Positions 1 through 64,000 of a DNA stretch of 64,000 nucleotides are shown here, piece after piece. This DNA comes from Nitrosospira sp. Nsp14 (GTDB taxonomy: Bacteria; Pseudomonadota; Gammaproteobacteria; Burkholderiales; Nitrosomonadaceae). Below the pieces are notes generated by a model. The model had not been told where the DNA came from and did no database searches. It saw only the letters and a program-made list of their open reading frames with translations. The position numbers and the translations under genes were made by a program. Positions within the stretch are counted from its first letter, which is position 1, and each line of letters starts with the position of its first letter. The stretch is taken from the NCBI RefSeq assembly GCF_900113575.1, contig NZ_FOPV01000008.1:1-64000 (forward strand), given 5' to 3'.

Positions 1-63
1 CTGACCCCAAGCGAATACGTTAAATCCAACCAGGTCAGACTGCTCGAAGCGGCTAGATTCTAG
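1..63 (+). CDS. C-terminal end of an unidentified protein (partial)
   Basis: Reading frame 1 is open from the window edge for 20 codons and stops with TAG at 61-63. The visible peptide begins LTPSEYVKSN and ends EAARF. The LTPxEY pattern is reminiscent of the last residues of IS3-type transposases, but 20 residues are too few to assign a family. It would place a gene, possibly a mobile element, immediately upstream of the PLD-like gene. Confidence 0.3.
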   Translation: MTPSEYVKSNQVRLLEAARF

Positions 64-81
64 TTTTGAATCCCATCAGAA

Positions 82-768
82 TTGGGGGAACATCATGATT
101 TTAAGTTTTCTAGGATTGATTCGCCTGTTGAACTGGAATGGCTTGGAAAAGCGGTTGCACTTGTAAGCAAGTGGAACCGTCACGAAGCCGACTTGCTACA
201 AATCCAGATAAACTCGATAAACCCGCTCTTCGCAGTGAGCGGTAATGGGCTCACCGGTATTTTTACTCGAATATATAGAGCGATCGGCGATCTTGAACTT
301 AGCGTACAGCCGGGCGGTGGTGAGGTCTTTGCGCCCGGCGAAGTTTATGATTTTTTCCGGGCTTTACGGGTGCAAATTTTATCCGCTAAACAGTCCATCC
401 TAATCGTCGATCCTTATATGGATGCGGACGCATTTGACAAATACTGTCACGAGGTTGCGCCATCCGTAGCCGTTTACCTCGTCGTGGGAACAAAACGTGA
501 TGGTGGTGCGAATCAGTATTTGAACGGTCTGAAGGGCGCGGTTGGAGATTTCAATAAATCTTACGGGGCTTCCATTGAAATACGACAAAGCGGGGACCTC
601 CATGACCGGATTTTGATTATTGATTCCGAGAAGGTTTGGGTGATCGGCCAATCCATCAAAGACGCAGCGAAAGATTCTCCTACGTACTTTGTACCATTGG
701 ATCCTGGCACTGCGTCACTTAAGCGCGAGTATTACGAGAGAATTTGGAGTGCGGCAAGGCCGGGTTAA
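82..768 (+). CDS. Phospholipase D-like domain protein, single motif
   Basis: A 228-residue soluble protein. The core begins with a hydrophobic strand, ILIVDPYMD (about residue 108), and carries one HxR(x)4D-type motif, HDRILIID, followed by a VWVIGQSIKD stretch. These match the HKD and GSxN parts of the phospholipase D superfamily. The usual lysine is arginine and GSxN is GQSI, so catalysis is uncertain. A single HKD module normally acts as a homodimer (Nuc or Bfil-type nucleases) or sits in defence proteins. The only in-frame start is TTG at 82, just after an in-frame stop, without a clear ribosome binding site, so the N-terminus may be truncated. The next gene, DUF2971, converges on it. The PLD fold is fairly sure; the function is unknown. 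Confidence 0.65.
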   Translation: MGEHHDFKFSRIDSPVELEWLGKAVALVSKWNRHEADLLQIQINSINPLFAVSGNGLTGIFTRIYRAIGDLELSVQPGGGEVFAPGEVYDFFRALRVQILSAKQSILIVDPYMDADAFDKYCHEVAPSVAVYLVVGTKRDGGANQYLNGLKGAVGDFNKSYGASIEIRQSGDLHDRILIIDSEKVWVIGQSIKDAAKDSPTYFVPLDPGTASLKREYYERIWSAARPG

Positions 769-812
769 ATCGGCGTCCCCAGGCAGGCCATAAATTACCT
801 CTGAATATATCT

Positions 813-1673
813 CTACCGATAACTTGCTTCGGAAAGTTTCGCTCTCACTCCATATCCGTTTTGATTTAGAAACTTGTCGATTATGTGCGCGGGGGTTTCG
901 TGTTTGGGGCCTAAAATTACGTCGGTAATAAAAGGCGCAAACCCACTAAAATCGTATTTTAGATACGGAACAAGAGAATTTCCTCTTGGACGATAAAAAT
1001 AATTGGAAGCTCCTCTCATTGAGAGGTTAAGCAGACGCCACTCTTCCTCTTCTTTAAACGCAGGCAGTTTCAACCTAAACAATAGGTCGTGAATATCCTT
1101 CGATCCTAATGCGAATTTAGACATCATTATTTCATCCGAACTATGTGGACCCTCGTAATTTAGCGGGGGTACATTAGCCATCGTTTTATCAAATGGCATC
1201 AAAGGGTTGTTATTTACGTAATCAAGTATTCTTTGGTAGATGGGCTTCGTTAACGACCAATGAACGGCTGAATCGTATTCAATTTTTTCAAGAGACAGAG
1301 GGGGTTTCCCACTTTGCATTGCCAATTTCAGCAACGAATCATAGGCAAATCCAATTGCCACACCAGTGGCATCTTTCGCATACCCTCGCCATTGGCTAAG
1401 CAAATCGCCTCTCTCGGATAGACAAAAACCCAAACCTTCCCATTGTCTTTCATACTGCATAAATGTGTATTTGAAGCGCCACATCACTTGCTCTTTGAAA
1501 ACCCCCTGTGCGGCAAGACGGTCTATAATCCTTGCAATGATCTTTTCACCCTCTAACGTATCGTTTGATAGAGATAAAGAGGAAAGCCATATGGACTTCG
1601 TTTTCACAATCTCATAGAAGGCTTCCGTTGAGCAATAGTGGTATAACGTGCGAGGCGGCCCTGGGGATTGCAT
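813..1673 (-). CDS. DUF2971 family protein
   Basis: A 286-residue protein with the hallmarks of DUF2971. The N-terminus has LYHYCSTEAFYEI; an IWLSSLSLSNDTLEG segment follows around residue 30; and a central GFCLSERGDLLSQWRGYA block followed by GVAIGF lies near residue 100. The middle contains a KLPAFKEEEEWRLL segment, also typical of the family. DUF2971 proteins are soluble and of unknown biochemistry, often found in accessory or defence-rich regions. There is no signal peptide or membrane segment. It converges with the PLD-like gene, ending 45 bp from it. The family call is firm; no function can be given. Confidence 0.85.
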   Translation of the reverse strand: MQSPGPPRTLYHYCSTEAFYEIVKTKSIWLSSLSLSNDTLEGEKIIARIIDRLAAQGVFKEQVMWRFKYTFMQYERQWEGLGFCLSERGDLLSQWRGYAKDATGVAIGFAYDSLLKLAMQSGKPPLSLEKIEYDSAVHWSLTKPIYQRILDYVNNNPLMPFDKTMANVPPLNYEGPHSSDEIMMSKFALGSKDIHDLLFRLKLPAFKEEEEWRLLNLSMRGASNYFYRPRGNSLVPYLKYDFSGFAPFITDVILGPKHETPAHIIDKFLNQNGYGVRAKLSEASYR

Positions 1674-2083
1674 GGGATTTTCCTATGGATGAGCTAACGG
1701 TATATTACCGCTCTTTGACTCCCCCTGGGAAATCGGCCACTTTTGATATGAGCGAAGACCGGTAATTGCTATTGGAAGCGCTCGAATTGTTGTACTCGGT
1801 CGTACGCTATGGCTTGGCTGCTGAGTACGGCCAGGGTTAGCGCTCCACGCGCGCCGAGCAACTCGGTGCCACTGGAATGCTGTAACTTATTGCACTTATT
1901 TTTGTGAAGTGGTGCGTTTCCACACCTTCATGTCCGTCACAAAACTATCGATCAATTTCTTGTCGCGGTATACATTCACTCCGATGCGGCGCTTTTTGGC
2001 GGCTTCCTCCCCTATGTGAATGAAGAGGCGGCGCAGCTCGTGCATCACAACGTAGACATGACCGGCAATAGCCCATGAGCAAT
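1674..2083. other. Intergenic stretch without a recognisable gene
   Basis: About 400 bp upstream of the DUF2971 gene. Only short frames without ribosome binding sites or recognisable protein features occur. The promoter of the DUF2971 gene should lie in its first part, but I cannot place it. Confidence 0.4.
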
Positions 2084-2117
2084 GAAAAAGGCCCGGAAAC
2101 TTATCCGGGCCTTTTTC
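2084..2117. terminator. Bidirectional rho-independent terminator
   Basis: A perfect 14-bp stem, GAAAAAGGCCCGGA, with a 6-nt AACTTA loop. It is preceded by an A-run and followed by a T-run, so it can terminate on both strands. It lies 110 bp downstream of the minus-strand membrane-protein gene ending at 2228 and probably serves it. Confidence 0.8.
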
Positions 2118-2227
2118 AAAACGAAACACTGAAAGTAAACGCTTTCAAGTGCTCCGCTTCACTCAGCCTATCTATCTCAATTCCGAAAAACATTTCGCGG
2201 CGTGTGAGCCAGTCGCCACCCATTTAT

Positions 2228-2626
2228 TTAGATGACGATCACAGCGCCGATGATGAGGCCGATTATCACTCTCGCCAGCATGTTATCCTTTAGCCAGCTG
2301 TCTGCCGTCTTCATTACAACCGCCCGCTTGTGCTCTATACGTTGCGGATCAAGCAATTTATCCCAGCTATCGGTATCGGCTTTTTCTTCAACCGGGACCC
2401 CGAATTTCGCCGCCAGCCGTCGGGATAGGCGGTCTGCCGCCAAGACGGACGCAAATAACGCCGCAATGATAAGAAGGAAGTAGGGAAACGCTATAAAGAA
2501 TTTGATCGACTTGTCGGAGTATTGCTCCATCAGCGGAAAGCCGAAACTGTTAAGGGAAAACGCGAACACCCCCAGCAACGGGAGGAAGAAGCAGACAACC
2601 AGACTATGAAAAAAGACTTGCTTCAT
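2228..2626 (-). CDS. Small membrane protein of unknown function
   Basis: A 132-residue protein. The ATG at 2626 is preceded by a near-perfect ribosome binding site, AAAGGAGG, 5-6 nt upstream, which decides the start over an upstream in-frame ATG at 2656. There are two hydrophobic segments in the N-terminal half (residues about 4-24 and 38-58), then a charged cytoplasmic-looking region with RRLAAKFGVP and a lysine/arginine-rich part. A C-terminal hydrophobic segment, VIIGLIIGAVIVI, runs to the last residue. I do not recognise the family. A strong terminator lies 110 bp downstream, so it is probably monocistronic. Confidence 0.7.
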   Translation of the reverse strand: MKQVFFHSLVVCFFLPLLGVFAFSLNSFGFPLMEQYSDKSIKFFIAFPYFLLIIAALFASVLAADRLSRRLAAKFGVPVEEKADTDSWDKLLDPQRIEHKRAVVMKTADSWLKDNMLARVIIGLIIGAVIVI

Positions 2627-3459
2627 AGCACTACCTCCTTTATATCTAGAATGCATACGGCCGTGGTTGCTTCAAACTTGCCATGGCCACCCCTACCCCG
2701 AAAGTTAATTTCACCCTTTTTTTGTGTAGTACCATGAATACGTTATATTTTTTTCAACTTAACGCTATTGCTGTCAGCTCTTGCACTTTTCTTGATCTCA
2801 TGGTAGGAAGACTGCCATAGCCGGTGTGAAGAAGTTGTTGCAACAATGTGATGATTGTGTGAAAAATGTGAGCAAGATGTCATATCCTTGTGAGGTATTT
2901 GTGAAAACCCACAGGCTGAAAATTTGGCTGACAGCGCGGAAAGGTCAGGCCCATCGGCTGCACATCACGTGGGCCGAGCAATCCGAAGGAATGGTGGAAT
3001 TCAGGGACCCCAGGACTGTAGGTCGGTCACGGACGTGCCGGGGCCCGCTACGCGAATAAGTTGCCCGGACTCATCCGCTATGCGGGATTTGCTTTGAGGG
3101 AAGAAAGCTGGCAAAAGTGGAACTAGAGGTCTCCCCTTAGCGTCTCCCCCTATGCGATTGCTGGGAGCGCCAGCCCACAACGTCATGCATGTGGCGGTGA
3201 CGGGATGCACACCTGCTGCTAACTTAATGCTAACTCGATATTAAGCCCGTGATATACGTGCTGCCCCCGCGCCCGGTCCGGGCTATCGGACAATAGGCGT
3301 TGAAAGGAAAAAAGGGATAAGGGATAAAAGGAAAGGATCAGGGGATTGGAGATTAGGCAACATACTACCCACGCCGGCGCCAGAGCGGATTCACAAGCTG
3401 AAGACGCCGGCAGGTAGGAGATGATGCAAAGTCTGAGAGAAGACGCGATGCGCCGCTCG
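2627..3459. other. Intergenic stretch, no supported gene
   Basis: About 830 bp. Short frames exist on both strands but lack ribosome binding sites and protein-like composition. Small features include a 12-bp palindrome, TTGTTGCAACAA, at about 2834-2845 and a purine-rich AAGGGATAAGGGATAAAAGG run near 3309. The promoter of the membrane-protein gene ending at 2228 must lie in the first part. Confidence 0.4.
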
Positions 3460-3804
3460 TCAATAGCCCGTCCCAGAGCCGCCTGTTCCGGCCCCCGGGG
3501 TTTTTTCGGTACCATAGTCGTAGACACCTTCCTTGCGGTGCTCTCTATACTCTTCTTCGCTTAATGATTCTTGCTGGTTTCTGTCGAAACGGTTCTTCCT
3601 TTCGGCTTCTTCCCCTCTGGTCGTGCCTTTCTCGAACGGCTTCCCTGGTATTACCGGTGGCTGCATGGAATCGGAGGGCCTTTGCATGCCAGGACCCTGG
3701 CCGGGCGTGTTGATTTGTGCGTGAACCCAACCCGTCATAGTTAAAAGGACCGCCCCAAGCAGTGGTCGCACTGTTTTATTATTCATGATGGATAGGTAGT
3801 TCAT
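3460..3804 (-). CDS. Small exported hydrophilic protein
   Basis: A 114-residue protein. The ATG at 3804 follows an AAAGGAG ribosome binding site 6 nt upstream, which favours it over a farther upstream in-frame ATG. The N-terminus is a Sec signal peptide: a lysine/arginine start, a hydrophobic core LLGAVLLTMTGW, and a probable cleavage after VHA-Q. The mature part is low-complexity, rich in Pro, Gly, Glu and Arg, with an RNQQESLSEEEYREHRK acidic/basic segment and a glycine/threonine-rich tail. It is probably a small periplasmic or surface protein. I do not recognise a family. Confidence 0.65.
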   Translation of the reverse strand: MNYLSIMNNKTVRPLLGAVLLTMTGWVHAQINTPGQGPGMQRPSDSMQPPVIPGKPFEKGTTRGEEAERKNRFDRNQQESLSEEEYREHRKEGVYDYGTEKTPGAGTGGSGTGY

Positions 3805-4041
3805 GGATAACTCCTTTTGTCGATCAGCGGATTGCTGTCTCAATATCCTATCCCGCGATTAAAAACTAGACTGTACGACAACGCACAAAAAGTATCTCAA
3901 GGTGCCTGGACGGCCAGGTGCTCCTGTTTGGCGCGAGGGACACCACACCCGCAGGTATATGCGCACCACCTGGCACCACGCCGAATCAACCTTAACTTTC
4001 GTTTTGATCCGGTTTGGACAGCAGCCTTTTTATGCCAACTG

Positions 4042-4656
4042 TCAACCGCCAAATGTCCGGTCCTGCCGGCGGAACCAGGATAAGGCATGCTCGAAATGCT
4101 GAGGCTCGAAGTCCGGCCAATACTCATCCCGGACATAAAAGTCAGCGTAAACGGACTGCACTGGAAGAAATCCGCTTAACCGGCGCCCTCCTCCCCAACG
4201 CACGATCAGGTCCAGACGCGACACGTCGTTTGATCGGAGACTGCCGCTCTTGAGACCGCCCAGGTCCCATTCCCAGCCATAGTTGACGAGCAGGTTCACC
4301 TTCATCCCGCTGCCCTGGCGCGTTCTGAATTTTTCAAGCACCTTGGGAAATTGCGCCGAACATTCGTCGCCAACCACAAGCAGAGCCGCCCCCCGGCGTG
4401 CGATCTCAAAAGCAAATTCCACGGACGCATCGGTAAACGCCAACTTCTGGCGGCCGGGCCGCTTGGTGTTATCCTGGGTGAAACAATAAATGGAGGCTTC
4501 CGCGATACCCCGCTCTTTGCATATTTCGTATAAGGATAATCCTGGGCCGATCCCATGGATATATCCATCCTCTTTCGGCAAACCCCGATTTAATGCCCAT
4601 CGGCGGTTACCGTCCGGAATGAAGCCGATATGCTGCGGATTCCTGTTCTTTGCCAT
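4042..4656 (-). CDS. Divergent cis-prenyltransferase (undecaprenyl diphosphate synthase family)
   Basis: A 204-residue protein. It starts with the family signature HIGFIPDGNRRWA, which holds the Mg-binding aspartate. It ends with the conserved RLSGFLPVQS, a YADFYV.DEYWPDF block and a C-terminal RRQDRTFGG. Such enzymes condense isopentenyl diphosphate onto allylic diphosphates to make cis-polyprenyl lipid carriers. It is shorter than UppS (about 250 residues) and several usually invariant positions differ: FTQDNTKRP stands where STENWxRP is usual, and GGGRRLS where GExRLS is usual. It is therefore unlikely to be the housekeeping UppS. It lies 53 bp downstream of ppsA on the same strand and may be co-transcribed. 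Family sure; substrate and chain length unknown. Confidence 0.8.
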   Translation of the reverse strand: MAKNRNPQHIGFIPDGNRRWALNRGLPKEDGYIHGIGPGLSLYEICKERGIAEASIYCFTQDNTKRPGRQKLAFTDASVEFAFEIARRGAALLVVGDECSAQFPKVLEKFRTRQGSGMKVNLLVNYGWEWDLGGLKSGSLRSNDVSRLDLIVRWGGGRRLSGFLPVQSVYADFYVRDEYWPDFEPQHFEHALSWFRRQDRTFGG

Positions 4657-4709
4657 TTAGTAGTCCTTATATGAAGCAATCGAGTTTTACGCGGCGCCCG
4701 CTCAAGCGT

Positions 4710-7097
4710 TTACTTTTTTTTCGCTCCCTCAACCAGGTAAAGCCAGGTATCCACTACAGTATCCGGATTCAGGGAGAGGCTCTCGATGCCCTCTTCCATA
4801 AGCCACCGCGCCAGATCAGGATGGTCGGATGGTCCCTGTCCACAAATGCCAATGTATTTTCCCGCCCTGCGGCATGCCTGAATGGCCAGCCGCAAGAGCG
4901 CCTTTACCGCTGGATCGCGCTCATCGAAGGATTCCGCGACAAGGCTGGAATCCCGATCCAAGCCGAGCGTGAGTTGGGTCAGATCATTGGACCCGATGGA
5001 AAAACCGTCGAAGTACTCCAGGAATTGATCCGCAAGCAAAGCATTGGACGGAATTTCACACATCATGATCAGCCTCAGGCCGTTCTCGCCCCGCTTCAGG
5101 CCGTTCTCCTCCAACAGGCTTACGACACCCCGGGCTTCGGTCACGGTGCGAACAAACGGAATCATGATCTCCAGATTGCTAAGCCCCATATCGGCGCGCG
5201 CCTTTTTCATCGCCCGGCATTCAAGCTTAAAACAGTCGCGAAACGCCTTTGCCACATAGCGCGACGCGCCCCGAAATCCCAGCATCGGATTTTCTTCCCT
5301 GGGCTCATATTGCTGTCCGCCAATGAGGCTTGAGTATTCGTTGGATTTAAAGTCGGACAGTCGGACGATAACCGGCTTGGGGAAGAATGCGGCACCGAGC
5401 GTGGCAATACCCTCGGCAAGTTTCTCCACGTAAAAGCTGACAGGATCCGGATAACCGGCGCTTTGATTATCCACTTGCTGCTTCAGGTCAGCAGGTAGAT
5501 CGGGATACTGCAGTACCGCGTTGGGGTGTATGCCGATCATGCGCGCAATAATGAACTCCAGTCGCGCCAGGCCAACGCCATCGTTGGGTATGCGCTGGAA
5601 ACCGAACGCCAGATCCGGGTTTCCCACATTCATGGTGATTTTGACCGGCGGCTTCGGCATTTGCTCAAGCACCAGATCGACCACGTCCACTTCCAGCACC
5701 CCCTGGTAAATATTGCCGGTATCCCCTTCGGTACAGGAGACGGTCACCATCTCGTCTTCGGTCAGCATGCCAGTCGCGTTTCCGCAGCCCACTACTGCCG
5801 GAATGCCCAGCTCGCGCGCGACAATTGCGGCGTGGCAGGTCCGGCCGCCGCGATTGGTGACAATGGCCGAGGCACGTTTCATGACTGGCTCCCAATCGGG
5901 ATCCGTCATGTCTGTCACCAGTACGTCTCCATCACGCACGCGCGACATTTCGCTGGCATCCAGTACCAGGCGCACCGGACCGCTACCAATTTTTTGGCCG
6001 ATGGCGCGCCCCGATACCAGGATCTCTGATTTGCTTTTCAAGCGATAACGCCGCAGCGTGTTCGCACTCGCAGTGGATTGCACTGTCTCGGGTCGCGCTT
6101 GCAGGATGTAGAGTCTGCCATCCTGGCCGTCCTTGCCCCATTCGATATCCATGGGTCGGCCATAGTGCCGCTCGATTATAACCGCCTGGCGGGCAAGCTC
6201 CTCCACATCCTGGTCCGTAATCGAGAAGCGTCGGCGCGCTGCCTCATCCACATCCAGTGTCTCGACCGTGCGGCCGGGGCCCCCGCTGGTGGCATATTGC
6301 ATCTTGATGAGCTTGGAGCCCAGGCCGCGCCGAAGAATGGCAGGCCTTCCCTGCTCCAGCGCAGGCTTGTAAACATAGAACTCATCGGGGTTGACAGCAC
6401 CTTTCACCACGGTTTCACCAAGACCGTACGAGGAAGTAATAAAGACCACCTTATCAAATCCGGTCTCTGTATCCAGCGTGAAGATTACGCCTGAAGCGCC
6501 CATATCGCTGCGAACCATGCGCTGCACCCCAGCGGATAAAGCAACCTCGGAATGTATAAAGCCTTTGTCGACACGGTATGAAATAGCACGGTCATTGTAG
6601 AGCGAGGCGAACACCGCCTGGATCGCCTTGAGCAAATTGTCCAGCCCGTGAATGTTAAGATATGTTTCCTGCTGTCCGGCAAACGAGGCATTGGCTAAAT
6701 CTTCCGCGGTTGCGGACGAACGCACCGCTACCGAAATATCTCCGGACCCCGCTTCCCGCAGCATTTTCTCGTAGGCGCCAGCAATTTCTTGCTTCAAGCG
6801 CGGCGGCAGTGGCGTCTCCACGATCCAGGCCCGGATCTCGGTCCCCGCAGCAGCCAGTGCTGTGACATCGTGCGTGTCCAACCGGTCGAGCATCTGGTTG
6901 ATGCGCTGTGCCAGGCCGCCCTGAGCGAGAAACTCACGGTATGCATCGGCAGTCGTTGCAAAGCCGTTGGGAATGCACACACCTGCCTTTGTCAACTGGC
7001 TGATCATCTCTCCCAGCGATGCGTTCTTTCCCCCGACGCGACTCACGTCTGTCATGCGCAGGTCGTCAAACCATACCACGTATTGCGAATCACTCAT
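4710..7097 (-). CDS. ppsA: Phosphoenolpyruvate synthase
   Basis: A 795-residue protein, close to the 792 of E. coli PpsA. It converts pyruvate, ATP and water to phosphoenolpyruvate, AMP and phosphate for gluconeogenesis. The ATG at 7097 follows CAGGAG and opens [10 protein letters not shown]; an upstream in-frame start at 7136 has no site. The N-terminal ATP-grasp half shows [10 protein letters not shown] and [20 protein letters not shown]. The swivelling domain carries the phosphorylated histidine in [17 protein letters not shown]. The C-terminal TIM barrel has [17 protein letters not shown] and [12 protein letters not shown] divergent ppsR regulator, common in proteobacteria, is absent here: more than 1 kb upstream is non-coding. 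The cis-prenyltransferase gene follows downstream. Confidence 0.96.
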
Positions 7098-8262
7098 CTT
7101 CTGCTCCTGTTCGAGGGTACGGTCGTGCTGCGCCACTCCACGTTTTTATTATAGAAACTTTTAAATAAAATCGTTGCTGGACGCTTTGTTCGGAAACATG
7201 CCGTAAACCCCCAAGTCCGGGTGTGGCGGCTAGAGCTGCCTCGTCTTTTTCGCTAAACCTAAGCACACGGTGTAGCGTAAATACCGAATCTTTTTGCCCT
7301 ATTTGGAAAGAGCGGAAAGAGAAGCAATAGAATGGCCTTCCTGTCTGCCACTCTAGCTGGCAATCAGCAGGCCAATGCTCAAGGGCTTACGCGGAGGATG
7401 GCTGAAAGCCGGACCGGGCAGAGCGCTGAGGCGTGTGCATGCTGGGGCATATGCCCATCGGCCCGTATATCCTCTGATCCTCTTGAGAAACCCTGCGCCA
7501 ACGCTGCGCCTACCCGGACAGGCTCCGCTACGCTTCGGCGCCATTCACGGGTTGTACCATCACCGGTTGTACCATTATCGGTGAGCTAAGCCAAATATCA
7601 GTTGACGTAACACGACCGCGCAGCCTTCTTTCTGTCCGATTGAGCCGGCATTGCCGTCGAAATGCTGGGCCACAGCCTCCTCAGGCAGTTCGAAGATGTG
7701 CCTTTTGACGAAATCACGCTGCCCTATCTGGATACAGCCGGAAGGCCGCGGCCTTGATGGAGCAGATCAATGCCTCGGCCCAGAAGGGATGCCCTACGAC
7801 CGCTTCTGTTCAGTAACATTATGAGTCCGGAAGTTCGACGCGTTGTTGACTCTACGATTGCGCTGCATCTGGACTGCTTCGGCATATTTTTTGCCCCGAT
7901 AGAAGGGGAGCTTGGGCCTCCCCTCTTCTCCCTCCGTTGGACTTTCTCACCGTTTAGATGCACTATGGACCACTATCAAAGCATCGAGGCAATGCGGTAT
8001 GCGCTGGAATATGGTGACGGAATGTCCCGCGAAGTATTAGCCAGCACGGGTAGCGCGCGCTGCGGGCATAAGGCAAAGGAATAAGGGCGATCCCTTAAGG
8101 AGCTCTCAGGCTATGCGCGATAGCGTTCTTCCGAAATCCGCCAGCTCTTTTCCGGCTGGTCAACAGCGAAGGGCAAGCCATGAGCGTGGATTTCCATGTA
8201 TTCCTGTAATCTCTGGATCAAAGGCAAAGGTGCTCCCATATGGCAGCACATTGCACGAATCG
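7098..8262. other. Long non-coding or decayed region upstream of ppsA
   Basis: Nearly 1.2 kb without a convincing gene. Short frames around 7332-7589 and 7770-8084 have neither ribosome binding sites nor recognisable motifs. The element GGTTGTACCAT occurs twice in tandem near 7551-7576. The composition suggests decayed genes, but I cannot name them. The ppsA promoter should lie near 7100-7250. Confidence 0.4.
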
Positions 8263-8877
8263 CTAACCTGCCCATCCCAAAGCCTCCCGGCGATATTTTG
8301 CCAGCAATAGCTTTACATCGGAATCTTCGGAGATTTCTTTTGCTGAATCGCTGAGAGCCCGGTCATCCGGGTACAGGTCAGCAAATGCCATGATCGACAT
8401 GGCCGCGAGCTCCCATTCTTTTCTGGCAAATTCATTGTCGCTGCCATCTCTGAATTCAGGGCTTGTATAGACCGATCTCGGCCGATCCACCCGAAGACTC
8501 ATTTGATAGAGAACGTATCCCACTACAAACATGAAAATGCCGGCGGCAAACATTTCTTTCGTGAAATAGACGATACTGAGGAAAAACGACGTTAGGTAAA
8601 GAATGACGCTGTTTCTCTGCTTTTTCCACGAAGTGGTGGGATAGGCAAGCGCCATCCAGTATTTGGCGATATACGCGGTCAGATCATCCGCGTTGTCCCA
8701 TTTTTCCGCCAGCAACTTCGCTATCCGTGGCTGGGGTATGTCGGTTCTGCCGATCAATGCATGGGGAGCCACAACGATGGCGTACAGGGCAGGCAGTACC
8801 GCACCCCAATATACGCCGTCCACGTGCTTCGATGTAAATGCGAAATAGAGCGCGATGACATTGAGGATGAATACCAT
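8263..8877 (-). CDS. Hypothetical membrane protein
   Basis: A 204-residue protein. Two hydrophobic segments lie at the N-terminus (about residues 2-14 and 24-36) and a strong pair in the middle (about 88-102 and 108-124). The C-terminal 70 residues are soluble and acidic, with a helical segment, EFARKEWELAAMSIMAFAD, ending in an EDSDVKLLLAKYRREALGW tail. The start is ATG; no strong ribosome binding site is seen. The protein has plausible amino-acid composition along its whole length and no internal competitor. I do not recognise a family. Confidence 0.6.
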   Translation of the reverse strand: MVFILNVIALYFAFTSKHVDGVYWGAVLPALYAIVVAPHALIGRTDIPQPRIAKLLAEKWDNADDLTAYIAKYWMALAYPTTSWKKQRNSVILYLTSFFLSIVYFTKEMFAAGIFMFVVGYVLYQMSLRVDRPRSVYTSPEFRDGSDNEFARKEWELAAMSIMAFADLYPDDRALSDSAKEISEDSDVKLLLAKYRREALGWAG

Positions 8878-9375
8878 CCTGCCTCACTTTCGAATCAGCA
8901 AGGGCCTGAGCCCTTCGTTATGCCGAAAAGCATCTTGGCGCCAGCTGAAGAGGCTGAAGCCGCTACTCCAAGACGCCTTCTCATTTCATTCCCGGATGGG
9001 CGACGTTCTCGTTCCATCATTCTGCTGCACCACCCTTTCGGGCGCAGCGCTGATCCATTAGCTCGCCCCGGAGCTGGAAGGCCAGGGCAGTCGCGGATTT
9101 CTGGCTTGTCGTCACTGTACTGGGCGATGTATTGCTCCATGCAGGTGCTCGGTTTGCTGCTGCAGGGGTCATCAAGTCTACCACATTGACCACCCCCAAC
9201 GTCCAAGCAGTGGGGGCTCCACATGCACGAGCGTAAGCGGTTGCCTGAGCAGTGGATTGTCGAGATGACATATTGCCCGACCGAAAGATAATTCGTAACC
9301 CGCCAATACACATTGACACATTGAGTATGCGCAATTCATCTCGGAGAGGGTTTATCCTCAGATCGTGTCCTCCGT
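8878..9375. other. Intergenic stretch with overlapping short frames, no supported gene
   Basis: About 500 bp between the hypothetical membrane-protein gene and ackA. Two overlapping minus-strand frames (8895-9311 and 9017-9334) have cysteine/arginine-rich or low-complexity translations typical of non-coding sequence and no ribosome binding sites. It may be the remnant of a lost gene. Confidence 0.4.
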
Positions 9376-10515
9376 TCAGCCTGATTCATAACCCCTCAGA
9401 TTTCCCTGCATTGGCTTGCCCATCAGCGCGGCCCCTTCGCGCGCCAGGCCTGCCGCCTCGTCTACCGGAACAACCCAAACCTCAACCCGGCTTGCTCCGC
9501 TACTGATACACGATAATCCCCGGGCGTCACGGTTGGCGCGTAAATCGATGTCGATTCCGCACCACTCCATGCCTGCCAGGATTTTTTCTCGCACGTCGGG
9601 CACGTTCTCCCCGACACCCCCGCCGAAAACAACAGCCTCGGCGCCGCCGAGCACTGAAAAGTAGGCCCCGATGTATTTGCGCGCCTGGTAACAGTATACA
9701 TTCAGCGCCAGTTGCGCGAGTTTGTCGGTCGACGCCAGCAAGTCCCGTACATCCGCGCTGATGCCGGACAAACCCAAAAGACCGGCTCGATCGTTCAATA
9801 GCTGATCCAGCTGCTCAGGCGTCAAATTCTCATGGCGGAGCAAAAATGTAAGCAGGCCGGGATCGACATTCCCTGAGCGAGTGGCCATCACCAGCCCCTC
9901 AAGTGGCGAAAACCCCATGGACGTGTCACGCGGCGACCCGTTGTCAGTCGCCGTAATTGAACAGCCGGCGCCGAGCTGCAATGAGATTATGCGCCCTTGG
10001 CGCCCCGCACCAGGTTGTATTCCTTGCCAGCTTTGCCACATGCCGTGATGCGCCAGCCCATGAAACCCGTAGCGGCGCAGCCCATGCTTTTCCGCCAGCA
10101 TGTGCGGAAGGGCATACGTACGCGCGACCTCGGGCAAGTCAGTAAAAAACGCCGTGTCGAACACGGCTACCTGGGAGACACCCGTCCCCAGCACCTCGCC
10201 GGCTGCCCGTACCCACCGCAACGCCTTCGGGTTGTGCAATGGGGCGAGCGGTGCGACCCGGCCAATCTCCAGCTCCACTTCCTGATCGATGAGGCACGAG
10301 GCAGTAAGATTCATCCCTCCGTGCACCACGCGATGCACCGCCACTTTTATTTCCGTGAGCCCATGCGCGTCCAGGAATGCCTTAAGCATGATCTCGGGTT
10401 CGCTGTCTGATAACTCGTACCGTGCACTCGCCAACTGTGTCAGCGCTCCGCTATCACCGGAGAATGCCGCGAGACGGACGGAGGAACTACCAGTATTAAC
10501 AGTCAGGATAATCAT
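9376..10515 (-). CDS. ackA: Acetate kinase
   Basis: A 379-residue cytoplasmic ASKHA-fold enzyme interconverting acetate + ATP and acetyl phosphate + ADP. The ATG at 10515 gives MIILTVNTGSSSVRL with the catalytic Asn and substrate Ser residues. Further motifs are HRVVHGG, FDTAFF, RYGFHGLAHH (the catalytic His region, normally YGFHGTSH), DTSMGFSPLEGLVMATRSG (with the catalytic Arg), GISADVRDL and VFGGGVGENVP. The GTSH-to-GLAH change and TRSGN instead of TRSGD show a divergent copy, but the main catalytic residues remain. No phosphotransacetylase or phosphoketolase neighbours it, unlike the usual pairing. Acetyl phosphate from another locus, or signalling by acetyl phosphate, are possible roles. 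Confidence 0.9.
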   Translation of the reverse strand: MIILTVNTGSSSVRLAAFSGDSGALTQLASARYELSDSEPEIMLKAFLDAHGLTEIKVAVHRVVHGGMNLTASCLIDQEVELEIGRVAPLAPLHNPKALRWVRAAGEVLGTGVSQVAVFDTAFFTDLPEVARTYALPHMLAEKHGLRRYGFHGLAHHGMWQSWQGIQPGAGRQGRIISLQLGAGCSITATDNGSPRDTSMGFSPLEGLVMATRSGNVDPGLLTFLLRHENLTPEQLDQLLNDRAGLLGLSGISADVRDLLASTDKLAQLALNVYCYQARKYIGAYFSVLGGAEAVVFGGGVGENVPDVREKILAGMEWCGIDIDLRANRDARGLSCISSGASRVEVWVVPVDEAAGLAREGAALMGKPMQGNLRGYESG

Positions 10516-11327
10516 GAATATATAGTGTTGCCCTGTCGTCATTGCAGAGCCGGTATTTCGTCTTCAACGGGCTAACCGTCACAAGGTTGCGTGGGTCCTT
10601 CGGATGAAAAGATTGCAACGACGTGCATCAAATAAAACTTTTGCGTCGTGCTCTTGGCCTACTGAGCACGAGGTTGAATCGGTGGAAAATCCATGGTGGC
10701 GGCAATGTGTTCAATTTTCCTCACGCGACACCTGTTCCGGCATACTGCTCCCTGCTCGATTTATTTGAATCGCTTATTCAGGTACTGAAGTAATTGTTTT
10801 CAAAAACCGCTTTCCTCTTTCCCTTAATGCGTGCGCGCGGTTATTCGTAACCAATTTCCCCGTCATGCTTCACCGGCACCTGAAAAACTGAACGCGGGAG
10901 CAGTATAAGCACATACCGGATAGGATTATCTGTGCGGCGATTATCATATGATAATCGCCTCGCACCTCGGTACAGGGCGAATCTTCTTATGCTAGTACGG
11001 GTCTTCGCTGATCGTCCAGCATTCACCCCATGGGACGCTCAATTTAAAAGTTTACCGGGTGGCACTCCCTCGTACTGCCCCGCGGGTAAACCCAGCGGTG
11101 AAGCATGTTCGCGTCTCAGTGGCGATAGCGAGGCTAGAGCCAGCCCAACCATGCGGGGACGGCCCGGCCCCTCCCACGCGGACGTCCCCGCCCCCCTCCC
11201 ACGATGGAATGGAACCGTAAAACAGGAGAATAGAAAAAATGTTCACCAATTTAACCCAAAAATTATGAGGGTCAACTAAAATATGCTGCGGGCACATTCC
11301 TCTTCAACGATCAAGAAAGGGTTTGCT
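10516..11327. other. Intergenic region, no supported gene
   Basis: About 800 bp between ackA and a small hypothetical gene. It contains a long palindrome (listed separately) and, at about 11150-11215, a GC-rich stretch with alternating GGGGACG and CCCCTCCC blocks. Short frames on both strands around the palindrome read alike only because of its symmetry. Confidence 0.4.
10936..10959. repeat. Perfect 24-bp palindrome within a longer dyad
   Basis: Half-site GGCGATTATCAT followed directly by its exact complement. Flanking GTGC and GCAC extend the dyad to about 10932-10965 with a two-base bulge. There is no T-run, so it does not look like a terminator. It could be an operator-like site or a cruciform hairpin. 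It lies in an 800-bp gene-free stretch. Confidence 0.6.
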
Positions 11328-11561
11328 ATGAAGTTTGAGTGGCTCAAGGATGAGGTCAAAGGGAATTATTTGCTGTGCCTTGCCGGTTACCGAAGTTTAT
11401 TTTTTCGTGGGACGCTTTCGCCAGAAGATAACGGCAAGCGTTTTTGGCGGCCCTTTCCAAAGGGGGAGCCGCGGGAAGTCCATGGAGATCTCGCCGCCGC
11501 CCAGCGTCACTGCGAGACAATGTGTTTAATCGCGAAGCACAATCCCAATAGCCAGGGGTAG
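11328..11561 (+). CDS. Small hypothetical protein
   Basis: A 77-residue soluble protein starting at ATG 11328 after AAGAAAGGG. It opens MKFEWLKDEVKG, has a central SLFFRGTLSPEDNGKRFW segment with several aromatic residues, and ends in a helical AAAQRHCETMCLIAKHNP region. Composition is protein-like. I do not recognise a family; there is no signal peptide or membrane helix. It is isolated between gene-poor stretches. Confidence 0.5.
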   Translation: MKFEWLKDEVKGNYLLCLAGYRSLFFRGTLSPEDNGKRFWRPFPKGEPREVHGDLAAAQRHCETMCLIAKHNPNSQG

Positions 11562-11856
11562 ACTAGCGGCAGTAGGCAGTAATAAGAAAGATGGAACGAG
11601 CTCGGCTTAATGAATATTTCGCGAATCAGATCATCAGGCAGGTAGCGTAGCCTTGTCTAGACGATGGCCAAACATCAAGCGGACGTCGCTATCGCAAGAA
11701 ACTCTCGTAACAACAGCGCATTACCAGACCCGCGGCGTGATCACCGGCACCCGTTTGGGAACTTCCGCACAAATAAGTTTTCCGATTCAATTTATGAGAT
11801 ATCGATAGATTCGATAGTGTTATACTGCTTTCTTGAATGTTTGCAAGGAGACCGTC

Positions 11857-12741
11857 ATGAAGAAATTATTCACCCTGCTGACCTTGGCTGTTTTTAGCTT
11901 CGGATTGGTCGCGTTTGACGCTGAAGCGAAACGCTTTGGTGGCGGTAAGAGCGTTGGCAAGCAACGTGAGGCCATCAGCCCGCAAGCAGCGCCCAAGTCG
12001 GGGCAAGCTCCGGCCGCTGCGCCGGCACCGGCAGCCGCTGGTGGAAGCAAATGGATGGGACCACTGGCTGGTCTGGCCGCTGGAGGATTACTGGCGGCGC
12101 TATTCATGGGCGGCGCATTCGAGGGCATTAACATGATGGATGTGCTGATGCTGGCCGCGCTGATGGCCGCTGTTTTCTTCGTGGTGCGCATGATGCGCAG
12201 ACCGCGACAGGAAAATATGGCGCGTCCCATGCAATATTCAGGCCTCGGAACAACCGGGAGCAGCAGCCCGGCACCGACCGGCTCCGCCCCGGCAGAGCAA
12301 ATGCCTGCATCCGGGACGGAAGCACCGACCCAGGCGGCGCCTGTTACCAAGAGTACAGGTAATATTCCCGCAGACTTTCAGGTCGAGCCGTTTCTGCGTA
12401 ATGCCAAAACCTCTTTTATCAGGTTGCAGGCTGCCAACGACGCGCGCGACCTGAGCGATATCCGCGAATATACTACGCCGCAAATGTTCGCCGAGATCAG
12501 TATGCAGATCAATGAGCGCGGCGATGAACCTCAGAGGACAGAGGTCATGTCGATCGATGCGGAATTGCTCGAAGTAGTAACGGAAAATGACACAGCCATT
12601 GCCAGTGTCCGGTTCAACGGGCAGCTGCGGGAAGCGCCCAATTCCGCACCAGAAGCCTTTGATGAGATCTGGCACGTACAGAAAGACCTTAAAGATTCGG
12701 AAGCGGTCTGGCTGTTGGCGGGCATTCAGCAAGTTTCCTGA
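11857..12741 (+). CDS. Tim44-like domain protein, membrane-anchored
   Basis: A 294-residue protein. The ATG at 11857 follows AAGGAG and is preferred over an upstream ATG at 11833. It has an N-terminal signal or anchor (MKKLFTLLTLAVFSFGLVAF) ending in DAEAKRFGGGKS, a sequence typical of the bacterial Tim44-like family. An Ala/Pro linker follows, then two close membrane segments (about residues 64-110), a second Pro/Ser-rich linker and a C-terminal Tim44 domain (about 165-294) beginning FLRNAKTSFIRLQAANDA. Bacterial Tim44-like proteins are presumed to be inner-membrane proteins; the role is not established. It sits 11 bp upstream of ubiJ and so probably belongs to the ubiJ-ubiB transcription unit. 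Confidence 0.85.
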   Translation: MKKLFTLLTLAVFSFGLVAFDAEAKRFGGGKSVGKQREAISPQAAPKSGQAPAAAPAPAAAGGSKWMGPLAGLAAGGLLAALFMGGAFEGINMMDVLMLAALMAAVFFVVRMMRRPRQENMARPMQYSGLGTTGSSSPAPTGSAPAEQMPASGTEAPTQAAPVTKSTGNIPADFQVEPFLRNAKTSFIRLQAANDARDLSDIREYTTPQMFAEISMQINERGDEPQRTEVMSIDAELLEVVTENDTAIASVRFNGQLREAPNSAPEAFDEIWHVQKDLKDSEAVWLLAGIQQVS

Positions 12742-12752
12742 CCTGAGCTGCA

Positions 12753-13334
12753 ATGCTGGCATCCCTCGCGATAGCCCCGCTCAACCACTTGTTGCATGGG
12801 GAAAGCTGGGCGCGCAAGCGGCTGCAATCCTGCTCCGGGAAGACGGCGCGCTTCCGTCTTTCTCCTTTCATTGACGTCGCCCTGACCGTAAAGGCCAGCG
12901 GCGACGTATCCACTGCCGCGAGCAATGCTCGCGATGATGTCATTCTCACTATTGATCCGGTATTGTTGCCGCGTTTGCTTGCGCGCGATGAAGATGCGTT
13001 CCGTAACATCCGCATCTCAGGCGACAGCGCATTCGCAGACGAGCTTCTCCATGTCGGCAAACATCTGCGCTGGGATCTCGAGGAAGACCTGAGCAGGATA
13101 TTGGGTGATATCCTCGCACATCGCGTGGTTCTCGCCGGCAAAAGTCTTACGCGTTGGCATGCCGAAACTATTCGGAACGTGTTGCAGATGTCGACGGAGT
13201 ATTTAACCGAAGAGCGGCCTCTGCTCGCCAAACCGGTTTACATGTATGAGTTTGTCCACGAAGTAAGCGCGCTGCACGAGGCCGCCTTAAATTTGGAAAA
13301 ACGTGTGAGCGCGCTTATGAAAAGACCCCTTTAG
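12753..13334 (+). CDS. ubiJ: Ubiquinone biosynthesis accessory factor UbiJ (SCP2-like domain)
   Basis: A 193-residue protein. It opens with the UbiJ-type helix (LAIAPLNHLLHGESWARKRL), followed by an SCP2/sterol-carrier-like fold (about residues 30-120; ILTIDPVLLPRLLARDEDAF, RISGDSAFADEL). The C-terminus is a helical EFVHEVSALHEAALNLEKRV segment that could form a coiled coil. UbiJ binds polyprenyl lipids and holds the Ubi metabolon together with UbiK. Position right before ubiB supports the call, as in the E. coli ubiE-ubiJ-ubiB order; here ubiE is missing and a Tim44-like gene takes its place. Confidence 0.88.
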   Translation: MLASLAIAPLNHLLHGESWARKRLQSCSGKTARFRLSPFIDVALTVKASGDVSTAASNARDDVILTIDPVLLPRLLARDEDAFRNIRISGDSAFADELLHVGKHLRWDLEEDLSRILGDILAHRVVLAGKSLTRWHAETIRNVLQMSTEYLTEERPLLAKPVYMYEFVHEVSALHEAALNLEKRVSALMKRPL

Positions 13335-13469
13335 CAATGTGACTCAACTGAGAAGACTATCCCCACCTGGCTGGTTTCATTGGAACGGGCACTTGCGATT
13401 TAAGGTACGCCGTTCGGTATATTGGATCAGGGGTGCTTGACTATAGACGAACTGCTGTCATTGGAATAA

Positions 13470-14990
13470 ATGCGTTTTCTTCGTCTTCTCAAAATTCTGG
13501 CTGTAGCGTTCCGTTTCGGCCTGGATGAATTTTTTCTCGGGCATGAGCGATTACGCCTGGTGCGGCCAGTCGTCAAAGTTGCTACATTCTGGCGCCGGCT
13601 GGAGAAGGCTCGTGGCGAACGCCTCCGTCTCGCGCTGGAGGCACTCGGCCCCATTTTTGTCAAGTTTGGCCAGATGCTTTCCACCCGGCGGGATCTCCTG
13701 CCGCAGGACATTGCTGACGAACTGGCTAAACTGCAAGATCAGGTTCCGCCGTTTCCCTCCAATCTTGCGATCAAATCGCTGGAGGAGGTTTATGGAAAAA
13801 GCGTTAACGAAGTCTTTCTGGTATTCGATGCCGAGCCGGTAGCAAGCGCATCCATCGCCCAGGTTCATCTCGCGGTACTTCACGACGGCACAGAAGTGGC
13901 GGTGAAAGTGCTGCGCCCGGGCATTGCGCCCGTGATCGCACATGACGTCGCGTTAATGGAAACCGGAGCGCTGCTGGTTGAATCACTCTGGCCCGACGGC
14001 AAGCGATTGAAACCACGTGAAGTCGTGACGGAATTTGCACGGCATCTGGACGATGAGCTGGATCTGATGCGCGAGGCGTCCAACTGCAGCCAGCTGCGAC
14101 GCAATTTTCTCGACTCTCCACTGCTATTGGTACCAGAGGTTTACTGGGATTACTGCTACTCGAGCGTAATGGTGATGCAGCGCGTGAAGGGAACGCCCAT
14201 CAGCCAAGTGGCCAAGCTGCGCGAACAGGGTATCGATATCCCGAGGCTTGCCAGGGTCGGAGTGGAAATCTTTTTTACTCAGGTATTCCGGGATGGTTAT
14301 TTTCATGCCGATATGCATCCCGGTAATATTTTTGTGGGTAGCGATGGCCGCTATATCGCAGTGGACTTCGGCATCATGGGTACCCTTACGGACGAAGACA
14401 AGAATTATCTCGCACAAAATTTTCTTGCATTCTTCCGGCGCGATTATAAAAGGGTTGCAGAAGCCCATGTCGAGGCAGGATGGGCGCCGAAAAATACCCG
14501 CGTCAATGATTTCGAAACCGCAATCCGCGCCGTATGCGAGCCAATCTTCGATAAACCGCTGAAGGAAATTTCCTTCGGCCGCGTGTTGCTACGGCTATTT
14601 CAAACCTCGCGCCAGTTCAATGTGGAGATTCAGCCTCAGCTGGTCATGCTGCAGAAGACGCTATTGAATATCGAAGGACTGGGGCGCGACCTCGACCCGG
14701 ATCTTGACCTGTGGACGACCGCAAAACCGTATCTTGAAAACTGGATGTCTGATCAGCTTGGCGTACGTGGATTCAGCCGCCGCCTGAGCAAGGAGGCTTC
14801 GAGCTGGGCCGTGATGTTCCCGCAGTTTCCGCGTTTGCTGCACCACGCTTTGAGTGAAAACCGCACGCAGGCGATGGATGAAAAAATCACGGAGATACTG
14901 ATTGAGCAGCGGCGCCAGAGCCGCTTGCTGATTGTGGTCACGCTGCTGCTGGCAGTGCTGTTGTTATGGCAGTTATGGCAGTTATGGTAG
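13470..14990 (+). CDS. ubiB: Ubiquinone biosynthesis kinase-like protein UbiB
   Basis: A 506-residue ADCK/ABC1 family protein. The family's KxGQ motif is [14 protein letters not shown] (Lys65). An alanine-rich ASASIAQVH and the nucleotide-binding AVKVLRPG (Lys146) follow, then the catalytic [11 protein letters not shown] and the metal-binding VDFGIMG. Two short hydrophobic C-terminal helices (residues about 484-506) anchor it in the membrane. UbiB is an atypical ATPase needed to extract or present ubiquinone precursors. The last residues repeat WQLWQLW because of a short tandem duplication of TTATGGCAG. It follows ubiJ by 135 bp; a role in aerobic quinone synthesis is secure. Confidence 0.95.
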
Positions 14991-15182
14991 TAGGATAACG
15001 GGGTTCCCTTCTCCACTTATCAAACTAGCGGATCGAAATTTGCGCAACTCCCCGGCCCGCATACCGGCGGGGGGCAGGCTCGACTCGCATTCCCACAGCT
15101 TCAGCCGCCCACCATACGCTATCTCAAACACTGAAGCGTGGGTGAATTTTGGTAAAATCTCCGTTTTTTTGTTTGCACGGCG

Positions 15183-16268
15183 ATGGCACTACTGGAAATC
15201 CGTAATGTTACTCGGCGCTTTGGCAGCTATACCGCTGTCGACAATGTCACCGTTACCATTGAAGCTGGGGAATTCTTCACCCTTCTAGGTCCATCCGGAT
15301 GCGGTAAAACGACGCTTTTACGGATGATAGCTGGCTTCGATCTTCCCGATTCCGGACAAATTCTCCTCGACGGAAAAGATGTGGTCGGCACGCCGCCGGA
15401 AAAGCGGCCTGTCCACACCGTGTTCCAGACCTATGCCCTTTTCCCGCATATGACGGTAGCCGACAATATTGCCTTTCCACTCAAGATGGCCGGTAAGGCT
15501 TTACCGGAAATTAAGGCTCGGGTAAGCGAGGCCCTTGATGGTGTCCGCCTATCTGACTTTAGAGGCCGCTTCCCACATGAGTTGTCGGGAGGACAGAAAC
15601 AGCGTGTCGCATTGGCACGCGGCCTGGTCAACCGGCCACGGCTGTTACTGCTGGATGAGCCTCTGGGTGCCCTCGATGCAAAGCTGCGCGAAGAAATGCA
15701 GATCGAGCTTATTAATCTCCAAAAGGAAGTAGGAATAACCTTCGTTTTTGTTACTCATGCGCAGAATGAAGCGCTGGCGCTATCGCATCGGATAGCAGTG
15801 ATGAACCGCGGTAGTGTCGAGCAAATTGACGAGCCTTCAAAAATTTACGGCTTTCCAGAAAACCGGTTTGTGGCCGATTTTGTTGGAAAGATCAGCATGA
15901 TGTCCGCGCGGGTGCTGGAATCGACCCCATCGCACTTAAAACTTGAGGTCTCCGGATTGGGAGAAGTAGTCACTGTAGGGAAAGAGGGCGTGAAAGCAGG
16001 CGATAATGGCCTGGTTGCGATTCGACCGGAACAGGTTCGGATTTCGCACGCTTCGGACGAGCCTCAACTGAAAAACCATTTCCTTGGCAAGGTGCACGAT
16101 TTTCTGTATGTCGGGGATGTTACGACCTATATAGTGGAGCTCTCCAACGGGGCCTATATCGAGGCCTTGTTGCCCAATTCAGCACCGGGACGAGCCAAGT
16201 TTTATGACGTTGGCGACGCCGTAGCGGTTTCATGGCGACACGATGCCGGGATTTTTCTGCATGAGTAA
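15183..16268 (+). CDS. potA: Polyamine ABC transporter ATP-binding protein
   Basis: A 361-residue ATPase energising spermidine/putrescine uptake through PotB and PotC. It has Walker A GPSGCGKTT (residues 36-44), the Q-loop in TVFQTYALFPHM, signature LSGGQKQRVALARGL (from 134), Walker B LLLLDEP with the catalytic Glu at 159, and the switch histidine in FVTHAQNEA. Residues about 240-361 form a TOBE regulatory domain with VAIRPEQVRIS. The last 8 nt overlap potB. Family PotA/CysA/MalK; polyamine specificity rests on the adjoining potBCD. Confidence 0.93.
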   Translation: MALLEIRNVTRRFGSYTAVDNVTVTIEAGEFFTLLGPSGCGKTTLLRMIAGFDLPDSGQILLDGKDVVGTPPEKRPVHTVFQTYALFPHMTVADNIAFPLKMAGKALPEIKARVSEALDGVRLSDFRGRFPHELSGGQKQRVALARGLVNRPRLLLLDEPLGALDAKLREEMQIELINLQKEVGITFVFVTHAQNEALALSHRIAVMNRGSVEQIDEPSKIYGFPENRFVADFVGKISMMSARVLESTPSHLKLEVSGLGEVVTVGKEGVKAGDNGLVAIRPEQVRISHASDEPQLKNHFLGKVHDFLYVGDVTTYIVELSNGAYIEALLPNSAPGRAKFYDVGDAVAVSWRHDAGIFLHE

Positions 16269-17172
16269 GGGAGATCTCAGAGAAGGCCGGGTGGCCAGAT
16301 TACTCGTCGGCGGCCCTCCGTTTATCTTCCTGCTGATTTTCTTTGTCGGCCCTAGTCTCATCATGATCCTGACTTCGTTCCGTTTCCCGGGGGAGTTCGG
16401 GGGCCTGGCGCCGATTGCAGCGCCTGCGGCAAGCGCTGAGAGCGAGCATGGTTTCACACCAGAGGCCTACCAGTTTTTTTTTAGCGACCTGCTCTATGGG
16501 GAAATTTTCTTCAAGTCCTTCGCCATGGCCGCAGCCACCACTTTTATATGTCTTATCTTGGCCTATCCCTTGGCGGTGCTGATTGCACGCAGCGAAAAAC
16601 GCTTTCGCAACCTGCTGGTCCTGCTGGTGGTCCTGCCGTTCGCAAGCAATTTCCTCATTCGCATTTATGCGTGGATGATCATTCTGGGCCCCGAGTCTGC
16701 CCTCAGCCAGTTTATCAATGCGATTCTCGGCGTATTCGGCATCGGGCCGGTGACACTGTTGTTTTCGCCATTTGCCGTATTGGTTGGAATGGTATACGTG
16801 CACCTGCCATTCATGGTGCTGCCGCTCTACACCAATCTGGAGAAGCACGACCCGGCGCTCCTGAATGCGGCACAGGATCTTGGCGCGAATGGTTGGCAGC
16901 GGTTTTGGCAAATTACCTGGCCCTTATCCCTGCCAGGCGTGTTTTCAGGCTCGGCGTTAGTATTCATTCCTGTACTCGGCATGTTCGCCGTTCCCGATAT
17001 ATTGGGAGGCACAGGTGATATTCTTATCGGCAATCTGATAAAGGATCAATTCCTCGGTACCCGGGATTGGCCCTTTGGCTCAGCGCTTTCAATCATGCTG
17101 ACGCTGGCCGTGCTATCCGTCGCCGCACTGGCGACATGGCTCGCACGACCCGCTACCGGACAGCAGGGATAG
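16261..17172 (+). CDS. potB: Polyamine ABC transporter permease PotB
   Basis: A 303-residue inner-membrane permease with about six transmembrane segments. The start is ATG 16261, inside the end of potA, implying translational coupling; it opens MSKGDLREGRVARLLVGG. The BPD-transport coupling helix is visible as LNAAQDLGANGWQRFWQITWPLSLPG (EAA-like motif), the site contacting PotA. The N-terminal periplasmic loop contains an alanine-rich segment near residue 58. It belongs to the spermidine/putrescine PotB class. Confidence 0.92.
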   Translation: MSKGDLREGRVARLLVGGPPFIFLLIFFVGPSLIMILTSFRFPGEFGGLAPIAAPAASAESEHGFTPEAYQFFFSDLLYGEIFFKSFAMAAATTFICLILAYPLAVLIARSEKRFRNLLVLLVVLPFASNFLIRIYAWMIILGPESALSQFINAILGVFGIGPVTLLFSPFAVLVGMVYVHLPFMVLPLYTNLEKHDPALLNAAQDLGANGWQRFWQITWPLSLPGVFSGSALVFIPVLGMFAVPDILGGTGDILIGNLIKDQFLGTRDWPFGSALSIMLTLAVLSVAALATWLARPATGQQG

Positions 17173-17173
17173 C

Positions 17174-17965
17174 ATGAAGCGCAACAATACCTGGCTGTGG
17201 TCGGCCGCGGCGCTGGTCTACGCCTTCCTGTACATTCCCCTCGCCATTGTGGTGGTTTATTCCTTTAACGATTCGCGGCTCAATGCAGAGTGGGTGGGAT
17301 TTACCTTGTCCTGGTATAAAGCGCTATTCAACAACGCGGAGATGCTTACAGCCGCAGGTAATTCACTGATCATTGCACTCAGCGCGAGTTTCAGTGCTAC
17401 GGTGCTTGGCACCATGGCGGGTCTGGCGATTCATCGGTACAACTTAAAGGTTTTGCCGGTGTTGGTTTTCACGCCGGTGGCCATGCCTGAAATCCTTCTC
17501 GGCGTGTCGCTGTTGTTATTCTTTTTACAAGTCCTGAATTTAACGCTGGGCATGGTCTCAATCATTATCGCGCATACCACATTCTGTATCGGCTTCGTGG
17601 CAATAATCGTACGGGCACGGCTTCAGGACATGGATGAGAGCCTGTTTGAAGCGGCGCGCGATCTTGGCGCATCCCCGTGGCAAACATTCCGTCTGGTCAC
17701 GCTGCCGCTTATCATGCCGGCGGTCGTTGCGGGAGCACTGATGTCGTTCACGCTCTCGATAGATGACTTCGTCATTACCTTCTTTACCAAGGGTGTCGGC
17801 GAACCCATCTTGCCCATCCAGATCTATACCATGATAAAGGTCGCGGTGACGCCCGAGGTGAATGCGATTTCCACCTTATTGATGTTGCTCACCCTGGTCA
17901 TGATCATCATCGCGGCAAAGCTCGACGCGCACGCCTCGTCGCGCGACGCAAAAACGTCCAGCTAG
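17174..17965 (+). CDS. potC: Polyamine ABC transporter permease PotC
   Basis: A 263-residue inner-membrane permease, starting 1 bp after potB, with a ribosome binding site (CAGGGA) inside the end of potB. It has the PotC hallmarks: AIVVVYSFNDSRLNAEWVGF at the N-terminus, a SWYKALFNN segment, the coupling helix LFEAARDLGASPWQTFRLVTLPL, and SFTLSIDDFVITFFTKG. It has six hydrophobic segments. It pairs with PotB to form the channel. Confidence 0.93.
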   Translation: MKRNNTWLWSAAALVYAFLYIPLAIVVVYSFNDSRLNAEWVGFTLSWYKALFNNAEMLTAAGNSLIIALSASFSATVLGTMAGLAIHRYNLKVLPVLVFTPVAMPEILLGVSLLLFFLQVLNLTLGMVSIIIAHTTFCIGFVAIIVRARLQDMDESLFEAARDLGASPWQTFRLVTLPLIMPAVVAGALMSFTLSIDDFVITFFTKGVGEPILPIQIYTMIKVAVTPEVNAISTLLMLLTLVMIIIAAKLDAHASSRDAKTSS

Positions 17966-17970
17966 AAGTT

Positions 17971-19095
17971 ATGTATCCCGGATGTTTCAGAAGGTCTCTG
18001 GCATCACTCATTTTCATGTTGAGCTGGCTGATGCTGTTCATGGCGGGTTGCACCCGATCGGATGAGCGCGCGGCGATACCCAATAAAGACAGGAATGTCC
18101 TGCACCTGTTCAATTGGAATAACTATATCTCCACCGAAACGATCAGGCGCTTCGAGAAGTCCTGCGATTGCAGGCTGTCCCAGGATTATTATTCGGACAA
18201 CGAGGAAATGCTGGCAAAACTCGCGGCAGGCGCGAGCGGTTACGATCTCATCGTCCCCACGAGCAACGCGATGGATACTCTGATCCGGCAGGGCGCCCTC
18301 AAGCCGCTGGATAAGTCGTTATTGCCGAACCTGAAAAACATCGACCCTTCGTACCTCGATACGCCGTTCGACCCGGGCAACAAGTATTCGGTACCGTACG
18401 CCTATACGATCAGTCTGCTTGGATTCAACCAGGAAAAAATAAAGGAACTCGGCCTCCCAACGGACACCTGGGCAATAATTTTCGAACCCAGATACCTCGA
18501 AAAGATCAAAGGTCGCGTGACCGTTCTCGACAGCCAGCGTGAATTGATGGCCGCGGCGCTTAAATACCTGGGCTATTCAATAAATGATGCCGATGAGAAG
18601 CATTGGAAGGAAGCGGCAGATTTGATCGTTCGCGCCAAGCCCTACTGGGCGGCTTTCAGCAATACCAGTTATATCAAGGAACTCGCCACCGGGAATCTAT
18701 GGGTGGCGCACGGTTATTCCAATGACATGTTTCAGGCAGCGCTTGACGCAAAAAAAACCGGCCGGAGCTTCACGATCGGATACTCCACCCCCAATGAAGG
18801 GGCGGTACTGGCGCTCGACAGCATGGTATTGCATAGAAGTGGAAAGAGTCCGGATCTGGCCCATCAATTCGTCAACTTCATGCTGGAAGGGAAAAATTCC
18901 GCCGACCTCACTAATCTCCTGGGCTCGGGTAATCCCAACACTGAGGCGATGCAGTACGTTCAACCCGAGATTGCGGCTAACAAGGCGATATTCCCCAGCC
19001 GGGAATCGCTCGCCCGCCTGGAAATGTTGCGCGATCTTGACCGCAAGCAGCGGCGACTGCTGAGCCGCTTATGGACCGAAATCAAGTTGAGATAG
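17971..19095 (+). CDS. potD: Polyamine-binding lipoprotein PotD
   Basis: A 374-residue extracytoplasmic solute-binding protein of the PotD/PotF family, 5 bp after potC. The N-terminus is a lipoprotein signal with lipobox LFMAGC, so it should be tethered to a membrane by the Cys at about residue 27 rather than be freely periplasmic as E. coli PotD is. Binding-protein features include VLHLFNWNNYIS, DLIVPTSNAMDTLIRQG, SVPYAYTISLLGFN and a C-terminal MEL-type region. Substrate inferred from family and operon. Confidence 0.9.
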   Translation: MYPGCFRRSLASLIFMLSWLMLFMAGCTRSDERAAIPNKDRNVLHLFNWNNYISTETIRRFEKSCDCRLSQDYYSDNEEMLAKLAAGASGYDLIVPTSNAMDTLIRQGALKPLDKSLLPNLKNIDPSYLDTPFDPGNKYSVPYAYTISLLGFNQEKIKELGLPTDTWAIIFEPRYLEKIKGRVTVLDSQRELMAAALKYLGYSINDADEKHWKEAADLIVRAKPYWAAFSNTSYIKELATGNLWVAHGYSNDMFQAALDAKKTGRSFTIGYSTPNEGAVLALDSMVLHRSGKSPDLAHQFVNFMLEGKNSADLTNLLGSGNPNTEAMQYVQPEIAANKAIFPSRESLARLEMLRDLDRKQRRLLSRLWTEIKLR

Positions 19096-19155
19096 CTATT
19101 GGCGATCCGTATAATCGTGATCATTCAGAACGCACAACTGATCACTATCAATCCC

Positions 19156-19467
19156 ATGAGTTATTATCAACGGCACGTATTTTTCTGCGTGAACCAGCGC
19201 GAGGCAGGTGCATTATGTTGCAACAATTTTGGCGCACAGGCCATGCGCGACTACGCCAAGCAACGCGTCAAGGCGCTGAAGCTCGATAGCAAAAGCAAGA
19301 GGATACGCATTAACAATGCTGGCTGCCTTGATCGCTGTAATGAAGGACCGGTAATCGTGGTTTATCCCGAAGACGTTTGGTATACGTACGTGGATAAGGA
19401 GGATATCGACGAGATTATCGAGGAGCACCTGAAACATGGCCGTATCGTGGAGCGGTTGAGAATCTGA
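19156..19467 (+). CDS. Thioredoxin-like [2Fe-2S] ferredoxin
   Basis: A 103-residue protein with the thioredoxin-like ferredoxin pattern. The first cysteine is in HVFFCVNQRE, the second in ALCCNNFG, and the last pair in NNAGCLDRCNEGPV (C-x3-C). These should bind one [2Fe-2S] cluster. The C-terminus VIVVYPEDVWYTYV followed by DIDEIIEEHL is typical of the family (relatives of the NuoE C-terminal domain and the Shethna-type ferredoxins). The ATG at 19156 is preferred over an upstream ATG that would add 19 hydrophobic residues. Electron partner unknown. Confidence 0.85.
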   Translation: MSYYQRHVFFCVNQREAGALCCNNFGAQAMRDYAKQRVKALKLDSKSKRIRINNAGCLDRCNEGPVIVVYPEDVWYTYVDKEDIDEIIEEHLKHGRIVERLRI

Positions 19468-19688
19468 CGAAGTCTCGACGGCCCGGAAGCGTTCGATCCG
19501 AGCGCGGATTAATTCTCCAAAAGCGCTGACAGCCCTGACGATTGCGGGCGATGAGTCACGCGCCCCGCCAAGCTTCCACCAGCAAACCAACAGACCGCCG
19601 AATCGCGCGCCGACCTTATGCTCCGCTTCCGCGGCAGCCGGCTCACCCCGGTGGATCGATCAGATTACCCAGTTACTTGCAGAACGCA

Positions 19689-20366
19689 TTGTTGAACGAG
19701 CATATTATCCAGAAAACATTCATCGATGGCCCGGCCGGCAAGCTGGAAACGATTCTTGCTGAGCCAACCTCTGGTCATGCCCGAGGTATCGCCGTGGTCG
19801 CGCATCCGCATCCGCTTTATGGCGGAACCATGAACAACAAGGTGGTGCACACCCTGTTTAAATCATTTCTCGAACTGGGATTCATTGCCATCAAGTTCAA
19901 TTTTCGCGGCGTGGAACAAAGCGAGGGCGAGCTTAACTCGGGTGATAACACCAGCGCAGGTGAGGTGGACGACGTGCTCGCAGTGGCGGAAACCGCGAAG
20001 ATCAGGTTTGCTGAACGTTTCGACAAGCCCGTCCCGTTACTGCTGGCGGGATTCTCCTTTGGTGGTGCGGTTCAGGCTTATGCCGCGCAACGACTCAAAC
20101 CGCAAACAGTCGTCATGGTGGCCCCGGCGGTTCAACGTCTGAAGGCACCCCCTATCATCCAGCCGGACGTTAAACATCGCCAGGGCGTGGCCCCACGCGT
20201 CCTGATCATTCACGGTGATCGGGATGACGTGGTCGCACTTACGTCTGTGCTGGAGTGGGCCGCTCCTCAGGAATTACCTATCGTTGTGATACCCGGGGCG
20301 GAACACTTCTTTCATCGCCGATTGCACATTCTCAAACACGTCGTGATTGATGCTTGTCGGCCGTGA
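19689..20366 (+). CDS. Alpha/beta hydrolase (dienelactone hydrolase/COG2945 type)
   Basis: About 225 residues if TTG at 19689 or 19692 is used. A longer in-frame version from 19542 adds a Pro/Arg-rich N-terminus that does not look like the family. Motifs are VVAHPHPLYGGTMNNKVVH, FNFRGVEQSEG, the nucleophile elbow GFSFGG, the acid in IHGDRDDVV and the catalytic His in GAEHFFH. This gives a full Ser-Asp-His triad. The protein is cytoplasmic and its substrate unknown. It lies about 220 bp after the ferredoxin gene on the same strand. Start uncertain. Confidence 0.8.
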   Translation: MLNEHIIQKTFIDGPAGKLETILAEPTSGHARGIAVVAHPHPLYGGTMNNKVVHTLFKSFLELGFIAIKFNFRGVEQSEGELNSGDNTSAGEVDDVLAVAETAKIRFAERFDKPVPLLLAGFSFGGAVQAYAAQRLKPQTVVMVAPAVQRLKAPPIIQPDVKHRQGVAPRVLIIHGDRDDVVALTSVLEWAAPQELPIVVIPGAEHFFHRRLHILKHVVIDACRP

Positions 20367-20460
20367 AAAGCGCATCCTGGAGCCCGATGCAAGCGACAGC
20401 GAAAAGTGGTGAATTCGCATCCGCATGAGCAACGTTGGGGGGAGCTACACCGAAGGTTGG

Positions 20461-20866
20461 AAAAAAACTCATGCGCAGATCCGTTATCTCAGCAGGATAA
20501 AAAGCCAAACCCCCTCAGGGTCATACATCAAACCGCTTGTTCAGCTGGCCCCTGCACTGCCCGATTCCCCCTGCGGGTCCCTCCGCCACGCTCCGCGAGC
20601 GACCACAAAGGGTGGAACCAGACGTCGATCCGTTATTTCAGTGGATAAAAAACCAAACTCTGCGGTCGCCGCAAGCTCGTGCACTGCCCGATCCCCGTTC
20701 CGCGAGGGCCCTCGGGCGACGCTCCGGGGCGACCGCAAAGGCTGGGAAAAAACTCAGACGTCGACCCCTACCTCAGTAGGCTAAAAACAAAACTGTGTGG
20801 TCGGAGCAAGCCCCTGCACTGCCCGATCCCCGCTCCGCGAGGGCCCTCGGGCCACGCTTCGGGGCT
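20461..20866. repeat. Degenerate tandem repeat, three units of about 120-150 bp
   Basis: Three successive copies (about 20461-20613, 20614-20744 and 20745-20866) share landmarks in the same order: GAAAAAACTCA or CAGACGTCGA, ATAAAAA.CCAAAC, GCACTGCCCGAT (at 20554, 20681 and 20816), CCGCGAGGGCCCTCGGG and CGACCGCAAAGG. Copies 2 and 3 are the closest. No frame runs through all units with plausible protein. It fills the space between the alpha/beta hydrolase and the crystallin-like gene; short inverted parts (GAGGGCCCTC) could form hairpins. Confidence 0.7.
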
Positions 20867-21387
20867 TAGATACAGCTCAGCATCATTGATCTGAAGTCGT
20901 CAAAATATCCCATCTGTTTGGACATGTCGGGTACGTTCGTTTTTGCGTCGATGAATTTGTCCTGGTCGCGAAAATCGCGGTTGTCATAAATGGTAAGGTT
21001 GGCATTAGGGCCAACCTTAAGGCTGCGTACTTTGTTTTCCCAGTCGAAACCAAACGGGCCAACCATCCTCGGCATGTTGATAGGCCCGGTTAGCAGCAAG
21101 CTGTCGCCTTCATAATTTTTCTTGTCATAAAACCTTACCCAACAGCCTTTCTTTTCGAGATCGGTTGTGATTTGAACTGGGACCATAATCAAAACCGGGA
21201 CTTCAACGGTTAGAGGCCTGTCCTTCGTGCCACGCTGCGGTTTGGTCGTCTCACCTGATTCCGGTGGCTTGTTCATTACCGGCCTGTCCGACGGCTCTTG
21301 CGCCTGTACGCCAGCCGAGGTAAAAATTCCAAACGCTACCAAAATTGGAACGAGGAGATTGCGAAAGTATTTGATGAGAAAGTTCAT
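20866..21387 (-). CDS. Exported beta/gamma-crystallin-like protein
   Basis: A 173-residue protein. The ATG follows GGAGGC. An N-terminal Sec signal (LLVPILVAFGIFTSAGVQA-Q) is followed by a Pro/Lys linker, a hydrophobic VEVPVLIMVPVQI segment and a C-terminal beta/gamma-crystallin-like domain (about 80-173). The latter contains CWVRFYDKKNYEGDSLLL with the Y/F-x-G-x-S Greek-key signature, and NLTIYDNRDFRDQDKFI. Such domains often bind calcium; here they would act in the periplasm or on the surface. Its last bases adjoin the tandem repeat. Partner and role unknown. Confidence 0.75.
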   Translation of the reverse strand: MNFLIKYFRNLLVPILVAFGIFTSAGVQAQEPSDRPVMNKPPESGETTKPQRGTKDRPLTVEVPVLIMVPVQITTDLEKKGCWVRFYDKKNYEGDSLLLTGPINMPRMVGPFGFDWENKVRSLKVGPNANLTIYDNRDFRDQDKFIDAKTNVPDMSKQMGYFDDFRSMMLSCI

Positions 21388-21948
21388 TGCCAGCCTCCAT
21401 AAAGAAAATTTGTTTTAAACGTTTTTTTAACCAACCATCTATTTTGGGCCCGCTCGTCGCTTGCCCGGCTCTGCCGGGATACGTCCATCCGCTGTGACTG
21501 AGTGAAGCCAATCTCTACTCTGGGGGACTTTCGCGGTCTTTCTTGTTTATCCGACATAAATCGATCTAATCGCAGGCTCGCCTGAAGCCCTCTACTTTCA
21601 CATGACCCCATCGTTATGACTTCGGGCAGTCGGCATGCACGTGTAAAGGTAGCGGGTCATTGACGAGTTGAAAATCAACCCTATAAGACTTTCCGTTGCG
21701 TCTCCGTGTGCTACCCCACGTAGGAAGGTCCTGCACTGATGAAAGATGTGGGAATCCACTCGGTCTTAGGCGCGGTTAGACGAAGAAAAAGCTGCGAACG
21801 GAAAAATACGGGAGGAGCCAGCTCTGACAGAAATACCGGTTGTGAAAGTAGAATATCAGGGTGCGATTGATCTTTGGAAAAAAACCGCCTACGCTAATCT
21901 CCGGGTTTTCCGGTTGTTCCCACCAGAACTGGGCATCAGGAAATTTTT
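21388..21948. other. Intergenic region, no supported gene
   Basis: About 560 bp upstream of the crystallin-like gene (minus strand) and of the DUF2905 gene (plus strand). Promoters for both must lie here. Short frames lack recognisable features and I see no clear hairpin or riboswitch. Confidence 0.4.
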
Positions 21949-22152
21949 ATGCAACGTATACTTATCCTGCTCGGCATACTGCTGTTGGTGGCAGGCCTGG
22001 CGTGGCCCTGGCTATCAAAATTGCCCTTTGGCCGGCTTCCCGGCGATATAAGCGTGGAGCGGGAAAATTTCAGCTTCTATTTTCCGTTGACCACCAGTCT
22101 GTTGGTATCCCTGGTCCTATCGTTACTGCTATGGTGGTGGTTCCGCAAGTAA
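21949..22152 (+). CDS. DUF2905 family membrane protein
   Basis: A 67-residue protein matching the DUF2905 pattern along its whole length. A first membrane helix (ILILLGILLLVAGLAWPWL) is followed by the conserved loop KLPFGRLPGDISVER and ENFSFYFPLTTS, then a second helix ending in LLWWWFRK. Both termini should be on the same side of the inner membrane. Function unknown. The call is strong despite the size. Confidence 0.88.
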   Translation: MQRILILLGILLLVAGLAWPWLSKLPFGRLPGDISVERENFSFYFPLTTSLLVSLVLSLLLWWWFRK

Positions 22153-22301
22153 ATTAATGCGGGGGAACCGAACAAGACCTGGGGGAGCCCAGTTTTGAAT
22201 GGCAGCAGGTCGATTGGCAAATGACCTGTTAAAATCGAAACTGCGCCAGGAATAGTGCAAATACGTGCGTCACGCTGACGCCCAGCGAGGTCCCGCGCCG
22301 C

Positions 22302-22335
22302 ATCAAACAGCCCGAACCGCCGGGCTTGATTTTTC
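22302..22335 (+). terminator. Probable rho-independent terminator
   Basis: Stem CAGCCCG / CGGGCTT with loop AACCGC, extended by ATCAA / TTGAT around a bulge, followed by ATTTTT on the plus strand. It lies 150 bp downstream of the DUF2905 gene and probably ends its transcript. Confidence 0.6.
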
Positions 22336-22421
22336 CTTGGGCTTCACGGCCCCTGTACATATTTTCAAGAGCCTGGGGACTTGCAGGACTTATGGAGCTA
22401 CTTGGCTAAAGAGGATGAAAC

Positions 22422-22541
22422 GTGGATCTATATGAATCGATGGTGTTCTGGTTTGCCAAAGAATTCGTTAAGGCTGTTTTGGGTCTCGGGCTGATCCTGG
22501 GCATTATCATTTTTTTTCAATGGATCAATAGCGATGACTAA
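22422..22541 (+). CDS. 39-residue single-pass membrane protein
   Basis: GTG start at 22422 with an AGAGGA ribosome binding site 7 nt upstream, and a TAA stop at 22539-22541. The translation starts MDLYESMVFWFAKEF and has one membrane helix (AVLGLGLILGIIIFFQW) and a short polar tail NSDD. The good ribosome binding site, the positive-charge-then-helix pattern and the lack of rare codons support a real small gene. It follows a terminator, so it should have its own promoter. Unknown function. Confidence 0.5.
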   Translation: MDLYESMVFWFAKEFVKAVLGLGLILGIIIFFQWINSDD

Positions 22542-22708
22542 GGATTGCGCGCGAAACGTCACGTTCGGATGGCCCCGATCGGCACAGCCTGAACGCCGCG
22601 ACTCCGCGTCGATATTGTCTCCATTCGTCAGCCGAATTGCGATCTTGAAGAGGTAACTTCTGCTGTCTTGAAGACAGGTCGATACTTACCTATTCTAACG
22701 CCATCCCG

Positions 22709-25700
22709 TCAGCTCGAATTCACCTCTCTTTTTTCCCTGTTTTCTTTTGGTACGCTCTTTCTGGATGCACGCACGAGCGAGCCTTGTTCCGGCAGAGGCT
22801 CAGCCGTATCTATCAGAGGTTTCAAGGTCGGCAAAAGATGCTTCATGACCTGCGTAGACAACGCCGAAGTAAACGTGTAGTTGGCGGCGTCCGCACCTGG
22901 GACAAATGCGGTCATCGTTCCAAAGAAGCGATCGCCAAGGAAGAAAACAAAAGTGGCCGAGCGGTTGACAGCCCGGGATTCCCTAATGACGCCAGGCGAT
23001 GAAAAGGTAATGTGGCGATGATCTCCGGTCCCTGTTTTTCCACCGATCAGCACTTCAGCCCCATCCTCTTCTACAATTGCCCGTGCCAGCCTGGAAGCTG
23101 TACCCGTCTCCACAACGTCCGCCAGCACGCCTCGCAAGGCGGCGGCCAGCTCAGGGGAAAACATTCGCTCACCTTGAACGGGTCCCCTTTCCACGATGGT
23201 TTCAAATGGTGTGTCCGCCGCGAACCGCATGCGTTCGATTAGCACGTTAGGGACTCGAACCCCATTGTTGAGGATGATGCCCATCAGTTCCGCCAGCGCG
23301 GCGGGATGATCAGCCGAACTACCTATGGCTGTCGCTAGTGAGGGTACAAGCGAGTCAAACGGGTAGCCCAGCCGTTTCCAACTGCGATGAATCTCCAAAA
23401 AGGCTTCAAGCTCCAACAGGCCGCGGATTCGGATGTCCTGGGAATTCTTGTGTATCGTCTTGAATAGCCATTGGTAAACCGCCACTCGTTCGTCTCCGCT
23501 GGCTTCGATCACATCCTTGTACTGAGCCTGCGGCTTCGATATCAGGTAGCGAACCAGCCATAATTCCAGCGGATGGACTGTTACGATGTAACCCTGATCG
23601 GCGAGCGAGTATTTGCCGGGCGCATATCCTTCGTACAGGTCCTGCAGCTTCGTCGGTGTCATGCCCTTTAAAGCTGGCAGATATGGAACCATGAACGCCT
23701 GGAACTGCGAGAACGTAGCCTCAGGGTAAACGTATCGGTACGCGGCTGCCAACCGCCGCGGCGTATGCCGAAAGCTGGAAAAGAATACCGCGCTGACGCC
23801 ACCGGCGCTTGCTGTTTTCCCCCTGTATTTTTGATAAAACCGATGGATGAATTCCCTGCCCTCCTTATCCGCGAACCGCCTCAGGTATTCCGCCCGGGCA
23901 CCGTCACGGACGTCGCGGAGGATTTTGGCCGAAGAACCCGTCACTTGGAACATGTAATGACGCACAATGTCCCGCATCAACCGGATGTAGACCAGATTGA
24001 CCGAATCAAGCGTCGCCTCACGTACGCTCCAAACCTGGTGGTCATCCTGACGCTTGAAATTATGAAAAACGTGCAACCCACCGCCGGTGAAAAAACGTTC
24101 CTCGGGGTTGGCTGAATACTTGCGGTCCAGTGCGGCGTCGAGCATTGCAGCCAAACTCTTGTCGGTTGCTTGCAGCAGGTAGCCGACCGCCCAGCGGCTA
24201 AGGGTATCGCTTGGATCAGGTTCCTGTTTGCGGAGCATTTTCGGCTCCAGGCTGGCATATTTGCCATGCAGCGTTTCGATTATTTCAAGGTAGGTCACCA
24301 GTGTCCGCAACTTGGCCGTTGAACCCAGATCGAGCTTTGTACCCTGGTTGATATCCAACGGCTGCTCGAAATTGTCCGCCATGATGCGGAACTTCGCCCC
24401 TTGCGGCGTTAGTTCCGACAGAGTGAAGCTATAAATTATTTTTCCAGGATCTTCTGTCGTCAGCATGCGGTGGCCATAGAGTCCCGCAGCCCGCGCATAC
24501 TCGCTGTCGTTGAGATTGCGCAGGAGATCGGTAGTCTTCTTTTGGAGATCCGCGTCGAGTGTGCTTTGAACCGAAAGGTCCATCCGGTCCAGATCATAGA
24601 GCCGCCGTAACCCCAGCTGGGACGCTATACGTACGCGAACGGCGTTCACTGCCTTTTGCGCCGAGAAACTCCTCGCTTCGTCCAGCATTGCTGTATCACG
24701 AAAACGCAAAGGTAGCTTGAGCGCAACATTAGTGAGGCCGGGCTCTATCACACCAGCCTGAGCCAGTACCCGAAGATAACTATTGGTAAGCTCAGCGAGC
24801 TCCTCCCGGCCGGTAAGCAGATAATAGGAAGGCCTGCGCTGCGCAATCATCAGACTCAGCACATGTTTATAACGAAACGCCGTCTCGACAAGCGCGTCGC
24901 CTTGCACGAAACGAGAATTAAGGATGTGGTTGGTTTCATCGAAGTCCAGGCCATACCACGCCCAAAGCGCATCTCCAAGCCCGTTCGTTTCTCCGAAACC
25001 GGGCGCGGCCGCAAGCGGGACTGTGTTCAGATAATCGACCACGATTCGCTTGCGAACCGGTAGCGTATTCTCCCCACCCAAGTAGGCACGCACCGAGGCG
25101 GACGCCATCTGCTGAAGCTTATCCGTTGCGTTCATCGTCATCCCGCTGGGAGAATGACGGTATTTTTCAATTTGTGTAGCTAGCGTGCTTCCGCCGGGTA
25201 CGTCATGTTCTGCTTGAAAGAATTGGATCGATTTGTCCAGCACCGCCTTCCCCAACCGAATCCAGTCGACAGCCGGGTTTTTTTTTGGATGAGCCAAATC
25301 AAGCAGATCCCGGTTTTCGATAAAAAGGAGACTGTCAGTCACCACAGACGGGATCGATTCAAAATGTTCGTAGACGCGTGACGGGAAGATGGACCGATAC
25401 AGTCGCTCCCCGTTGCCGGCGCTAATTTCCAGCCCTGCTTGGGATTTTTCCACGTAAGGGATAAACAGGCCTTGTTCAACCAATTCTTTCATACGCGGCG
25501 AGACTCGCGCTTGAGCCTGTATTTGGAAGCCATGCTTGGTCAAATTTTCGAGCAGTTGCGTCAAGCGGTTATACCCCAAACGGATATCGTACGGCCCGGC
25601 CTGGGACAGACGCAGCTCCTTGCTTTGCCCGGGTTTCATTTCCCAGCGCACGTCCTGGAGCAGCTCGGTTAGACGGCGTGCCTGATACGCCGAAGTTTCC

Positions 25701-25792
25701 ACTTCACGGTAGAGAAGGAACGCTGCAATAGAAAATGCAACCAGAAGCAGGATTAGAACCGCAAAAGCGAAAAGCTTGAGTACACGCCTCAC
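22709..25792 (-). CDS. Atypical class A penicillin-binding protein (GT51 + transpeptidase)
   Basis: A 1027-residue protein with GTG start. An N-terminal membrane anchor (residues 4-28) precedes a glycosyltransferase-51 domain (about 130-300): LFIENRDLLD holds the catalytic Glu (about 159; usual EDxxF replaced by ENRDL), with GGSTLATQIEK at 200-210 and VRKRIVVDYLNTVPL. A transpeptidase-like domain follows: STAK (491-494) with the acyl-accepting Ser, SVN (597-599) and KTGT (919-922). About 320 residues separate SVN from KTG, far more than usual. It would polymerise and crosslink peptidoglycan in the periplasm. The last 50 residues are basic. Orphan gene; no neighbour tells its role. Confidence 0.85.
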   Translation of the reverse strand: MRRVLKLFAFAVLILLLVAFSIAAFLLYREVETSAYQARRLTELLQDVRWEMKPGQSKELRLSQAGPYDIRLGYNRLTQLLENLTKHGFQIQAQARVSPRMKELVEQGLFIPYVEKSQAGLEISAGNGERLYRSIFPSRVYEHFESIPSVVTDSLLFIENRDLLDLAHPKKNPAVDWIRLGKAVLDKSIQFFQAEHDVPGGSTLATQIEKYRHSPSGMTMNATDKLQQMASASVRAYLGGENTLPVRKRIVVDYLNTVPLAAAPGFGETNGLGDALWAWYGLDFDETNHILNSRFVQGDALVETAFRYKHVLSLMIAQRRPSYYLLTGREELAELTNSYLRVLAQAGVIEPGLTNVALKLPLRFRDTAMLDEARSFSAQKAVNAVRVRIASQLGLRRLYDLDRMDLSVQSTLDADLQKKTTDLLRNLNDSEYARAAGLYGHRMLTTEDPGKIIYSFTLSELTPQGAKFRIMADNFEQPLDINQGTKLDLGSTAKLRTLVTYLEIIETLHGKYASLEPKMLRKQEPDPSDTLSRWAVGYLLQATDKSLAAMLDAALDRKYSANPEERFFTGGGLHVFHNFKRQDDHQVWSVREATLDSVNLVYIRLMRDIVRHYMFQVTGSSAKILRDVRDGARAEYLRRFADKEGREFIHRFYQKYRGKTASAGGVSAVFFSSFRHTPRRLAAAYRYVYPEATFSQFQAFMVPYLPALKGMTPTKLQDLYEGYAPGKYSLADQGYIVTVHPLELWLVRYLISKPQAQYKDVIEASGDERVAVYQWLFKTIHKNSQDIRIRGLLELEAFLEIHRSWKRLGYPFDSLVPSLATAIGSSADHPAALAELMGIILNNGVRVPNVLIERMRFAADTPFETIVERGPVQGERMFSPELAAALRGVLADVVETGTASRLARAIVEEDGAEVLIGGKTGTGDHRHITFSSPGVIRESRAVNRSATFVFFLGDRFFGTMTAFVPGADAANYTFTSALSTQVMKHLLPTLKPLIDTAEPLPEQGSLVRASRKSVPKENREKREVNSS

Positions 25793-26069
25793 GGTGAAAT
25801 TGAGATCATCATTATTATGATCGGTTCAAATGCTCATTATTGTAGATAAACATATCGTAAGGGCAATGTTTAACAACGTTTCTAAATTGTCCCTTCTCCG
25901 ACTTGACGCGCGAGACAGAAAATGCCCTCTCCCGTGATTTACGGTAATTTGCCGACGTTTTTCAAGCTAATGCATGAAATGCAACTCGGTAACAATACGT
26001 AAACGACGACACCGATCTGCTGTTTTCTAGGCGGGTTTATTGTTTATGCAGAATTTTTGATCCACCGGA

Positions 26070-26782
26070 ATGACGGAAGCTGATCGACTGGCCGCGGCGC
26101 AGTCTTCTTCCTGGCGATTACCTTTGCCGTGGCATTTGTGCGAGTTCTCCTCCATTCGCACCGATATCCCCTTCGGCTGGTATTACTATACCGGTTCAAC
26201 GGAGGGGCAGGAATTGTATATTGCCGACGTGTCCTTCATGGATTCGCTCTCGTTTCCTTTCCTCTCTATGCTAGCTATTGCATGGCGCTGGCTTTTATCC
26301 TGGGCCCGCCTTGTATGTCGGAAATCCGATTTTGGCGTCCAAATGATCAAGATGGATTTTCCTCTCGTCACAAGAACGGGCTGGCCGGTGATGCTGCTTA
26401 CAATACTTTTTTTTACATTCATCGACATCATCATTGACCCGGTCGCGCTCCAGGGAGAACGGTGGTTCCTGGGCCGCATATATTACTACCCGGAACCGGG
26501 CACCCTTTTTGGCGTTCCCATAGCAAATTACATCGGGTGGGCTATCGTTGGCCTGATATCGTTGGCCTGATTTCGCTCTCCGCTTACCTTCCCTTGGATC
26601 GCAGGCTTGGTCAAACCGAAGCTGCGATTCCACACATAACTCGGCGGGTGCTTCTCGGCTGCGGGCTTTATTATGGAGTATTGATCTTCAATCTCTCGAT
26701 AACCTTCTGTATAGGAGAAGGTCTTCTGGGAACCACGGGCGTATTCATCTATCTTCCCATCACGGTTCTGCTTGCGCTTTGA
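26070..26782 (+). pseudogene. Frameshifted carotenoid biosynthesis protein (DUF422/CruF-like)
   Basis: The conserved parts of one membrane protein are spread over different frames. From the start frame come FSSIRTDIPFGWYYYTGSTE, GQELYIADVSFMDSLSFPF and, later, FIDIIIDPVALQGERWFLG and TLFGVPIANYIGWAIVG. The second frame (about 26255-26310) supplies FPLYASYCMALAFILGP. After 26571 a third frame supplies LISLSAYLPLDRRLGQ and the last membrane segments. The last shift is caused by a perfect 14-bp tandem duplication at 26544-26571. The N-terminal third is unrecognisable. The family includes 2-step carotenoid hydratases such as CruF. At least three shifts mean it is not translated as one protein unless the sequence has errors. 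Confidence 0.75.
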
Positions 26783-26944
26783 CTTTTTGGATACCTGCCG
26801 GCAAAAAGCTGAGCGAGAAAAACTGCTTCGCCGTCCAGTCGAAAGTTACTCAATATACAAGTATCTCAACCATCGGTTAGGACGATATAATGCTGCCCTG
26901 GGAAACTTGGTTTATTTTGTAAAAAAATTGGAGCAGAGCATAAA

Positions 26945-27253
26945 ATGAAGCAAATCACCTTATTGTTAATCGCTGCAGCATCCGCGGGATTAGTCGGCTG
27001 CTCGAAGACGGATAACTATACGCCCGCGGAGAGCGCAAGCGGAGAAGACATATTTTATGCAAACTGCACCAAATGCCACAAACCTGAAGCCGCCGGCAGC
27101 GTGATGACGTTGAATACTGCAATGGCTAATAAGGATGCGATCATCGGAAAAATTCAAAAAGGCAGCATGGGAATGCCCGCCTTTCCGAACATAAAGGGTG
27201 AACCAGCACAACGTCTCGCGGAATTCATACTGGCGAATAGCAAAACCAAGTAG
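26945..27253 (+). CDS. Lipoprotein cytochrome c
   Basis: A 102-residue protein. The signal MKQITLLLIAAASAGLVGC has lipobox GLVGC (Cys19), so it should be membrane-tethered in the periplasm. It has one heme c site, CTKCH (about residues 41-45), and a distal methionine candidate in KGSMGMPAFPN. The fold is class I cytochrome c of about 80 residues. It probably carries electrons to a terminal oxidase or peroxidase; the partner is not visible in the neighbourhood. Confidence 0.88.
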   Translation: MKQITLLLIAAASAGLVGCSKTDNYTPAESASGEDIFYANCTKCHKPEAAGSVMTLNTAMANKDAIIGKIQKGSMGMPAFPNIKGEPAQRLAEFILANSKTK

Positions 27254-27424
27254 TTCAACATAAATAACGGTGGCCGGAACGAAATGTGCTAAGCGGCTGC
27301 GGTCGTGCACACCGTCCACGTCCCTGCCTTCGTTAGCGACTGACGGATCAATCAGTATGACCACCTCAACCAAGATGCGAGCCGGCCTCATTCTCCATCA
27401 CGTATCCGTGCGGCATATCCCGGC

Positions 27425-27913
27425 GTGGTGATAGTCAAGTGGGCGGTGATTATCATCGCCCTCGTGATTATTGCCGGATTGCTAGCCGGCCAGCTTGGAT
27501 TGCTAAAAGGCACTCCGCCTACTGATCTGGGTGTGCATGACGGAAAGCTCAAACCCCCGTCGAAAACACCTAACAGCGTGTCCAGCCAGGCATCACTCTA
27601 TCCTGATCACCCACAGCGCGATTACGCCGACATCGCCCCATTCCCCGTTAGCGGCGGCCCCGACGCTACGTTGAATCGGATAGCCAGCATTGTGGACGGC
27701 ATGGAAGGCGCAAAAATAGTAGCGAGGGAACCCGGTTACCTGTATGTGCAGTTTACCACCCGCTTAATGAAATACGTTGATGATGCCGAGTTCTGGTTTG
27801 ATCCGGTTGCAGGGGTCATTCACATGCGTTCTGCCTCCCGCTTGGGAAGTTCGGATCTCGGCGTAAACCGCAAACGTATTGAATTCATTCGGCAAGAACT
27901 GCTAAACCCCTGA
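27425..27913 (+). CDS. DUF1499 family protein
   Basis: A 162-residue protein starting at GTG 27425 or 27428. One N-terminal membrane helix (WAVIIIALVIIAGLLAGQLGLL) is followed by a DUF1499 domain. The family pattern is visible as KTPNSVSSQA, then HPQRDYADIAPFPV, YLYVQFTTRLMKYVDDAEFWFD and a C-terminal IHMRSASRLGSSDLGVNRKRIEFI. The function of this family is unknown. It lies 172 bp after the cytochrome gene and 107 bp before the penicillin-acylase homologue, same strand. Confidence 0.88.
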   Translation: MVIVKWAVIIIALVIIAGLLAGQLGLLKGTPPTDLGVHDGKLKPPSKTPNSVSSQASLYPDHPQRDYADIAPFPVSGGPDATLNRIASIVDGMEGAKIVAREPGYLYVQFTTRLMKYVDDAEFWFDPVAGVIHMRSASRLGSSDLGVNRKRIEFIRQELLNP

Positions 27914-28019
27914 CCGACTCCTCCGTGAAAGCCTCGCCGTGGGATGACATTTGTATTCCACTATCGTGGTCCCGTATAGACCGGCGAGGTGATTCCGCCT
28001 CGATCTCCGCTCATCCGAT

Positions 28020-30428
28020 ATGACTGTTGTGCTCCGCCTGATATCCCGGCTACTGCTTGCATTTTTTATATTGGCGCTATTGGCGGCCGGCTCTGTCTGG
28101 CTGCTATTGCATGGCAGCCTGCCAAAATACAGTGGTACCGTGAGTGTGAACAGCCTGGCGAAGCCGGTAATTGTCGAACGAGACAGTCTGGGCAGCGTAA
28201 CCATACGAGCCCAAGATCGCCACGAAATGATCTGGGCGCTGGGCTATGTCCATGCACAGGAGCGGTTCTTCGAGATGGATCTGATGCGACGCCGGGCAGC
28301 TGGCGAACTCGCCGAGCTGTTCGGGTCAGTTGCCCTGCCGGCGGACCGGGAAACGCGGAAACATCGCATGCGCTCGCGGGCGGTTGCGGCATTGGAACAG
28401 TTGCCGGCTGAACAGCGAAAACTGGTGGACATCTATCGCGACGGCGTGAATCATGGTCTGGATGCGCTCGCCACGCGCCCCTTTCCGTATCTCCTGACGC
28501 GCACCCGACCCGCCGCATGGCGCAGCGAAGACAGCATTCTGGTCGTCAAGTCGATGTACTTTACCTTGAACGACGTCAACGACTCGCGCGAAATCGCCTT
28601 CTCTACCATGCGCGCAGCACTGCCTGAAAGCGCCTACCGTTTCCTGACCGCCAGCGGCGGCGAATGGGATGCACCGCTCATCGGAGAGGCGCTTGATTGG
28701 CCCCAGCCCCCGCCTGCGAGCCAACTCGACCTTCGCAAACTCGATCCCGGAGTCATGTCACCAAAAAACGGCCCACCCCTTGATGAGTCCGTTGATCAGC
28801 TTCCGGGTAGTAATAGTTTTGCCGTAGCGGGCCAACTCACCGACGGTGCTGCGCTCATTGCAAATGACATGCATCTCAAGTTGAGGGTACCCAACATCTG
28901 GTTTCGCACCCGCGTGATGTACCCGGATGCGCGCGGGCCGGGACTGATGAATGACATCACCGGTGTCAGCCTTCCTGGCACACCCGCGATCACTGTGGGC
29001 TCCAACCGCAAGATTACCTGGAGCTTTACCAACGCTTACGGTGATTCCATCGATTGGGTTCGCGTCCTGCTTCATCCGGAGGACCCCTTGCGCTACCGCA
29101 GCCCAACTGGATGGAAAACGGTCACTGTTTACAACGAGGTTTTGCATGTCCACGGCGCACCGGATGAAACGCTCGATGTTTACGAGACCGAGTGGGGACC
29201 GATTCTATCGACCGACCACGACGGAACGCCCCTTGCGCAAGCCTGGACAGCGCACCGGGCAGGCGCGGTGAACATGGAGCTTACTAACCTGGAGCTCGCC
29301 GAAACCGTGGCTGAGGCGGTTGAGATCGCACAGCGCGCCGGCATTCCGGCACAAAATTTCATCGTTGGCGACCGCCAAGGCAAGATTGCCTGGACCATTG
29401 CAGGCCGCATTCCCGCGCGGGCAGGCGTATACGACGCAACACTGCCCGCTGACTGGAGCCGTCCCGACACAGGATGGCAGGGCTGGCTCATGCCAGCGCA
29501 ATACCCTCTCATCCTGGATTCTTCCACGCAGCGCTTGTGGAGCGCCAACGCCCGCGCCGTTGATGGCCTTATGCTCGACCGCCTCGGCGACGGCGGTTAT
29601 GATCTCGGGGCGCGAGCAAGGCAGATTCGCGACAGTTTGTACGAACATGAGCGTTTTACACCGGCTGCCATGCTGGAAATTCAGCTTGATGATCGCGCGC
29701 TATTCCTGAACCGATGGCGAGAACTTCTGGACCAGACCCTGAACCGCGCTGAAGCAGCGCCTTGGCGCACCAAGATGCAGCACGGGCTGCGCGACTGGGA
29801 TGGACGCGCCTCGACGGCTTCTGTTTCATACCGGCTCGTGCGCGCCTTCCGGCAGGAAGTGATCCAGCGCGCGCTCGAGGGCTTTGAAGCAGCGGTGCGG
29901 CAGCGCGATCCCTCCTTTGCGATGCCGATCTTGAACCAAGCTGAACATCCCGTCTGGATGTTGATCGAGCGCCGTCCACCCCACCTGTTACCGTCACTCT
30001 ATACTGACTGGGAAGCGTTGCTCGGCGCATCCGCCAAAAATGTGGCGCGGCGTATGCAACAGCAGCCGGGTGGCATCGCTGCGCGGCATTGGGGAGAACA
30101 CAATACGGCAAACATCCGCCACCCCATCAGCCAAGCGCTACCCCCGCCGATCGCTAACTGGCTGGATATGCCAAAGGTTGAGTTGCCTGGGGACAGCAAG
30201 ATGCCAAGGGTGCAATCGGCCGACTTCGGCGCTTCCAACCGCTTCGCGGTGTCACCGGGCCGTGAAGAGGACGGCTATTTTGAAATGCCCGGCGGTCAGA
30301 GCGGCCATCCCCTCTCCCCCTATTACGGCAGTGGCCACGCAAGCTGGGTTAATGGCGAAAAGACCCCGTTTCTCCCAGGCCCGCCTGAGCAGATACTGTA
30401 TCTGAGGCCCATAGCAAAAGCGCAGTGA
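28020..30428 (+). CDS. Penicillin acylase family (S45) amidohydrolase
   Basis: An 802-residue N-terminal-nucleophile hydrolase precursor. An N-terminal hydrophobic segment (about 6-30) exports or anchors it. The alpha-chain part shows DSLGSVTIRAQDRHEMIWALGYVHAQERFFEMDLMRR, the family hallmark. The autoprocessing site is LPGSNSFAVAG, with Ser264 predicted to become the nucleophile of the beta chain. Later motifs include VPNIWFRTRV, SLPGTPAITVGSNRKITWSFTN and a C-terminal GGQSGHPLSPYYGSGHASW segment. Members hydrolyse penicillins, acyl-homoserine lactones or other amides. The substrate cannot be read from sequence; AHL acylase activity is one possibility. Confidence 0.88.
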   Translation: MTVVLRLISRLLLAFFILALLAAGSVWLLLHGSLPKYSGTVSVNSLAKPVIVERDSLGSVTIRAQDRHEMIWALGYVHAQERFFEMDLMRRRAAGELAELFGSVALPADRETRKHRMRSRAVAALEQLPAEQRKLVDIYRDGVNHGLDALATRPFPYLLTRTRPAAWRSEDSILVVKSMYFTLNDVNDSREIAFSTMRAALPESAYRFLTASGGEWDAPLIGEALDWPQPPPASQLDLRKLDPGVMSPKNGPPLDESVDQLPGSNSFAVAGQLTDGAALIANDMHLKLRVPNIWFRTRVMYPDARGPGLMNDITGVSLPGTPAITVGSNRKITWSFTNAYGDSIDWVRVLLHPEDPLRYRSPTGWKTVTVYNEVLHVHGAPDETLDVYETEWGPILSTDHDGTPLAQAWTAHRAGAVNMELTNLELAETVAEAVEIAQRAGIPAQNFIVGDRQGKIAWTIAGRIPARAGVYDATLPADWSRPDTGWQGWLMPAQYPLILDSSTQRLWSANARAVDGLMLDRLGDGGYDLGARARQIRDSLYEHERFTPAAMLEIQLDDRALFLNRWRELLDQTLNRAEAAPWRTKMQHGLRDWDGRASTASVSYRLVRAFRQEVIQRALEGFEAAVRQRDPSFAMPILNQAEHPVWMLIERRPPHLLPSLYTDWEALLGASAKNVARRMQQQPGGIAARHWGEHNTANIRHPISQALPPPIANWLDMPKVELPGDSKMPRVQSADFGASNRFAVSPGREEDGYFEMPGGQSGHPLSPYYGSGHASWVNGEKTPFLPGPPEQILYLRPIAKAQ

Positions 30429-30806
30429 TCTTGGTAACGCCTCCTCCCGGCTCTTCGATACTCGGTGAATCACGCCAGTTGCGCGCTGTTGTGCCCATCT
30501 CACGAAACCTGGGCCGTAAACGCTTGCCTTACCCATAGAATAGCCATCTTCTTACCTGAGGATAAAGAGCACTGCTGCATTGAGCTATCAACTAGCCCGT
30601 AAGCCACTACGTCTATGTGCGCCACCGAACAGAGCTCTGTTTATTTTCGCAGTATAACCAAGCCGTCAGTCCTTGGGGGCGCGGGCGGCGTTGACCTGTA
30701 CCGTCCCTGTCCAATAGCCTAACAGCGCGATTCAGGCAACAAGGGCGCGCTACCCTTAATATCGTAGAAACGACGTTACTCACAAAATTCGAACAAGGGG
30801 TCTGTC
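30429..30806. other. Intergenic region, no supported gene
   Basis: About 380 bp upstream of the PEP-CTERM sugar dehydrogenase-like gene. No recognisable gene or clear hairpin. The downstream gene's ribosome binding site (AAGGGG) lies at its end and its promoter should be here. Confidence 0.4.
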
Positions 30807-32066
30807 ATGAAAAAAACACTGCTTGCCTTATTCGTCGGCGGTACTGCCAATCTTGCATTCGCCGCGGTTCCGCCGCTGACGACTCAGATCGTCGCCAGCG
30901 GCTTTGAGGCGCCCGTGTTCGCGACCGCGCCCAACGGAGATCCGCGCTTATTTGTAGTAGAGAGAGGCGGAGTGATCAAGGTTCTGCAAAATGGAACAGT
31001 GCTGCCGACACCGTTCCTTGATTTGTCCGCCTCAGTAGAAGCTAGCCCGACAAGTGAGCGCGGCCTCCTAGGCTTGGCGTTCGACCCCGGCTTCGCGACC
31101 AACCGGCGCTTTTATGTAGATTACATTGACAAGACCACCCTCAATACCGTGGTCGCCACTTATCAGGCAAGTGCATCGCAGCCCAACATCGCCGACCCTT
31201 CTACCGCACAGACCGTTTTGACCGTCGCGCAGCCTGAGTTCGGCAATCACAAGGCCGGATGGATCGGTTTTCGTCCGGGAGAAAATGCCAATCTTTATAT
31301 CGGAACCGGGGACGGAGGGTCTGCTAATGATCCTCAGAATCGCGCACAAAATCTCAATGACAATCTCGGCAAAATTTTACGGGTGGATGTATCGGCTGAT
31401 CATCTTCCTGCCGACCCCACTCGCTATGGCTATGGTATCCCGACCGGCAACGTTACAGGCGGCAACCCGGAAATCTACGCATATGGGTTACGTAACCCCT
31501 ATCGTGACAGCTTCGACCGGGAGACCGGCACTTTTTATATCGCGGATGTTGGACAGAATCAGCGCGAGGAAATCAATATCGGCTCGGCCGGTGCAAACTA
31601 TGGTTGGCGCAAGTTCGAGGGAACAGACCTAAATTTCCCGAATGACCCTGCCCTCGCAAATCACACCCCGCCTATCTTTGAATATGACCATAATGGCGAA
31701 AGAGCAAGCGTCGTCGGCGGCTACGTATATCGTGGCGCAGCAATAGACGAACTGCAGGGCACGTATTTCTTTGCTGACTTTGCCACGGGTAAGATCACCT
31801 CGTTCCGTTTTACCGATGGCGGTGGCGTCACTGAAGTTATCGATCGCACTGCAGAACTCACGTCCCCCACCGGTATTTCGGGATCGCCAAATTCGATTAC
31901 GTCATTTGGCGAAGATGGATTCGGCAATATCTATCTGGTGAGCTTCGATGGCGGAAAAGTAGGAATGATCACCGCCATACCCGAACCGGGGGCCTGGGCC
32001 ATGATGCTGGCGGGCATGGCCCTGATCTCAGTATGGGCGCGGCGTCGAGGGTATCCAGCGGCGTAG
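30807..32066 (+). CDS. Glucose/sorbosone dehydrogenase-like beta-propeller with PEP-CTERM anchor
   Basis: A 419-residue exported protein. A signal peptide (MKKTLLALFVGGTANLAFAA) precedes a six-bladed propeller of the PQQ-dependent aldose/sorbosone dehydrogenase family: APNGDPRLFVVERGGVIKVL, GLLGLAFDPGF, GNHKAGWIGFRP, LYIGTGDGGSANDPQNRAQN, GKILRVDV and YGLRNPYRDSFDRETG. The C-terminus is a PEP-CTERM sorting signal: IPEPGAWAMMLAGMAL, then WARRRG. It should therefore be processed by an exosortase, not present in this window. Whether it binds PQQ is uncertain. Confidence 0.88.
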   Translation: MKKTLLALFVGGTANLAFAAVPPLTTQIVASGFEAPVFATAPNGDPRLFVVERGGVIKVLQNGTVLPTPFLDLSASVEASPTSERGLLGLAFDPGFATNRRFYVDYIDKTTLNTVVATYQASASQPNIADPSTAQTVLTVAQPEFGNHKAGWIGFRPGENANLYIGTGDGGSANDPQNRAQNLNDNLGKILRVDVSADHLPADPTRYGYGIPTGNVTGGNPEIYAYGLRNPYRDSFDRETGTFYIADVGQNQREEINIGSAGANYGWRKFEGTDLNFPNDPALANHTPPIFEYDHNGERASVVGGYVYRGAAIDELQGTYFFADFATGKITSFRFTDGGGVTEVIDRTAELTSPTGISGSPNSITSFGEDGFGNIYLVSFDGGKVGMITAIPEPGAWAMMLAGMALISVWARRRGYPAA

Positions 32067-32458
32067 GGAATGCAGTTGTAGTTTCCACAGCTTCCCGCCT
32101 CATTACGCTGAGGGCAAAGTGTTCCCCGCCGTGACAGCCCAGGTTTGCCCGTCACGGCGCGGGTGTCAAGATACTCGTCTATACTCACGTTAAGCCTGGA
32201 CGGCATCAGGATGACGCAGCTGCCTGTCTACCCCATGGCCATACCCTCCGGGGACAAGCCATAGAATTCGGGGATATTTCAATCCGTTAGATCATCACAT
32301 CGTATTGGAACGATAGCCTCGTCGAAGCGCCCCTAAAATCACGCCCGTTACCCGCGGCCTCTGTTGCCCATCCCGTACTCGCTATTGCCGCTGCCGGCTC
32401 TTGACCTTCAGCTTCGGCAACCTGTATTGTTCGCCACTGCATTGATGAACCGGTCGCT
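32067..32458. other. Intergenic region with one inverted repeat
   Basis: About 390 bp. It holds an inverted repeat (listed separately) and no supported gene. It separates the PEP-CTERM gene from the squalene/phytoene synthase. Confidence 0.4.
32127..32159. repeat. Inverted repeat, possible hairpin
   Basis: Perfect 9-bp arms CGCCGTGAC / GTCACGGCG separated by 15 nt. It has no T-run, so it is a weak terminator candidate for the PEP-CTERM gene ending 60 bp upstream. Confidence 0.4.
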
Positions 32459-33514
32459 TTGGAATTCCTAACCTTGAGTACGCACCCCGCCTCACATGAA
32501 CTCCTGCACGGCATACTGAAGCAGGTTTCCCGTTCGTTTTATCTCACGCTCAATGTGCTGCCGGATGGCGTGCGCGATCAGATGGGCTTGTCATACCTAT
32601 TTGCGCGTGCGGCCGATACCATTGCCGACACGGACCTGATCGACCGGGGCCAGCGCCTGAAATACCTGGACCAGTTCCGGAATCAATTTACAACGGACGC
32701 GATTGACTGGCAGGCTGTGCAAGAGATTCAAGCGGCTCTCGTTCCTCATCAGAAGGATTCGGGGGAAAGCATTCTGCTGCAACGGCTGGAAGATTGTTTC
32801 AAAGTGTATGAAAGATTCTCCAGCGACGACCGCCAGCGCATTCAGTGGTTGATGGCAGTGCTGCCGCAGGGCATGGAGATGGATTTGACCCACTTTCACG
32901 CCGAATCGAGCGGACAGCTCGCTGCTTTTTCCACACTGGATGAGTTGGACCAATACACTTACTATGTTGCGGGATGTGTTGGCGAATTCTGGACCAGAAT
33001 GGTCTGCGCGCACCGGCCGGGAATGGAGCGGTGGGATGTCGATGAGATGTCCGCCATCGGCGTCAGGTTCGGCAAAGGACTGCAACTTACCAATATCGTC
33101 AAGGATATCGCCCGGGATCTGCGAAATGGGCGATGTTATGTGCCGGAATCGCTGCTAACGGAAGCAGGGTTGAAACCAGCGGATTTACTGATCGAGGCTA
33201 ATCTGCCCAGATTCAGGCCGGTTCTGGGTCAGCTCATCACTTGCGCCGCGGAACACCTCGACGAAGGCTGGGTGTATACCATGTCGATCCCGGTTTCAGA
33301 GATCCGCCAACGCTTGGCTTGCATTTGGCCCATAATATTGGCCGGAGAGACCTTGAAACGCGTCGCCATGGCCGAGGATTTATTGAATCCGGCGGTCAAT
33401 GTCAAGGTTCCCCGCAACGTCGTATATCGTGTGATGGCGATAACAACTTTAACCTGTGCCAATGCGTTTGTCGCGACCTCTTACTGGAACCATGTCAGGG
33501 ATCAGATTGGCTGA
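32459..33514 (+). CDS. Squalene/phytoene synthase family protein
   Basis: A 351-residue trans-isoprenyl synthase. Motifs are SRSFYLTLNVLPDGVRDQM, the first Asp-rich motif as YLFARAADTIADT, YTYYVAGCVGEFWTRMV, and the second as GLQLTNIVKDIARDLRNGRCYVP. The C-terminal VKVPRNVVYRVM segment and tail match the eukaryote-like farnesyl-diphosphate farnesyltransferase group better than HpnC/HpnD. It condenses two prenyl diphosphates head-to-head, making squalene (for hopanoids) or a carotenoid precursor. TTG at 32459 or 32474 is the start. The transporter-like gene follows 147 bp downstream. Exact product unproven. Confidence 0.88.
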   Translation: MEFLTLSTHPASHELLHGILKQVSRSFYLTLNVLPDGVRDQMGLSYLFARAADTIADTDLIDRGQRLKYLDQFRNQFTTDAIDWQAVQEIQAALVPHQKDSGESILLQRLEDCFKVYERFSSDDRQRIQWLMAVLPQGMEMDLTHFHAESSGQLAAFSTLDELDQYTYYVAGCVGEFWTRMVCAHRPGMERWDVDEMSAIGVRFGKGLQLTNIVKDIARDLRNGRCYVPESLLTEAGLKPADLLIEANLPRFRPVLGQLITCAAEHLDEGWVYTMSIPVSEIRQRLACIWPIILAGETLKRVAMAEDLLNPAVNVKVPRNVVYRVMAITTLTCANAFVATSYWNHVRDQIG

Positions 33515-33660
33515 GCAGCAGCCGGATCCAGGATCCGCTATTATTGCGAGCAAACGCCATACACAAGCGATTAAGTGAAGTAGAAGTCACTCCTGGCAAT
33601 GTCACAAAACCTGCCTGACACTCTCCCTACCGGTAAAACGGCAATGCAACACCCGACCTC

Positions 33661-35313
33661 ATGTCAACCGTAACACCCACCACCGGATTTGTTTCGGCAG
33701 TGGGCCGCTGGCTCGACGCCAATATTCTCGCCCTTGGACGGGAGATGCGTTTGTCGTATCTGCCCCCTTTGATGGTCTATGCCGCGGCTGGCATATCAGG
33801 TCTCACAAGCATCGTCGGCACGTTTTACGTCAAGGAGCGGCTGGGCCTTTCCGCCGAGTTTCTGGCCGCGCTCGGGTTCTGGATGATGCTGCCATGGGCG
33901 CTGAAGATGCCGCTCGGCCATCTGGTTGACCTGATGTGGCGCTGGAAGAGCCTGCTCGTGTATATGGGCGCGGGTCTGATCACGCTGAGCCTGCTGATCA
34001 TGATCGGACTTCTTGGGCATCTGGAGGCCATGCGGGCGGTTGCGACCGTGGAAGCGTGGTACGTCACCGCCTCCATGCTCGCCCCGGTGGGCTACGTGCT
34101 TCAGGATGTGGTGGCCGATGCGATGACGGTGGAAGCGGTGCCGCGCGTGGATGAGCATGGCCATCCGCTGTTGCTTGAATACCGGAAGTCCATGCACGTC
34201 ACCATGCAGACCCTGGGCCGCGTTGCCATCATCACCGGCGGCATCCTGGTTTCCATCGTTAACGTTTTCGTCTTGCGCGGCGTCGGCGAACTACCCGAGT
34301 TGGAGAAAGCGGCTGCCTATTTATATGTCTACGAACTCGCCTTGATCATTCCGCTTGTTTCGGTATGCGGGGTTATATTTGCTGCCTGGTTACGGCGGCG
34401 TGACCTTGGGAGGCTAATGGCGCAAGGTCACAGCCGTGCAGAAAGTGCGGTACTACTCGGCGCAGACATCGTTCCGCCGCCGGTAAACTGGTGGATTCTG
34501 GGTGGGGGGCTGGCCTTCACTGCGGTATCACTGAGCATCGGGCTCAGCCGTGTTGCCGGGGGAGAGGAAATTATCTTCGCTGTTTCCATGAGCATCGTAT
34601 TATTCCTGATGTGGCGATTGACGGGGGAACTGGAACCCGAAGCGCGCAACGTGCTGGTGGGCACCGCCGTTCTTATTTTCGTGTTCCGCGCCATACCGGG
34701 ACCGGGTGCCGGCTCAACATGGTGGATGATTGACAGCCTCGGTTTCGATCAGGAGTTCCTTGCGGCCTTATCGCTGATTGGCGCGGTTCTGACGCTTTTC
34801 GGAATGTTTGTTTTCCGTCGCTTTATGGCCGAACGCTCGATTGCATACATCGTCGGTTTTTTAACCGTGGTGGGGACACTGTTATCGCTACCAACCATTG
34901 GGATGTATTTCGGTCTGCATGAATGGACCGCTGCACTGACCGGCGGCGTGGTGGATGCGAGATTTATTGCCGTGATCGATACCGCGCTGGAATCCCCTCT
35001 GGGGCAGATCGCGATGATTCCCATGCTGGCCTGGATCGCCAACTCGGCACCAGACCGTCTAAAAGCCACTTTTTTCGCGGTAATGGCCTCCTTCACCAAC
35101 CTTGCTTTGTCTGCGTCGCAGCTTGCAACCAAGTACATGAATCAAATCTTCATCGTGACCCGGGAAGTGAAGGACCCGGAAACAGGTCAGATCACTGTTC
35201 CCGCGGATTACAGCGAGCTCGGCTTGTTGCTGATTTTGGTGACCATAATCGGGTTTGCGCTGCCGCTGCTAGCCATCCTGATCCTGAGACACACCCGCTT
35301 CCGCAACGCCTGA
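33661..35313 (+). CDS. MFS-type transporter, BT1-like
   Basis: A 550-residue protein with about 12-14 hydrophobic segments. Motifs typical of the BT1 (folate/biopterin) branch of the major facilitator superfamily: LPPLMVYAAAGISGLTSIVGTFYVKERLGLSAEFLAALGFW, LKMPLGHLVDLMWRWKS and the conserved LQDVVADAMTVEAVP. The central loop (about residues 255-275) is charged. The substrate is not predictable; bacterial BT1 homologues remain largely uncharacterised. It follows the squalene/phytoene synthase gene on the same strand and may be co-transcribed. Confidence 0.8.
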   Translation: MSTVTPTTGFVSAVGRWLDANILALGREMRLSYLPPLMVYAAAGISGLTSIVGTFYVKERLGLSAEFLAALGFWMMLPWALKMPLGHLVDLMWRWKSLLVYMGAGLITLSLLIMIGLLGHLEAMRAVATVEAWYVTASMLAPVGYVLQDVVADAMTVEAVPRVDEHGHPLLLEYRKSMHVTMQTLGRVAIITGGILVSIVNVFVLRGVGELPELEKAAAYLYVYELALIIPLVSVCGVIFAAWLRRRDLGRLMAQGHSRAESAVLLGADIVPPPVNWWILGGGLAFTAVSLSIGLSRVAGGEEIIFAVSMSIVLFLMWRLTGELEPEARNVLVGTAVLIFVFRAIPGPGAGSTWWMIDSLGFDQEFLAALSLIGAVLTLFGMFVFRRFMAERSIAYIVGFLTVVGTLLSLPTIGMYFGLHEWTAALTGGVVDARFIAVIDTALESPLGQIAMIPMLAWIANSAPDRLKATFFAVMASFTNLALSASQLATKYMNQIFIVTREVKDPETGQITVPADYSELGLLLILVTIIGFALPLLAILILRHTRFRNA

Positions 35314-35478
35314 ACCCGCCCAGTGGGCCCATTACGCTTGACAACATTTCAACCGGGGGACATCATTCGCCCGAAGCCAGCGGCTGGAAAAAGTAAAACG
35401 ATTATTTCAGTACACGCGGTTTCCTGGCTTCAGCCCACCGGAATTTGCCTGTCCACAATTACGGGGCCGACCCAAACG

Positions 35479-35793
35479 ATGCAACCCCTATCGCAACCCC
35501 TACCGCGGCAAGAAGGCCGCGTAACCCTGTTTGCGCTGCTGCTGATTGTTTTTGCGGCCTCGATGTCATACTGGCTATGGCGCGCCCATGCCCAAGTTTC
35601 GCTGGAGATCGAGCTTACCTGCCGTATTCCCGGTGCCGATGCATGCGTTTCGGCCAAGGCCCGCTACATGGACAGTTTTTATGCCGCCTGGTTTTCACAG
35701 ATGTTCCCCTGGATTCTTCCGTTTATCCCAGCCTTTATTTACGTCTTCTTCTTCCGTTGGCTGCGAAGAAATAAACAGCCACCTGTGGCTTAG
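35479..35793 (+). CDS. Small membrane protein
   Basis: A 104-residue protein from ATG 35479 (MQPLSQPLPRQEGRV). It has two membrane helices (about 18-36 and 76-96) separated by a loop with two cysteines, LTCRIPGADACVSAKARYMDS, which could form a periplasmic disulfide. The tail RWLRRNKQPPVA is basic and so probably cytoplasmic. It lies 165 bp after the BT1-like gene. No family recognised. An upstream in-frame extension to 35323 has no ribosome binding site. Confidence 0.6.
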   Translation: MQPLSQPLPRQEGRVTLFALLLIVFAASMSYWLWRAHAQVSLEIELTCRIPGADACVSAKARYMDSFYAAWFSQMFPWILPFIPAFIYVFFFRWLRRNKQPPVA

Positions 35794-35902
35794 CCCTGCG
35801 CGGGCAAGTATCGCCAGTTGAAAGATCGGATCCCGTCATCACTTGGGTGGGCCCGGACGCTCGCACCCTCGCTAAATCATCCAGAAGCAAACGGCGCGAA
35901 AA

Positions 35903-37075
35903 CTAATCGACGGTCCGTATAGCTAACGGAAGCTCTTCCTGCTGCGGGATGCGCTTACTTTCCGCAACCCAGCCCGAAGACAATGAGCTGGCGCGGACAC
36001 CCAGGAGTCGCAGCCTCCGCTTTAGCGGCACGCGCCGCAGGCACTTCGCAGCCGCGCGCCGAATGGCGGCCGCATCTGCTGTAGGTAAAGGCAACGTAAT
36101 ATCCCTGGTTACCGTTTGGAAGTCCTCATAGCGCAACTTGATGCTGATGGTTCGACTGACGTAACCTTTGCCTTGAAGGTCTTGCGCAACACCAGCGCAA
36201 AGTGAGGTGAAAACCTCCGACAAGATGTGGCGATCATAACGCGCGTGAAGGTCGCGCTCGAATGTTGTCTCGCGACTGATCGACTTGGGCTCGGCATTGA
36301 TAATTACCGGCCGCTCGTCGATCCCGTGTGCGACCTCATGCAACCAGCCGCCATAGCTGCGCCCGAACTGAGCCTGAAGGAAACCGGGGTCGGCCAGCGC
36401 CAATTCGGAAATTGTCGTGATGCCCAGCGTAGCGAGCTTCTGGTTTGCCTTGGGGCCGATGCCGTTAATTTTGCTGACAGGTAAAGCCCAGATTCGGTCA
36501 GGAATATCCGAAAAGCCGAGGACGGTGAGGCCATTGGGCTTATTAAGATCCGAGCAGATTTTGGCGAGCAATTTGTTAGGGGCGATGCCGATAGAACAGG
36601 AAAGTCCCGTGCTCTCCCCTACCGCCTGCTTGATACGCTGTGCAAGCGTGTTGGAATCCTCCGTTAAACTGCTCAGATCGATGTAAATTTCATCGATGCC
36701 ATGATCTTCGATCAGGGGTGAAATACGCGCGACAGCCGTTTTAAACAGTTGAGAATAATAACGGTAAGCGCCGAAATCGGCTGGAAGCAGAATTGCATCC
36801 GGAGCCAATCGCGCAGCCTTCATCAGTCCCATGCCTGATGAAATTCCGAATACGCGGGCTTCGTAGGTTGCCGTCGTCACGACTCCCCGCCCGGCGTAAC
36901 TTCTCAGCCGCGAAAAACCGGACGTACCATCTTCCAGAGGCATCGGCTGTTTGTCGCTCCGCCCTCCAACCACGACCGGCTGCCCGCGTAACTCGGGATA
37001 GCGAAGCAACTCGACCGACGCGTAAAACGCGTCCATATCGAGGTGAGCAACGCGCCGGGGCGACTTCGAATCCAT
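35903..37075 (-). CDS. dinB: DNA polymerase IV (Y family)
   Basis: A 390-residue translesion polymerase. The catalytic carboxylates are in HLDMDAFYASVE (Asp13) and GIDEIYIDLS (Asp128/Glu129). A thumb with helix-hairpin-helix follows (VSKINGIGPKANQKL) and a little-finger domain (SISRETTFERDL). The C-terminal QQEELPLAIRTVD resembles a beta-clamp-binding QxxLPL motif. An insertion of about 20 residues (from residue 40, beginning SDKQPMPLEDG) interrupts the VVVGG...RGVV segment of the standard fingers. It makes error-prone extensions past lesions. No visible LexA box could be placed. Confidence 0.94.
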   Translation of the reverse strand: MDSKSPRRVAHLDMDAFYASVELLRYPELRGQPVVVGGRSDKQPMPLEDGTSGFSRLRSYAGRGVVTTATYEARVFGISSGMGLMKAARLAPDAILLPADFGAYRYYSQLFKTAVARISPLIEDHGIDEIYIDLSSLTEDSNTLAQRIKQAVGESTGLSCSIGIAPNKLLAKICSDLNKPNGLTVLGFSDIPDRIWALPVSKINGIGPKANQKLATLGITTISELALADPGFLQAQFGRSYGGWLHEVAHGIDERPVIINAEPKSISRETTFERDLHARYDRHILSEVFTSLCAGVAQDLQGKGYVSRTISIKLRYEDFQTVTRDITLPLPTADAAAIRRAAAKCLRRVPLKRRLRLLGVRASSLSSGWVAESKRIPQQEELPLAIRTVD

Positions 37076-37111
37076 GGCGGCAGAAAAGCGGGACGAGTCT
37101 GTAAATACTGG

Positions 37112-39613
37112 TCAAATGTTGCGCAATGTCAGCAACGGTGGGGTTGAAAGCGCTGACCGCGTCCCCATCAGGCCCGCGATTGTCACACCCGCCACCCCGC
37201 CAGCAAAACCAGTCACCCATATCCAGGGATTGAAGGTGTAAGGAAGGTTCAAGGCATATTCGCCGACAACATAGCCGAGGGCTGTGGCGCCCGCCGCGGC
37301 GAAAAGCCCCGCCAAGCCGCCCAGTATGGCGAACTCGGCTGCCCAGGTGCGCGCGAGCTGCGTGCGCTTGGCCCCCAAGGTGCGAAATATCGCCGCTTCG
37401 TGAATGCGCTCGTCCTGAGTGGAAACAATCGCCGCATACAGCACGGCCACCCCTGCAAGCAAAGTGAACAGAAATACGAATTCCACGGCTTGGGTAACCT
37501 GCTCGATCATCTTCTGGACCTGGCTGATAATGGACGCCACGTCGATGACGAGAAGATTGGGAAAGGCTTTGATCAACTGATTGGACAGATCCAGCTGTCC
37601 CGGCGGGAGATGGAAACTGGTAATGTAGCTCGCGGGGTAGTTTTCCAACACGCCGGATGGCGTTACGACGAAAAAGTTGACACGAAACGAGTCCCAATTC
37701 ACCTTACGCAAGCTGATGACTTCGGCAGAGAACGTACTGCCAGCAACGTCGTAAGTCAGGACGTCGCCTATCTTGATTCCAACCGTTTTTGCGATATCCT
37801 CCTCCATTGACAGCACCGGTTTCCCCCTATCCCCTTCTTTCCACCACCGGCCTTTGACGATCTGGTTGTCACTCTGCATTTCATCCGCCCATGACAAATT
37901 GAATTCGCGCTCCACCAACCGTTTTGCACGAATATCCACGAAATCCTGAGACGCGATGGATTTGTCGTTGATCGCCGTCAGCCGCCCGCGCACCATCGGG
38001 AAAACGGGCGGCTGCGCCATTTTGTGACGCTCGAAAAATTCCGCCAGTGGCTGGAGCTGGTCCTGTTGGATATTGACCAGGAAATGGTTGGGTGCGTCCG
38101 GCGGGATGCTGGTGCGCCAGTTTTGCAGAAGATCATCCCGAATGAGCGTCAACGCGAGTAGCGCCATCAGCCCCAATCCCAACGCAACTGCCTGTACCAC
38201 GCTGGCCGTGGCTCGGCGCCTGATGCTTGCCAGGCCATAGCGCCACGGTCCGCCGGTGCGGCCGCGCATGTGGGTAAGCGCGTTAACGAATAGGAACCCG
38301 ATCAATCCAAAAACTGCTATCGCTGCAATGAAGCCCCCGATGACCGACGCACCTAAACGCATATCACCCGCTTTCCACAGAAAGAGCGCAGATAATGCAG
38401 CCAGTCCCAGCACATAACCCGTTACGCTATAGCCGTTGGGCAAGCCAATATCCCGGCGCAGGACCCGCAACGCGGGCACGCTGCGCAAATTGAGCAAGGG
38501 CGGAAGCGCAAAACCAAGCAATAGCACCATACCGCTCAGCAGACCGTGTATGGCTGGCCAAACACTGGGCCATGGCAGTTCCGCTTCCACCCATCCTGAA
38601 AGCCAGAATGCCAGCACCTGCTGGGCGACGAAGCCGAGCAGGCAGCCCAACCCGCTCGCGATTAATCCCAGCGTAAGGAAATGGTAAAGGTACAGCCGCA
38701 ACATCGCCGACTGACTCGCGCCCAGACACCGCATAACGGCACAACCGTCCAGATGGCGTTGCGTGAAACGGCGCACAGCAAGCGCTGCCGCAGCTGCCGC
38801 CAATACAACGCTCGCAAGGGCAGCCAGACTCAGAAATTTTTCCGCCCGCTCCAATGCCGCTTTGATTTCCGGGCGCGCGTCGCGTATGCCTTCAATGCGC
38901 TCTCCTAGCGTCAGACGGGATTGTGCCCAGCTGCGGAATCTTTCCACGACACCCGAGTCGCCGGCAACCAGCAGACGATAGCCAATCCGGCTGCCCTGCT
39001 GCACCAGTCCGGTCGCGGGCAGATCGGCGGCGTTTATCAGGAGCCTTGGACGAAGGTTGATGAAGCCAATGGAATAATCGGGCTCCTGCGTTATCAGCGC
39101 GGCAACTGTGAGGCTCGCCGCGCCCACTTCAATCTTGTCTCCCCGTTTCAACTCGAGGCGCACCATGAGCTTCTCATCCACCCATGCCGCACCGGTTGAC
39201 GGAATCGCGTTCGCCGCCCCGGCGGTTTGGACCGAGGCGCCGCCAAAATGCTCAGTAATATGAAGATCGCCCCGCAGCGGGTACCCGTCAGTCACCGCCT
39301 TGATCTCGGTCAGGAGACTATTGTCGCCCTTGGCGACCATGCTTGGAAACTTAAGCGCAGTCGAAATGCTCAACCCGCGCCGTTTCGCCTCGGCGGCATA
39401 ATGCGGCGGAAGCGGATGGTCTGAGAAAATAATCAGGTCTGCGCCCAGCAACTGATTGCCTTGGCGAGAAAGGGCCAGCTGCACTCGATCAGCAAAAAAA
39501 CCGACCGTGGTCATGCCACCGACGGCAATGACCAGTGCAAATGCCAGCACCCTCAATTCCCCTGCACGCCAATCGCGGCGGAGCATGCGTAACGATAGTT
39601 TTAACAGGTTCAT
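37112..39613 (-). CDS. ABC transporter permease, FtsX/YbbP type
   Basis: An 833-residue protein with two FtsX-type modules. One N-terminal membrane helix (about 22-42) precedes an extracytoplasmic MacB-like domain, three helices (about 255-390), a central helix pair (about 405-450) and a second FtsX block at the C-terminus (about 700-820, with AAIFRTLGAKRTQLARTW). The size and order match YbbP, which works with the ATPase YbbA and lies next to the esterase tesA in many proteobacteria. Neither partner is adjacent here. Possible lipid- or lipoprotein-related role; unproven. Confidence 0.85.
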   Translation of the reverse strand: MNLLKLSLRMLRRDWRAGELRVLAFALVIAVGGMTTVGFFADRVQLALSRQGNQLLGADLIIFSDHPLPPHYAAEAKRRGLSISTALKFPSMVAKGDNSLLTEIKAVTDGYPLRGDLHITEHFGGASVQTAGAANAIPSTGAAWVDEKLMVRLELKRGDKIEVGAASLTVAALITQEPDYSIGFINLRPRLLINAADLPATGLVQQGSRIGYRLLVAGDSGVVERFRSWAQSRLTLGERIEGIRDARPEIKAALERAEKFLSLAALASVVLAAAAAALAVRRFTQRHLDGCAVMRCLGASQSAMLRLYLYHFLTLGLIASGLGCLLGFVAQQVLAFWLSGWVEAELPWPSVWPAIHGLLSGMVLLLGFALPPLLNLRSVPALRVLRRDIGLPNGYSVTGYVLGLAALSALFLWKAGDMRLGASVIGGFIAAIAVFGLIGFLFVNALTHMRGRTGGPWRYGLASIRRRATASVVQAVALGLGLMALLALTLIRDDLLQNWRTSIPPDAPNHFLVNIQQDQLQPLAEFFERHKMAQPPVFPMVRGRLTAINDKSIASQDFVDIRAKRLVEREFNLSWADEMQSDNQIVKGRWWKEGDRGKPVLSMEEDIAKTVGIKIGDVLTYDVAGSTFSAEVISLRKVNWDSFRVNFFVVTPSGVLENYPASYITSFHLPPGQLDLSNQLIKAFPNLLVIDVASIISQVQKMIEQVTQAVEFVFLFTLLAGVAVLYAAIVSTQDERIHEAAIFRTLGAKRTQLARTWAAEFAILGGLAGLFAAAGATALGYVVGEYALNLPYTFNPWIWVTGFAGGVAGVTIAGLMGTRSALSTPPLLTLRNI

Positions 39614-39875
39614 GTGTTCGGATCGCCGTATTAATGATGACGCTGGGAATACGCGATACCAGTCTGGAATGAATTCAGCTTAACCGGGCCGATATCTCTT
39701 GACCTCTTCAATGCGCGCACGCGAAAACCGCGCACTTGTGAAGACTTGCCCCATTAACCCCGACCGCCTGCTTCGGGTAGCCGTAATGCTGCCATCTCGA
39801 TGAAAGATTTAACTGCGGGGGAACATGGAATTGCAGCGCGTTCCGCTCTACCCAAAAGCCTTTTTGCGCTCTGAC

Positions 39876-40301
39876 TCAGGAACGCCTCCCCTGTTCCTGC
39901 CGCTCAAACTTGGAAAACATCATTGTCCCGGGATAGTGCCTTTTACCCCATTGAACAACGGCGTCCAGTACCGGCGCGAGGTCCTTGCCCTTCTCCGTAA
40001 GAAAATATTCGTAGCGAACAGGCTTCTGTTGGTAAGCCCGCCGGATCACCAGTCCCTCGCCTTCCATTTTCTTTAGTCGATCCGCAAGTATGTTTGAAGC
40101 AACACGTTCCGGCGAGGATAACAAATCCTGGTAACGGCATTTGCCCAGCATCAAGTCGCGGATGATCAGCAGCGTCCACTTGTCACCAAAAATATCCAGA
40201 CCATTACTAATGGGACAAACAGAGCGCACCAACCTTTCTTCACGCGACGTTTGAGCGCCCGTGGTGGCTTGCGTGACTGATGTTTGGGGCTTGCTAAGCA
40301 T
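39876..40301 (-). CDS. HxlR family transcriptional regulator
   Basis: A 141-residue winged-helix protein. The HxlR signature is visible: CPISNGLDIFGDKWTLLIIRDLMLGKCRY (with the conserved Cys and DKWT), FQDLL-like YQDLLSSPERVASNILADRL, then the wing LTEKGKDLAPVLDAVVQWGKRH. The N-terminal 25 residues are variable. HxlR proteins are dimeric repressors or activators, some responding to thiol or quinone stress. The targets are unknown: neighbours are the orphan permease and the di-heme gene. Confidence 0.9.
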   Translation of the reverse strand: MLSKPQTSVTQATTGAQTSREERLVRSVCPISNGLDIFGDKWTLLIIRDLMLGKCRYQDLLSSPERVASNILADRLKKMEGEGLVIRRAYQQKPVRYEYFLTEKGKDLAPVLDAVVQWGKRHYPGTMMFSKFERQEQGRRS

Positions 40302-40676
40302 GCTTGGCTCCTACTGGAAAAACGCAAAAACGCCTCCTGCCAGGAATTATAATGTAATTTGATGACTTGTATTTTGCAACAGACGGAATTAAGCGGAAGT
40401 CCCCTCTTTATCGCAAGCGCAACCCAAGCAAACCAGCCTAAAGAAGCCCACCCCACCCCTGGGCAACCGTTCGCGGCGGCTTTTGTCTACCGCTAATCAG
40501 GCCCCGAGTTCATGATTGCGATATCGTGCGGCATAGACCCGAAGAGATTTTCGGCCTCCAAATGAGCGCGATTCACGCGCTGTTCGCCCCCCTTGGGATA
40601 AGAAATCTTTCTGAGGAATATCGGCAGACCAGCCCGGGTACGAGCGCGTTCTCTCGTCAGCTGTGGGCTCTAGACG
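40302..40676. other. Intergenic region upstream of the HxlR gene
   Basis: About 375 bp that must hold the HxlR promoter on the minus strand and the 3' end of the di-heme gene transcript. No hairpin or gene supported. Confidence 0.4.
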
Positions 40677-42134
40677 TTACAAGGCCGCCAAAAAGGCGAC
40701 CAAGTCCGCCTTCTCAAGCTCTGTTAGCCCTATCCCAAAGCGATCGTTATAGAAATCAACCACAGCATTAAGATCGGGGGCGGAGCCATCATGAAAATAA
40801 GGTGGTCTGGATGCGACAGAGCGAAGAACCGGCCCCTTGAAACGCCCGACATCTTTCCATTTACCAGTAATCAAGGCGCGGCCGGGATCAGTGGTTTTAA
40901 TGGTTTCGCCCGTCATGTTGTTCTGAAGGGTATACAAAGGCATATCCGGTGTACGACGTGCCTCATCGGAAATGCCAATATCCAACGCCATGGGCACTGA
41001 GTGATTGCCGGAATTGGGGGTGTTATGACAGGTGGTGCATGTACCCGCTATGGTGCTCATGTTCAGTTCATCATTCAAGCCTTTCACATTTGAGATCCGG
41101 ATAGGCTTGGAATTGAACAGAGCTTGACCCCGCGCGACTGCCCCCCGGGCGCTGTCGCTCCCGGCTGAGTTCTCCAACTCATCCGCCTGGCTCGACACGG
41201 CGGAGTTGAAACGATTCCACGCATCATAGAGCGACATCACCTTGGGATTAAAACTCGCACGAGTACGATAATCCCCGGCGACGGTATCATTGATACCAAA
41301 GTAATAGCCCTGTTTACTGAGCTGCATGGGACCGCCACGACCCCCATGCGTTATCAGGTTACCGGCCTCCGTGCTGTGAATCTGGGCCGTAAACAAGCCG
41401 GATTCAAATGTCATGATCTCGTTGCGCTGCTCCGCCGTAAGCGTTTCCAATGCTTCAGCATGACCCCTGGTTGCGTTATTTGCCTGGGTCGCCAGATCAA
41501 ATGACACTGAAGCATAGCAAGTCGAAGTCCCGAAAATACAATAACCGGAACCCGGCATGAGTGTTGTCTCGCGTCCGTCCCACATCACGCTGCTTAGAAA
41601 TTTCAGGTTGGTTGAAGGCAATGGACGACGAAACAATGACAACTCGGTTGCGCTTGCATGACCGTAGGGGTCATCCACTTCAATCAGTTTAAATTCCGCA
41701 CCAGCGGGTACGCCTATCCCAACGCGCAAGTTCGCCTTGCGCAGCAACATGCTGTAGGCGGTGCGCCGCTCCTCGACGGTGGATACGCTTGCATTAGGAG
41801 AATTGGCGCCATCATTCAAGCGAAAGAGCGGGTGCTGGCCCTGACTCTTCTCAAAGCGTGCTTGTACCCCTTTTGGCGTAATCGTCCATCCCTCGGAAGG
41901 CTCATGGCACGTACTGCAAGTACGGCCGTTGCTCCCCAGACTTTTGAAAAATGCATTATCAAGATCGATTGCACCTGCAGTATTAAAGCTCGCGTCTATT
42001 CCGTGGCTATTGACTGATTTGAGCATGTTCCGCAAGTTCCCCTGATTACTATTACTATCCGCAAATGCGGGCATTGCGAGCACTGCAAACAGAACGAGCC
42101 CAAGCGCCGGTTTGACAAAATTCTTATTATGCAT
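40677..42134 (-). CDS. Di-heme cytochrome c peroxidase/MauG family protein
   Basis: A 485-residue periplasmic protein. The signal peptide is LALGLVLFAVLAMPAFA-like, cleaved before DSNSN. There are two heme c sites: GRTCSTCHEPSEGW (Cys73-His77) and GTCTTCHNTPNSGNH (about residue 365). Family markers include MWDGRE in the middle, and GRFKGPVLRSVASRPPYFHDGSAPDL near the C-terminus. The protein is longer than classic CcpA (about 340). It may reduce peroxide or act in cofactor maturation, as MauG does; the true substrate is unknown. ATG 42134 is preceded by a GAGG ribosome binding site. Confidence 0.85.
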   Translation of the reverse strand: MHNKNFVKPALGLVLFAVLAMPAFADSNSNQGNLRNMLKSVNSHGIDASFNTAGAIDLDNAFFKSLGSNGRTCSTCHEPSEGWTITPKGVQARFEKSQGQHPLFRLNDGANSPNASVSTVEERRTAYSMLLRKANLRVGIGVPAGAEFKLIEVDDPYGHASATELSLFRRPLPSTNLKFLSSVMWDGRETTLMPGSGYCIFGTSTCYASVSFDLATQANNATRGHAEALETLTAEQRNEIMTFESGLFTAQIHSTEAGNLITHGGRGGPMQLSKQGYYFGINDTVAGDYRTRASFNPKVMSLYDAWNRFNSAVSSQADELENSAGSDSARGAVARGQALFNSKPIRISNVKGLNDELNMSTIAGTCTTCHNTPNSGNHSVPMALDIGISDEARRTPDMPLYTLQNNMTGETIKTTDPGRALITGKWKDVGRFKGPVLRSVASRPPYFHDGSAPDLNAVVDFYNDRFGIGLTELEKADLVAFLAAL

Positions 42135-42270
42135 CTTTGGTTTTCCTCGGAGTTGTTTTTACGTTGTTCTAAAAGTGGATTCCGGATTCGGCAGATAGAT
42201 GAGCGGAATGCCAGCTGCAGCATGACGTTGGCCGATGTAGGGACGGATCGGGACCCTCTGTTATCGTGGC

Positions 42271-42306
42271 AAAAAAATGCCCGCGGATTACTCCGCGGGG
42301 CATTTT
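42271..42306 (-). terminator. Rho-independent terminator of the RTX gene
   Basis: The minus strand reads a stem AAAATGCCCCGCGGA / TCCGCGGGCATTTT (one bulged base) around a GTAA loop, followed by a seven-T run. It lies 76 bp downstream of the RTX protein gene ending at 42382. Confidence 0.8.
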
Positions 42307-42381
42307 AGTGGCTATATCACCCTTTGATACTCCCTACCCAATAGTATGAGTACGGTTCAGATGGACATCCAAGCCTGAGTA

Positions 42382-43593
42382 TTAGGCCAGGAAAATATCG
42401 CCCGCATCGAGCTCAGGAGCTCCTACCAATTGCGCGAGGGGAGTGGAATCGTGGTAGCCCTTGCTTCCGTTGGCATCGAACGACAGCACGCCTGTTGTTT
42501 CGTTGTAGACGAAGTAATCGTCTTTGTCCTCGGCTTTGCCCCACTTGTTGCTGGCAAAATTGTCGTCATCAAGCTCGCCCTTTTCTAGATCGTTCTTGTA
42601 ACCCTTGATGGCTTCGTTGACGTCTCTGAGGCTGAATACGAGCGTGTCCTCGCCCGATTCGAAGCCAAGGATCTTGTCGAAGCCGTTGGACCATTTGGAT
42701 ACACCGCTGAACACGATAGCGTCCTCGCCTTTGCCGCCGTCGATCTTGTCGTTACCACGGCCGCCTACCAGCAAATCGTCGCCCTTGCCGCCATAAAGCG
42801 TGTCGTCCCCATCGTTGCCGAAGAGCTTGTCGTTACCCTTGCGGCCGTCGAGATAGTCGTTGCCCTTGCCACCAATGAGCGTGTCGTTGCCTTTGGTGCC
42901 AACTATGTACTTGCCATAGTGACTCTGGTTGTGATCGGCATAGCTGTCATGGTCTTCCCGTTCGCCATAATCCTTCCCGTTCTGGTCCTTGTAATGATCC
43001 TTCTTGTCGTCGTCGTCCTTCTTGTGGTCGTCGTCCTTCTTGTGGTCATCGTCCTTCTTGGCGTGCTTGTCGTGCTTCTTGTCGTCGTCGTCCTTCTTGT
43101 GGTCATCGTCCTTCTTGTGGTCATCGTCCTTCTTGGCGTGCTTGTCGTCCTTCTTGTCGTCGTGCTTCTTGTCGTCGTCGTCTTTCCGATGATCATCCTT
43201 CTTCTTGTCGTCATCGTCCTTCTTGGCGTGCTTGTCGTCCTTCTTGTCGTCGTGCTTCTTGTCGTCGTCGTCTTTCCGATGATCATCCTTCTTCTTGTCG
43301 TCATCGTCCTTCTTGGCGTGCTTGTCGTCCTTCTTGTCGTCGTGCTTCTTGTCGTCGTCGTCTTTCCGATGATCATCCTTCTTCTTGTCGTCATCGTCCT
43401 TCTTGGCGTGCTTGTCGTCCTTCTTGTCGTCGTGCTTGTTGTCCTTGTCGTCGTGTTTGTTGTCCTTCTTATCGTCTTTATGTTCTTCCTTCTTGGCGTT
43501 CTTGTCGTCTTTCTTGTATTCGTCCTTATGATCGTCCTTATGATCGTCGTTCTTGCGACCGAGCACTGCTCCGGCATCTAAAGTAATAGTCAT
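42382..43593 (-). CDS. RTX calcium-binding protein with D/K/H repeat region
   Basis: A 403-residue protein; ATG follows AGGAGA. Residues about 13-205 are an almost pure Asp/Lys/His low-complexity region. It contains a perfect 30-residue repeat (KHAKKDDDDKKKDDHRKDDD plus DKKHDDKKDD), present at least three times and degenerating outward. Then come about seven RTX nonapeptides, beginning GTKGNDTLIGGKGNDYLDG, which bind Ca in a beta-roll. A C-terminal domain of about 120 residues ends DAGDIFLA. There is no Sec signal, as expected for type I secretion; no T1SS genes are in the window. The D/K/H part should be disordered and metal-binding. Function unknown: surface or matrix protein is possible. 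Confidence 0.85.
   Translation of the reverse strand: MTITLDAGAVLGRKNDDHKDDHKDEYKKDDKNAKKEEHKDDKKDNKHDDKDNKHDDKKDDKHAKKDDDDKKKDDHRKDDDDKKHDDKKDDKHAKKDDDDKKKDDHRKDDDDKKHDDKKDDKHAKKDDDDKKKDDHRKDDDDKKHDDKKDDKHAKKDDDHKKDDDHKKDDDDKKHDKHAKKDDDHKKDDDHKKDDDDKKDHYKDQNGKDYGEREDHDSYADHNQSHYGKYIVGTKGNDTLIGGKGNDYLDGRKGNDKLFGNDGDDTLYGGKGDDLLVGGRGNDKIDGGKGEDAIVFSGVSKWSNGFDKILGFESGEDTLVFSLRDVNEAIKGYKNDLEKGELDDDNFASNKWGKAEDKDDYFVYNETTGVLSFDANGSKGYHDSTPLAQLVGAPELDAGDIFLA
43166..43436 (-). repeat. Perfect 90-bp tandem repeats in the RTX gene
   Basis: Three direct copies of a 90-bp unit; the marker TTTCCGATGATC on the plus strand falls at 43183, 43273 and 43363. The unit codes for 30 residues, so copy-number changes keep the frame. 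Identity between copies points to recent expansion. Confidence 0.85.
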
Positions 43594-44243
43594 ATGAATC
43601 TCTCCTGAGAGTGAGTTTAAATAAAGATGTGGTTAGTAACTGTTAGCGAATATTAGGTTCGGCTAGAACCTAATCGCAGGCACACTAGTATTTATTGTTC
43701 GGAATTAGATTGCTCCCTCTCGATCAACCTAGAAACATTCCGTTTTCCTTTGCACGCTGCGTGTTAGTGGGTTAGCAGTTACCATGCCAATTGCCCTATG
43801 TCGTTATATTTACTTAAGGTTATTTTTAGGCATTCGTTACCCGATGGCCCCAGCTGGATATCGCCGTCGTCAGCAAGCACGACAACAAAGCTGTTGAGCA
43901 AGAGACCGTTTGGCACCAAGCCGTTGAAATTAAAATAAAACCTTGAGTGTCGCCGCAGAGCGACACCAGGAATGACTAGTTGCCTATTCTGGGGGGGTGG
44001 CGTCGCGGGGGAGGGAGTCGCCCTTTGTCGTTAAAAAACGACAAAGGGAATTGAGTTAGGATTTAAAGAAGCTGCTTTTGCCAGCCGAATGGCATGTCAA
44101 TGTGAGCGCCCTTTGGTCGAACTGCTGAGACTCGCATGGGTTAGACCCACCCATTGCGCATCAGCGAACGGCTCGGATCGAGCATGGTAGTGAGGGTGAA
44201 TCACCACCTCACGCTATAGCGCCCCGGCAGGCACCTCTTACGC
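43594..44243. other. Intergenic region, no supported gene
   Basis: 650 bp between the RTX gene start and the end of the guanidine/allophanate operon. It includes a stem-loop at 44021-44048 (listed) and a weaker dyad near 44196-44218 (GTGAGGGTG / CACCTCAC) just downstream of the allophanate hydrolase stop. Promoter of the RTX gene must lie near 43620-43750. Confidence 0.4.
44021..44048. repeat. 12-bp perfect stem-loop
   Basis: CCCTTTGTCGTT followed by AAAA and AACGACAAAGGG. It is 196 bp downstream of the allophanate hydrolase stop on the minus strand. There is no long T-run on either side, so it is a weak terminator or an mRNA-stabilising hairpin. Confidence 0.5.
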
Positions 44244-46151
44244 TTAGTCGTCGGAAAGGGCTTCCATTTCCAAATGCGCCTCTCGGCGCAAATAACCTCG
44301 CCAGCCACCATACCGGCTGATATCTTCCGCCTGGGCAATTGCGTAATGCTCGCACAGGAATCCCTGCACATTTTCCCCGCTTCCCAGCGTGATGGTACCG
44401 ATACCGAGCGGGACCGGAATGCGGGCTACGAGGCTCCCGAACTCGTTTTCCGGCATCTCCCACACTTCGACATCGATTGCAGTCCCTTGCTCACTGGTTT
44501 CCACATGCACCAACCCGGGGCGATGGGGCGGCCCGCCAGGTAGGGCGTAGAGTTTGTAGTCAGAAGAGGTGGTGGTTGTGGCTACCCATCGTCCACCATG
44601 GCCCGTCAATTCGCCATTCAACGGCAGGCCGGACATATGCGCCCCGCAAACAACTACCTTTATCCAGCCCGGTTGCCGGCTCTCCCCCGATGCCGAAGAT
44701 GAAATGCCTGTTAGATACCGTTCCGGCAAAACGCCTGTTATCAGGGGCATTGCGGTGGCTCCAAGAGGAAGCGCATAAGTTTGCTGCAAGCGTTCTGCAA
44801 GATGTAACAGCAGCGTGTCGCGGTGGGCTTGCGCCACCAATGTTGTGCCAAAGGGCAGCCCATCGTTTTGAAATCCAGCCGGCACCGCCACTGCAGCATA
44901 ATCGAGAAGGTTGACAAAATTAGTGTAGTAGCCCAGATTCGAATTGAGGCGCACGGGATCCCGCTGCATGGCCTGGATGGTATAAATCGTTCCCGCAGTG
45001 GGCGTCAGCAGACAATCGACTTGCGTCCATACCCGGTCAGTTTCGCGCTTGAGCCTGCGCAGCTCGTATGCACCCTTGTAGGCATCCGCGGCGGAATAAC
45101 CCCTGGCGCCTTCGATGATCTCACGCACAGGTGTGATCACCTGGTCGCTGTGCAGCTCAAAAAAATCCTTGATTGCCGCGTACCGTTCGGCTACCCGCGG
45201 GCCTTCATACAGCAGGCGCGCAGTTTCGAGAAACGGGGCGAAGTCTATCTCGGCAGGCGTGCCGCCCAACGCCTCCATGCTTGCCACCGCCCGGTCGAAC
45301 AGCCGTGCAGTATCCTGATTGCCAAAGAATTGCAGCTGATGTCGGCGAGGCACCCCAAAGCGGAAGCGGCCATCGCCGCCACTGACGCTGAAATCGACAA
45401 CATGCTCCTCTCTCCGCCGAGAATAAATATCCTCTTCATCATACCCGGCCGCCACTTCAAGTATGCGCTTCGCATCGGTGGCGGTGAAGGCGAAGATGGA
45501 AACACAATCGAGCGAACGGCAAGCCGGCACCACACCTCTGGTGGATAGCCAACCCTTGGTCGGCTTATACCCGACCAGATTATTGAACGCCGCAGGGACT
45601 CTGCCAGAACCAGCGGTATCGGTTCCGAGACTGAAGCATACCGTTCCTTTTGCCAGCGCCACTGCCGAGCCGGAGCTCGAACCGCCGGAAATATAATCCG
45701 GGTTCAGCGCATTGTGGCAAGCGCCGTACGGCGACCTTGTACCATTCAGGCCAGTGGCGAATTGATCGAGATTGGTCTTTCCAATGGGAATTGCCCCGGC
45801 ATCGATCAATCTCTGTACCACCACCGCGGTCTTGCAAGGCGTGTAGGCGTAAGCGGGGCACGCAGCTGTGGTCGGGACGCCTGCCAGATCAATATTATCC
45901 TTGATCGCGAAGGGAATGCCGTACAACGGCAGCGCGGCCATGTCGGCTACCCTCGCCTCCACCTCCCGCGCATACTCGCGCAACACCTCCAGTGGCCGTA
46001 CGTATATCCAGGCGTTACTGTCATCGTTGCTGACGAGCGTGTGCACCCTCTCCACCACCTGGCTGGGTGTCAGTTCGCCGCTCGCATAGCGCCGCAAGAG
46101 GGTCTCGATATCGCCCGGACAAACCAACGGGAAAAGCTCATCCATGCTCAT
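44244..46151 (-). CDS. atzF: Allophanate hydrolase
   Basis: A 635-residue protein: an N-terminal amidase-signature domain (about 1-460) plus a C-terminal domain of about 150 residues with a gamma-glutamylcyclotransferase-like fold, as in complete AtzF/DUR1 enzymes. The Ser-cisSer-Lys triad is Lys84 (FAIKDNID), Ser158 ([11 protein letters not shown]) and Ser182 ([11 protein letters not shown]). It turns allophanate into two ammonia and two CO2 (the C-terminal domain handles N-carboxycarbamate). Its ATG overlaps the carboxylase stop by 4 nt (ATGA), giving tight coupling. Here it completes guanidine breakdown. Confidence 0.93.
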
Positions 46152-49100
46152 TCTTCCTCAACGATAAGGAGCATCTGTCCGGCCGAGACGTGTGCGCCTT
46201 CCTTGCAGAACAATTGATCTACCGTACCGCCGACGGGAGCGTCCACCGCGAATTCCATCTTCATGGACTCGACCACCAGCATCGTATCGCCGGCTTTCAC
46301 GCGGTCCCCTTTCTGCACCAGGAGTTTCCATATTGTGCCGGTCACATGCGCGGTAACGGCATGCGCGCCGTGGGGGAGATCCAGTTCGCTTTGTGTATCT
46401 GCTTCCTCCACCGTGATTTCGCTGACGTATTCCGCCTTCCCTTCGGCTTTCCAACGTTCGCGTTCGGCTTCGAACGCAGCTTGCTGAGTCGATTTAAAGG
46501 CGCTGATAGAGGGCGCGTTCTGTTCGAGGAACGCATTATATTGTTTCAAACTGAAGGTGGTATCTTCGACGCGAAGCTTGAAGCTGCCAGTAATAAAGTC
46601 TCTGCGCAGCTTGAGCAGTTCGCTCTCGCTCACCGGATAGAAACGGATCTGATCGAAGAAACGCAGTAACCAGGGCTTCCCATCGACGAAATCGGCGGTC
46701 TGGCGATACCTATTCCACATCTGCACGGTACGTCCAACGAATTGATAACCGCCGGGGCCTTCCATGCCGTAGACGCAGAGATAAGCCCCGCCTATGCCCA
46801 CCGCGTTCTCCGGCGTCCATGTCCGCGCCGGGTTGTACTTGGTGGTCACGAGGCGATGGCGCGGGTCCACCGGCGTTGCCACGGGCGCACCAAGGTAGAC
46901 GTCGCCCAGTCCCAGGACCAGGTAACTTGCCTCGAAGACGATGTGCTGCACCTCTTCGATACTGCCCAACCCGTTTATCCGGCGGATGAACTCGATATTG
47001 CTCGGGCACCACGGCGCATCGTTGCGTACCGATTGCATATATTTCTCGATCGCCAAACGGGTCGCCCCATCATCCCAGGACAACGGGAGATGCACGATAC
47101 GCGACGGGACTTCGATGTGTTCCACATCCGGCAATTCCTTTTCCGCCGCCAATAAGATATCCAGCAGCTGGTTGCGGGGTAGCAGGCTTGAGTCAAAGTG
47201 GATTTGCAGCGAGCGGATGCCCGGCGTCAGGTCCAGGATACCGCTGAGTGTTTCGGTGTTCACCAAATGTTGCAGCGATTGCATCAGCGCGTGCGCGCGA
47301 AAGCGCAAATTCAGGTCGAGCTCCAGCGGCCCATACTCGACCAGCAGATTCTTGTCGCCCGCCTGCCGGTATATCACCTGTACCTGCCCCCTGCTTTGCG
47401 GAGTAAAGTGCAGGACCGGCGTGCCGGAGGCGGCTAACGCTGACTTGGGCGCAGGCGCTGCAGCATCCGCTGATTTAAGATCCCGGATCATCCTCTCCTG
47501 CCGTTTCTCCTCGACGAGCGCCTGCTCTACCGATACCGGGCGGAATCGAACGCTATCGCCCGGCTTGAGCTGCCCCATCTTCCATAGCTCCGCTTGAATG
47601 ATCGTAACCGGGCAAACGAAACCGCCGAGGCTGGGGCCATCCGGCCCGAGAATCACCGGCATGTCGCCGGTGAAATCCACAGTGCCAATAGCATATGCAT
47701 TGTCATGTATATTCGACGGATGCAACCCCGCCTCGCCGCCGTCGCTCCGTGACCACTGCGGTTTCGGACCGATCAGGCGCACGCCGCTGCGGCTGGAGTT
47801 GTAATGCACTTGCCAGTCGACAGTGAAAAAAGTTTGTATATCTTCATGGGTAAAAAAATCAGGGGCCCCATGTGGACCATACAGCACGTCGATCTCCCAC
47901 CTGCCGCTGTAATGGGGAATGAGTTCATGCGGCAGCGCAAGCGGAGCATGCGCAACGGGAAGCGACTCCGCTTCGACAATATGCAGCACGTCCCCAGTCA
48001 GAAGCGCTCGCCCCCCATGCCCCCCAAACTGACCAAGGGTGAAAGTGGACTTGCTGCCGAGATAATCTGGAACTTTGAAACCGCCTTGCACCGCCAGGTA
48101 AGAGCGACAACCGTGATTTGCGATTTTTCCAAGCTGAACCACCGCGCCAGCCTTGACGACGTGGGCTCGCCATTGCGCGAGGGGCTCGCCATCCAGACGC
48201 GCATCGAAGGGCGCGCCGCATATCGCAATGATGCTGTCGCAATTGAAGCGCAAGGTCGGCCCGACAAGGGTGATCTCGAGTCCAGCCTTGACTTCGTCAT
48301 TATCGACCAGTCGATTCGCCAGACGGAATGCGAAGCCATCCATGGGCCCGGATGGCGGCACCCCTATGCTCCAGTAGCCGGTCCGCCCCGGGTAATCCTG
48401 TATGGTGGTTTGCACGCCGGGGCTGAGCACATCGATAGTATTGGCGCGGTAATGAAAGCCGTTCAGGAAGCTCGTAGTGTGGCGTCCGTCGCGGAATGCC
48501 GAGCTGCGAAGGATCTGCTTGAGATAATCCAGATTGGTTTCGACGCCATCAAGCACGGTTTCATCCAGCGCGGCATACAGCCGGACCATCGCTTCCTCCC
48601 GATCTGGCGCATGTACGATGATTTTCGCCAGCATTGGATCGTAAAAAGGGGAAACCTCGACCCCTCGTTCCACCCAGGTCTCGATACGCGCTTCGGCTGG
48701 GCTTGGAAATGAAGCTCCCGTAAGTGCGCCACAGGAAGGCTGAAATTCCCTGGCTGGGTTTTCCGCATAAACACGCGCCTGTATCGAGGCACCCCGGGGT
48801 TCGACCTTGAATGAATCCAAGGAGGGCAAGTCTCCTGCGGCTTGCAGGACCATCCATTCCACCAGATCGATCCCGGTCACTTCTTCGGTAACACCGTGTT
48901 CGACCTGCAGGCGCGTATTCACCTCCAGAAAGTAGAAATCACTCGTGGATACGTCAAGAATGAATTCCACCGTGCCGGCGGATTGATAGTTCACCGACTG
49001 ACCCAAACGCGTCGCGGCATCCAGCAGCGCCTGGCGCACGCGCGACGGCAAGTTCGGCGCTGGCGTTTCTTCGATGACCTTCTGATTGCGCCGCTGCATG

Positions 49101-49786
49101 GAGCAGTCGCGCTCCCCCAGCGCAATTACCCCGCCCTTACCGTCACCAAAAATCTGTACTTCGATATGACGGGCATTGGCGATATATTTTTCCAGGAACA
49201 AACCCGCGTCGCTGAAATTGTTCCGGGCAAGATATTTCACCGATTCGTAAGCACCATTCAAGTCATCCCTGTTCCAGCACAGCCGCATGCCGATACCGCC
49301 GCCGCCGGCGGTGCTTTTCAGCATCACTGGATAACCAATATGCGCTGCCTGTCGGACCGCCTCCTCCACATCCGCAAGCAGCCCGGTGCCCGGCAGTAGC
49401 GGCAAGCCATTCTGCAGAGCCAGCTCGCGCGCCGTATGCTTCAGCCCGAAATCACGCATCTGTTTCGGGGTAGGGCCAATAAAACAGATACCGTGCGCAA
49501 CGCACTGTTCGGCAAAATCCGCCTTCTCGCTCAGGAAACCGTAACCCGGATGTATTGCTTGCACCCGCGCGCGCTGGGCAATCTCGAGTATCTTATCGGT
49601 CCGCAGATAGCTTTCCGCAGCGACTCCGCTACCGATGCAATATGCTTCGTCGGCTTCCAACGCGTGCCGCGACAGCGCGTCGGCATCTGTATACACCGCC
49701 ACACCCTTTACTCCCATGCGCCGCAGCGTGCGCATGATACGGCAAGCAATAGCGCCACGATTGGCAATCAAAACTTTCTCGAACAT
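46148..49786 (-). CDS. uca: Urea/guanidine carboxylase (biotin-dependent), probably guanidine carboxylase
   Basis: A 1212-residue multidomain enzyme. The biotin carboxylase domain (about 1-450) begins [20 protein letters not shown] and has [16 protein letters not shown] and [18 protein letters not shown]. The KipA-like (about 465-770; [20 protein letters not shown]) and KipI-like (about 815-1060) halves form the carboxyltransferase. A biotinyl domain ends the protein, with the biotin lysine at 1176 in VVESMKMEF. It is annotated as urea carboxylase by homology. Homologues beside these two associated genes and a guanidine riboswitch prefer guanidine. Product: carboxyguanidine (or allophanate if urea). 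It is in the middle of a five-gene operon. Confidence 0.92.
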
Positions 49787-49839
49787 ATATTATTCCTGAG
49801 TTTTCCACCCACCGCGAACCGCCCCGCGCGATGAGGTCG

Positions 49840-50511
49840 TCATACGGTGGGGTCGTCCCAGACCAGCAGACGGATTGGCGTCGGGTTGTAAGCGTTGCAG
49901 GGGTTGTTCAGTTGCGGACAGTTCGAGATCAACACCACCACATCCATCTCGGCTTTCATCTCCACATACTTGCCCGGCGCGGACAACCCGTCCAAGAACT
50001 CCAGGCCGCCCTCGGTTGTAACAGGCACATTCATGAAGAAATTGATATTGCTGGGTAGATCGCGCTTGCTCATGCCCAGATGCTCGCATGCCGGGTCGTG
50101 CGCCAGCGCATGCAGAAAGTTGTCCCGGCAACTGTGCATCGGGAATTTATCCAGCCCATAGCGCACCGTGTTGCTTTCGGCGGCGCATGCCCCGCCCAGC
50201 GTATCATGCCGTCCGCATGTATCGGAGACGATGGTAAGCATGACATTGCCGCAGTTGGAGTACAGCATGCTGCCTGTGGTGAGATACAGCATCTGCTGGC
50301 GGCGAATGGTGTTGGTTGCGCTATATCGCTCCGTCGCCCTCGATGCGCTGTAGAACAGCGTGTCCACCGCCTGGTTTCCGCCCAGGTCGACGATCCGAAA
50401 TACCTGTCCCTGCATCACCAGCTTGACCCACGGCTCCCCCGCGGCGCATATTTCATCCACCACCGCGGTCTCGGGATCAAGTTGACTTTCGATAAGTTGC
50501 GTTGCGCTCAT
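49840..50511 (-). CDS. Urea carboxylase-associated protein 1; carboxyguanidine deiminase subunit
   Basis: A 223-residue soluble DUF1989 protein. Motifs are [58 protein letters not shown] (conserved Cys/Asp/His) and [13 protein letters not shown]. Homologues, once called urea carboxylase-associated protein 1, form with the paralogous protein 2 a heteromeric carboxyguanidine deiminase (CgdAB) that releases one ammonia to give allophanate. It begins 4 nt inside the protein 2 gene, so the two are translated together. Which subunit is CgdA or CgdB I cannot say. Confidence 0.88.
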
Positions 50512-51239
50512 GCCGCACCTCCATCACCGCCATATAGACGTTTAGTATTTTGCAGGGCGCGCATATTCTCGATAATGCGCGCACATGCCGAAACTGCCGA
50601 GGGTGGCGAGGTAAATGCCGCCAGGCTTACGGCGCCGGGACGATAGCTCTTGGCCGGGTCGAGTGGGTGCGGTGCGGCCGAAAGAATCATCAGCGTGTCC
50701 ATTTCGAAGCTTAAGTCCACATAATCCCCGGCCTTGCTGTTGCCAGAGTGAAAAGTAAGCGCGCCCGATGCATCAGCCGTCACCTTGCTGAAGAAATTGA
50801 TATTGGTGACCAGATCGCGCATGCCCAAACCCCATTTGCCCAGCTCTATCAGCATGCCGTCCAGTCCGCTGCGGAACATTTCGTTCCGCTGCTCCTGAAA
50901 GCGCGTCATCCCGTAGTTCTCACGTATCAATGCCGTATCGCTCACTCCACACGCCGTATCGTGCCATCCGGCGGTATCCTCGGTAATACAGCAGAATATG
51001 CGCCCCATGTCTGAATGGCAGGCGTGCCCTTTCGTCAGACGGAAAGTGTGCTGCGACTTGAGCGTATCCGCCATGTTGTACCGTTCCAGTTTTTCTTCGG
51101 AATTAAAAAACAGTATTGCGGCATTCGCGCCCCCGGTTACGTCCGTCAAACGCAGCGTCAAGCCTCGGCGCAAGGTGCCTGACCAGTGACATCCCCCAGG
51201 AATGTACTGGTCCCAAAGAAGTGCATGGGGCTGGTTCAT
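50508..51239 (-). CDS. Urea carboxylase-associated protein 2; carboxyguanidine deiminase subunit
   Basis: A 243-residue paralogue of the neighbouring 223-residue protein. It starts [21 protein letters not shown]. Shared features are [61 protein letters not shown] and [11 protein letters not shown]. Conserved Cys, Asp and His residues near the middle suggest a metal or catalytic site. With the other subunit it should deiminate carboxyguanidine. An AAGGAGA-like ribosome binding site precedes the ATG. A 125-bp space separates it from the permease gene upstream. Confidence 0.88.
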
Positions 51240-51364
51240 ATTTATCTCCTTTCTTTCTTATGATTCACAAAATTTTGCCCATCAGGGACGGGTCCAACTG
51301 GACCCTGCAAAGCTGCTATAGGCGCTGGTAACTCGATCCGGGGTTCACCTGTTTATATATATAG

Positions 51365-52837
51365 CTAGTGCGGCGCGGTACTTTGTACCGCGGGTTTTTT
51401 TCTGATTCTATTAACCAGAACGTACAATGCCGTCACGATGAGAATGCTGCCCAGCACCAGAGGAACCGCCCAGAGCTGCCACCATGGAGCGGTGGGCGAC
51501 ACCGCATAAGGGCGCGGCCAGGCAATATTGATGAGTTCGAATACAGACCAGAGGAAAGCAACCGTGTTGATCGCCAAACCCCACACCCCGAGCTTGAGCT
51601 CCCCCAGTGCAGGATTCCAGCGTCCGGTTAGCCTGGTATACAACCCCACCCCGGTGGTCATCGAAAACATGGCATAGAGTCCTCCGGTACCAAACGCTAT
51701 TACCGTCGCCACCGCGCCGTCGTTCAGTCCGAACAGCAATCCGAGTCCAGCCAGCGAGACGGTACACAATACCGCCTTGCGGGGCGTTTTGTCGGGTGCC
51801 AGCTCGCTTAGCACAGCAGGCATATTCCCTTCCCGCGCCATTGAATAAACAATGCGCGAGGTATATTTCACTACCGACGCGCCGCATGCCAGGAACGCAA
51901 CCATCACAATCCCCAGAAAGGGCTTCTCCGCCCAAGCGCCAAAACTGCTGACGATAACAGGGGTGATCGGATCAGATGTGTTGCTTGCAGTTCGAAGCGT
52001 ATCCCGGTCAAACGCCAGAGTCAGGGCAGCGGAATTGAAAAGCACGACTGATCCCACCACACACAAGGATAAAAATACCGCGCGCGGCACCATGCGCTTG
52101 GGGTCATTGGTTTCTTCCGCAATGGTCGAACAGGCATCAAAACCGATGAATGCCCAGCCTGCGATCGCAAGCGCTGCGAGGAAAGCCGCGGTTTCGCCGG
52201 GAGCGGTTCCGGTGCCAAGATGCTGGAACAATTCCGTGAAAGAATGCTGCCTGAAGAAAAGAAACAGCAGGAGCGCCACGCCCAGTGAACCCACCACTTC
52301 GGCATAAACGCCGAGCGTGATGACCAGCTTGAAAATATTGACGTTAACCACGTTGATCAACGTGCAAAGCAGCAGAAAGACCGCTCCCCACATCACTAAA
52401 GCATGGCCTGTTTCACCAGGCGAGCCGAAAAACATTGATAACCAGACGCCCCCGGTATAAGCGGTTGTGGTGAGCATGGCAATAGTCGAGCTGACATAAA
52501 TGACGCCCGCGAATTGCCCTGCGGTCACACCGGCCAGCTGACGCGTCCACTTGTATGCGCCTCCCGCGATTGGGAACTGTGACGATAGTTCGGCGTACAC
52601 GGTCGCGACCAGTAATTGCATTACCAGACATGTGGCCAGCGCCGCAAACCAGCCGCCCCCCGTGACCACGGTTTGCACGCTGATAATGGCGTAAAGGCCG
52701 ACCACGGGCGAAACAACCGCGAAACCGAGCGTGAAGCTGTTCCAGACGCTCATGCTGCGGTGAAGCTTATCAGCGGCTCCAGGCGTCTTGGCGGGAATGC
52801 CCGTGGGAATATTATCCGAGGAAGGCTTTATCGACAT
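51365..52837 (-). CDS. APC-family permease, probable guanidine or urea-derivative transporter
   Basis: A 490-residue inner-membrane protein of the amino acid-polyamine-organocation family with about 12 helices. The start is taken at ATG 52837 (MSIKPSSDN): a 50-residue cytoplasmic N-terminus then leads into SVWNSFTLGFAVVSPVVGLY. Family markers are the helix 1 GFAVVSPV and IAGGAYKWTRQLAG. It heads the operon under a guanidine-I riboswitch, so guanidine is the most likely substrate. There is no good ribosome binding site at its ATG; a leader frame whose stop overlaps it may couple translation. An in-frame extension upstream to 53035 is unlikely to be translated. Confidence 0.82.
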   Translation of the reverse strand: MSIKPSSDNIPTGIPAKTPGAADKLHRSMSVWNSFTLGFAVVSPVVGLYAIISVQTVVTGGGWFAALATCLVMQLLVATVYAELSSQFPIAGGAYKWTRQLAGVTAGQFAGVIYVSSTIAMLTTTAYTGGVWLSMFFGSPGETGHALVMWGAVFLLLCTLINVVNVNIFKLVITLGVYAEVVGSLGVALLLFLFFRQHSFTELFQHLGTGTAPGETAAFLAALAIAGWAFIGFDACSTIAEETNDPKRMVPRAVFLSLCVVGSVVLFNSAALTLAFDRDTLRTASNTSDPITPVIVSSFGAWAEKPFLGIVMVAFLACGASVVKYTSRIVYSMAREGNMPAVLSELAPDKTPRKAVLCTVSLAGLGLLFGLNDGAVATVIAFGTGGLYAMFSMTTGVGLYTRLTGRWNPALGELKLGVWGLAINTVAFLWSVFELINIAWPRPYAVSPTAPWWQLWAVPLVLGSILIVTALYVLVNRIRKKPAVQSTAPH

Positions 52838-52998
52838 GGCGGGCCCATCCGAAGCAATACCGCGGGCACACTCAAATTTAGGCGATAGCGAGAAGGCGGT
52901 TCCATCCGGTTGGGTAAAGATAACCCCCCGGAGAAAGATGGAACAGAGCTGGAACCCAGCCTGCTTAAGAGCAGAAAAGGTGCAGTAGAGAGGTGCAT
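52828..52998 (-). CDS. Leader reading frame upstream of the permease (possible uORF)
   Basis: A 56-codon frame from ATG 52998, preceded by AAGGAG at the right distance. It ends with TAA at 52830-52828, overlapping the permease ATG at 52837-52835. The peptide starts MHLSTAPFLLLSRLG and is rich in Ser, Leu and Pro; it has no recognisable family. The strong ribosome binding site and the stop/start overlap suggest translational coupling. It could also be chance, as the peptide may not be conserved. Confidence 0.35.
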   Translation of the reverse strand: MHLSTAPFLLLSRLGSSSVPSFSGGLSLPNRMEPPSRYRLNLSVPAVLLRMGPPCR

Positions 52999-53058
52999 GA
53001 ACAAGGTCTCCTTGTAAATCGGCGGTCAAACCCAAGAGTCAATGTATGTGCTACATCA

Positions 53059-53162
53059 TCTCCCGGGCTTTTATCCCTCCGTGGAGCCTCGTCACGACGA
53101 AGCCGGAAACTCTCGGACCAGACGCCTCCTCTGCTGATGAGCAGGCCGGAACCCTAGTTTCG
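53059..53162 (-). promoter_or_regulatory. Guanidine-I (ykkC) riboswitch
   Basis: Read on the minus strand, the segment contains, in order, the conserved landmarks of the guanidine-I aptamer: CTAGGGTTCCG (5'), TGGTCCGAGAG (middle) and CACGGAGGGATAAAAGCCCGGGAGA (3', quoted in two overlapping pieces: CACGGAGGGATAAAAG and AAAGCCCGGGAGA). The aptamer senses guanidinium. It sits about 60 nt before the leader frame and 220 nt before the permease ATG. No T-run terminator is seen downstream, so control may be translational. Family assignment is firm. Confidence 0.92.
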
Positions 53163-53275
53163 CTTTACATCAACTGCACTTCCTGGTGGAAGCGTCAAAC
53201 TTGAAGTACAGTCAGGTATTACTGGTAGTTATTTTTGCACGCCTTGCTCAGAAAGGCAAGATGTTGCCGATCAGG

Positions 53276-53968
53276 TCATTCCGGAATTTTTTTGCGCGCC
53301 ACGACCACCCCATCGCGAGTGGGGTTGATGAATGCGTCAAATTCGGGATCGTCGAAAATGAGACGGTTATGCTCGAGTATGGCTTCTGTCCAGCCGGGCA
53401 CAATATCAACATAACGTTCAACCGCCACCCGTCCATGCCAAAGCACATTATCGGCGATATAAAGACCGCCGGGGCGAATCCGCTCTTTCGCCATCCGCCA
53501 GATCTCGGGGTAGTCACCCTTATCCGCGTCGTTATAACAGATATCAAACAACCCTTCGGTTTGCGGAAATATCTCCTGGGCGATGCCAACCCGGAAATCA
53601 ACTTTGCCTAATAGACCGGCAGCGCCGAGATATTGTTCGGCCTTCCCCTTGTTGAGCGGATCGCCGTCCGTGCAAATCACCTTACCGCTCCCCGGCACTG
53701 CTTTTGCAAACCAGTAGGCGGAGTAGCCATAGCCGCTGCCGAACTCAAAAATGTTTTCCGCACTGACTGTCTTTGCCAGTGTTTGGAGAAAAACACCCAC
53801 TAATCGTCCAACGATGGGAAAATTGTTTTTTTCGGCCACAGCTTCCATTTCGGCCAGCACTGGATGATCGGTCCGGTTTGCCAGACTGCGCATATATTTC
53901 TCGATAGCCGGATTGACCGGGACTAATACGGCTGGATTATAAATAGTTGGAGATTGCATATTGGTCAT
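53276..53968 (-). CDS. O-methyltransferase (class I SAM-dependent, caffeoyl-CoA type)
   Basis: A 230-residue enzyme. ATG 53968 follows AGGAGGAG and is chosen over an upstream start at 54031. Motif I is IFEFGSGYGYSAYWFAKAV; VICTDGDPLNKGKAEQYL (motif II), FDICYNDADKGDYPEIW (metal-binding DxDK) and RPGGLYIADNVLWHG follow. This is the divalent-cation-dependent O-methyltransferase (COG4122) fold. The acceptor is unknown, probably a catechol-like small molecule. It lies upstream of the guanidine riboswitch on the same strand but is separated from it. Confidence 0.88.
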   Translation of the reverse strand: MTNMQSPTIYNPAVLVPVNPAIEKYMRSLANRTDHPVLAEMEAVAEKNNFPIVGRLVGVFLQTLAKTVSAENIFEFGSGYGYSAYWFAKAVPGSGKVICTDGDPLNKGKAEQYLGAAGLLGKVDFRVGIAQEIFPQTEGLFDICYNDADKGDYPEIWRMAKERIRPGGLYIADNVLWHGRVAVERYVDIVPGWTEAILEHNRLIFDDPEFDAFINPTRDGVVVARKKIPE

Positions 53969-54470
53969 GAGCTGCTCCTCCTCGGGAAAAATACGAAAAT
54001 AGGCAAAGCGCCGACTGTTTCCCGGCGCCAATAGCCATGAAGGACAAACGCGGCCAAAGTTGATAACGGTTTTCAGTATAGCTCACGAAATATATGGGTT
54101 GCGGTCGCGTTGTAGATACCCTTCGCGACCCAGTCTTCCACCCGCTCCTCCTGAGACCAAAGACATTCACTCCCAACCCATTGATGAAAAAATCGGATAT
54201 GCCATCCGTATCGCAGCTTTTCCATCGGGCGCCACGGTGGGTCCGGGGATGGCCGACGTAGGCCCTTTCATGTAGAATACAGGTCTTCCTTCTCGCTATG
54301 CTGCATTCGCCTTCACTATCGCCCCTTAAGGGTCTATGAGTGCAGCGAACGGCAACTCCCGGGCTACAATGAAGCCCGAAGCGAACCCCAGGCTAGACTG
54401 TCATCCGTGCCGTTCAGGCAATGCCGTTGTTCGCATTGCCCCAATCGCACGGAACTTGAACGAGGTTGAA
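53969..54470. other. Intergenic region between divergent genes
   Basis: 500 bp between the O-methyltransferase (minus) and rnk (plus). It should hold promoters for both. I see no clear hairpin or repeat. A frame from 54336 joins rnk without a ribosome binding site. Confidence 0.4.
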
Positions 54471-54884
54471 ATGAATCGCAAACCCCGCATTGTCCTGACA
54501 TCCCAGGACCTGGAACGGCTTGAAGCTTTGCTTGAGTCGCTCCCCGCCAATGCTTTTCCAGGCAAGAACGAACTTCGCGCCGAGCTTGACCGTGCGGATG
54601 TTGTCGAGCCCGAGCAAATACCGCCGACCGTCGTGACCATGAATTCGACCGTGCGCTTCAGCATCGATTCTTCGGGAGAGGATTTCTGCCTGACCTTGGT
54701 CTATCCGAAAGATGTGGATGGCAGCGGGAATACGATTTCTATCCTGGCCCCGGTCGGCAGCGCGCTCCTCGGTCTCTCCACCGGCGATGAAATCGAGTGG
54801 CCACGGCCGGGTGGTGGGACAATCAAGGTACGGATAGTTGAGATTATCTATCAACCTGAACGAGCGGGAAAATTCCACCGCTAG
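54471..54884 (+). CDS. rnk: Nucleoside diphosphate kinase regulator
   Basis: A 137-residue protein. The N-terminal helical part (LTSQDLERLEALLESLP) is followed by a GreA/GreB C-terminal-like FKBP domain: VVTMNSTVRFSIDSSGED, LVYPKDVDGSGNTISILAPVGSALLGLSTGDEIEWPRPGG. Rnk binds RNA polymerase near the secondary channel and was named for effects on nucleoside diphosphate kinase. ATG 54471 is favoured because upstream residues do not fit the family. Confidence 0.9.
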   Translation: MNRKPRIVLTSQDLERLEALLESLPANAFPGKNELRAELDRADVVEPEQIPPTVVTMNSTVRFSIDSSGEDFCLTLVYPKDVDGSGNTISILAPVGSALLGLSTGDEIEWPRPGGGTIKVRIVEIIYQPERAGKFHR

Positions 54885-55072
54885 CCAGCATCAGGTAGCT
54901 CATCAAGCGATCTTATGCCTGTACCCAGCGAGGGGCAGAGTGCGGAAAAGGTTGTAGATGGCCGGAAAACTGACGCCCATCAATGGCTGGCTTGTTCAAA
55001 AAGCGTCCTGATTCTGCTATAGTTCCCGGCAACTTTTTTGCCAAGAACATATAAAATCTCAGGGACCCTACC

Positions 55073-56773
55073 ATGAACCTTCCCAGTTGTCCGGCCTCAT
55101 CAGCCATTGATCGATCCCACGCAAAAACCTTCCCTAGCACGTCAGAAATTCCCTCCCTCTGGTCATTATCGAAACTTTGTACCGGCATAGGCGCGCTAAG
55201 TCTCGCCTTCCAGGTTTTTGCGGCCGACCCGCCTCCGGCGCCGGCGGGAAGCACGGCAGTCGCTCCCACCACCGCGCCCCCTCCGGGCGCAGAGACGCCA
55301 CCCCCAGGGGCGAAGGTAGATTGGTCCAAGGTTCCGCCAGTGACAGCGCCGCCCCGGCCAGGCATGTTCACGATGCCGCCGTCGGGACCAAACTATTACA
55401 CCTTAAAGGATCAGGTTACCGGAAAAAAACGCGACGCTCCGCCGGTTTCGCCATTTGCCCCGTATGCGCTCATGACGACACCCGCCTTCGATCTTGATTT
55501 CCGCTATATGGAAAAACCGGGGTATGAGCCCGATCTTTTCGATCCCATTAAACGCATTCATTTAGGTGATGATTTTCTCCTGTCGTTTGGCGGCAGCTTC
55601 TGGTACCGCTACATGCGGGAGTCGGATGCGCGTCTCACTACCACAAACGACAACTACCACATGATACGAAGCCGGTTCCATGCCGACTTCTGGTATCAGG
55701 ACAAGGTCCGGTTGTTCGCGGAATTCATCGATGCCCGTACTTTTGGGCAGGCGCTGTCACCCCAGCCGACCGACGTCAATTACACTGACATGCTGAACCT
55801 TTTCGCCGATGTAAAAGTGGCCACGGTCAAGGATGCGCCAGTTTATATTCGCTTCGGCCGCCAGGAACTCTTATATGGGTCGCAACGGCTGATCTCAACC
55901 CTGGACTGGGTGAATACGCGCCGCACCTTCCAGGGCGTGAAGGGTTTCTGGCGCACGCCCACCTTCGATCTGGATGCTTTCTGGGTGCGGCCAATGGTGA
56001 CCCAAAAAGACAGCTTCGACAATTGGGACGAAAAACAGGAATTCTTCGGCTTGTGGGGAACATACCGCCCCATGAAGGGCCAGCTGGCCGACTTCTATTT
56101 CCTGAGTCTCGACGACAATCGTAATAGAGCAATCGGCAGCAACAACATCAGCGGTAATTCAATCACGAATACTATCGGCAGCCGTATCGCTGGCGATTAC
56201 AACCAGTTTCTGTATGAACTGGAGGGCATGTACCAGTTCGGGCAATACTCCAACCAGGATCTCTCGGCTTTTGCAGTCGCCTCCGGTGCCGGATACCACT
56301 TCAAGGGCGCTCCGCTGAACCCCCAGTTCTGGCTGCGCTACGATTTCGCTTCCGGCGACAATAACTTGACCGACGGGGACCGCACCACGTTTAACCAGCT
56401 CTTCCCCTTCGGTAATTACTACCTGGGCTGGATCGATCGCGTAGGCCGCCAGAATATCCACGACTTTAACGCCCAACTCAACCTGCACCCGGCCCCGTGG
56501 GCAAATTTCACCGCGCAATACCACCGCTTCTATCTGGCGAACAAGCAAGACTTTCTGTACAACGCCGCAGGACTTGCTACCTTGCGTGACCCCACCGGAC
56601 AGGCCGGAAGCTATGTTGGCGATGAAATCGACTTCCGTTTCAATATAAACGTCGACCGGCACCACAATGTGCTTGTTGGCTACTCCAAGCTGTTCGCCGG
56701 TGACTTTTTGAAAGCCACAGCGCCGCGCGTTTCCCCGGATCTGTTTTATGTGCAGTACAATTTCCGGTTCTAA
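55073..56773 (+). CDS. Alginate-export-type outer membrane porin
   Basis: A 566-residue protein. The extended N-terminus carries a hydrophobic signal (LCTGIGALSLAFQVFA-ADP), then a Pro/Ala-rich linker. The rest is an AlgE-like beta barrel: LLSFGGSFWYRYMRES, RLFAEFIDARTFGQAL, APVYIRFGRQELLYGSQRLI, STLDWVNTRRTFQGVKGFW, and a terminal YVQYNFRF ending in Phe, typical for BAM insertion. Although named after alginate export, the barrel may serve other anionic substrates; alginate synthesis genes are not here. Its stop overlaps the convergent apt stop. Confidence 0.88.
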   Translation: MNLPSCPASSAIDRSHAKTFPSTSEIPSLWSLSKLCTGIGALSLAFQVFAADPPPAPAGSTAVAPTTAPPPGAETPPPGAKVDWSKVPPVTAPPRPGMFTMPPSGPNYYTLKDQVTGKKRDAPPVSPFAPYALMTTPAFDLDFRYMEKPGYEPDLFDPIKRIHLGDDFLLSFGGSFWYRYMRESDARLTTTNDNYHMIRSRFHADFWYQDKVRLFAEFIDARTFGQALSPQPTDVNYTDMLNLFADVKVATVKDAPVYIRFGRQELLYGSQRLISTLDWVNTRRTFQGVKGFWRTPTFDLDAFWVRPMVTQKDSFDNWDEKQEFFGLWGTYRPMKGQLADFYFLSLDDNRNRAIGSNNISGNSITNTIGSRIAGDYNQFLYELEGMYQFGQYSNQDLSAFAVASGAGYHFKGAPLNPQFWLRYDFASGDNNLTDGDRTTFNQLFPFGNYYLGWIDRVGRQNIHDFNAQLNLHPAPWANFTAQYHRFYLANKQDFLYNAAGLATLRDPTGQAGSYVGDEIDFRFNINVDRHHNVLVGYSKLFAGDFLKATAPRVSPDLFYVQYNFRF

Positions 56774-57297
56774 TCACCTTCGAATTTGCATAGCGAGAAC
56801 ACCTTAAGCCCCTGTTGCTCCAGCCTCGACCTGCCGCCGATATCCGGCAGGTCGATGACGAAGCAGCATTCCACCACTTCTCCGCCCATGTCTTGTATTA
56901 GCGCAGCGGCGGCCTCCGCCGTTCCCCCGGTCGCGATGAGGTCGTCCACCAGAAGCACGCGATCACCCTTCTGAATCGCGTCCACGTGAACCTCGATGCG
57001 ATCGCTGCCATATTCCAATTGATAGTCACGCCCGCGGGTCTCGGCCGGCAGCTTTCCCTTTTTCCGTATCGGAACGAAGCCCACGCCTAGTTCGTAAGCA
57101 ACCGGCGCACCGATAATGAAACCGCGCGACTCGATCCCCGCGACTTTATCAATCTTTATTTCCTTATGACGCTTGGCAATCTCCTGAATCGTTGCCCGCA
57201 ACCCCACCGGGTCTTTCAGCAACGTCGTGATGTCGCGAAACATGATGCCTTCATGAGGATAGTGCGCGACGGTGCGAATGCGTGATTTAATTTGCAT
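56770..57297 (-). CDS. apt: Adenine phosphoribosyltransferase
   Basis: A 175-residue enzyme salvaging adenine to AMP with PRPP. Motifs: PHEGIMFRDITTLLKDP, KVAGIESRGFIIGAPVAY, GFVPIRKKGKLP, LEYGSDRIEVH and the PRPP-binding VLLVDDLIATGGTAEAA. A C-terminal VVECCFVIDLPDIGGRSRL segment completes the fold. Length is normal. Monocistronic on the minus strand; tRNA-Ser is divergent upstream. Confidence 0.95.
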   Translation of the reverse strand: MQIKSRIRTVAHYPHEGIMFRDITTLLKDPVGLRATIQEIAKRHKEIKIDKVAGIESRGFIIGAPVAYELGVGFVPIRKKGKLPAETRGRDYQLEYGSDRIEVHVDAIQKGDRVLLVDDLIATGGTAEAAAALIQDMGGEVVECCFVIDLPDIGGRSRLEQQGLKVFSLCKFEGD

Positions 57298-57464
57298 GAC
57301 AGTCCAGGTTATGTTTCAAATGCGGTAACCTTACTTAGCGGCGGCGATGCCGCGGGGCTGCGGATGAGCTGGGCTTTTCCGCTATACTACCGGAAAAGTT
57401 GCCGGAAACGGCGTTCTGGTTTATTCTTTGCGCCCCTGCTGGTACCCTTGGGGAATTCCCGACA

Positions 57465-57556
57465 GGAGAGATGGCCGAGTGGTTTAAGGTACACGCCTGG
57501 AAAGCGTGCGTACGGCTCAAACCGTACCGAGGGTTCGAATCCCTCTCTCTCCGCCA
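57465..57556 (+). tRNA. tRNA-Ser (GGA)
   Basis: A 92-nt class II tRNA. The acceptor stem is GGAGAGA pairing with TCTCTCC, discriminator G and encoded CCA. The D arm contains TGGCCGAGTGGTTTAAGG. The anticodon loop CTGGAAA between CACGC and GCGTG stems gives anticodon GGA (Ser). A long variable arm (TACGG..CCGTA) and a TTCGAAT T-loop complete it. Confidence 0.97.
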
Positions 57557-58045
57557 ATATATTATTTTATGTCTCTGTTTTAAAGATAAGAAAATAGAAA
57601 TTCCGCTTATCTACCCACGATCTATCCTCCATCGAAGCGCTCGTTGAACCCTAACCCCTATGGGTCTTAACACTCCCCGATAAACCAAACGATATTTTAC
57701 GCGTAACCCGCATTACGGCCTTTCAACACAACTGTCCTTGACCCTGTCGACGAGCTTTCGCAGTACCAATAGTTACTATCCAGATTCATCGTCTCCCACA
57801 CCGCGAAAGCAGCTCTGCGGGGAAGCTCGCAACCCTCGGATGTGAGCGGGATTGCTGGATGGTAAAAAGTTGCATGGATTACGCGAAGAAAACCGACCGG
57901 TTTTTTGACGACCTATAAAGTGAAATACCGGGAATTGCCGCCATATGACGAAATGTTCCCGTCCAATTGGGGAAGTTTAGGGAGCGACAAGCCGAATCAC
58001 TGTTCAGGGGAATGAAAACGCTCGTCGGGTGCTAGGAAGCGTTAT
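57557..58045. other. Intergenic region, no supported gene
   Basis: About 490 bp downstream of the tRNA gene. It contains no convincing frame or hairpin. No integrase gene or direct copy of the tRNA 3' end is visible, so there is no sign of an integrated element. Confidence 0.4.
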
Positions 58046-58360
58046 TCAGGGCGGGATGGCCGACTGACTATTAAGGTTATAAGGACGGCCATCTTTCTCC
58101 GCCTCGTCGATCAAGCTATTGGCGCGCTTCCCAGGATCCTGGGCGATGGTCACGCCCCCCATTCGTTTGATGCTCCAAAGCCCGGAAGTGCCGTCGACCA
58201 ACGCACCGGACAGGACGATCCCAATCACCTTTGAACCGTGATTATATGCTGCAGAGCGAAACAGGGCATCGACAGACGGGCGATTGCGGTTTTCCTTGGG
58301 CCCGCGCGTTACCAGTACACGGCAGCTTTCGAAGAAAAGTGCAACAAGCCAAAGGATCAA
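58046..58360 (-). pseudogene. CheB methylesterase fragment
   Basis: A 104-residue frame whose middle matches a CheB catalytic domain. RVLVTRGPKENRNRPSVDALFRSAAY is followed by KVIGIVLSGALVDGTSGLW, SIKRMGGVTIAQDP and a short tail stopping soon after. Both the N-terminal catalytic Ser region (SxGG) and the C-terminal third are missing, and the first 14 residues do not fit the family. It is thus a decayed copy on the strand opposite to the adjacent chemosensory operon. Confidence 0.65.
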
Positions 58361-58597
58361 TTCCTGAGTTCGCGTCAGTCCATGCGAACATCATGAGCCT
58401 CCGACCCGATATCTCATACTGACCTGTAAGATTTTACAGCTATCCAAGATTTCCCTTTTATTGTCTCATAGCAATACATTCGCACTCGTTCGCACAGAAC
58501 ATTTGCGCATCGGCCTTAGGTCGACAACTCACTTTCCTGCCTGTGACGTCGTTGGTGCAAGGTGCCTTATCGTGTATAAACATACGCCCGCAAAAGT

Positions 58598-59050
58598 ATG
58601 ACTACCCAGTATCTTGTCTTTCTTTTGGATGATCAACGCTATGCCCTGCATCTGTCCACGGTAGACAGAGTGGTGCGCATGGTCCGTATCACCCCGATTT
58701 CGAGCGCGCCCGAGATTCTGCTTGGCGTAGTCAACCTGGAGGGAGTGGTCATACCGGTCATGGATGTGCGCCAGCGTTTTAATCTGCCGGAACAGGAAAT
58801 CTCCCTGTCCGACCGGCTCATTTTCGCCCGCACGAGGCAGCGTTCAGTGGCGCTGGTGGCAGATACCGTGACAGGCGTTATCGAATGTTCGGAGCACAGC
58901 CTGATTTCCGCCGAGCGTATCCTACCGGAGCTCGCGCACGTCGAAGGTGTTATCAAGTTGGAGGACGGACTGATCCTTATCCACAATCTCGACAAATTTC
59001 TTTCTCTTGAGGAAGAGGCGGCCCTGGATTTGGCCGTTGCTGCGACCTAA
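58598..59050 (+). CDS. cheW: CheW-like coupling protein
   Basis: A 150-residue CheW domain protein. Motifs are YLVFLLDDQRYALHLSTVDRVV, PEILLGVVNLEGVVIPVMDVRQRF and RTRQRSVALVADTVTGV. It couples receptor and CheA. It is the first gene of a plus-strand chemosensory operon, 6 bp before cheR. In the Wsp-like arrangement it corresponds to WspB. A poorly placed ATG start without a strong ribosome binding site. Confidence 0.9.
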   Translation: MTTQYLVFLLDDQRYALHLSTVDRVVRMVRITPISSAPEILLGVVNLEGVVIPVMDVRQRFNLPEQEISLSDRLIFARTRQRSVALVADTVTGVIECSEHSLISAERILPELAHVEGVIKLEDGLILIHNLDKFLSLEEEAALDLAVAAT

Positions 59051-59056
59051 ACAAGT

Positions 59057-60505
59057 ATGAAGAGCGCTCTCAGCCAGCCACTGCTTTCCCAACTCAGCAA
59101 ACTACTTGAAAATGAGATGGGCCTGTACTACCCGACAAAAAGCTGGGGTGATCTCCAGCGACGTGTTTCTGCCGCCGCGCCTGCGCTTGGGATGTCGGAT
59201 ACGGAATCATGTGTTCGTCGGCTCCTGTCAGCTCCTCTGACGCGACAACAGGTTGAAATACTCGCTTGTCATCTAACCGTGGGGGAAACATACTTCTTTC
59301 GAGAGAAGGGATGTTTCGATGTCCTCGAGGAGCACATTTTCCCGGAGTTAATTCGCGCGTGCGCACGTTCGGTCCGCCCGCTGCAAATCTGGAGCGCGGG
59401 CTGCTGCACCGGAGAAGAGCCTTACTCGATTGCCATACTCCTTGACCGTCTGAGCCAAAACAGCGCGAATGTCGACGCAACAATATTGGCCACCGATATC
59501 AATCCGGTATTCCTGGAAAAAGCGTCCAAGGGGTTATACGGCGAATGGTCATTTCGCGGTACCCCCCCGGGGGTCAAGGAGCGATATTTTAAACCACGAA
59601 AAAATGGGCAATTCGAGATACTGCCCCATATTCGAAAGCGAGTGACTTTTTCATACCTCAACCTGGCCGAGGAGGCCTATCCCGATATCATCAATGGGAT
59701 TGACACGATGGATGTGATTTTCTGTCGCAATGTATCGATGTATTTCAGTCCCGACAGGGCTATGAAGATTGGACAACGCTTCTATCAGTCACTCATAGAC
59801 GGTGGCTGGCTCATTCTGAGTCCGGTAGAGGTGGCAAGAGAGTTATATCCACAGTTCAAGCAAACTGCTTTTCCCACGGCAATTTTTTATCACAAGACCA
59901 AAATCGCCGAGCCACAGGTAGCGATAATCGAGTACGAGGCGCCGTTGCCCCCGCAGCAGCTCGACGGCGGCACCACGCCTGAGCAAGGCTCGTGGCCGCC
60001 TTCCTGGGTTCAGAATGAGGAAGTGCCACTTCTTCCGCAAGCCGCAGAGCTGTGCCAACCCGCGGTACAGAAGGATGAGGAGGAATTCGAGGCGCTCTTC
60101 CACACAGCACGCTCTTACGCCAATCTGGGGAAGCTCACTGAAGCCGCAAGCTGGTGTGAAAAAGCAATCGCCACCAATAAGCTGAAGCCGACGGCTCATT
60201 ATCTGCTTGCCATAATATGCCAGGAGCTCGGGGAAGGCCCAAAGGCAATACGATCGCTGAGGCGGGCGCTTTACCTCGATCCGGATTTCGTACTCGCGCA
60301 CTTCTCCCTGGGCAACCTTTGCACGTTTCACGGCCAACCGGGGGAGGCAGAACGCCATTTCGACATTGCGCTGGGGCTGCTGTCACCGCGCACCGACGAT
60401 GAACTGTTGCCGGAATCGAACGGCCTGACCGCAGGACGGCTTAGGGACATTGTTACATCCGCGCGCGCGAACATCGTGCTCGCATCCACGGAAAGAGAAG
60501 CATAG
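59057..60505 (+). CDS. cheR: CheR methyltransferase with C-terminal TPRs
   Basis: A 482-residue protein. The N-terminal CheR helical domain and SAM-binding domain occupy about 1-280: LTVGETYFFREKGCFDVL, SAGCCTGEEPYSIAILL, LATDINPVFLEKASKGLYG and VIFCRNVSMYF (NV-SM in place of NVLIY). A Pro-rich linker follows, then about three tetratricopeptide repeats (about 345-450), where EFEALFHTARSYANLGKLTE opens. CheR-TPR fusions are typical of WspC/FrzF-type pathways. It methylates glutamates of the MCP encoded two genes downstream. Its stop and the next start share one base. Confidence 0.9.
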   Translation: MKSALSQPLLSQLSKLLENEMGLYYPTKSWGDLQRRVSAAAPALGMSDTESCVRRLLSAPLTRQQVEILACHLTVGETYFFREKGCFDVLEEHIFPELIRACARSVRPLQIWSAGCCTGEEPYSIAILLDRLSQNSANVDATILATDINPVFLEKASKGLYGEWSFRGTPPGVKERYFKPRKNGQFEILPHIRKRVTFSYLNLAEEAYPDIINGIDTMDVIFCRNVSMYFSPDRAMKIGQRFYQSLIDGGWLILSPVEVARELYPQFKQTAFPTAIFYHKTKIAEPQVAIIEYEAPLPPQQLDGGTTPEQGSWPPSWVQNEEVPLLPQAAELCQPAVQKDEEEFEALFHTARSYANLGKLTEAASWCEKAIATNKLKPTAHYLLAIICQELGEGPKAIRSLRRALYLDPDFVLAHFSLGNLCTFHGQPGEAERHFDIALGLLSPRTDDELLPESNGLTAGRLRDIVTSARANIVLASTEREA

Positions 60506-61149
60506 TGACTGGCACGCGTGACCCCCTCCGGCAGGATAAGGCAAACCCGAAATCCACCAATTTCAGTGAAATCGAGCAACGTCTCGAAACTGCGCGTGCC
60601 GCGCTTGAAAATATCTGGGTTCCCTCGGCGGAAGAAACACGGCGTATTCTTCAAACAAGGGCGCTGACACTGGCACAGGAAGCTTCGCTCGGTGAGGGCG
60701 TGGAAGACGTCACCGAGGTCCTCGAATTCACCCTCGCCTATGAGCGGTACGCAGTTGAGACGCAATATGTGAATCAGGTTGCCATGCTGGAACAACTCAT
60801 ACCGTTGCCGTGCACACCCGATTTCGTGCGTGGCATTGTTAACTTGCGAGGCGCCATACTGCCGGTTCTTGATCTCAAGAATTTCTTCGAATTACCCGTA
60901 AAAGGTTTAACCGATCTCAACAAGATTATCGTGCTGCAATCCGAAAAAATCCTCTTCGGCATTCTAGCGGATGAGATCGTTGGCGTACGTAATATCCTGC
61001 TGAGGGACGTTCAATCCTCACTCCCCACACTTACCGGCGTACGAAAGGATTATCTGAAGGGTGTAACACCTGAAAGGGTAACCCTGCTCGATGCGGAAAA
61101 GCTTTTGATATCGGAAAACATTATCGTACAGGAGCAAGTCGCCGAGTAG
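60505..61149 (+). CDS. CheW-like protein with N-terminal extension
   Basis: A 214-residue protein starting at GTG 60505, overlapping the cheR stop by one base (TAGTG). The first 70 residues are a charged helical extension, including FSEIEQRLETARAALENIWV. The CheW domain follows: VLEFTLAYERYAVETQYVNQV, FVRGIVNLRGAILPVLDLKNFF and FGILADEIVGVRNI. It corresponds to WspD by size and place. Two CheW proteins per cluster allow both receptor-array and CheA interactions. Confidence 0.9.
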   Translation: MTGTRDPLRQDKANPKSTNFSEIEQRLETARAALENIWVPSAEETRRILQTRALTLAQEASLGEGVEDVTEVLEFTLAYERYAVETQYVNQVAMLEQLIPLPCTPDFVRGIVNLRGAILPVLDLKNFFELPVKGLTDLNKIIVLQSEKILFGILADEIVGVRNILLRDVQSSLPTLTGVRKDYLKGVTPERVTLLDAEKLLISENIIVQEQVAE

Positions 61150-61247
61150 AAATCTTGACTTACCGGTTGGAGCGACATAAACGCTCGACGGCTAGACAGG
61201 GCTTTTGTGGCCGCCGTAAGTTCAAGGACTAGGGGTGAAGGGAAAAT

Positions 61248-62714
61248 ATGACCATTAGCAAGAAAATAATCGGGAGCTACGTCGTCGTACTGGCGCTGCT
61301 CGTGCTCGTAACCAGCGTTGCTTTTTACGCGCTTAATCAGACACAGGCAACGTATAACCGCTTTCTTAACGTCGATGAGCGCCTCCTTGAGGCCGCCAAT
61401 GAGCTGCGCTCTGTCACTTTTGCGCAGCAGACCTACGTACGGGGCATGTTGCTCTATCCAGAACTGCATCAGGTGAATCAAGGGCTTCTTGAAGCCAATG
61501 ACCGGCAGTTCAAGCTCATTTTCGAAAGAATGCGCGGCCTGACAGATACCGCCCAAAATGACCTGCTGGAAGATCTTGAAACCCTCCAGCAGCAACTGGA
61601 ACAGGCTCAGCAGCAGGCAGTACGCCTGGCGCTGGAAAAAAAGACTGAAGAGGCAATCGCCTATACCATCAAGGAATTTCGTCCTCGCAGCATAGCGCTC
61701 ATCGAGAAGGCCAAACGGTTCTATGAACAACAAGCAAAGTTGCTGGAGAAAGGAAGAATCGAACTCGCCGAGAAGGTGAATTCTTACACGCTGACATTAA
61801 TAATAGCTGCCCTGTTTGCAATAATTGTCGGGTTAACGATCGCAACCCATCTCAGCCGCGCTATCACTCGCGAACTTCGGGAAAATATCGCTCAATTGTC
61901 GTCATCTTCAGCAGAAATTCTTGCTACTACCACACAGGTCGCATCAAGCGCAGCCGAGACCGCAGCCGCGGTAAGCGAGACAACGGCCACTGTGGAGGAA
62001 GTGAAGCAAACCGCGCAGCATGCAAGCCAGAAAGCGAAGTACGTTTCCGACAGCGCGCAGAAAGCTTCCAACGTCTCCCAAGCGGGGCGCCGATCGGTTG
62101 AAGAGGCTCTTCATGTGATGCACCGCATCAGGGAACAAATGGGCTCCATCGCGGAAAGCATCGTCCAGCTATCTGAGCAGAGTCACGCCATCGGTCAGAT
62201 TATCGCCACGGTCAACGACCTCGCTGAGCAATCCAACCTCCTCGCGGTTAATGCCGCGATCGAGGCGGCCCGGGCCGGCGAACAAGGCAAGAGTTTTGGC
62301 GTGGTGGCGCATGAGATCAGAAGTCTTGCCGAGCAATCCAAGCAGGCGACGGGCCAAGTGCGCACCATTCTTGGCGACATTCAGAAGGCCACCAACGTCG
62401 CCGTTCTCGCTACCGAACAGGGCAATAAGGCAGTTGAAGCGGGGGTAAAGCAGTCATCCGAAACGGATGAAGCAATCCGGCTTCTGTCTGCGAGCATCAA
62501 CGAGGCGGCGCAGGCGGCCACACAGATCGCGGCGTCCAGTCACCAGCAAATGGTTGGCATGGATCAGGTGGCGGTGGCGATGAATAATATCAAGGAGGCA
62601 AGCGAGCAGAACGTTGCAGGCACGAGGCAGGCCGAGCTGGCCGCACAGGGGCTTCATCAGATGGGAGTCAGGCTGAGATTACTGGTCGGCGGCAAGGATT
62701 TCCATACCGACTGA
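61248..62714 (+). CDS. Methyl-accepting chemotaxis protein (WspA-like)
   Basis: A 488-residue receptor. Membrane helix 1 (9-30) is followed by a periplasmic four-helix-bundle-like domain of about 150 residues rich in Gln ([20 protein letters not shown]), helix 2 (about 183-203), a short linker and a cytoplasmic coiled-coil. The signalling tip is [20 protein letters not shown] followed by [23 protein letters not shown] domain is not obvious. WspA of pseudomonads has a comparable plan and senses surface contact. Preceded by a 98-bp gap. Confidence 0.9.
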
Positions 62715-62726
62715 TGGGCGATATCC

Positions 62727-64000
62727 ATGAAAAGCAAGCATGATGAGCTCCTGAAAAAACTCCTTGCCACGTTTCGACTTGAAGCGGATGGGCATCTGCA
62801 AAACATGGTTGCGGGTCTGCTATCCCTGGAAAAAACACCTGTAGCTGAGCAATCTGCTCTGGTTGAAGTGATTTTTCGAGCCGCACACAGCTTGAAAGGG
62901 GCCGCCCGAGCGGTAAATCTTACACACGTCGAAGCCGTGTGCCGATCTTTGGAAAATGTGTTTTCAGCAACGAAAGAGCGTCGCTTGGTCATTTCATCGG
63001 ACTTGATCGACCTGCTGCTCCAGGCAACAGACGTGCTGGAGCGTCTTGTTAACATGAATGATGCCGATGCCAGCGCGCTCAAACTGCCGGCAGCCACGCT
63101 CACTCGGCAGCTCGACGACGCATTGATAAGCCCGGCGCATGAATTTCCGGTGCCGAAGCCGCCACGTCAGATTGCGCCAGTACCCTCCGATAATACGCCC
63201 GCCGGGTCCGGCGCGAATACGACTCCGAGTCCCGCTCCTACCCGGGCATCGGCCACGGTAAGGGTTTCCGCGGAAAAACTCGATATGGTGATGCGCCAGG
63301 TTGAGGAGCTTTTGCTACCACGTCTGACGGTCGGCCATCGCGTCGAGGAGATTGGCCATGCCGCGACAACACTTGCGGCCTGGAAGAAGCAACGGCTTCA
63401 AATTCAATCCGTATTGCGAGTCGTTGATCGTGAGCTTACGCACGGTATTCGGGACGGCAATCATCATTCCCTTGCGGCGCATGAGCTCCCCAAGCTCCTC
63501 AAATATCTTGATGCCGAGCAAGTTCAGATGAAAATGCTTGAGGATCAGCTCGCCCGGTTGCAGCAGGCCGCAGCGCAGGATCAGCGCATGCTTGCGAGCA
63601 TGACCGATTCCCTGCGCCAGGATGTCAAGGAAATGCAGCTATTGCCATTTTCGTCGTTGCTGAACATCCTCCCGCGATTTTCGCGTGAGCTGGCACGGGA
63701 GCAGGGCAAAAGCCTGGAAATGACAATTCAGGGAAGCGAGCTTGAGATGGATCGCCACATCCTGGAAGAGATGAAAGACCCGCTCATTCACCTCGTACGT
63801 AACTGCATCGACCACGGCCTCGAGCCATCGCCTGTACGTGTAGGCAAGGGCAAACGGCCCCAGGGAACCATCACCATAGCGTGCTCCCAAAAAGACAGTA
63901 GTACGATTGAAGTGCTCGTCGCTGACGACGGTGCCGGCTTTGACATCCCCATGATGAAAGAGGCGGCCTATAAGCTCGGTGTCGTTTCCGCCGACGAGGC
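62727..64000 (+). CDS. cheA: CheA-type histidine kinase (partial, runs off the window)
   Basis: ATG 62727, 12 bp after the MCP; 425 codons are visible. The Hpt domain has the phosphorylated His (about residue 54) in RAAHSLKGAARAVN. A Pro-rich linker (from about 140) precedes a dimerisation region. The kinase N box is EMKDPLIHLVRNCIDHGLEP and the G1 box VADDGAGFD. The CheW-like domain and any receiver domain lie beyond the end. In Wsp the equivalent WspE carries a C-terminal receiver; this cannot be checked here. Confidence 0.92.
   Translation, partial: MKSKHDELLKKLLATFRLEADGHLQNMVAGLLSLEKTPVAEQSALVEVIFRAAHSLKGAARAVNLTHVEAVCRSLENVFSATKERRLVISSDLIDLLLQATDVLERLVNMNDADASALKLPAATLTRQLDDALISPAHEFPVPKPPRQIAPVPSDNTPAGSGANTTPSPAPTRASATVRVSAEKLDMVMRQVEELLLPRLTVGHRVEEIGHAATTLAAWKKQRLQIQSVLRVVDRELTHGIRDGNHHSLAAHELPKLLKYLDAEQVQMKMLEDQLARLQQAAAQDQRMLASMTDSLRQDVKEMQLLPFSSLLNILPRFSRELAREQGKSLEMTIQGSELEMDRHILEEMKDPLIHLVRNCIDHGLEPSPVRVGKGKRPQGTITIACSQKDSSTIEVLVADDGAGFDIPMMKEAAYKLGVVSADE

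Follow-up and report, generated by a model that had tools for sequence, protein, structure and literature searches.

A predicted guanidine carboxylase operon behind a guanidine-I riboswitch in a Nitrosospira-type ammonia oxidiser

Introduction

A guanidine operon type has been described in 135 of 145 genomes of betaproteobacterial ammonia-oxidising bacteria (AOB) (PMC11410670, Nature 2024). The operons of Nitrosospira multiformis, which is named in the legend of Fig. 1c of that article, and of other betaproteobacterial AOB share with the locus described here a guanidine-I riboswitch, an APC permease, a guanidine carboxylase (GC) with Asp at the positions corresponding to residues 1330 and 1584 of the Kluyveromyces lactis (K. 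lactis) enzyme, a carboxyguanidine deiminase, and an allophanate hydrolase. Carboxylase pathway genes under guanidine riboswitches are likewise found in Pseudomonas syringae DC3000, Raoultella terrigena, and Klebsiella michiganensis, but these organisms have an ABC importer instead of an APC permease, and a separate guanidine-II switch precedes the genes for the carboxylase and AtzF in Raoultella and Klebsiella (PMC11410670, PMC12186494). The guanidinase operon of the comammox organism Nitrospira inopinata also combines a guanidine-I riboswitch with an APC permease in an ammonia oxidiser; it relies on the Ni guanidinase, with urease encoded elsewhere, whereas the present locus encodes GC, CgdAB, and AtzF (PMC11410670).

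The core finding is therefore already published for betaproteobacterial ammonia oxidisers, and the operon reported here is, taken alone, a further instance of a known trait. Of larger value are two results of the comparison with relatives: a leader open reading frame (ORF) that recurs downstream of the riboswitch, and a carboxylase paralogue lacking the biotin carboxylase domain, which occurs in N. europaea and further AOB, none of which yielded an AtzF.

Results

The operon was analysed in a window of 64,000 nucleotides, the whole stretch of DNA under study, and comprises the following features, all on the minus strand.

44244–46151, minus: allophanate hydrolase AtzF, with amidase and AH_C (PF21986) domains; TIGR02713, 795.8 bits (cut-off 511.05)
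46148–49786, minus: predicted guanidine carboxylase, with BC, CT-A/B, CT-C/D, and BCCP domains, biotinyl K1176, and D704 and D962 (profile searches and alignment)
49840–50511, minus: carboxyguanidine deiminase subunit of the UAAP2 type (CgdB); PF09347; TIGR03424, 335.4 bits (cut-off 284.7)
50508–51239, minus: carboxyguanidine deiminase subunit of the UAAP1 type (CgdA); PF09347; TIGR03425, 320.1 bits (cut-off 205.95)
51365–52837, minus: APC-superfamily permease, putative guanidine importer, 490 amino acids from its likely ATG start; PF13520 and PF00324; synteny in canonical relatives
52828–52998, minus: leader ORF of 56 amino acids, with the Shine-Dalgarno sequence AAGGAG at 53008–53013
53028–53070, minus: hairpin CCCGGGAG/CTCTTGGG, likely expression platform (fold; similar hairpins in leaders of the genus)
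53058–53168, minus: guanidine-I riboswitch aptamer (RF00442)

The order of transcription is thus riboswitch, leader ORF, permease, CgdA, CgdB, carboxylase, and AtzF, and the gene order is common to the window and its canonical congeners. A sequence-only reading had proposed this gene set, together with overlaps of 4 nt between the two DUF1989 proteins and between the carboxylase and atzF. Profile searches identified every member, with all four enzymes scoring above their NCBIfam cut-offs, and the ORF map placed the overlaps at 50508–50511 and 46148–46151. The further statement of the sequence-only reading that known guanidine pathways use this enzyme set agrees with the operon type published for AOB (PMC11410670). 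We conclude that the operon very probably encodes, under a single guanidine-I riboswitch, the pathway by which a Nitrosospira-type ammonia oxidiser would degrade guanidine through a guanidine carboxylase.

The riboswitch, also proposed from sequence, was borne out by a covariance search with cmscan: the match spans the full model (positions 1–107) with 86.2 bits against a gathering threshold of 63 (E = 5.3e-14) and is the only one in the whole genome. The aptamer is kept in 22 of the 23 genomes of the genus, that of the window strain included. The downstream hairpin uses the 3' strand of the aptamer; in the Rfam alignment its CCC serves as the 3' arm of an aptamer helix. Similar hairpin sequences were found in leaders of the genus. 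A classic intrinsic terminator was not supported, given that only three or four U residues follow the hairpin and there is no long U-run. The arrangement suggests a guanidine ON-switch, in which binding of guanidine to the aptamer would keep the hairpin from taking the aptamer's 3' strand and so permit expression of the operon.

The carboxylase matched TIGR02712 over residues 2–1210 of 1212 with 1946.5 bits (cut-off 1303.85), consistent with a full-length BC-CT-BCCP protein, and is 79–87% identical to its canonical congeners. As the sequence-only reading had anticipated, the name attached by homology is "urea carboxylase". The BC-CT-BCCP order is shared with yeast urea amidolyase/urea carboxylase (PDB 5i8i and 3va7), with which the protein aligned over residues 2–1209. 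Alignment of the carboxyltransferase active site, which the sequence-only reading had put forward as a check alongside the covariance search, likewise came out in favour of its proposal: it placed D704 at K. lactis position 1330 and D962 at position 1584, and Asp at these two positions is the published mark of guanidine carboxylases (PMC11410670). The Asn at 1330 that is the hallmark of urea-specific carboxylase, and that the yeast enzyme carries (5i8i numbering), is absent; the window protein has Asp there, as does every one of the 39 aligned rows. These residues support the prediction that the enzyme is a guanidine carboxylase.

The genes for the UAAP1- and UAAP2-type DUF1989 proteins are adjacent, as expected of CgdAB; both CgdA and CgdB have only distant relatives in the PDB. 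The permease is the first full gene after the riboswitch, with the leader ORF in between. It scored 167.5 with TIGR03428 (urea-carboxylase permease), far under the cut-off of 740.45, and its position in the operon suggests guanidine as substrate. In the proposed pathway, the permease would bring guanidine into the cell, the ATP- and biotin-dependent carboxylase would convert it to carboxyguanidine, CgdAB would release one ammonia to leave allophanate, and AtzF would split allophanate into two ammonia and CO2.

That the organism is an ammonia oxidiser, as had been proposed, is indicated by an ammonia monooxygenase in the same genome (PF02461, 416.5 bits) and by placement of the strain in the genus Nitrosospira, together with Nitrosospira sp. 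Nl5 and NpAV. Ammonia from the pathway would feed nitrification. The sequence-only reading had assigned to guanidine a gain of both nitrogen and electron donor; the presence of ammonia monooxygenase is in keeping with this proposal, but its electron-donor part is weakened because none of five AOB strains lived on guanidine as sole substrate (PMC11410670). Partial conversion was seen in three of the five, solely with ammonium present, and inhibition of N. europaea by guanidine at 1 mM is reported (PMC11410670). These observations speak for a pathway that is real but used to detoxify guanidine or to salvage it on the side, adding nothing substantial to energy supply or growth. We regard this alternative as a serious one, albeit with the odds somewhat against it, given that the operon begins with a presumed importer, the other four genes do not encode transporters, and the riboswitch is retained in almost all genomes of the genus compared.

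A short leader ORF lies behind the riboswitch in the window and in 20 of 21 congeners; the passages of PMC11410670 covered here hold no mention of it, and among the PMC papers listed, judged by title and abstract opening, none dealt with leader peptides associated with guanidine riboswitches. In the window, the 3' end of the ORF, with its stop codon, overlaps the permease ATG by 10 nt, and in 14 of the 22 genomes (window plus 21 congeners) the ORF extends into the start of the permease gene, an arrangement that translational coupling requires. A TTG at 53035 was dropped as the permease start, because the ATG at 52837 agrees with the starts in relatives and lies within the overlap with the leader ORF; the ATG is therefore the likely start. 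The leader ORF might instead be a chance reading frame over conserved RNA: conservation of the peptide is not apparent by eye past roughly its eighth residue, the start codon is lost in one congener (G021), and in two others (G005 and G009) the ORF stops 49 nt before the nearest permease ATG. Such an origin appears unlikely to us, however, since 12 of 13 chosen leaders end near the permease start, compared with 3.3 expected from shuffles, with lengths of 47–123 codons. Translation of the permease is probably coupled to that of the overlapping leader.

That the carboxylase and AtzF form a urea amidolyase through which a urease-free strain uses urea, as the NCBIfam equivalog name, the failure to find urease in this genome, and the reading of older AOB papers (PMC4786657, PMC5960693) would have it, is highly improbable and was set aside in view of Asp1330 in all aligned proteins, the presence of CgdAB and the guanidine-I riboswitch in the same operon, and the co-occurrence of urease in 12 of the 16 AtzF-bearing genomes of the genus (the strain's own being one of the 16). 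The genome resembles in its lack of a detected urease that of N. communis Nm2 (PMC11410670). The urea label would mislead precisely because no urease was found: it would suggest urea use and once more hide guanidine metabolism in a nitrifier.

A second carboxylase copy lacking the whole ATP-using biotin carboxylase (BC) domain was found in 13 relatives, 6 of the genus Nitrosospira and 7 of the Nitrosomonas type, including N. europaea ATCC 25978. In the copies examined the biotinyl lysine is preserved, as are the carboxyltransferase residues of the guanidine type, and the paralogue is under purifying selection. All 13 carriers also have a full-length carboxylase, and in none was an AtzF above the family cut-off found. 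The BC-less copy lies directly behind the riboswitch, permease, and CgdAB, in the carboxylase's place, in 11 of the 13 (loci uncut by a contig end). From these features we tentatively propose, while considering it rather improbable, an ATP-free transcarboxylase that would strip allophanate of its carboxyl group, leaving urea, and hand this group to a further guanidine molecule to form carboxyguanidine. CgdAB would keep such a cycle going, the full-length carboxylase only priming it; if this is so, AtzF may be missing from the carriers because it would drain the cycle. The paralogue thereby yields a clear biochemical prediction on the ATP-independent deimination of guanidine. The main text of PMC11410670 contains none of the words truncated, paralog, and carboxyltransferase, and among the PMC papers listed, judged by title and abstract opening, none dealt with a transcarboxylase or BC-less carboxylase in this pathway. 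A link between the paralogue and urease was rejected as a rule, since searches of the 7 Nitrosomonas-type carriers detected none. Nor is a biuret-hydrolase-like gene a general substitute for AtzF; it adjoins the gene for the full-length carboxylase in three carriers of the 13 (G003, G011, and G014), a count that loci cut by contig ends could raise, and the one copy scored reached 278.7 against a family cut-off of 370.

Operon, riboswitch and carboxylase specificity

The guanidine operon had been read correctly from sequence alone, and it is of a known kind. The five ORFs lie on the minus strand of the window where first proposed (ORF listing), with the described 4-nt overlaps at 50508–50511 and 46148–46151. 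NCBIfam and Pfam labelled them as allophanate hydrolase (AtzF), "urea carboxylase", UAAP2 (CgdB), UAAP1 (CgdA) and APC permease, with curated cut-offs exceeded by the first four. Assignment of the last to the usual urea-carboxylase permease was ruled out (167.5 bits against a cut-off of 740.45). The covariance search suggested earlier returned an Rfam Guanidine-I match at 53058–53168 (minus strand) of 86.2 bits, above the gathering score of 63, and no second copy was found in the 54 contigs of the strain's own genome. Positions 42382–43593 (minus strand) of the window encode a protein in which, by eye, long K/D/H-rich repeats precede RTX-like GGxGxD repeats.

The nearest solved structures to the window carboxylase were the yeast chains 3va7 and 5i8i. 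D704 of the window carboxylase aligned with N1330 of 5i8i, and D962 with the Asp of LGLGDV in the yeast structure (1584, counted by hand from the printed numbering of the alignment). Both positions were confirmed by a second, 39-row alignment, and both Asp residues, together with the biotinyl lysine, were present in 39 of 39 aligned rows. Given that Asp1584 and Asp1330 are, in the available part of PMC11410670, the exact criteria dividing guanidine from urea carboxylases, the active-site alignment called for by the sequence-only reading shows residues of the guanidine type.

Conservation and precedent

The riboswitch was found in 22 of 23 same-genus genomes, including the strain's own, and in 34 of all 61 genomes searched; the one same-genus genome in which it was missing, G001, is an 80% complete draft. 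Congeners having AtzF share the gene order permease-cgdA-cgdB-carboxylase-AtzF, with carboxylase identities of 79–87%. Shared DNA identified G003 as Nitrosospira sp. Nl5, G014 as NpAV and G017 as Nitrosovibrio Nv17. According to the accessible text of PMC11410670, guanidine genes occur in 135 of 145 genomes of betaproteobacterial ammonia-oxidising bacteria (AOB), by the carboxylase pathway only and mostly near an APC permease; N. multiformis is mentioned there in the legend to a figure showing gene arrangements regulated by riboswitches. The operon finding is thus correct and already known. In the same source, guanidine did not serve as sole substrate for any of five AOB strains, and three of the five consumed part of it when ammonium was present. 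PMC12186494 agrees in the portion available, and that of PMC12625717 records no such guanidine genes in floodplain nitrifier MAGs.

That the organism oxidises ammonia, as supposed, was supported by an ammonia monooxygenase (AMO) match of 416.5 bits in its own genome. No AMO match was found in 7 of 23 same-genus genomes (G001, G004, G012, G013, G014, G016 and G018), so that absence of a gene from a draft is not proof; the same applies to the urease and AtzF absences described below. Two models found no urease alpha in the strain's own genome (G000). Among 16 same-genus genomes with AtzF, its own included, urease exceeded the cut-off in 12, the others being G000, G008, G009 and G020.

A leader ORF before the permease

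A GGAG-type ribosome site followed by a start codon (ATG in 18, GTG in 3) occurred between riboswitch and permease in 21 of 22 same-genus leaders (G002–G022 and the window), 54–63 nt downstream of the riboswitch motif end; G021 has lost the start codon. The peptides mostly begin M-H-F/L and diverge thereafter. Leader ORF and permease start overlap by exactly 10 nt in 10 of the 22 leaders, that of the window among them (ATGTCGATAA). The overlap is 4 nt in G019 and G020 and larger in G013 and G018, its size there depending on the ATG taken as permease start. Leaders end short of the permease by 11 nt in G002, G006 and G007, 4 nt in G017 and 49 nt in G005 and G009; no distance was assigned in G008, where the permease start is ambiguous. 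Of 13 retained leaders, 12 ended within −11 to +26 nt of a permease ATG, whereas dinucleotide shuffles gave an expectation of 3.3 (P 3e-8, only a guide given the leaders' kinship, an interval set after the data were seen and the choice of one of three possible ATGs in G013). Nine leaders were omitted: G006, G007, G009, G014, G018, G019 and G022 as likely near-copies by eye, G008 for its ambiguous start and G021 for want of a start codon; had they been kept, G009 and G021 would have counted against the pattern. Shorter ORFs occupy the same place in a sister genus, beginning MHF in G026 and G032 and MYL in G029.

A carboxylase paralogue without the biotin carboxylase domain

Seven of 61 genomes contained a second carboxylase match (frame 761–811 aa) covering the profile from 432–455 to its end, without the biotin carboxylase (BC) domain; a fragment in G001 (profile start 572) was left out. 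A BC-less copy was also present in 12 of 23 loci of named relatives. Six of these carriers are genomes already among the seven, and G011 is the thirteenth distinct carrier known. Six are Nitrosospira-type and seven Nitrosomonas-type, one of the latter labelled just Burkholderiales bacterium H5_AOB4.

L118:2372-12331, N. europaea, two divergent guanidine-I riboswitches and five genes
L118:9938-12331, BC-less paralogue
L100:11461-13782, BC-less paralogue
11 other genomes, BC-less paralogue

The seven paralogue copies in the tree's sample, which leaves six outside, formed a single group (support 100/100). At 13 alignment positions a residue common to all full-length rows occurs in no paralogue; two of these, 696 and 709, are near D704 in sequence. 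The paralogue is under purifying selection: dN/dS was 0.07–0.125 in seven paralogue pairs and likewise 0.07–0.125 in four full-length pairs, rough values given dS >1 in several pairs.

All 13 carriers have the full-length carboxylase, and none, drafts among them, has AtzF over the cut-off. In the carrier G062 (the same genome as G018), a 30-position AtzF remnant match directly follows the full-length carboxylase and looks like the trace of a former AtzF gene at this site. The paralogue is missing from 25 of the 61 genomes that do have the full-length carboxylase; AtzF was found in 19 of these 25 but not in the other six, so AtzF loss does not need the paralogue. Among 11 named non-carriers, AtzF exceeded the cut-off in seven, was split or partial in L122 and L134 and was not found in L124 and L127; the genomes in all these counts are related and hence not independent.

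BC-less transcarboxylases exist. By analogy with these, and from the AtzF pattern, the paralogue might be a transcarboxylase moving the carboxyl group, ATP-free, from allophanate (leaving urea) to guanidine (giving carboxyguanidine). More simply, the paralogue may instead depend on the full-length carboxylase for its BC domain. Urease exceeded the cut-off in five of six Nitrosospira-type carriers, with a fragment in G014, and in none of seven Nitrosomonas-type carriers; the latter would leave the urea of the proposed transcarboxylase unused, which makes nitrogen gain a somewhat less likely role in them.

The full-length carboxylase of N. europaea ATCC 25978 is separated from a permease-cgdA-cgdB-paralogue operon by two guanidine-I riboswitches in divergent orientation. 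According to the available part of PMC13356812, infection by phage Nir1 strongly induces five genes whose annotations match this riboswitch-led set, agreeing in number and kind; guanidine metabolism is among the interpretations its own authors offer, as an alternative. Should the two sets be the same genes, free guanidine may rise during Nir1 infection, or the operons may be derepressed by some other route.

Gene neighbourhoods

Four sister-genus genomes (G023, G029, G032 and G035; loci L084, L088, L089 and L091) have riboswitch, permease and carboxylase only; no CgdAB, AtzF over the cut-off or urease was found in these 82–99% complete genomes. In three genomes a biuret-hydrolase-like isochorismatase gene directly follows the full-length carboxylase (L100:1937-2833, L101:15433-16350 and L097:5372-6280). 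Varying sets of the biotin synthesis genes bioA, bioB, bioF and bioC adjoin the guanidine genes in the six Nitrosospira-type carriers (L100, L101, L034, L048, L049, L097 and L098; bioH was looked for in L100 only), and bioA lies beside them also in L117.
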